In this document: piece by piece, positions 1 to 25,493 of the stretch | How positions within the stretch are numbered: position 1 is the stretch's first letter | Layout: each line of letters starts with the position of its first letter | Virus record (IMG/VR): IMGVR_UViG_3300031841_001633 | Location: 1-25,493 of that record | Strand: one strand, 5' to 3' | Length of the DNA stretch: 25,493 bases | DNA from: a virus | Program-made: the position numbers and the translations under genes | The notes under the pieces: model-generated | Seen by the model: only the letters and a program-made list of their open reading frames with translations | Told to the model about the DNA's origin: nothing | Database searches by the model: none

Positions 1-357
1 TATAACGACCAGACTATCGTGTTTACTGGTGGCGCTCTTGAGGGTCAGTCTAGAATCATCACAGGCTATGACGGAACGACAAAGCGAATCACGGTCGAAG
101 AGGCGTTTTCGTTCGCGCCGAGCAACACCGACGACTTCGACATCACTGCCCAGCACGTACATCCAGTTAGCCAGATTGCTGACGGCGTAGGTGATAACAC
201 CAAAGTTGTCGACATCTTCCGTCGCTTAGACCTAGATACCGCAGTGCCTAACACGCACAAGAACGACAACACTGAGATTACAAACTCAGAATTTGACTTG
301 ACGACTACTGACAACGGTGACGGCACTTACACCGTGACGCGAACTAATAACCCGTAA
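1..357 (+). CDS. Tail/virion-associated protein, 5'-truncated
   Basis: The frame is open from the first base of the window and ends at TAA 355-357, so this is the C-terminal 118 residues of a longer protein. A GTG at 19 could be read as a start, but six upstream codons are open in frame (Y-N-D-Q-T-I) and no ribosome site is visible, so truncation is more likely. The visible part is rich in Thr, Asp and beta-prone residues, as in phage structural proteins, and its tail (NGDGTYTVTR) resembles the end of the protein at 2206-3252. It lies at the head of the tail-gene run and is followed after 10 nt by the next gene. Assignment as a virion protein rests on context and composition; no exact function is claimed. 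Confidence 0.6.
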   Translation, partial: YNDQTIVFTGGALEGQSRIITGYDGTTKRITVEEAFSFAPSNTDDFDITAQHVHPVSQIADGVGDNTKVVDIFRRLDLDTAVPNTHKNDNTEITNSEFDLTTTDNGDGTYTVTRTNNP

Positions 358-367
358 GAGGCTAATT

Positions 368-676
368 ATGATCACCGACCCACAAGCAATTCGATTCAGC
401 AATGACACATTGCGCACGTTTGCTGACGCCTACGTTGGCGCATACCAGCGAGCAAAAGAAATCCAGATCCGTTGGGCAAGCGAAGGACTGGCATCGAAGC
501 TGCCCGAGACTGCCGAAGAGTTAGATGACGGCGCGCACGTTGATGGGCGGACCGTGGTTACTGGCGCAGACGCGAACGACATTGTCGACGCGGCCAACCA
601 GCTAGTTGCGTCGTTAGACGCGAACTCTATGGAGTTACTGCTCAGACTTAGCAAGTATTCCGTTAATCCCCGGTAG
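368..676 (+). CDS. Hypothetical phage protein, 102 aa
   Basis: A 102-residue acidic, mostly helical protein starting at ATG 368 ten bases after the previous stop and ending six bases before the next start, so it is co-transcribed with tail genes. No catalytic motif, signal peptide or membrane segment is visible. The central part contains a Gly/Asp stretch (residues about 50-75, GAHVDGRTVVTGADAND) between two predicted helical regions. The family is not recognised; position among tail genes suggests a minor virion or tail-assembly role, which is inference only. Confidence 0.6.
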   Translation: MITDPQAIRFSNDTLRTFADAYVGAYQRAKEIQIRWASEGLASKLPETAEELDDGAHVDGRTVVTGADANDIVDAANQLVASLDANSMELLLRLSKYSVNPR

Positions 677-682
677 ATTCGT

Positions 683-2209
683 ATGGCTGTCACCGCATAT
701 CCGACTGTTGTTTTTGATGTAGCAAACGGCGCTGACGCGCCGAGCGCGTCTGGTGCGGGTCCAACAACCGCGCTCACTGGCACTTCAGCAAGCACAGACG
801 CATCGACAGGTACGGTAGTGACTCTTGACGGTTCGCCCGACCTATCCGGAGTAGCAACAGACGGTTCGCACGTTATCTACCTCAACGATACAACTGTGGG
901 CAATCGCCGATGGGCTGCAATCAACGCGGTCGACAACACGGCTAAAACCGTCACTGTCGAGCAAGCATACGCATTGTCTTTAAGCGGATTGTCTTGGGCG
1001 ATTGGTGGTGAGTTGGCGGGTATTGATAACGCCAACGCCCGTATTCTTTGGGAAAATAACGGAACAACAGGGGACGGTGCCTTAAATTGGTCTTTTGGAC
1101 TGGAACCTGGCGAGCACGTTTTAACGAGCGGTTTACACCTTAGACCGCCATCCGATTCTACGCATACTGGAGGCTGGCGCTTTTTCGGAAAAGACGGCGA
1201 AGGGCATATCAGTGCAAATAGGCCAACAAACTTTGGTTTTGAAGTAGCCGTCGAGTATTTCGGATCTAATATTAGCCTGTTGTTTGACAACATCTTCTTT
1301 GAGTCAAACGGCACGGAGGCACTTAGTAATCTCCTTTATGGCGGCAGCAACACCGATAACCGTCTCACTGTTCAGCGTTGCCGATTCAAAGGCTATGACA
1401 CATCTAGGCCACCGACATCGGGGAATATTTTTGAATCTGCAATACAAGTTAAATTTCCTACCCGTTCAATCTTTTCGTTTATTGATTGTCATTTTAAGTA
1501 TATTAGAAGTAATTGCATTACTTCGGCTGACGGCGCGTCCACCCATACTCCAATTTATTGCAAAAATCTTTATTTTGAAGGTTGTAACGAACCCTTTGAA
1601 GGGGCGTCGTCCTCCAGACGTATGCTAAATTACGAGATGCAAAATTGCGTATTTGATAATTGTGGCCGCACTGATCAAGCCGCTCTTCACATTAACCCAG
1701 ACAGCTCGTTCGGGGGTAAAACCGTCAGCGTAGTTAACTGCACGTTCTACAATTCCGTTACGGACGACATATACATTAACAGGGAAGCCGTCGGTTGCGT
1801 CATCCTTAATAATATTTCAAGCAACGCAGGTGGGCATTTTCTGGCAAGCGATGCGTCTGGGATTGGCCCGAGCTTGCAAGGGCTTGTTGACTATAATCTT
1901 GTTTATCAACCTACTTCGGGCAAATTTGATTCGGGTATTAATGATCCAAATAATTTGTGGGGTCAGAATGATCCAACTGCCGCTGACCCATTGTTTGTTG
2001 ACAAGGCCAATGGCGATTTTCGCTTAAGCGCTAATTCGCCTGCGATTGGAGCGGGGTTTCCGAACATTGGCAGCACAGGCCAAACCTCTACGACCAGTTA
2101 CATAGATCTGGGCGCAGCGCAACGCCAAGAAACAGGCGGCGGCGGGGGCGCAGACGCAGTGTTGGTATCCCAAGGCTTGCACTCCATTGACGCAGGAATT
2201 ACCGCATGA
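683..2209 (+). CDS. Parallel beta-helix tail/appendage protein, 508 aa
   Basis: Residues about 30-120 form a Thr/Gly/Asp-rich N-terminal domain with the pattern TGTVVTLDGSPDLSGVATDG, seen in many phage structural proteins. Residues about 135-475 carry repeated short beta strands ending in Asn/Cys/Gly turns (VVNCTFYN, ILNNISSN, MQNCVFDN), typical of right-handed parallel beta-helices. The end contains the ADPLFVD...LSANSPAIGAG signature common at the close of such helices, then a Gly-run linker (GGGGG) and a short tail. It is likely a receptor-binding or carbohydrate-contacting virion protein; no catalytic residues can be named. The middle (roughly 1440-1980) is visibly richer in A+T, with codons such as AAT, TTT and ATT, than the flanking N-terminal part, which suggests a module acquired by recombination. 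Its stop overlaps the next start by four bases (ATGA). Confidence 0.75.
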   Translation: MAVTAYPTVVFDVANGADAPSASGAGPTTALTGTSASTDASTGTVVTLDGSPDLSGVATDGSHVIYLNDTTVGNRRWAAINAVDNTAKTVTVEQAYALSLSGLSWAIGGELAGIDNANARILWENNGTTGDGALNWSFGLEPGEHVLTSGLHLRPPSDSTHTGGWRFFGKDGEGHISANRPTNFGFEVAVEYFGSNISLLFDNIFFESNGTEALSNLLYGGSNTDNRLTVQRCRFKGYDTSRPPTSGNIFESAIQVKFPTRSIFSFIDCHFKYIRSNCITSADGASTHTPIYCKNLYFEGCNEPFEGASSSRRMLNYEMQNCVFDNCGRTDQAALHINPDSSFGGKTVSVVNCTFYNSVTDDIYINREAVGCVILNNISSNAGGHFLASDASGIGPSLQGLVDYNLVYQPTSGKFDSGINDPNNLWGQNDPTAADPLFVDKANGDFRLSANSPAIGAGFPNIGSTGQTSTTSYIDLGAAQRQETGGGGGADAVLVSQGLHSIDAGITA

Positions 2210-3252
2210 GAATCCCAAGCGGCGTAACGAGCCAGTACATTTATTTTGTCGCGGTTGATTCCACGGATCTAAAAACTCGCGAAACCGGATTGTCCACGTT
2301 CACGGTTTACTATTCGCGCAACGGTGGAGTCGCAACTGCAATGACTACGCCGACCGTGTTTGAGACTGACAGCACAAATATGCCTGGTGTTTACGAACTT
2401 CTCGTTGACGAGGGCACAACGATAGATTCTGGCTTTGACTCGCAGGAAATGGTGTTCCACATCACCGCGACAGGTATGGCACCCGTTACGCGCACGATTG
2501 AAATTTACCGCCCAAAAGCAACCATTGGCGAAACAATTGGTGTCAGCGGTGGCGCAGTAACCAATGTGGGCACGGTCGCAACTAATAGCGACAAAACGGG
2601 CTACACCATCAGCGGCACGAAAACGACGCTAGACTCACTCAACGACATTGCAGCAACCGATATTGTCAGCGGCGGGGCCATCACGACCAGTGGCGGTGCA
2701 GTCAGCAACGTGACGACTGTGGCGACGACCACAACGAACACCGACATGCGAGGCACCGATGGTGCTTACACGGGGACGCCGCCTACGACCGCGCAGATTG
2801 CCGATGCCGTGCTCGATGAGGTATTGAGTGGTCACGTTACGGCAGGTACTTTGGGTAAGGCGATTGCGGACATCGAGGCTGACACCAACGAGTTACAAAC
2901 TGACGACGTGCCGGGGCTAATTGCCGCGCTCAACGATATCTCTACCGTGCAAGTAAATGCCGAGGTCGATACCGCGCTTGCGGACTATGATGGGCCAACA
3001 AAAGCGGAACTGGACGCGGGACTTGCGGCACTGAACGACGTGTCCACGACCGAGATTCTCGGAATGGTCTATGAAGGCACCGAGGACTTCCAAGACTTCT
3101 TGCGCCTAACTCGTGCAGTACTGCTTGGGAAGACCAGTGGTGCAGGCACAGGCACAGAGAATTTCCGCGACAGGGCGGACCTTAAGAACCGCGTTACATC
3201 GACCATTGACAGCAATGGCGACCGCACAGCAATAACGACCGACGCGACGTAA
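2206..3252 (+). CDS. Phage tail/virion structural protein, 348 aa
   Basis: Starts in an ATGA overlap with the preceding beta-helix gene, indicating translational coupling. The N-terminal 100 residues are beta-rich, beginning MRIPSGVTSQYIYFVAVDS and including a VYELLVDEGTTIDSGFDSQ segment found in phage tail appendage proteins of this layout. Residues about 105-190 are Thr/Gly/Ala-rich with repeated SGGAVTNVGTVATN-like segments. The rest is helical with repeated LNDIS/LNDVST motifs (ALNDISTVQ, ALNDVSTTE), suggesting a trimeric stalk. The tail contains the ENFRDRADLKNRVTSTIDS pattern, beta-rich and charged. It is probably an appendage or fibre-like component; no enzyme motif is visible and the name stays general. 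Confidence 0.65.
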   Translation: MRIPSGVTSQYIYFVAVDSTDLKTRETGLSTFTVYYSRNGGVATAMTTPTVFETDSTNMPGVYELLVDEGTTIDSGFDSQEMVFHITATGMAPVTRTIEIYRPKATIGETIGVSGGAVTNVGTVATNSDKTGYTISGTKTTLDSLNDIAATDIVSGGAITTSGGAVSNVTTVATTTTNTDMRGTDGAYTGTPPTTAQIADAVLDEVLSGHVTAGTLGKAIADIEADTNELQTDDVPGLIAALNDISTVQVNAEVDTALADYDGPTKAELDAGLAALNDVSTTEILGMVYEGTEDFQDFLRLTRAVLLGKTSGAGTGTENFRDRADLKNRVTSTIDSNGDRTAITTDAT

Positions 3253-3253
3253 T

Positions 3254-3580
3254 GTGCTTAAGCATCTTGGTCAAAAACATTTTGATGCTGGGCAGTTCGG
3301 GCAGCAGCACTTATCGCCTGAGCCGCTCACGGGTTCGGTTGCTCGACTTCAGCACCCGCGTCTTGCGCATTTGGGGCAGAAGCATTTTGACCAGCATTAT
3401 TTTGGGGTGGCGCTATCTGGTGCTACACCTCCGTCTGGGCAAGTCGGGGACACATTCCCGCTTGGCTGGAAGAGTAATTTTGCATACTCGACGTTTGCAC
3501 TTGGCTGGCGCGGCGTCACCGTTGTTACCACGGGAGTCAGCGACTGGATTATCCGTGTTCGCAGGAGACGTAGATCATGA
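3254..3580 (+). CDS. Small His/Gly-repeat phage protein, 108 aa
   Basis: Starts at GTG 3254 immediately after the stop of the upstream gene (TAA 3250-3252) and ends in an ATGA overlap with tail tubular A. The protein carries the motif HLGQKHFD twice, at residues 4-11 and 39-46, each followed by an aromatic-Gly element (AGQFG, QHYFG), and a second aromatic pair further on (FPLGWKSNFA, FALGW). The C-terminus ends in a run of arginines. Regularly spaced H-x-G/F-G repeats like these occur in small proteins beside podovirus tail genes. An alternative frame (ATG 3252) is open over nearly the same stretch, but it lacks these repeats and overruns the next gene. Function unknown; likely a small virion or tail-assembly protein. 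Confidence 0.6.
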   Translation: MLKHLGQKHFDAGQFGQQHLSPEPLTGSVARLQHPRLAHLGQKHFDQHYFGVALSGATPPSGQVGDTFPLGWKSNFAYSTFALGWRGVTVVTTGVSDWIIRVRRRRRS

Positions 3581-4176
3581 CTGTTAGTAAGGCGCAAATC
3601 TGCAATCTTGCGCTGGCTCATATTAACCAGACGCAAACGACGGTTAGCAACCTGGATACCGACTCAGGCACGACGGCTAGTCAGTGCCGGATTCACTACG
3701 ACGTTGCGCGTAGGTTTGTGTTGTCTGACTTCACTTGGAGCTTTGCAACCAAGCGCGTTGCTCTGGCGGATATTGGCTCGCCGCCGCCTGAGTGGCTGTA
3801 TCGGTATGACTATCCTAGCGACTGCTTGAAGTTCATGGACATTCAGCGGCTGACCAGGACTGACCTGCCTATCGAGTTTTCGGTTGAGGCGGAGGCTGAC
3901 GGGTCTGGGCTGTCAATTCTGACAGACACTGATGATGCGACAGGCATCTATATATTCGACGTTGAGAATACATCGTTATTCAGTCCTAGCTTTGTTACGG
4001 CGCTGTCTTGGTATCTGGCCTCTGAACTGGCGCCTAGTCTGTCTGGGGATATAGACCTGCAACAAGCGGCTCTGACCGTCTATAGGCAGACTCTTATGGC
4101 AGCTCAGGCTATCGACAGTCGGCAGAGTGGGCGTGGAGTCGAACTAGATGCGCCTTGGGAGCGCGGTCGCGCATGA
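3577..4176 (+). CDS. Tail tubular protein A (T7 gp11-like adaptor)
   Basis: The 199-residue length is close to T7 gp11 (196), the dodecameric adaptor joining portal and tail nozzle. The N-terminus (MTVSKAQICNLALAHIN) and the segment C-R-x-H-Y-D-V-A-R-R-x-V-L-S-D-F-x-W-S-F-A around residues 37-57 match the family's recurring pattern of an early helix, a DVAR helix and a WxFA motif. A P-x-x-W-x-Y-x-Y-x-Y-P-x-D-C segment follows at about residues 70-83. It starts with an ATGA overlap with the upstream gene, with an AGGAG ribosome site at 3563-3567, and overlaps the next gene by four bases. Gene order with tail tubular B directly downstream is as in T7. Confidence 0.92.
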   Translation: MTVSKAQICNLALAHINQTQTTVSNLDTDSGTTASQCRIHYDVARRFVLSDFTWSFATKRVALADIGSPPPEWLYRYDYPSDCLKFMDIQRLTRTDLPIEFSVEAEADGSGLSILTDTDDATGIYIFDVENTSLFSPSFVTALSWYLASELAPSLSGDIDLQQAALTVYRQTLMAAQAIDSRQSGRGVELDAPWERGRA

Positions 4177-6449
4177 CTATTAGCATCCCTCAGATTAACT
4201 TTGGCGGTGGCGAACTCTCGCCTAACACCTATGCTCGGGTTGATATCGGCAAGTTTGGGCAGGGTGCAAAAACGCTACGCAACTTCTTTGTTCGCGCAGA
4301 GGGCGGCGTGTCCAACAGACCTGGCTTTGAGTATGTAAAGGAGGTCAAGGACAGCACAGAGACGGTGCGGTTGATACCGTTTGAGTTCAACGACGAGCAG
4401 AGTTATGTGCTTGTGTTTGGCGACCAGTACATGCGCGTTGTAACGAACGCCGGGACTGTGCTTGAGGCTAGCCAAAACATCACGGGTGCAACGCAGGCCA
4501 ACCCGGTAGAACTGACGGTAACGGGTCACAGTTACAGCACGGGCGATGAGGTGTTCATCTCGTCCGTTGGCGGCATGACTGAACTGAACAGCAGGTTCTT
4601 CACTATCACCAGCACTGGGGCCAACACGTTCACGCTTGACGGGGAGGACGGCACGGCTCATACGGCGTACACCAGCGGCGGCACAGTCGCTCGCGTATTT
4701 GAACTGACCACGCCCTACCTTCAGACAGAGCTTGAGACGCTCAAATTTCGCCAGTCTAACGACGTTCTCTTCATGGTGCACCCTAACCATGAGCCTCGCA
4801 AATTAAACCGCTTAGGGGCGGCAAACTGGACGCTCACGGTGACTACCTTTGCGCCTAATCAGGCAGCACCTACGGGGGTCACGGTCACGCCGCAGGGCGC
4901 CAGTGGTTCGACGACTTATGAATATCAGGTCACGGCTGTTGCTGAGGAGACGTTAGAGGAGTCTCTGGTTGCTAGTGGCAGCACGTCTACGGGTAACGCC
5001 ACCCTATCCAGCACGAACTTCAACCGAATCACATGGACGGGGGCTAGTGGTGCCGAGCGCTACAACGTCTACAAGAGGGACAACGGGCTCTATGGGTTTA
5101 TCGGTTCGACTGAGACGCTCCAGTTTGACGATGACAACATCGAGGCTGACACCCTAGATACCGCACCAAAGGCTCGCAATCCGTTTAGCGGCGCTGGAAA
5201 TTATCCAGGTGCTGTAGGGCTCCATGAGCAGCGCTCGGTGTATGGCGGGTCCATTGATTCGCCTCTGACTGTCTACATGTCGCAGACCTCCCAGTTCGAT
5301 AACTTCAACGTGTCATCGCCAACTCGCGAGAGTGATGCGGTTACCTTTAGGCTGATTACAGGCCAAGGCAACACGATTAGGCATATTCGGAGTTTTGAAG
5401 ATAGGCTGTTTGTCTTCACGTCTGGGGTCGTCTGGAACGTGCAACCGGGTGGTGACGTTGATGCGATAACACCAACCAGCAAAAAGATTCGCGTTGAAGA
5501 ATACTTGGCCTCAACCGATGTTCCGCCTATCACTATCAAGAAAAACATCCTGATGGTGTCGGGTAAGCAGAACAGGGGCTTTGAGGTTCACACGCTAGGG
5601 TACTCGTTGCAGACCGACAGTTACGCAGGGTCTGACCTGACTGTCATATCCAGGCATCTGTTTGAGGGGTTCACTATCAGAGAGTGGGCTTATGCCGAGC
5701 GACCCTACAGGCTTGTTGCGGCGGTTCGGGATGACGGCGACATCGTTGTTATGACGTACCTGCAAGAGCAGCAGATTTTTGCTTGGGCAAGATGGGAGAC
5801 TCAGGGCGAGTTTGAAAGCATTTGCGTTGTCCCAGAGGGCCAGGAAGACGTCATCTATGTGGTTGTGAAGCGCACTATCAATGGCGTGGACAAAAAGTAC
5901 ATCGAGAGGCTGCATACGCGGTCGTTCTCGACCATTGAGGACGCTTTCTTTATCGACAGTGGGCTTACCTATGACGGGTCGCCTACGACGACTCTGAGCG
6001 GTCTTGACCACCTTGAGGGCGAAACCTTGGTGGCACTGGCTGACGGTAACCTAGTGACCAATCTGACGGTGACGTCTGGTGCCGTAACGCTGCCTAATGA
6101 AGCGAGCAAGATTCAGATCGGATTGAGCTATGACGCCACGATGGAGACGCTGCCTCTGAACATCGTGCAGCAAGAAGCAACGATAGACCGAAAGAAGGTG
6201 GTCAAGGACATCGTTGTTCGGGTGTTGGACACACGGGGCATATTTGCTGGGTCCAGTGCGACGGCTCTGGAGGAGTATCCATCAAGGTCTACGGAATTAT
6301 GGGGCGACCCGGCGGCAACGTTGTCAGATGTCATACGAGTCCCAGTGTCAGGCGACTGGGAGCGCGATATTGGCGTGACCATCAAGACCGAGGCGGCGCT
6401 ACCCATGACGCTGTTGTCAGTCATACCAGGGGTCAACATTGGTCGTTGA
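4173..6449 (+). CDS. Tail tubular protein B (T7 gp12-like nozzle)
   Basis: A 758-residue protein (T7 gp12 is 794) that forms the tail nozzle below the adaptor. I chose ATG 4173 (MTISIPQINFGGGELSP) because it overlaps the previous stop in ATGA; an upstream TTG at 4155 would only add six unlike residues. The opening FGGGELSPxxYARVD and the R-x-x-G-x-x-x-x-x-N-F-F-V-R segment are hallmarks of the family. Residues about 105-175 contain an FCCH-like beta module and residues about 232-332 an Ig/fibronectin-like insert, both separate entries here. The C-terminal third has the beta-propeller-like W/Y-rich repeats expected of the nozzle (EWAYAERPYRLVAAVRDDG, FAWARWE). Strong call based on sequence, length and gene order. 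Confidence 0.93.
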   Translation: MTISIPQINFGGGELSPNTYARVDIGKFGQGAKTLRNFFVRAEGGVSNRPGFEYVKEVKDSTETVRLIPFEFNDEQSYVLVFGDQYMRVVTNAGTVLEASQNITGATQANPVELTVTGHSYSTGDEVFISSVGGMTELNSRFFTITSTGANTFTLDGEDGTAHTAYTSGGTVARVFELTTPYLQTELETLKFRQSNDVLFMVHPNHEPRKLNRLGAANWTLTVTTFAPNQAAPTGVTVTPQGASGSTTYEYQVTAVAEETLEESLVASGSTSTGNATLSSTNFNRITWTGASGAERYNVYKRDNGLYGFIGSTETLQFDDDNIEADTLDTAPKARNPFSGAGNYPGAVGLHEQRSVYGGSIDSPLTVYMSQTSQFDNFNVSSPTRESDAVTFRLITGQGNTIRHIRSFEDRLFVFTSGVVWNVQPGGDVDAITPTSKKIRVEEYLASTDVPPITIKKNILMVSGKQNRGFEVHTLGYSLQTDSYAGSDLTVISRHLFEGFTIREWAYAERPYRLVAAVRDDGDIVVMTYLQEQQIFAWARWETQGEFESICVVPEGQEDVIYVVVKRTINGVDKKYIERLHTRSFSTIEDAFFIDSGLTYDGSPTTTLSGLDHLEGETLVALADGNLVTNLTVTSGAVTLPNEASKIQIGLSYDATMETLPLNIVQQEATIDRKKVVKDIVVRVLDTRGIFAGSSATALEEYPSRSTELWGDPAATLSDVIRVPVSGDWERDIGVTIKTEAALPMTLLSVIPGVNIGR
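4485..4697 (+). other. FCCH-like beta module inside tail tubular protein B
   Basis: Residues about 105-175 of the nozzle protein read as a compact beta module: NPVELTVTGHSYSTGDEVFI, then SVGGMTELN, FFTITSTGANTFTLDG and a closing TAYTSGGTV. This GH-x-x-x-x-G-D-x-V-x-I-x-x-V ... T-F-x-L-x-G pattern is a recurring insert in phage tail proteins. A second copy of the same pattern occurs in the tailspike at 14218-14448. Confidence 0.7.
4866..5168 (+). other. Ig/fibronectin type III-like insert in tail tubular protein B
   Basis: Residues about 232-332 of the nozzle protein show the alternation APTGVTVTP, YEYQVTAVAEE, ITWTGASGAERYNVYKR and a closing strand, which is the classic order of strands in a fibronectin type III-like domain (W-x-x-x-x-G-A-x-x-Y-x-V-Y-K). 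Such inserts are exposed on virions and may bind cell-surface sugars; that role is inferred. Confidence 0.65.
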
Positions 6450-6903
6450 GTACACGATAAGCAAGGCGACGGCTGAGGATGCCGCTGAGATGGCCCCCAG
6501 CATGCGTCAGGTCGACGTAACGGAGCTTGCCGATGGTTGGGGCCTAAGTCCCATTCGGGCGCTGTCAGGGAGCGTTGAGGCGTCTTCTCGGGCGTTCACG
6601 GCAAGAGCGAACGGAGAGATTGTGTGCATGTACGGCGTAGGCAGGTCGTCGCTGATATCCCCTAGCGGGGTCATCTGGATGCTCGGCACTGAACTGGTCA
6701 ACACGCATGCGCGTCAGTTTCTGCGCAGGTCTGCCAGTCAAATGGCAAGACTCGGTGAAGGGTTCGCGTTTTTGGAGAATTATTGCGACAACCGAAACAC
6801 GTTGACAATTCGGTGGTTGCGATGGTTAGGGTTTACAATTAACAAACCTCAGCCATACGGGCTTTATGGTAAGCCTTTTTGTCACTTTTGGAAGGCTGTT
6901 TAG
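6439..6903 (+). CDS. T7 gp13-like virion protein (GNAT-like, DUF2833 type)
   Basis: A 154-residue protein in the position of T7 gene 13 (138 residues), a protein needed for virion assembly. The N-terminus (TISKATAEDAAEMAPSMRQVDVTEL), the central VIWMLGTELV and the late LENYCDNRNTLTIRWLRWLGF pattern resemble the acetyltransferase-like fold of gp13/DUF2833 proteins, with the N-x-x-x-I-R-W-L-x-W-L-G-F segment the best signature. The first start in frame is TTG 6439, overlapping the end of tail tubular B by 11 nt, with an AGGGG ribosome site about seven bases upstream. An ATG at 6490 would remove the conserved N-terminal helix, so TTG is preferred. No evidence that it is an active acetyltransferase. 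Confidence 0.8.
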   Translation: MVVEYTISKATAEDAAEMAPSMRQVDVTELADGWGLSPIRALSGSVEASSRAFTARANGEIVCMYGVGRSSLISPSGVIWMLGTELVNTHARQFLRRSASQMARLGEGFAFLENYCDNRNTLTIRWLRWLGFTINKPQPYGLYGKPFCHFWKAV

Positions 6904-7512
6904 ATGTGTGAGTTAATTTCAGCAGCAACGATGTCGTCCGCCTTTGGCGCAGCGATGCCATCATTGTCAGTCATGAATGTCCTGAGTGCAGCCAGTACGG
7001 TGCTTGGCGCAGTTGGTGCTGCTCGTGAGTCCCAGGCTCGAAGGGATGAATCAGAATATCAGGCGGCGGTTGCTAGGAATAACCAGATTATTGCCGAGCA
7101 GAACGCGCTGGCGATTGAGCAACAAGGCAGGCAGGCCAAGGCGCAGGAAAGAGAACGCGCTCAACAGTTGCGCTCACGTCAACTCGTGACGCTGGCTGGT
7201 CAGGGCGCAGATGTCGGAACAGGGTCTGCTGTCGATTTATTGGCAGACACGGCAGCGGCTGCGCAACGTGACCGAGCAATCATGGCGGCTGACACGGCGC
7301 GGCAGGCGTACAACGTTCGCGCACAAGGCGCTACTCAGGGCGCTCAGGCGCAACTACTTGAAACACGAGCCAAGGCAGAGAGCCCGTTGATGGCGGGTGT
7401 GACGTCGTTTGTAGGCAACGTCGCCCCTATCGCGTCCAAATGGTATAGCAGAAAGCCTGCTGTAAACCCCTACGCACCAGCCTTCGCGACTGGGCCTGAG
7501 TATTTATATTAA
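6904..7512 (+). CDS. Internal virion protein B (T7 gp14-like)
   Basis: A 202-residue protein (T7 gp14 is 196) starting directly after the stop of the gp13-like gene. It has a hydrophobic, Ala/Ser/Val-rich N-terminal segment (residues about 8-40) followed by a long Ala/Gln/Arg helix with EYQAAVARNNQIIAEQNA, then QLRSRQLVTLAGQGADVGTGSAVDLLAD, the most characteristic segment of gp14-type proteins. In T7 this protein is ejected from the capsid core and forms the channel part in the outer membrane. Position and neighbours (gp13-, gp15- and gp16-like) support the call. Confidence 0.88.
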   Translation: MCELISAATMSSAFGAAMPSLSVMNVLSAASTVLGAVGAARESQARRDESEYQAAVARNNQIIAEQNALAIEQQGRQAKAQERERAQQLRSRQLVTLAGQGADVGTGSAVDLLADTAAAAQRDRAIMAADTARQAYNVRAQGATQGAQAQLLETRAKAESPLMAGVTSFVGNVAPIASKWYSRKPAVNPYAPAFATGPEYLY

Positions 7513-7521
7513 GAGATAATC

Positions 7522-9582
7522 ATGGCAAAAGTCCCTACGGCTAGAAGCCAGCGCATAGGCACGCAGGTTACCCAAGCCCCTCAGACGCCGTTTCAGTCTG
7601 TTTCGACAAGCCCCGATATGTTTGGCGCTACGCAGGCCCGTCAAATTGCTGGATTGGGCTCGGCGCTAGGCGCTTTTGCGCAACCCTTCTTGCAGGCAGA
7701 GGCGGAAGAAAGGGCCAGGATTGAAAAGCAGGCGTATCACCGCTCTTTGGCTCAGTACAAAAGTCAGTTTCTTACCAAGTACGGGGAGCGTCTTGCGTCA
7801 GGACATGAGAACTTGGCGGTAGATGCGCAGGCTTTAAGTGAGCAGCTAAAGCAAGAAGTCGTTGGCGCTGCGCCTGCGTCTATTGCTGAGGCGTTGGCTG
7901 CACGTATAGATGAGTTCCATCTGAGTCGCGTCCCGTACATCAATCAAGACGAAAGAAAAGGATATGTTCAGCAAGGCAGAACAGACCTAAGCGAAGCGCT
8001 GCTGGAGTTCAAAGGCGCATACGACTCGGCAACGGACAATGATGCTAGAGATAGCATGGCGGCTGACATAAAAAGCGCGCTTGAAGATGCGGAGGAAGCG
8101 GGGCTTATTGAGTCGGCAGAGTTAGAGTTTGACAAGCAAATGTCTTCGCTTGATGAAGCGCGTGCTCGTCGTTTACTAACAGATGACCCGGCAGCCCTTG
8201 TTGATGCAATTGAAGCGGGTGAGTTTAAGCACGTTCGAGAAACAACCTTGGCTTCGCTTAGGGACCGTGGAATAAAGTATCGTGATGCGGAGATAGCGCG
8301 TCAAGAAAAACAACGTCAGGCAGAAATAGCCGCACAGGCGGCGGATGAAAGAGAAAGGATTAGCGCCGAAATTGAAGTTGGGGTTTCTCGCGGCCAAATA
8401 GGCCAAGACCAATTAGACGATTATCGAAAACGCGGAGTCATCACAGACAGCCAGTGGGCTAGGCTTACGAAGCAAAGTGACAAGATACAGAAAGAAATGT
8501 CGAGCCGCGCTGCGCGAGCTGAGTTAGTGCGTTCTTCTAGCGCTGGCTCCGGGCGGCTTTATCCTAATATTCCAGACCACAGAAAAGCGGTTGATGAAGA
8601 GTTTTTGCGGATTCAAGAGCGGGACCAAAATAAACCCGTGGAAGAGCAGCTAACCAATGTTGTCAATCTGATAGATCGAACCGGGATTATGCCTTCGTCA
8701 TTAAAAAGCGATTTGTCTGTTATTGCCACTTTAGACAATGCGGACAGTGTTCAAATGGCTTACGACTTGTTTTCAAGATTACAAGCAAAAAGCCCAGGCA
8801 TAGTATCAACTCAATTAGACCAAAAGACAGTTGCTTTTTATGGTGTATATGGAGACAAAGTAAAGTACCTGGATAAAAAATCAGCCCTAGATGCCACCAG
8901 AAATCAATTATATGAAACAAGTCCTGCTAAAAAACAAGAGCGCCGAGAACTTATAGCTGACGCAACGAAAAAAGCTCCTGCCCTGTTGGAAGAACTTGTA
9001 GAGCAAGATTACGACGGGTTTTTTAAGTATTGGCTTGAGACAGCCCCGCAAAACCGAATCCCAGACGCAATGCTTATTGACTTCAAGACGTTATTTGAAG
9101 TGTTCATCGAGAGTACAAATGGAGATGTAAAGAAGGCATCAAGATTGGCCTATAACAGCCTTAAAAACCAATGGGGAGAAACCAAAATAAATGGCAAGTC
9201 AGAGCTTGTTCGGGATCCAGTAGAAGTCTTGCACCCAGCCGGGCCAGAAGACAAAGACTGGATGAGGGAGCAGGCTTTAGAAGACTTGACCCCTTTAACT
9301 GGCGGCAGGGAGTTTAGGATAGAGCAAGATACTCAGACGCGTAGAACGAAAGAAAACAGCTACGCCGTTTTTGTGATCAACGAAAATGGACTTAAAGAAA
9401 TACTCATGGGAGAGGACAATCAGCCTGTTCGTTGGTATCCAGACTGGCAGCGCTCGCCTGAGTTCAAGAGAAGACAGCAAGAAGACGAAGCGGCTGTGGA
9501 TAGGGCAAGAAGGGTCCGCGCAATGGAAAAAGAAATAGAGCAGCGTCCGCCCTTTATTACCGTTCCGCCATCACTAAACTAA
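7522..9582 (+). CDS. Internal virion protein C (T7 gp15-like)
   Basis: A 686-residue, charged, almost wholly helical protein (T7 gp15 is 747), located between the gp14- and gp16-like genes. The opening MAKVPTARSQRIGTQVTQAP and the region around residues 25-70 (MFGATQARQIAGLGSALGAFAQPF) have the shape of podovirus core proteins. The remainder is rich in Glu, Arg, Gln and Ala with long heptad-like stretches (for example REKQRQAEIAAQAADERERI-like repeats around residues 255-285). In T7, gp15 stacks with gp16 to form the periplasmic tunnel for DNA entry. No catalytic motif is visible. The distal part (about 8700-9480) is richer in A+T than the proximal part. The call rests mainly on order, size and composition. 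Confidence 0.82.
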   Translation: MAKVPTARSQRIGTQVTQAPQTPFQSVSTSPDMFGATQARQIAGLGSALGAFAQPFLQAEAEERARIEKQAYHRSLAQYKSQFLTKYGERLASGHENLAVDAQALSEQLKQEVVGAAPASIAEALAARIDEFHLSRVPYINQDERKGYVQQGRTDLSEALLEFKGAYDSATDNDARDSMAADIKSALEDAEEAGLIESAELEFDKQMSSLDEARARRLLTDDPAALVDAIEAGEFKHVRETTLASLRDRGIKYRDAEIARQEKQRQAEIAAQAADERERISAEIEVGVSRGQIGQDQLDDYRKRGVITDSQWARLTKQSDKIQKEMSSRAARAELVRSSSAGSGRLYPNIPDHRKAVDEEFLRIQERDQNKPVEEQLTNVVNLIDRTGIMPSSLKSDLSVIATLDNADSVQMAYDLFSRLQAKSPGIVSTQLDQKTVAFYGVYGDKVKYLDKKSALDATRNQLYETSPAKKQERRELIADATKKAPALLEELVEQDYDGFFKYWLETAPQNRIPDAMLIDFKTLFEVFIESTNGDVKKASRLAYNSLKNQWGETKINGKSELVRDPVEVLHPAGPEDKDWMREQALEDLTPLTGGREFRIEQDTQTRRTKENSYAVFVINENGLKEILMGEDNQPVRWYPDWQRSPEFKRRQQEDEAAVDRARRVRAMEKEIEQRPPFITVPPSLN

Positions 9583-9595
9583 GCGCGCACCACTT

Positions 9596-12574
9596 ATGCC
9601 AATCATATATGAAAAAGAGTCAGCGGTACTTGGCATGCTACCGCCTGCGGACTTTTACAGAACAGAGACTGAAGAGCAAGACCCTGCGGTTTTTCAAGTT
9701 ATAAAAGCCGCGCTTTCAGTAGAGAACTCGCTGGGCTCTTTCCTAGTTAACGAATCTATGCCGCAGTTCCCTATCGACACTGAGTACAATCCCTATGACC
9801 GAGAAAACTCTGACATTGTAGGTTACGAGTTTTATGCGGATGCGTTCACTGGCTCTCAGTCTCGTGAGCAAACGGCTTGGATTAAGCAGAAAATAGACAG
9901 AGAAATACAGGACAGGCAAGTCATAGAGGCAGGCGGAGCTTGGGGTTTGGTGTCCAGCATAGCCGCTGGTCTTTTTGACCCGATATTCCTGCCTCTCACT
10001 CTAGCCCCTGGCGGTGTATTTATTCGTTCAGGTCAGGCACTGCAATCCGGTGTGCGTCTCGGTGCTGCTGCTGGGTCGCTGGAGGCTGTTGCGGAGGTAG
10101 CAAAGCAAGAGACTCAGCTAACAAGAACGGGCCTGGAATCTATAATCAACATTGGAGGCGCTACTTTTCTTAGCGGTGTTCTTGGCTCTAGCGCATCTGC
10201 TCTCAGTCGTAGTGAGTTTAATGCTCTTGCCCAGCAGACCAGTGATTATCTTTCTGAGAGCGGCCCCAGGTCTATAGGTGCAGCCCAGGCGCAACGCCTT
10301 AGTCCTGAAGACACAAGGATGATTGGCACTGGCACCTCGATTGAGAAAGTCGGCGTCAACCCAGAATTGCGCGTGGCAGCGTCTGAGTCTAAGGCGGCTC
10401 GCGAGACGATGTATCAGCTTGTCGAGTCCTCAATCTACACCCGAGGCATGGCTGAAGGCGAGGTCATGGCCCCACCAACAGGGGCGGTTGAGACTAGGGT
10501 AAAGCGATGGGATGCGAATCTAGGCTCGTCTCTTGAGCAGATGGACAAGTTCTATCTGGATTATCGAAAGCAAGCCCCCGGCCTCGCTTCTAGCTACGCA
10601 TTGAAAGCCAAAGATTTATTCGGCGCACGAGCGCGGTCAGGTCAATACACGCCTGCCCAGTTTCGCGAGCAGGTGGCCTATGCTATGCGTCGTGGGGATG
10701 CTCACGAAATACCGCAAGTTGCGCAGGCGGCAAAAGCATTTCGGCAGCAGCTATTTGATCCACTCAAGAAGTCTGCGCAAGAACTTGGGCTCCTGCCTGA
10801 TGATGTCGCAGTCTCTACAGCACCAAGCTACCTGACGCGTGTGTGGAACGTGCAGATGATTGAGGCTCGACGCCCAGAGTTTGAGCGAATTTTGTCTAAC
10901 TGGATTGTTCGGTCGGGTGGCGATTCGTTAGAAGCCCCTGATGCAGCCAGGGAGATTGTCAACAACATACTTGGTGCCCCCGGAGGCCGCATCCCGCTTG
11001 AGGTCATGCCTAAAAAGCCAGTGGCTAAAGCGGGGCCATTAAAAGAACGAGTGTTGCTTATTCCTGATAATCTCATAGAGGACTTTCTTGATAACGATAT
11101 AGAACGAGTAGCGCAGTTCTACAAGCGCTCACTTGCGCCCGAGGTTGAGCTAGTCAGAACGTTTGGCGATAAGGATATGCGTGGCGCTATTCAGGCCATT
11201 GACGATGACTATGCCCAGCTTCGCAAGCAACTAGATGAAAGGGAGTTCAAAACAGACAAGGCGCGAGACAAGGCCCAGATAAAATTGGATAGAAGGCGTG
11301 CTGCAAATATCCGAGACATCGAAGCGATGCGCGACCGTTTGCTAGGCACATACGGGGCGCCAGCAAACCCAGACGGCTTGCTTGTAAAAGTGTTTGATGG
11401 AGCTAAGAATCTTAACTACGTGTCTAAGCTAGGCGGCCAAACGCTGGCTGCAATGGTTGACGTCGCCAGGCCAGTTTTTGTGACTGGCATTGCTCCTATG
11501 GCAAAAGGACTGGGTAGCCTTGCTATTGCACCCAAAAGGTTTGGCATGGCTATGCGCGAAATCAAAGCGGCAGGAACTGCGTGGGATATAGTCCTCAACA
11601 CTCGCGCAACCTCTTTTGCTGAAATTACAGACATGTATGGTAGGCAGACAGTATACGACAGAAGCCTAAGAGCCTTAAGCAACAACTTTAGCGTGCTTTC
11701 TTTAATGGCTCCTTGGAACGCTGCAATGAAGCAGTTTTCTGGCGCGATAATTTCTACCAATATGTCAAGAGTAATAAAGCGAATTGCTGCCGGGGAAAAC
11801 GTATCAGCCGCGCAAAGAAAAAGGCTGGCCTTGTCTGGTATCAATGAGGACATGGCAAAACGAATTGCTGTTCAACTTAACGAGCACTCATCAGACAGTC
11901 GCGGGATTTTACTTTCTGGCGCTGACAAGTGGGATGACCTTGACGCAATAGACGCATGGAGGTCTGCTGTGGTTAAGGATGTAGACAGGTCAATCATTAC
12001 GCCCGGAATTGGCGAGCGCCCACTATGGATGTCAAACCCAACCGGGCAAGTTGTAGGTCAGTTCAAATCATTTGCTTTCGCATCAACAAACAAAATACTC
12101 GTTTCTGGTCTTCAGCAAAGAGACTTAGCTGCCTTAAATGGAGTGTGGCTTATGCTCGCCTTGGCATCTGCGAGCTACGCGTCAAAACAATTTACTGCCG
12201 GAAGACCAATCAGTGACGATCCCAGAGTCTGGATAATGGAAGCCGTAGATAGGTCTGGAATGCTAGGCTACCTATTTGACATCAACAACATTGTGGAAAA
12301 GGTAACGCGTGGAACTATTGGCGCATCTGCTTTAACTGGTGGCCCCCAGATGTCTAGGTATGCGTCTAGAAACGTAATAGGATCTATTCTTGGCCCTAGC
12401 CTTGGAGCTTTTGAGGATGTTCGCCAAGTCGTGTCTGCTGTATCAACAGGCGACGTAAGCGAATCAGACATTCGGGCTATGCGAAAACTCTTACCTTATC
12501 AAAACTTGTTTTACATTCGGCGGCTGCTTGACTCGGTGGAGCAGGATGTTAACCAACAAGTAGGCACTAATTAA
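9596..12574 (+). CDS. Internal virion protein D (T7 gp16-like), no transglycosylase domain seen
   Basis: A 992-residue protein in the place of T7 gp16 (1318), the largest core protein ejected into the cell envelope. Helical and Ala-rich; residues about 120-165 (WGLVSSIAAGLFDPIFLPLTLAPGG) and 170-210 are hydrophobic and resemble the membrane-inserting part of gp16-type proteins. A second conserved-looking region (about residues 600-760) includes LNYVSKLGGQTLAAMVDVARP and later FSVLSLMAPWNAAMKQFSG. T7 gp16 begins with a lytic transglycosylase domain; here the N-terminus (MPIIYEKESAVLGML) shows no such domain, and the protein is shorter by about that amount. Peptidoglycan opening on entry must then come from elsewhere, or be dispensable. 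Confidence 0.85.
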   Translation: MPIIYEKESAVLGMLPPADFYRTETEEQDPAVFQVIKAALSVENSLGSFLVNESMPQFPIDTEYNPYDRENSDIVGYEFYADAFTGSQSREQTAWIKQKIDREIQDRQVIEAGGAWGLVSSIAAGLFDPIFLPLTLAPGGVFIRSGQALQSGVRLGAAAGSLEAVAEVAKQETQLTRTGLESIINIGGATFLSGVLGSSASALSRSEFNALAQQTSDYLSESGPRSIGAAQAQRLSPEDTRMIGTGTSIEKVGVNPELRVAASESKAARETMYQLVESSIYTRGMAEGEVMAPPTGAVETRVKRWDANLGSSLEQMDKFYLDYRKQAPGLASSYALKAKDLFGARARSGQYTPAQFREQVAYAMRRGDAHEIPQVAQAAKAFRQQLFDPLKKSAQELGLLPDDVAVSTAPSYLTRVWNVQMIEARRPEFERILSNWIVRSGGDSLEAPDAAREIVNNILGAPGGRIPLEVMPKKPVAKAGPLKERVLLIPDNLIEDFLDNDIERVAQFYKRSLAPEVELVRTFGDKDMRGAIQAIDDDYAQLRKQLDEREFKTDKARDKAQIKLDRRRAANIRDIEAMRDRLLGTYGAPANPDGLLVKVFDGAKNLNYVSKLGGQTLAAMVDVARPVFVTGIAPMAKGLGSLAIAPKRFGMAMREIKAAGTAWDIVLNTRATSFAEITDMYGRQTVYDRSLRALSNNFSVLSLMAPWNAAMKQFSGAIISTNMSRVIKRIAAGENVSAAQRKRLALSGINEDMAKRIAVQLNEHSSDSRGILLSGADKWDDLDAIDAWRSAVVKDVDRSIITPGIGERPLWMSNPTGQVVGQFKSFAFASTNKILVSGLQQRDLAALNGVWLMLALASASYASKQFTAGRPISDDPRVWIMEAVDRSGMLGYLFDINNIVEKVTRGTIGASALTGGPQMSRYASRNVIGSILGPSLGAFEDVRQVVSAVSTGDVSESDIRAMRKLLPYQNLFYIRRLLDSVEQDVNQQVGTN

Positions 12575-12597
12575 GCTACTGACGACGAGCAAAACCA

Positions 12598-15579
12598 ATG
12601 ACCATAACCAGCACTTCCCCAAGGGAAATTAAGAACGGAAACGGCACGGCGACCGTATTCTCATTTACGTTTGTGGTCAATCAGGCGAGCGACCTTGTGG
12701 TTACGCTGGTTGACTCGAACAACAACGAGACGGTTCTGACTGAAGGCACTGGAACGACGAACTACAGTGTGTCTGTGTCGAGTTATCCAGGCACAGGTTC
12801 GGTGACCTACCCGGCGACACTGGGTACTGAGCTTGCAGGTAACGAGCAGCTCATTATTCAGCGTGTGGTGGATATCGACCAAGAGACTGATCTCGTTAAC
12901 CAAGGTGCCTGGAAGCCTGAGCAGGTTGAGAACACGTTTGACTACAGCCGAATGATCGACCTGCAACAGCAGGATGAACTAGACCGGGCTATCAAGTCAC
13001 CAGCCAGCACGCCCCTCGGCACAAACTACACGCTGCCTGCACCTGAGTCGCTTGCGCTGTTCCGATGGAATGAGGCGGCGACTGACCTTGAGGCGGTGCA
13101 GACGGCTGACTTGGTTACGACGGCAAACTTCTCAAACTTCAAGACTGACACATTTACAGATGGCGTTGACTACACCGCTGGTACGACCACTCAGATTACG
13201 CTTGATACTGCTCCTGGTACGATTGCTAATACTCAGGTGTACTTCGACGGCGTGTACCAAGAGAAGGCCGACTACGCCTTAGCAGGCACGGTTATCACGT
13301 TTGATACGGCCATCCCGATTGGCGTTAACACGGTTGAGGTTGTCTACGGCAAGGCCGCCGATGTGCTTGCTGGCTCGACTCGCGAGACACAGTTAGGCGA
13401 CGGCAGTAAGACTGTCTTCACGCTGTCGAACGGCTATGAGCCTGGGAATGGAACGCTGCACGTTTACATCAACGGTGTGCGGCAAGAGGTTAGCTATGGC
13501 TATACAGAGACAAACGCAAACACAGTAACGTTTGACTCGGCCCCTGCTAACAACGACCTAGTCCTGTTCATCGTCAACGCGTTCGTATCTCAGACAACGG
13601 CTGATGCCAGCAACGTCAGTTACACCCCCAGCGGCACGGGCGCTGTTGCGACTAACGTGCAGGCTAAGTTGAGTGAGTCTGTCTCGGTAAAAGATTTTGG
13701 TGCTGTTGGGGATGGGGTTACTGATGATGCCACATCTATTCAGGCGGCTCTCAACTCAGGCGCTACTACCGTACATTTCCCTCCAGGAACCTACGCTTTT
13801 GGAGCTACAGTATCAATACCATCAGGTACCACTCTAATCGGAGCCGGACAGGGTAGCACTACTATCATCCCGCTAGCAGCACTCGGCCTTTACGATCCTG
13901 TGTTTGAGAACCCTAACCTTCCGACAGCCCAGAGTACTGTTGACAGTGACATTACTATCCGGGCTATGACGTTTGATGGGTCCTCCCGCTCTTACCCAGC
14001 GTATCCGACGGCAGGCTATGACACCTTAGGTTATATGGCACGGTTTGCAGCGGTAGATAAAGTCTTAATCAACCAGGTGGAAGTTACTGGCTGCGAGTCT
14101 TTCGGAATAGAGTTCAGAGGGTGCTCGCGGGTCCAGATAACAGATGGGTACTTCCATGATTGCGGTAAGATAGACCGCATTTCAGGGCCGTTGGCGTTCT
14201 TCCCATACGGTAGTCTCTGGCCTATCTCTGACATCACTTCGGCAAACCCAGCCGTTGTCACTGTTAGTGCTGGTCATAGTCTGAGTAACGGGAACACAGT
14301 CTATATTCGCGGTGTTAGTAATGGACTTGCCTCAGTACCGGATGGTGAGTACACAGTCGCCAATGCTACCGCTACCACGTTTGAGCTATCTGGTATCGAC
14401 ACATCGGCAGATACCGGGTTCCAGCAGACCGGGCTGGGTACAGTAGGCGCGGCTGGCGGCTCCGCTATTTCAGTAATAGGTGAAGATGTTGTTATTTCCA
14501 ACAATATATTTAAGGACAACCTTAAGTGTGCTGTTGTTCTGAGAGCATCGCGCTCATTATTCACCGGGAATGTGGTAACTAATCACGGTGAAGCTGCGAT
14601 ATTCACGGAAATCAATGACCGACTAACTGTGAGTAACAACTACTTCAAGGGTGTGGTTATACGGGAGATAACTGGAGCGTTTATCGAGGCTAATTACCTT
14701 ACCAACCTTGTAATTGCTAACAATCAGTTTGAGGAGTTCGCGGCTCACGCTCTGGTTATGCAGGGAGTTCAGAGTGCATCGGTATCAGGTAACGTATTCC
14801 TTGAGCCTATCACTGATGCCTCCTTTGTTTACTCAGCCACTAGCCCTATTGCGATTAGTACGGGTAATGCTGGTAACCCAATGTTGGATAAGCAGAAGTG
14901 CTCTATTCTGGTATCTAGCCTCTACACATTCCCGGCTAAGAGTATGAAGATAGACCACAACGTATTTACTGACAACCGAGTGTCTCCTCAGGCGACTTCC
15001 ATCATAAACATCGGAAAGGCTGGTACGAATGACATTGTGTATGACATAAGTATCACTGAGAACGACTTTAACAACAGTGGAGTCGCAGCGGCTGACATGA
15101 TTCAGTTTCTGAGTGACAACGTATGTTTACCTGAAACTTTATCAATTCGAGGTAATTCTGGTCATGGTAGTGAGGGGCCTGTGTACCAGAGGTTCTTATC
15201 GAACGCTACGGGGTTACAGAACTTTGATTTAGGGTTCGTCCCCCGGTACATAACTCTACACGCATACGCCACTCAGGCTAGTTATCAGCGAGAGTCTAAG
15301 ACGAATATCGTTAGAGACCACAATGCAAATAGTTCGAGCATCGGGTTCGGACACTACACTGCTTTGGATGGAGTTACCACATCATCTACCGTAAATATGA
15401 CGTGTAATACTGTACAGGTTAACAACGATGCGTGGAGAGTGGTGGACGCCGCTGGAACTATTCAGAACCAGGCTGAGTTTATCCGGTGGAACGCTGAATC
15501 TACGAACGGTATAGGGGCTCAGCTTCGTGTTGATAACATTACACAACCTCTCTACGTAGATATTACTTTCTACCCGTAA
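12598..15579 (+). CDS. Tailspike/tail fibre with T7-type head-binding N-terminus and pectate-lyase fold
   Basis: A 993-residue receptor-binding protein. Residues 1-135 match the T7 gp17-type N-terminal attachment domain (NGNGTATVFSFTFVV, LIIQRVVDIDQETDLV, then NTFDYSRMIDLQQQDELDRA). Two similar beta domains follow (about 185-250 and 265-330; both with VYFDGVYQE/VYINGVRQE and a T-F-D-x-A strand). At residue 362 a pectate-lyase-type start appears (SVSVKDFGAVGDGVTDDATS), leading into a parallel beta-helix with an FCCH-like insert at 541-617. The C-terminal 130 residues are a separate beta domain. It probably cleaves or binds a surface polysaccharide; active residues cannot be assigned by eye. 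Codon style changes near 13680, where the helix begins, suggesting module exchange. Located exactly where T7 has gene 17. Confidence 0.9.
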   Translation: MTITSTSPREIKNGNGTATVFSFTFVVNQASDLVVTLVDSNNNETVLTEGTGTTNYSVSVSSYPGTGSVTYPATLGTELAGNEQLIIQRVVDIDQETDLVNQGAWKPEQVENTFDYSRMIDLQQQDELDRAIKSPASTPLGTNYTLPAPESLALFRWNEAATDLEAVQTADLVTTANFSNFKTDTFTDGVDYTAGTTTQITLDTAPGTIANTQVYFDGVYQEKADYALAGTVITFDTAIPIGVNTVEVVYGKAADVLAGSTRETQLGDGSKTVFTLSNGYEPGNGTLHVYINGVRQEVSYGYTETNANTVTFDSAPANNDLVLFIVNAFVSQTTADASNVSYTPSGTGAVATNVQAKLSESVSVKDFGAVGDGVTDDATSIQAALNSGATTVHFPPGTYAFGATVSIPSGTTLIGAGQGSTTIIPLAALGLYDPVFENPNLPTAQSTVDSDITIRAMTFDGSSRSYPAYPTAGYDTLGYMARFAAVDKVLINQVEVTGCESFGIEFRGCSRVQITDGYFHDCGKIDRISGPLAFFPYGSLWPISDITSANPAVVTVSAGHSLSNGNTVYIRGVSNGLASVPDGEYTVANATATTFELSGIDTSADTGFQQTGLGTVGAAGGSAISVIGEDVVISNNIFKDNLKCAVVLRASRSLFTGNVVTNHGEAAIFTEINDRLTVSNNYFKGVVIREITGAFIEANYLTNLVIANNQFEEFAAHALVMQGVQSASVSGNVFLEPITDASFVYSATSPIAISTGNAGNPMLDKQKCSILVSSLYTFPAKSMKIDHNVFTDNRVSPQATSIINIGKAGTNDIVYDISITENDFNNSGVAAADMIQFLSDNVCLPETLSIRGNSGHGSEGPVYQRFLSNATGLQNFDLGFVPRYITLHAYATQASYQRESKTNIVRDHNANSSSIGFGHYTALDGVTTSSTVNMTCNTVQVNNDAWRVVDAAGTIQNQAEFIRWNAESTNGIGAQLRVDNITQPLYVDITFYP
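14218..14448 (+). other. FCCH-like beta module inserted in tailspike beta-helix
   Basis: Residues about 541-617 of the tailspike read NPAVVTVSAGHSLSNGNTVY, then IRGVSNGLASVPDGEYTV and ATATTFELSGIDTS. This is the same G-H-x-x-x-x-G-N/D-x-V-x-I ... T-F-x-L-x-G pattern as in tail tubular protein B at 4485-4697, and it interrupts the beta-helix repeats before and after it. Confidence 0.7.
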
Positions 15580-15592
15580 GGAGTAACCCATG
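15577..15592 (+). promoter_or_regulatory. Strong ribosome site and start of a tiny frame after the tailspike
   Basis: The tailspike stop is fused to a strong Shine-Dalgarno sequence: TAAGGAGTAACC at 15577-15588, then one base, then ATG 15590. The identical 12 bases plus ATG at the same distance follow the second tailspike at 19065-19080. The site is placed for the 13-codon frame at 15590, not for the holin start at 15613, which has no clear ribosome site of its own. Confidence 0.7.
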
Positions 15593-15631
15593 TATAAACT
15601 AATGGCATCACCATGCTCGCAACAATCTTAG
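15590..15631 (+). CDS. Tiny 13-codon frame overlapping holin start
   Basis: Reads MYKLMASPCSQQS then TAG at 15629-15631. It has the best ribosome site in the area (AAGGAG seven bases upstream) and overlaps the holin start codon (15613) out of frame, ending 14 nt inside the holin gene. It could be a leader that couples or limits holin translation; it could also be a by-product of module exchange. No peptide function is claimed. Confidence 0.35.
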   Translation: MYKLMASPCSQQS

Positions 15632-16005
15632 GCTTGGTCCCTTCCATTCTCGACAAGGTCATACCCGACCCAGTCGAGCGCGACAAAGCTAAGCTGGAGT
15701 TCATGAAGCAGCAGCAGTCGGGTCTACTGACTGAACTGCAAGGGCAGATTGACATTATCCAAGAGGAAGCCAAGAGCGAGCACTGGCTCACGGCCAACTG
15801 GCGACCTCTGACTATGCTTACGTTCGTGGTCATTATCGCGAACAACTATATCCTGTACCCGTACCTCAGCCTGTTCTGGCCTGAAGCGCCGCAGCTTTCG
15901 ATACCACCCGATATGTGGGACCTGCTGAAAATAGGACTGGGTGGCTACGTCGTAGGCCGCTCGGCTGAGAAGGGTCTCAAAATCTGGAAAGAGCCAGGTA
16001 AGTAG
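15613..16005 (+). CDS. Holin (three-segment, GTA/T7-type phage holin family)
   Basis: A 130-residue protein directly after the tail fibre, where T7 has gene 17.5. It begins with a short amphipathic/hydrophobic helix (MLATILGLVPSILDKVIPDP), then a charged helix (DKAKLEFMKQQQSGLL), then SEHWLTANWRPLTMLTFVVI leading into a membrane segment (about residues 62-88) and a final hydrophobic helix (LLKIGLGGYVVGRSAEKG). The E-x-x-S-x-x-x-x-x-x-W-R-P-L-x-M motif and final GxYVxGRSxEKG are typical of the 3TM holin family. It would permeabilise the inner membrane so that the signal-less M15 endolysin at 21944-22399 can reach the wall. Start ATG 15613 has weak ribosome complementarity and may be coupled to the tiny frame upstream. 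Confidence 0.85.
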   Translation: MLATILGLVPSILDKVIPDPVERDKAKLEFMKQQQSGLLTELQGQIDIIQEEAKSEHWLTANWRPLTMLTFVVIIANNYILYPYLSLFWPEAPQLSIPPDMWDLLKIGLGGYVVGRSAEKGLKIWKEPGK

Positions 16006-16012
16006 CTGGTCC

Positions 16013-17197
16013 ATGCTTGACGAGCGCCTAAAGTCTTTTGCCACTCAGCGCCAAGCGGAGGCAATAGACGCTTACAATGAATCAGGCGGCTCAAGCGACA
16101 AGGCCGCGTTGATTCTTGGGGTCACGGGCCGTTCGGTAAGAAGGCACATTGCCGAGGTAAAAAGGAAGGCGGCTGACGCTGGGTTCGAGTACGACATTGG
16201 GCGCATCTACCCAGCACCAAGGGGTCACATAGTCAGCGGCTATTCAGAGCTGGTCAAGGCTGGACCTGACGACCCTCTCAACCGCATCGTATACTGGGTC
16301 AAGACAAACCGGAAGATAACAGAGCAACTGAGCGAATGCCGCGCCGTTATCGAGGCAATGGTCGAAGACCTACCAAAACTGCCTTCATCGACGTACAAAG
16401 GAACTGTCAAAGACTCCAACCACTTCGCTGTTATTCCTATTGGCGACCCGCACATTGGATTGCGCACTTGGGCAAGAGAGGTCGGGGTAGACTGGGACGT
16501 TAAGATTGCACTGCGTGTGTTTAGCAAGGTGTTCGCTAGGCTGTTTCAGAGGACGCCAGACACGCAAGAAGCGATTATCTTCAACTCTGGCGACTTCTTC
16601 CATGCGGATAACATTCGCGGCGAGACAGAGCGTTCAGGGCACAAGCTCGACTTGGATGGCAGGCCTGCATACTGGATAGACGCAGGCATTCATATCATGC
16701 GCGGCATCATCGACATGGCGCTGGAAAAATACAAGCGTGTGGTATTTGTGAATACGCCGGGGAACCACGACGACATCCTGGGGCTGACGCTCGGTATTGC
16801 CATCAAGCATATCTACAGCAACGAGCCCCGTCTGACCTGCAAGATTGAGCCAACGCCGTTTCAGTTCGTTCATCGCGGCAAGGTGCTGCTTGGGTTCTGT
16901 CACGGTCACACATGCAGGTTGCCTGCGCTGCCAGGAAAAATGGCGGACGACCAGAGCGACCTATGGGGTCAGACCACGTATCGGCATTGGTTCACGGGCC
17001 ACGTTCACCACAACCAGTGGTTGCAGTTTAAGGAGCATCCTGGGTGCACGGTTGAGTCGGTTGGCATCATTCCGCCACGCGATGCGTACGCCTACGGGGC
17101 AGGGTATGGGGCCAAGCGCGGCACTCAGTTGTGCATATTTGACATGCGTGGCAATATGCCTGACCGATACACTGAAACCGTCAGACCTGACGACTGA
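16013..17197 (+). CDS. HTH-containing calcineurin-like metallophosphoesterase
   Basis: A 394-residue protein with an N-terminal helix-turn-helix (about residues 12-50: YNESGGSSDKAALILGV, then TGRSVRRHIAEVKRKA) fused to a metallophosphoesterase domain. All expected metal motifs are present: G-D-P-H (144-147), G-D (193-194), G-N-H-D (250-253), G-H-T preceded by C-H (296-300) and G-H-V-H-H (329-333). Such phosphoesterases act as nucleases or phosphatases on DNA, RNA or nucleotides; the HTH suggests DNA binding. It starts seven bases after the holin stop, the place where T7 carries the small terminase, and the HTH resembles those of small terminases, but the phosphoesterase domain argues for a DNA-processing enzyme. 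Substrate unknown. Confidence 0.85.
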   Translation: MLDERLKSFATQRQAEAIDAYNESGGSSDKAALILGVTGRSVRRHIAEVKRKAADAGFEYDIGRIYPAPRGHIVSGYSELVKAGPDDPLNRIVYWVKTNRKITEQLSECRAVIEAMVEDLPKLPSSTYKGTVKDSNHFAVIPIGDPHIGLRTWAREVGVDWDVKIALRVFSKVFARLFQRTPDTQEAIIFNSGDFFHADNIRGETERSGHKLDLDGRPAYWIDAGIHIMRGIIDMALEKYKRVVFVNTPGNHDDILGLTLGIAIKHIYSNEPRLTCKIEPTPFQFVHRGKVLLGFCHGHTCRLPALPGKMADDQSDLWGQTTYRHWFTGHVHHNQWLQFKEHPGCTVESVGIIPPRDAYAYGAGYGAKRGTQLCIFDMRGNMPDRYTETVRPDD

Positions 17198-17205
17198 TTG
17201 CAGCC

Positions 17206-17445
17206 ATGATAGACCCCAAGAGCAGCGCACTCGATACCCAGGTTGATGGTAATCATTACTCAGTTATGGATATCCAGCCAGCCGAGTATATCCTGAGAAA
17301 CAAGATTGGATACGCCGAGGGTAACGTCATTAAGTATGTTAGCCGTTGGCGCTCGAAGGGTGGCATTAGCGACCTACGCAAGGCTAGGCACTATCTTGAC
17401 CTGTTGATTGAGATTGAAGCAGGCCAGGACTCGGTAAAAGTTTAG
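17206..17445 (+). CDS. DUF3310 protein (T7 gp1.7-related)
   Basis: A 79-residue protein holding the whole DUF3310 signature: D-G-N-H-Y (14-18), I-Q-P-A-E-Y-I (23-29), G-N-V-I-K-Y-V-S-R (39-47), K-G-G-I-x-D-L-x-K-A-x-x-Y-L-D-L-L-I-E (51-70). In T7 the gp1.7 relative is a nucleotide kinase of 196 residues; this short form contains only the core domain, so kinase activity is not certain. It begins nine nt after the phosphoesterase stop and lies eleven nt before the second tailspike; an early-type gene among late ones. Confidence 0.85.
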   Translation: MIDPKSSALDTQVDGNHYSVMDIQPAEYILRNKIGYAEGNVIKYVSRWRSKGGISDLRKARHYLDLLIEIEAGQDSVKV

Positions 17446-17456
17446 GAGAAATAAAC

Positions 17457-19067
17457 ATGGCACTCACTACAGTTAAAGGTGCTGTCCTCAATCGTGGTAT
17501 CAACGTTAAGGACTACGGTGCCAGGGGTGATGGTGTTACGGATGATACAGCCAGCCTCAGAGCTGCAGCTACATATGTAGGTACGAATGGCGGGAAGCTG
17601 ATATTCCCGACAGGTAATTACCTAATCTCTAATGACCTACAGATTCCCCTGGTGGGAGCGCCCGATATTATATTAGAGGGGCATGAAGCTACTATCACAG
17701 CCGCAGCTGGGTTCCCCGCAGGTAAGCTAGTCATAACCACAGGCACTGTAACAGGCGGGAGATTCACCTTTAGCGGGTTCACCCTGGATGCCACTAATGT
17801 ACCTAATTCAGGTGCTGGTGAGGCTAACGATGCGATATACGTAGCTAATGAATTGGATGAAGTTACCATCAGTAACTGTCACATATTCGCGGGTACGGAC
17901 TACGCTACGGCTGGGTCTGACTCAGGGATCTTCGTGGCGAGTGCTCTTAAGATTACCCTGGATAACAATAGAATCATTGGGTTTCCTGATGCCGGAATCT
18001 ATATCTCTGGCGATGCTACTGGGCTTATCGGGGAGAACTGCTATGTAGCCAATAACTACATTGAAGAGTGCAGTGTCGGTATCACTACAAAACGTCAGTT
18101 CAAACGGAACACCAACGTCAATAACTTCGTTAAGAAATGTCCTAACGGCATTGCGCAGGGCGATACAGTTACATTACTCCCGGGTGACGGTGGTTTAATT
18201 GCCAATAACCAGGTCGTAAACTGCGACAGGGGTATCGAACTTCGCGTTGATAATGGCGGTATTGTTTCCAACAATAGGGTCATAGATAGTGGATACAACA
18301 CCAGCTCGACCACTATAACTGGAATCTACATCTCTGGTAGCGACAATTCCGTTGTTGAAGGTAACTCGATAGTCGGCCTGTTAAGCGGTATCACCAAAGC
18401 GTCAGGGATGGATGGAATAAGCCTAATACGACGCACTATTGATGCCGTGAATTATGACTGTGATAGCAGCCTAGTCTCGGGCAACCTGGTTGAGGGCTTT
18501 CATACTGGCGTAAGGATGGATGCTAACTCGACAAATTCCAAGATTCTAAACAACGTAGGCGTGAACTGTACCGCAGATTACGTTACAGCTGGCACCTACT
18601 ACCTCACCGATGGCGACAGGATGTATATGTCTAATGACAGCTATACGTTCTTTAATACTATCGCGGCTACTGGACGCACGAGCTACGGTCATGAGTCCCC
18701 GCAGCGCAAGCACCACTTTGCAGATGGATATGCTAATGGGTCTTCCGCGAACGGAGGTGTTACAGGCACTTCATATCTGTACGAGTCTAGCGCCACCCAA
18801 GTAGTTAACTATGTTTGTCCTACATCGAATCAGACTCGGTTGGTCTTTGGTGACCCCACCAACAACAATATGGCTGACTTTAGGTTTGACGCTAGTAACG
18901 ATAAGTTCTCGTTCAACGGGGCCGCTGACGTCTTGATGGGGTCGAACAGTGTAGCTAACTCCAGCACTACAACTGGTGGTACAGGTAGTGCTGGCGCTGG
19001 CAACCAGTACGTGGAACTGACTATCGGCGGCACTACATATAAAGTCCTGCACGACGGTACTGTCTAA
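17457..19067 (+). CDS. Second tailspike-like protein with pectate-lyase fold, 536 aa
   Basis: Starts at ATG 17457 with a TAGGAGAAATAAAC ribosome region. Residues 15-35 carry the pectate-lyase superfamily opening (NVKDYGARGDGVTDD), almost the same as in the first tailspike, followed by about 370 residues of beta-helix repeats with N-N and G-I-x-I turns (ITLDNNRIIGFPDAGIYISG, SNNRVIDSG, VEGNSIVGL). The C-terminus (GNQYVELTIGGTTYKVLHDG) is a widespread trimer-end sequence in marine and environmental phage spikes. Unlike the first spike it lacks the T7-type head-binding domain, so it may attach through another virion protein. It sits outside the main tail operon, between a DUF3310 gene and an SSB-tailed protein. 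Confidence 0.85.
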   Translation: MALTTVKGAVLNRGINVKDYGARGDGVTDDTASLRAAATYVGTNGGKLIFPTGNYLISNDLQIPLVGAPDIILEGHEATITAAAGFPAGKLVITTGTVTGGRFTFSGFTLDATNVPNSGAGEANDAIYVANELDEVTISNCHIFAGTDYATAGSDSGIFVASALKITLDNNRIIGFPDAGIYISGDATGLIGENCYVANNYIEECSVGITTKRQFKRNTNVNNFVKKCPNGIAQGDTVTLLPGDGGLIANNQVVNCDRGIELRVDNGGIVSNNRVIDSGYNTSSTTITGIYISGSDNSVVEGNSIVGLLSGITKASGMDGISLIRRTIDAVNYDCDSSLVSGNLVEGFHTGVRMDANSTNSKILNNVGVNCTADYVTAGTYYLTDGDRMYMSNDSYTFFNTIAATGRTSYGHESPQRKHHFADGYANGSSANGGVTGTSYLYESSATQVVNYVCPTSNQTRLVFGDPTNNNMADFRFDASNDKFSFNGAADVLMGSNSVANSSTTTGGTGSAGAGNQYVELTIGGTTYKVLHDGTV

Positions 19068-19080
19068 GGAGTAACCAATG
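19065..19080 (+). promoter_or_regulatory. Copy of tailspike stop/ribosome-site junction
   Basis: TAAGGAGTAACC at 19065-19076 followed by one base and ATG 19078. The 12 bases and spacing are the same as at 15577-15592 after the first tailspike. Confidence 0.65.
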
Positions 19081-19146
19081 GGACAGAAGGTATCCGGGGT
19101 TATCCCCACAACATGGAGGCAATATGCCCTACGAGCAACGAGATAA
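19078..19146 (+). CDS. Tiny 22-codon frame overlapping next gene
   Basis: Begins MGQKVSGVIPTTW with a strong ribosome site eight bases upstream and ends at TAA 19144-19146, overlapping the start of the gene at 19124 out of frame. It contains the small inverted pair GGGG-TTAT-CCCC (19096-19107). As with the tiny frame before the holin, it could be a leader for the downstream gene, which has its own GGAGG at 19115-19119. Coding status uncertain. Confidence 0.3.
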   Translation: MGQKVSGVIPTTWRQYALRATR

Positions 19147-19393
19147 CAGCGGTTCACTATTCAAGAATGACCGCAAGGAAACCAGTAACCACCCGGACTA
19201 TACGGGCAAGTGCATGGTTAACGGTAAGATGATGCGCATGGCTGCGTGGATGAAGGAGTCAGGGTCAGGCACCAAATACATGTCGTTCGCCTTTTCTGAG
19301 CCCAGGGAGGCCCCGCCTAAGGATGACTGGGAGTCGCCCAAGAAGGCGGCGCCAGAGCCTCAGCCTGTGCTTGAAGACGACATCCCGTTTTAG
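19124..19393 (+). CDS. Small protein with SSB-type acidic DDIPF tail, 89 aa
   Basis: Begins MPYEQRDNSGSLFKNDRKE and continues with HPDYTGKCMVNGKMMRMAAW and KYMSFAFSEP, a compact five-strand pattern seen in uncharacterised phage and proteobacterial proteins with the same RDNSGSLFKNDRKE opening. After residue 65 comes a Pro/Lys/Glu linker and the last nine residues read LEDDIPF-type; D-D-I-P-F is the conserved tip by which bacterial SSB recruits repair and replication proteins. It has a GGAGG ribosome site four bases before ATG. The layout (small beta core, flexible linker, DDIPF tip) fits a phage single-strand-binding protein serving the RecT, exonuclease and helicase genes, but an OB fold cannot be proved by eye. 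Confidence 0.6.
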   Translation: MPYEQRDNSGSLFKNDRKETSNHPDYTGKCMVNGKMMRMAAWMKESGSGTKYMSFAFSEPREAPPKDDWESPKKAAPEPQPVLEDDIPF

Positions 19394-19413
19394 TCTGCCG
19401 GGAGGGTATACCT

Positions 19414-19704
19414 ATGCCAGAGAAGAAAGACCCACGGTTAGCGCGAGCAGGTGTGAGTGGCTACAACAAGCCTAAGCGCACGCCTAACCACCCTAAGAAG
19501 TCTCACGTTGTGGTGGCTAAACAGGGCGACCAGATAAAGACTATCCGCTTTGGTGAGCAGGGGGCTAAGACCGCTGGCAAGCCTAAGGCCGGGGAGTCTG
19601 ACAAGATGAAAAGCAAGCGCGCTTCGTTCAAAGCTCGGCATGGTAAGAACATTGCCAAGGGCAAGATGAGCGCGGCGTACTGGTCCTCAAAGGTAAAATG
19701 GTAA
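19414..19704 (+). CDS. Small basic phage protein, DUF6321-like, 96 aa
   Basis: Highly basic 96-residue protein: MPEKKDPRLARAGVSGYNKP, then KRTPNHPKKSHVVVAK, and a C-terminal SFKARHGKNIAKGKMSAAYW segment. The P-R-L-x-R-A-G-V-x-G-Y-N-K-P-K-R-T-P opening and the K-A-R-H-x-K-N-I-x-K-G-K-M-S-A-A-Y-W ending are the pattern of a small phage family of unknown role that I recall as DUF6321. Start ATG 19414 follows GGGAGG seven to twelve bases upstream. Its stop overlaps the next start by one base (TAATG). Charge suggests nucleic-acid contact; not shown. Confidence 0.75.
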   Translation: MPEKKDPRLARAGVSGYNKPKRTPNHPKKSHVVVAKQGDQIKTIRFGEQGAKTAGKPKAGESDKMKSKRASFKARHGKNIAKGKMSAAYWSSKVKW

Positions 19705-19859
19705 TGGCAAAGAAACCAGGACTGTACGCAAACATTCACGCCAAGCGAAAGCGCATCGCTGCTGGCTCGGGTGAGAAAATGCGCAAACCAGGATCTAAAG
19801 GCGCGCCGACCAAGGCGCAGTTCAAGAAAGCGGCTAAGACCGCAAAGGGGAAGAAGTAA
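19704..19859 (+). CDS. Small lysine-rich phage protein, 51 aa
   Basis: Translates from ATG 19704, which shares its A with the upstream TAA, as MAKKPGLYANIHAKRKRIAA and continues with G-S-G-E-K-M-R-K-P-G and a Lys/Ala tail ending KTAKGKK. The K-P-G-L-Y-A-N-I-H-A-K-R-x-R-I-A-x-G-S-G-E-K-M-R-K-P-G pattern recurs in many short phage proteins found beside virion genes. About one third of residues are Lys or Arg. Function unknown; a DNA-associated virion protein is a reasonable guess. Confidence 0.72.
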   Translation: MAKKPGLYANIHAKRKRIAAGSGEKMRKPGSKGAPTKAQFKKAAKTAKGKK

Positions 19860-19972
19860 TGCCTTACGGCAAGAAGAAAGCCGCGGTCAAGTCTACATTC
19901 AAAACGTGCAAGGGTTGCACATCGCCAGCGGCATGTAGCAAGGCCAAGGCTTGCAAGGGCAAAAAGAAATAA
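19859..19972 (+). CDS. Tiny Lys/Cys-rich protein, 37 aa
   Basis: Starts in a one-base overlap (TAATG) with the preceding gene and reads MPYGKKKAAVKSTFKTCKGC and on to a KGKKK end at TAA 19970-19972. Four cysteines at residues 17, 20, 26 and 32 give C-x2-C-x5-C-x5-C, which could bind one zinc ion, in a very basic chain. It is the last gene of the rightward block. The tight overlap with two other small basic genes argues it is translated. Function unknown. Confidence 0.6.
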   Translation: MPYGKKKAAVKSTFKTCKGCTSPAACSKAKACKGKKK

Positions 19973-19986
19973 GGGGGTGGTCTAGG

Positions 19987-20021
19987 AGCCATGCGCGCCA
20001 AGGAACACAGTGCGCATGGCT
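19987..20021. terminator. Stem-loop between convergent gene blocks
   Basis: A perfect 10-bp inverted repeat, AGCCATGCGC (19987-19996) and GCGCATGGCT (20012-20021), with a 15-nt loop. It sits in the 64-bp gap between the end of the rightward block (19972) and the end of the leftward RecT gene (20037). There is no T-run on either side, so it may be a weak or factor-assisted bidirectional terminator or a transcript-end stabiliser. Confidence 0.5.
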
Positions 20022-20036
20022 ACCCAGATAGCTAAC

Positions 20037-20843
20037 CTACAGCAGCTCCGCTTCCTCTACTGCCACCTCACCATAATCCTCTGGCCCTTCGGGCATTGGT
20101 GGCTCTTCCTCAAAGACCTCAGCCTCAATGATAGCGGCGGAACGCGTGGTCGTTTTGTCTTGCGACGGTTTGTCGGTTTCCTGTACGTCTGTTGCATAGG
20201 TGTAGTTCTCGTTGTCGTGTTCCAACATCTGGTCCAGGTCCGCTGACGACGGCAGATACTTCGCGATACGGCGCAGCACAGACTTCTTAGCCATTTCCTC
20301 AGGCCACTCGGACCACGGGCCTCGACCACTTGCGCGACTGACACCTCGCACCTTGGCTATCTGCTCCATGTTCATCAGCTCAACGACCGAGCCGCCGTCC
20401 TTCATCTTGGCGACGGCGTAAACACCAATCATGGGCCCGCGCTCACCAAACCAATCAGGCTGGTGGTCAGGCACGTCGTCGTTCGCTGGGTTGTACGCAA
20501 ACTTGTCCTTCTCGTGCACCGTCTGCGCGGTGATGGTGCTTATCTGCCCAGAGTTTCGTAGCTTCTTGAGCAGCCCAGCAACCATAGGCATGTACTGCGC
20601 TGACCCTTTGAACTGGACGATAGCTGCCTCACGCCCATCGAGGATAAGTCCATCTTGCGCCGCCTTCTGGCACGCCGCGTAAATGGAGGAGCGATTGCAC
20701 TTGAGGATGCTGGGGTTGTTCTGCACTGCGCCAACGATGGTGCGCATGAACTTCTGACTAGGGATGTGTGCTGGCAGCACAGACTTAAACTGACGCTCGT
20801 GCAATGCGAGGTCTTTGGTGAATACTGCAATTTCGTTGCTCAC
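20037..20843 (-). CDS. RecT-family single-strand annealing protein
   Basis: A 268-residue protein on the minus strand. The N-terminal RecT pattern is clear: F-x-x-V-L-P-A-H-I (residues about 19-27), then a K-F-M-R-T-I-V-G-A-V-Q-N-N-P-S-I-L-K-C segment and AACQKAAQDGLILDGREAA. The core continues with YMPMVAGLLKKLRNSG, and IGVYAVAKMKDGG, EWPEEMAKKSVLRRIAKYLP. The last 50 residues are acidic and low-complexity, typical of RecT/beta-like proteins. It anneals complementary single strands during phage recombination. Its GTG start at 20843 overlaps the exonuclease stop (TAGTG), so the two are coupled. Strong call. Confidence 0.92.
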   Translation of the reverse strand: MSNEIAVFTKDLALHERQFKSVLPAHIPSQKFMRTIVGAVQNNPSILKCNRSSIYAACQKAAQDGLILDGREAAIVQFKGSAQYMPMVAGLLKKLRNSGQISTITAQTVHEKDKFAYNPANDDVPDHQPDWFGERGPMIGVYAVAKMKDGGSVVELMNMEQIAKVRGVSRASGRGPWSEWPEEMAKKSVLRRIAKYLPSSADLDQMLEHDNENYTYATDVQETDKPSQDKTTTRSAAIIEAEVFEEEPPMPEGPEDYGEVAVEEAELL

Positions 20844-21766
20844 TATTTCTTCTCCCGAATGGTGAATTGACGATAGCCCTTGCGACCGCCGTAAGTAGTG
20901 CCGACCATGTCAGCCGTGATGAGGGTAGGCTCGGTGTCCTTGGTGCGGCCACAGTTCAACGTCAGGTCTTCCGCAACCACCTTGCTGATGTCGTCGCCAA
21001 TGAGGTCAAGCATTTTCGCTTTCAGCTTCTTTGCTTCATCGTCTGCTTTCTTTGCTTCAGCCTTCCACTTTTTGTAGCGAGCCATGAAGTCAGACAGCTG
21101 CTCATCAGCTTCTATTGTTCCAGCACCGCCGCCTGGGTGTAGCTCAATAATTACGTCGGCGTCCATCTCGTAATTCGGCGTAGGCTCGACACCAGCCTCG
21201 ATGCTGCGCCAGAACTCAGATGCTTTCTTGCGAATGCCTGCGCCCACCTTGGGGTTGCGTTCGCGGAATATGAGGTGCAGTGAGTTGCCACCAACCAGTG
21301 CGGCGATGATGGCGCCGGGGCGCTCTGCAATCTCAAGCTGATGCTGCACCTGCACCTCGATATGGTCGGGTGCCTCGTCTTCAGTCCAGTTGTCTCGGTA
21401 AACCCACTGGTCGACGTTCTTGCATTCGATAAGCCAGCCAGCGTATTCGCCCTCGGCCACCTCGTAGTCGAATGACGAGCCGAGACGGGCGTAAGGGTCG
21501 CGCATGTAGTCCTTCAGGGGCTTGATGGCGGCGTTCAGTTCCATACCCGTTAGCTGGGCTATGCCTGACTCTAGGGCGCGGCCTGCGCGCATCCTGAAGT
21601 TATCGGGGAACTCAGGTGTCTCGCCACTGCGCTTGCGGTGCCAGAGTTCAAACTCGGTCATGTACGGGCTAAGGCCGAATAAAGCAGCAGTCTCAGTGCT
21701 GGTCAGGTCTTGCTTGCGCATGCCGAGCCAGTGCTGCTCGTTGTCTGGGGTGATGCGTTCAATCAT
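20843..21766 (-). CDS. YqaJ-type viral exonuclease (RecE/lambda-Exo-like)
   Basis: I place the start at ATG 21766 (MIERITPDNEQHW) because AAGGAG lies six bases upstream (21773-21778); an open extension to 21817 has no ribosome site. The 307-residue product shows the YqaJ core: W-L-G-M-R-K-Q-D-L-T-S-T-E-T-A-A-L-F-G-L-S-P-Y near residues 13-35, R-A-G-R-A-L-E near 60-66, the metal-binding D100 (SSFDYE), E115-x-K117 (WLIECKNV), and a following Gln-rich helix (VQVQHQLE, 138-145). The C-terminal third has a coiled-coil stretch (KKWKAEAKKADDEAKKLKAK). It resects double strands 5' to 3' to feed the RecT partner encoded next. Pairing of both genes in one leftward operon is typical of phage recombination modules. 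Confidence 0.92.
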   Translation of the reverse strand: MIERITPDNEQHWLGMRKQDLTSTETAALFGLSPYMTEFELWHRKRSGETPEFPDNFRMRAGRALESGIAQLTGMELNAAIKPLKDYMRDPYARLGSSFDYEVAEGEYAGWLIECKNVDQWVYRDNWTEDEAPDHIEVQVQHQLEIAERPGAIIAALVGGNSLHLIFRERNPKVGAGIRKKASEFWRSIEAGVEPTPNYEMDADVIIELHPGGGAGTIEADEQLSDFMARYKKWKAEAKKADDEAKKLKAKMLDLIGDDISKVVAEDLTLNCGRTKDTEPTLITADMVGTTYGGRKGYRQFTIREKK

Positions 21767-21780
21767 TGATGTCTCCTTTG

Positions 21781-21796
21781 TTGTCACGAGTGACAA
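21781..21796. promoter_or_regulatory. Operator-like dyad TTGTCAC-GA-GTGACAA
   Basis: A 16-bp sequence with perfect 7-bp arms and a 2-bp centre, 15 bases upstream of the exonuclease start. It covers the predicted transcription start of the leftward promoter, the standard place for a repressor. No repressor gene is identified; the small HTH protein at 22454 is one candidate regulator in the window. Confidence 0.55.
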
Positions 21797-21824
21797 TGAT
21801 GAATCAATATGACACATGCGTCAA
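21796..21824 (-). promoter_or_regulatory. Candidate sigma-70 promoter for exonuclease-RecT
   Basis: On the minus strand, TTGACG (21819-21824, five of six to consensus) is followed after 17 bases by CATCAT (21796-21801, four of six). The predicted start is near 21789, inside the dyad at 21781-21796. A second, imperfect 16-bp dyad with the same 7-2-7 layout (ATGACAC-AT-GCGTCAA, 21809-21824) covers the -35. Motif-based only. Confidence 0.45.
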
Positions 21825-21836
21825 CAACGAATTGAA

Positions 21837-21928
21837 AGGCGAAAGTTACCTACCTCGGGAGGCGAAAGTTACCTACCTCGGGAGGCGAAAGTTACCTACC
21901 TCGGGAGGCGAAAGTTACCTACCTCGGA
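21837..21928. repeat. Four tandem 23-bp repeats (iteron-like)
   Basis: Four head-to-tail copies of a 23-bp unit, starting AGGCGAAAGTT and ending ACCTACCTCGGG, at 21837-21859, 21860-21882, 21883-21905 and 21906-21928; the only difference is the last base of copy four. Each junction forms CCTC-GG-GAGG. The unit length is not a multiple of three and the array lies in the 177-bp gap between two leftward genes, so it is not coding. Exact directly repeated 20-odd-bp units upstream of replication or recombination genes suggest an origin or a multi-site regulator target. Confidence 0.85.
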
Positions 21929-21943
21929 GTCACCTGGAGCCCA

Positions 21944-22399
21944 TCAAGACAGCTCGAAATGCGGTGCATCAATGAACGGCCTGCGACCTTGCGACCTGCG
22001 TTTATCAACGTAGCTGTTCATGGCTTCCTCCATAGTTCCCCGCCAGACGCTGATATTGCTCACAGTCCAAGCGCCGCCCCAGCGCACCGAGGCGGTGTGG
22101 TGAATGGCTGCTTCTTTGAATGCGTCGGCAATCTCGTCGTACAGAGCAAGCTCCCAGCTAATGCGGGGCCCGATGTACGCGACGACATCAACCGCAAGCC
22201 CGGTCAAGTGTTTGCTGTGCATGGTCTTGGTTGCGCCACGGTCGTATAGCTCCTGCTGCGCTCTAACGGTTCTGAGTCCGCAGGTCACACCAAAGTCGAC
22301 CTCGGTGAGGCTGATAGCTTGGTGGACGATAGAGCATAGCTGCGGGTGTACGCCCTCAAGACGCTGTAGTGACCTTTTCGATAGCCTGTACGTTGACAT
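21944..22399 (-). CDS. Endolysin, peptidase M15 family (L-alanyl-D-glutamate or D-Ala type)
   Basis: A 151-residue enzyme from ATG 22399 (MSTYRLSKRSLQRLEGVHP), the start that matches the family's usual beginning; in-frame starts at 22414 and 22510 only add residues unlike the family and neither start has a strong ribosome site. The zinc motifs are present: S-K-H-L-T-G-L-A-V-D at 62-71 (H64, D71) and P-H-F-E-L at 146-150 (H147). The preceding FGVTCGLRTVRAQQELYDRG is also typical. It cleaves cell-wall peptides and needs the holin because there is no signal peptide. It is on the opposite strand to, and 6 kb from, the holin, so lysis genes are split. Its 5' end overlaps the divergent promoter. 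Confidence 0.88.
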   Translation of the reverse strand: MSTYRLSKRSLQRLEGVHPQLCSIVHQAISLTEVDFGVTCGLRTVRAQQELYDRGATKTMHSKHLTGLAVDVVAYIGPRISWELALYDEIADAFKEAAIHHTASVRWGGAWTVSNISVWRGTMEEAMNSYVDKRRSQGRRPFIDAPHFELS

Positions 22400-22421
22400 T
22401 ATATTTGACGCCATAGACAAT
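22393..22421 (+). promoter_or_regulatory. Candidate sigma-70 promoter for the rightward helicase operon
   Basis: A consensus -35 TTGACA (22393-22398), a 17-bp spacer and GACAAT (22416-22421, four of six). Transcription would begin near 22428, giving a 26-nt leader before ATG 22454. The -35 overlaps the start codon of the divergent endolysin gene. Confidence 0.5.
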
Positions 22422-22453
22422 AATGAGGTTCGGATTCTAACACCCAAATTCAC

Positions 22454-22657
22454 ATGAGAGACAACAAGAAACACCTGAAGCAGAGCATTATTGATAACGT
22501 TCGCAAGCACGGCAATGTTGCGAAGGTGTGCCGTCAGTTTTCGCTTACACGGCAGTGCGTTTACCTATGGAAGCAGCAGGACGCTGAGTTTTCCAGGGAC
22601 TTCATCCAAGCCGTTGCCGATGGCCGCAAGGCTATGCGTGCGTTCCTTGCTGGCTGA
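22454..22657 (+). CDS. Small helix-turn-helix DNA-binding protein, 67 aa
   Basis: Reads MRDNKKHLKQSIIDNVRKHG, then NVAKVCRQFSLTRQCVYLWK, then a helical end. Residues about 18-45 form a helix-turn-helix of the homeodomain-like/transposase type (NVAKVCRQFSLTRQCVYLWKQ), which also occurs in small terminases and short phage regulators. It is first in the rightward operon and its stop overlaps the helicase start (TGATG). It may regulate this operon or the nearby dyads; a small-terminase fragment is a less likely alternative because no large terminase follows. No clear ribosome site precedes ATG 22454. Confidence 0.65.
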   Translation: MRDNKKHLKQSIIDNVRKHGNVAKVCRQFSLTRQCVYLWKQQDAEFSRDFIQAVADGRKAMRAFLAG

Positions 22658-24045
22658 TGCCTTTACGAGACTACCAACAGGTCATCATCGACAAGGCAAG
22701 GCGAGCGCTCACACGACATAAGCGCGTTCTAATCCAGGCGCCGACCGGGGCAGGCAAAACCGTACTCGCGTCGTTCATCATGCAAAGCGTGGCCGAGCGC
22801 GGTCAGCGCGGGTTCTTTATCTGCCATCGCCGCGAACTGATAGATCAGACATCAGGCACGTTCACCAAGTTTGGCATCCCGCATTCTTTTATCGCTGCTG
22901 GTTATTCGCACGACCCGACTAGGCTGGTGCAGATATGTAGCATTGATACGCTCAAGAACCGACTAGGGAAAGTTACCCGCCCCGACCTGTGCATCTGGGA
23001 TGAAGCTCACCACCTGGCAGCAGGTGGCTGGGCCCGGGTGCATGACTGCTATAGCGATGCGTTCCACGTAGGGCTGAGCGCGACACCTGAGCGGCTAGAC
23101 GGGCAAGGGTTGCGCCCTTGGTTCGATACGATGGTGCTTGGGCCGACTGTGTATGAACTAATTGAGTCGGGGCAGTTGGCGAAGTATAGGCTGTGGTCTA
23201 TGCCTCCACCTGATATGTCCCAGGCCAGAACGAGGTTTGGCGAGTACGCTAAAGCTGACGTGGCTGCGGCTATTCAAGACTCCCAGGTTATGGGCGACGC
23301 CGTTACCCACTGGAAAAAACACGCCCTCGGTCGCAAGACGATAGGGTTTGCTGTGTCGGTAGACCATTCCGAGCAAATGGTGCAGAGGTTTGTGAGCGCC
23401 GGGATATCTGCGGTTCACCTGGACGGCTGTACACCAAAGAGTGAGCGCAAGGAAAAGCTAAGGGAATTTGCGCTAGGTCATATAGACGTCGTCTGGAACG
23501 TTAACCTGTTCAGTGAGGGGTTCGATGTCTCTGCCAATAGCGGCATAGATGCGACCGTAGGCGCGGTTATCGACATGTCCCCTACCAAGTCGCTGGGTCG
23601 CTGGCTGCAGCGCTGTGGGAGGGCGCTCAGGCCGCAAGATGAAGCGGTTATCCTAGACCATGCCGGGAATGCGTTGCGTCACGGGTTGCCTTGCGCACCA
23701 CGAGACTGGTCGCTTGATAGCAATCCTCGCGCTAAACGCTCATCCGATGAAGCCGCCGGGCCTAGCGTGACCATCTGCAAGAAATGTTATTTCGCTTACA
23801 GCCCTACGATGTACGACCGATGCCCGTGCTGCGGTTACAGGGAGCCTAGCAAGTTTATAAGCCCTGAAATTGACGGCGAGCTAGAGGAACTTAAGCGCAC
23901 CGAGGCCAGGACTAAACGCCAAGAGCAAAGCAACGCCAAAACGATGGAGGAACTCATAAGGATAGGGGTGCAGCGGGGATACAAGAGCCCCCGGGGCTGG
24001 GCTCACCATATCATGAAGGCAAGAGGCAACCGAAGTGGGCGCTAG
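22657..24045 (+). CDS. SF2 DEAD/DEAH-box helicase with C-terminal zinc ribbon
   Basis: A 462-residue helicase of the Ssl2/UvrB-like superfamily 2 type. Motifs in order: Q-like L-R-D-Y-Q-Q (3-8), Walker A A-P-T-G-A-G-K-T (28-35), DEAH (115-118), S-A-T (141-143), and motif VI Q-R-C-G-R-A-L-R (318-325). A zinc ribbon follows the motor: C374-x2-C377 and C389/C391/C392 (CKKCYF, RCPCCGY). The last 60 residues are charged and helical. It would unwind or remodel DNA during phage replication or recombination. The gene overlaps its neighbours on both sides (TGATG upstream, 11 nt downstream with a VRR-NUC nuclease), so helicase and nuclease are made together, a frequent pair in phages. Confidence 0.93.
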   Translation: MPLRDYQQVIIDKARRALTRHKRVLIQAPTGAGKTVLASFIMQSVAERGQRGFFICHRRELIDQTSGTFTKFGIPHSFIAAGYSHDPTRLVQICSIDTLKNRLGKVTRPDLCIWDEAHHLAAGGWARVHDCYSDAFHVGLSATPERLDGQGLRPWFDTMVLGPTVYELIESGQLAKYRLWSMPPPDMSQARTRFGEYAKADVAAAIQDSQVMGDAVTHWKKHALGRKTIGFAVSVDHSEQMVQRFVSAGISAVHLDGCTPKSERKEKLREFALGHIDVVWNVNLFSEGFDVSANSGIDATVGAVIDMSPTKSLGRWLQRCGRALRPQDEAVILDHAGNALRHGLPCAPRDWSLDSNPRAKRSSDEAAGPSVTICKKCYFAYSPTMYDRCPCCGYREPSKFISPEIDGELEELKRTEARTKRQEQSNAKTMEELIRIGVQRGYKSPRGWAHHIMKARGNRSGR

Positions 24046-24403
24046 GGAAACGGAGATTACCAACAGGGTCCGGCTTGCACTGGCTAATACCTCGCGGCTG
24101 TTTCGTAATCACGTTGGCATGGTTAAAGATGAGAACGGGCGCGTTCACACGTTCGGTTTGGTTAAGGGCAGTAGTGACCTCATTGGCTGGACAGCGATAG
24201 AAATTACCCCTGAAATGGTGGGCCGCAAAGTTGCGGTGTTTACGGCGTGCGAGGTAAAATCAGAGCGTGGTCGTGTGTCTAAAGAGCAGCAAAACTTTAT
24301 AGACCAAGTCAACGCCCAGGGTGGTGTTGCATTTGTTGCGCGTTCTGCTGACGACGCATGCGACCATATCAGTGAGGCGCTAGGGAGGCTGGCTGGTGAT
24401 TAA
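24035..24403 (+). CDS. VRR-NUC domain nuclease
   Basis: A 122-residue protein from GTG 24035, overlapping the helicase end by 11 nt. The catalytic VRR-NUC pattern is visible: G-S-S-D-L-I-G at 45-51 (D48), C-E-V-K at 72-75 (E73, K75), and the S-K-E-Q-Q-N-F-I-D helix at 82-90 with a following GGVAFVARS strand. VRR-NUC enzymes are PD-(D/E)XK structure-selective nucleases, stand-alone in phages, that could resolve branched replication or recombination DNA. Coupling with the SF2 helicase supports that. The upstream alternative start choice is limited; GTG 24035 gives the usual helix-first N-terminus. Confidence 0.88.
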   Translation: MGARETEITNRVRLALANTSRLFRNHVGMVKDENGRVHTFGLVKGSSDLIGWTAIEITPEMVGRKVAVFTACEVKSERGRVSKEQQNFIDQVNAQGGVAFVARSADDACDHISEALGRLAGD

Positions 24404-24860
24404 ACTCCTGACTAAGATGCCTTGGGCGCGGTTTATGGTGGCGCTCTGCATCCTAGTTCTATCGGGGTATGCCACTAGCACCGCTGCTCAGATTGACGCC
24501 AGCAAAGAGCGTTTGGCTGCTTTTGAAGCGACCGCTCAGGATACTTTTAATGTCGCCATTTGGTTGCGCACTAGCGGTCTGTTGAGCGATGAGGATATTG
24601 AGCGACTAGGTACGCTGTTTTCGCGGATGGATCTAATTCGCACGCTGGCGTATCAATCGCTGGCTGGGGGTGATGCAGATGGGGTCAGCCAGTACTTGTC
24701 TAGCGCTCAAGAGATTTTGTCGGCTATCAACTCCATTCTTGGGGAGTCAATAAAGAATGCAGTTAAACACTCTCACGACCGCTCAGCCGCCTACAACGAG
24801 ACTAGCATGCCGTGCAACTCGGTGAAGAAAACATCATCAAGGCTCTATGGGGCGCGTTAG
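24396..24860 (+). CDS. Exported or membrane-anchored protein of unknown function, 154 aa
   Basis: Starts at GTG 24396 with a GGGAGG ribosome site (24383-24388), seven bases upstream, inside the end of the nuclease gene. Residues 1-32 form a good signal peptide or anchor: positive K-L-L-T-K, hydrophobic FMVALCILVLSGYATS, then an A-x-A-like T-A-A-Q end. There is no lipobox cysteine. Residues about 33-125 are helical and Leu/Ala/Ser-rich (ERLAAFEATAQDTFNVAIWL, EDIERLGTLFSRMDLIRTLA), probably periplasmic. The last 16 codons overlap the next gene. The family is not recognised. Possible roles include envelope exclusion or lysis timing; this is inference from location signals only. Confidence 0.65.
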   Translation: MIKLLTKMPWARFMVALCILVLSGYATSTAAQIDASKERLAAFEATAQDTFNVAIWLRTSGLLSDEDIERLGTLFSRMDLIRTLAYQSLAGGDADGVSQYLSSAQEILSAINSILGESIKNAVKHSHDRSAAYNETSMPCNSVKKTSSRLYGAR

Positions 24861-25183
24861 TTGTTATGGTTGGCGTGTTGTGGAGGGTCGTTAAAGGCGA
24901 GCACGTTGAGATTAAGCAGCGGCTCGACTACCTTGAAACAACGAAGGTCAGCCGGGACGACCTGGACTCCCTGAAAACCCTAGTCATCAACAGTATGGAT
25001 GCCGCCGAGCGGCGCGGCGCTGACCTCAGGCAGACTGTAGAGACGACACGCCAAGAAGCCAGAGAGTCAGCATCTCGGATACATGAAAAGGTCGAAGCTG
25101 CACTGACCCACCTGGACCGCAAGATTGAGAACCAGGCCCAGAACGTTCTGGACATAGCTCGGAATAGAAATGAACGAAATTAA
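24812..25183 (+). CDS. Membrane-anchored coiled-coil protein, 123 aa
   Basis: Starts at GTG 24812; the frame is closed by a stop nine bases upstream, so no longer form is possible. One membrane segment (about residues 9-27, IKALWGALVVMVGVLWRVV) is followed by a long charged coiled coil (residues about 32-118; VEIKQRLDYLETTKVSRDDL, then repeated E/R/L heptads). An N-terminal anchor and long helix resemble inner-membrane spanins, but no lipoprotein partner is nested nearby, and it could equally partner the exported protein encoded upstream, with which it overlaps by 49 nt. Family not recognised. Confidence 0.65.
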   Translation: MQLGEENIIKALWGALVVMVGVLWRVVKGEHVEIKQRLDYLETTKVSRDDLDSLKTLVINSMDAAERRGADLRQTVETTRQEARESASRIHEKVEAALTHLDRKIENQAQNVLDIARNRNERN

Positions 25184-25343
25184 ATCCCTGGATGACGTAC
25201 ACCCGGACCTGCATGAAGCCTGGAATGAACGCGCAGGCATTCTAGAATACGTCGACGGCCTAAGCAGAGAAGATGCCGAGGCCGCCGCCTGGGTTTGGTA
25301 TAACGCTGAGAGAGAGAACCTGTCGCGGTCCATCGCGATGTGA
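25170..25343 (+). CDS. Small hypothetical protein, 57 aa
   Basis: Begins at ATG 25170, 14 nt inside the previous gene, as MNEIKSLDDVHPDLHEAWNE, with a helical acidic body including L-S-R-E-D-A-E-A-A-A-W-V-W-Y-N-A-E-R and stop TGA 25341-25343. Good codon usage, in-line overlap with the operon and the absence of any gap before the convergent gene support coding. No motif identifies its role. Confidence 0.55.
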   Translation: MNEIKSLDDVHPDLHEAWNERAGILEYVDGLSREDAEAAAWVWYNAERENLSRSIAM

Positions 25344-25493
25344 TTACTCGTCCCCTTCCTTGGGTTTAACGTAGGCCCATATCTGTCTGCCGTTTTGACG
25401 GCGCCTTACTCGCTTCCAGCCCTCATGGGTGAGCACCCTCCCGATACGCATCTGCATGCCGTGGTTCTGCTGGGCTTTCGGTATGTCCATCTT
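25344..25493 (-). CDS. C-terminal part of a VapE/primase-like phage protein (5' end outside window)
   Basis: The minus strand is open from the window edge to TAA at 25344-25346, giving 49 residues: M-D-I-P-K-A-Q-Q-N-H-G-M-Q-M-R-I-G near the start, then V-L-T-H-E-G-W-K-R-V-R-R-R-Q-N-G-R-Q-I-W and a Y-V-K-P end. The M-R-I-x-x-x-L-x-x-x-G-W-x-x-x-R-R-x-x-x-G-R-x-x-W pattern is how many virulence-associated-protein-E type helicase/primase proteins of phages end. Its stop touches the stop of the rightward gene with no gap. Because only the tail is visible, the family call is moderate. Confidence 0.55.
   Translation of the reverse strand, partial: KMDIPKAQQNHGMQMRIGRVLTHEGWKRVRRRQNGRQIWAYVKPKEGDE

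Follow-up and report, generated by a model that had tools for sequence, protein, structure and literature searches.

The window, by which we mean the whole stretch of DNA analyzed here, is an IMG/VR fragment of 25,493 bases. Its gene content is that of a podovirus and includes T7-like tail and internal virion proteins, a holin, an SSB-like protein, a helicase, a VRR-NUC nuclease and a small HTH protein. Read along the minus strand, an M15-type lysin gene is followed by a tandem array of short repeats, a predicted promoter, a candidate operator, and then recE- and recT-like genes (Table 1). The start of the M15 gene was placed by alignment at the ATG at 22399, where the protein begins MSTYRLSK. 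The recE start was assigned to the ATG at 21766 behind AAAGGAGA, a choice backed by the loci L006 and L007 of two related phages and by the RecE alignment; the start at 21817 given in the ORF list is an upstream ATG that falls within the promoter. With recE beginning at 21766, the gap between the two leftward genes (21767-21943) has the length of 177 bp that the initial annotation had given it.

Table 1. Features of the array locus, in window coordinates
Feature	Position	Strand	Evidence
recT-like annealing protein gene	20037..20843	-	Pfam RecT 4.9e-43; PHROG 148
recE-like YqaJ exonuclease gene, 307 aa	20843..21766	-	Pfam YqaJ 1.7e-14; PHROG 434 RecE-like 2.5e-55
Candidate operator, TTGTCAC-GA-GTGACAA, a perfect palindrome covering the predicted start of transcription	21781..21796	.	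Retained in L001 (close relative)
Sigma-70-like recE-recT promoter: TTGACG (21824-21819), 17-bp spacer, CATCAT (21801-21796)	21796..21824	-	Consensus scan 9/12
Tandem array, 4 x 23 bp, unit AGGCGAAAGTTACCTACCTCGGG	21837..21927	.	Tandem Repeats Finder and 68-base self-match at lag 23
20-bp core copy 1, nearest the recE promoter, GCGAAAGTTACCTACCTCGG	21839..21858	.	No difference among the 7 copies in the two array-bearing phages
20-bp core copy 2	21862..21881	.	
20-bp core copy 3	21885..21904	.	
20-bp core copy 4	21908..21927	.	
M15-type peptidase/endolysin gene, upstream of the array	21944..22399	-	Pfam Peptidase_M15_4 1.5e-6; PHROG 465 endolysin 1.3e-52

Tandem Repeats Finder reports the array with a period of 23, 4.0 copies, 100% matches, 0% indels and a score of 182. 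The exact self-match at a lag of 23 compares with at most 13 bases in 20 first-order simulations examined at lags 10 to 59; the array is far beyond chance. Both results confirm the four head-to-tail 23-bp repeats described in the initial annotation. The repeats differ solely at one edge of the array, in the last base of copy 4. The unit is asymmetric, with no evident dyad, and a search of the window with an 18-base core, allowing up to three mismatches, recovered these four copies only (0.01 expected in shuffled sequence).

Profile searches with RecE and the helicase identified as close relatives only the phages represented by the loci L001, L007 and L072. The first of these, IMGVR_UViG_3300021356_000207 (20,917 bases; loci L001, L006, L155 and L156; RecE 96%, helicase 97%), carries three copies at the same place with the 20-bp core and the 23-bp spacing unchanged, so that the anticipated variation in copy number around a preserved unit holds in one close relative. 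Its internal 3-bp spacers are GGA at every position, as against GAG in the window, and this uniform difference shows that the two arrays were homogenized separately while core and spacing stayed as they were. The same comparison removes a suggestion that a dimer could sit at each CCTC-GG-GAGG junction: the junction is present in the window but reads CCTC-GGG-GAGC in the three-copy relative, and the idea of a junction dimer or hairpin was dropped because the 4-bp arms are not preserved. The close relative also encodes a TOPRIM-VapE primase-helicase and a large terminase, the gene for the latter being followed by what appear by eye alone to be portal and capsid genes. Among its leftward early genes is one for a Mom-like DNA modification protein (L001 8646-9095; PHROG 1384).

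L007 (IMGVR_UViG_3300006790_001452; RecE 78%, helicase 81%, M15 69%, HTH 66%) lacks the array but has its genes in the same order, with the same promoter layout and the palindrome. Thus, the recE-recT operon works without the array, which is lineage-specific and dispensable for the gene arrangement. The initial annotation had held that repeat-less relatives with an unchanged gene order would refute a role for the array as either iterons or regulator sites; L007 is just such a relative. At the place of the array, L007 has an ORF of 43 aa that by eye looks like a truncated XRE-type HTH protein and has a promoter-like sequence of its own (2630-2760). L072 (RecE 70%) shows no array in its 166 bp upstream of recE, a stretch that covers the expected position, and scanning over 80 additional, more distant RecE loci for tandem repeats revealed no array of this kind before recE. 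A prophage search of 84,980 species genomes returned distant RecE matches only. The array was found in a single IMG/VR record besides the window, giving two known arrays in total, and it is a young, lineage-limited feature.

The promoter sequence is identical in the close relative, and at the same place L007 has, by eye, TTGACA-17-CAATAT. The palindrome takes the form TTGTCA-ACGC-TGACAA in L007 (TTGTCA-N4-TGACAA), and the close relative carries the pattern TTGTCAC-N2-GTGACAA at three places: in perfect form at recE and at L156 13085-13100, and with one mismatch at L156 13020-13035. Both additional copies lie in the gap between divergent early genes, that is, in the early control region, making the palindrome a candidate phage-wide operator. 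Since it is both kept at recE and repeated in the early region, recE-recT is probably controlled by a phage-wide regulator distinct from whatever acts at the array.

Fourfold-degenerate sites differ between the window and the close relative at 73 of 454 positions (16%; 19% in the two flanking genes). Against this background, the two array-bearing phages show not a single difference over the 81 bp that span the operator, the promoter and the first core (21778-21858), an outcome with a probability, assuming independence, of about 7e-7 for the whole block and about 0.015-0.03 for the 20-bp core alone, the core being counted once because copies within one array are not independent. In this single comparison the core shows no changes in 20 positions where about 3 would be expected at the neutral rate, and 2 of the 3 spacer bases have changed. 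Constraint is therefore strongly supported for the promoter region and modestly for the core. It had been proposed that exact conservation of the unit means selection or recent duplication; the identity of copies within an array also fits duplication or homogenization and is no proof of selection, which is supported by the comparison with the close relative alone.

Taken together, the array is probably a series of protein-binding sites that arose recently, and not a proven replication origin. More specifically, we tentatively favor, with somewhat less than even confidence, the explanation that these putative sites form the upstream portion of the region controlling the leftward recE-recT operon. 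The four identical asymmetric 20-bp sites, spaced at 23 bp, would each hold one copy or one dimer of a putative DNA-binding protein, and the bound protein would act on the recE-recT promoter from upstream, while the palindrome over the start would serve a different regulator of the phage. Activation or another modulation of transcription would be the simplest effect, because the array occupies about -50 to -138 relative to the predicted start, with 14 bp between it and the -35 box. We infer the binding of a protein, the choice of this promoter as its target and the direction of the effect.

The initial annotation had offered a multi-site regulator array as one of two options, and that option is plausible. 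It fits the position of the array just upstream of TTGACG-17-CATCAT, a promoter recognized as a consensus match, which is conserved and furnished with an operator, and it fits the constraint on the sequence, which is well supported for the 81-bp block and less so, at about 0.03, for the core alone. A directional DNA site suits a unit that lacks an evident dyad and whose RNA, from either strand, folds no better than shuffled sequence. Upstream multi-site regulator arrays likewise consist of asymmetric site copies that end just upstream of the -35 box, with an operator over the start. The present array departs from them in its spacing, which is not near a whole number of helical turns, and in its absence from L007; with a 23-bp period each site would be turned by about 70 degrees from the one before, whereas cooperative regulators usually have their sites on one face of the helix, and this counts against the reading. 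A diverged single copy of the core with 4 mismatches (GTGAAAGTTACCTGCCTCTA) is present at L156 10769-10788 in the close relative, in the gap just before another small leftward gene and in the same orientation as at recE. The chance of such a copy is about 2%, the window holds no further site of this kind, and the copy is suggestive of an additional regulator site.

The main rival to a regulator-site array is a neutral or selfish minisatellite, a homogenized repeat with no function, in which a promoter-side stretch was duplicated by slippage or direct-repeat annealing and then kept uniform by expansion and contraction. We regard this as rather unlikely, though it accounts well for much of what is seen. 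Copies and spacers are uniform within each array while spacers differ between the phages, showing that the repeats turn over more quickly than the phages diverge; copy number varies; the array is missing from L007 and from the more distant RecE loci; and the conservation of the 81-bp block could rest mainly on the promoter and the operator. Minisatellite-type duplications in phage intergenic DNA share with the array this variable copy number and the homogenized copies. What sets the array apart from them is that its core and 23-bp spacing have remained constant at 16-19% fourfold divergence, yet the spacer has changed. A more far-reaching idea seems to us highly improbable: annealing by RecE-RecT, whose own promoter the array precedes, would itself expand and contract the repeats, and phage lineages would quickly come to differ in how many sites a regulator or initiator finds and, as a result, in recE-recT expression or replication.

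An iteron replication origin, the other option of the initial annotation, we consider unlikely. Here an initiator would bind the four direct repeats and melt the adjacent AT-rich 58 bp in the recE promoter region. Four 23-bp direct repeats beside an AT-rich stretch do have the general layout of iteron origins, whose units measure about 17-23 bp, and the flanking 58 bp (about 21780-21838) are AT-rich by eye; this same stretch is the promoter. The ori of phage lambda has four repeats inside gene O, and iterons of the lambda type resemble the array in their number, their direct orientation and their placement next to AT-rich phage DNA. The array of the window, in contrast, lies outside any initiator gene, and the replication gene of the close relative, encoding the TOPRIM-VapE primase-helicase, is about 4.3 kb away. 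No cognate initiator (Rep_3, RepA or O-like) is adjacent to the array or was recognized among the ORFs scanned in the window and the relative, a scan that covered two incomplete genomes and, in the relative, only part of the small ORFs. The GC-skew minimum that had been predicted at the array was sought in the close relative, where the cumulative minimum falls at about L156 12-12.5 kb, about 11 kb from the array at 0.66-0.73 kb; this is weak evidence, since skew follows gene direction here. L007 has the neighboring genes without the array, and no replication gene was seen in its 8.7-kb contig. With no iteron-type initiator recognized, a replication gene of the TOPRIM-VapE kind and a skew minimum elsewhere, iterons at an origin are unsupported.

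A parallel to an origin comes from other IMG/VR elements (L045-L047), in which tandem arrays containing AAAGTTACCT lie directly upstream of Rep_3 initiator genes. These Rep_3-type iterons of plasmids and phage-plasmids resemble the array in consisting of several near-identical asymmetric direct repeats of about 21-23 bp in an intergenic gap. They differ from it in that neither array-bearing phage has an adjoining or recognized Rep_3 gene, and the units matched over the 10 searched bases only. Kinship between the two kinds of repeat does not follow, because the elements were found by a two-copy search with that very 10-mer, which imposed the shared ten bases; the other matches to the pattern were, by eye, mostly protein-coding repeats. 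The L045-L047 arrays do have the look of genuine iterons and illustrate how such an array is paired with its initiator gene, a gene that was not recognized in the window. The loci L045-L047 belong to two AT-rich elements with long arrays of 21-bp repeats containing AAAAAGTTACCT. In L047 the array adjoins a Rep_3 gene, the Rep_3 domain having been tested there, and ParM-like and LexA-like genes are seen nearby by eye. These elements are probably phage-plasmids with iteron origins.

Two further explanations we judge very improbable. As an RNA element, the array would be a repeated leader in an M15-to-recE transcript, serving attenuation or the binding of a protein to RNA; with every gene here oriented leftward, readthrough transcription would pass through the array, but its folding is no better than shuffled (z -0.6 for the coding strand here, +1.8 in L001), no Rfam family scored above threshold, and the recE promoter lies downstream of the array. 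As a packaging or partition site, it would bind either the small terminase or the neighboring HTH protein of 67 aa (22454-22657); the latter lies 0.5 kb away and has weak small-terminase-like matches. However, the position customary for a small-terminase gene, immediately ahead of the large-terminase gene (L156 14379-15725), is taken in the close relative by a separate gene (L156 14045-14425), the HTH protein is retained in L007, which is without the array, and no partition genes were seen.

No match to the unit was found in sequenced phages, and plasmids gave one weak match, on a Halorussus plasmid. A 15-mer search of IMG/VR returned 38 stretches, about the number expected by chance for a collection of this size, each with a single match except the close relative with three, and a stricter two-copy pattern search returned the close relative only. 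A host or widespread regulatory site was considered and rejected: with up to two mismatches, the core gave 3 matches in 369 + 385 bacterial genomes against 9 for a reversed control, which is a weak test. The literature search yielded nothing relevant.

If the array is a set of regulator sites, it would constitute a compact control element on a recombination-gene promoter, recently arisen in a phage lineage, in which core and spacing are kept while copy number and spacer turn over, and it would offer a well-defined starting point in the search for the recE-recT regulator of these uncultivated podoviruses. As an origin, it would be of the iteron kind but with no recognized initiator. Either way, the general kind of element is already well known, and the array is a new instance of it. 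Lastly, Limnohabitans phage DC33 (PQ492659.1, locus L069) is filed under Inoviridae, yet it has RecE- and RecT-like genes together with an L-Ala-D-Glu peptidase and a 39-kb genome like the podoviruses found here, and the taxonomy line of this record looks wrong.
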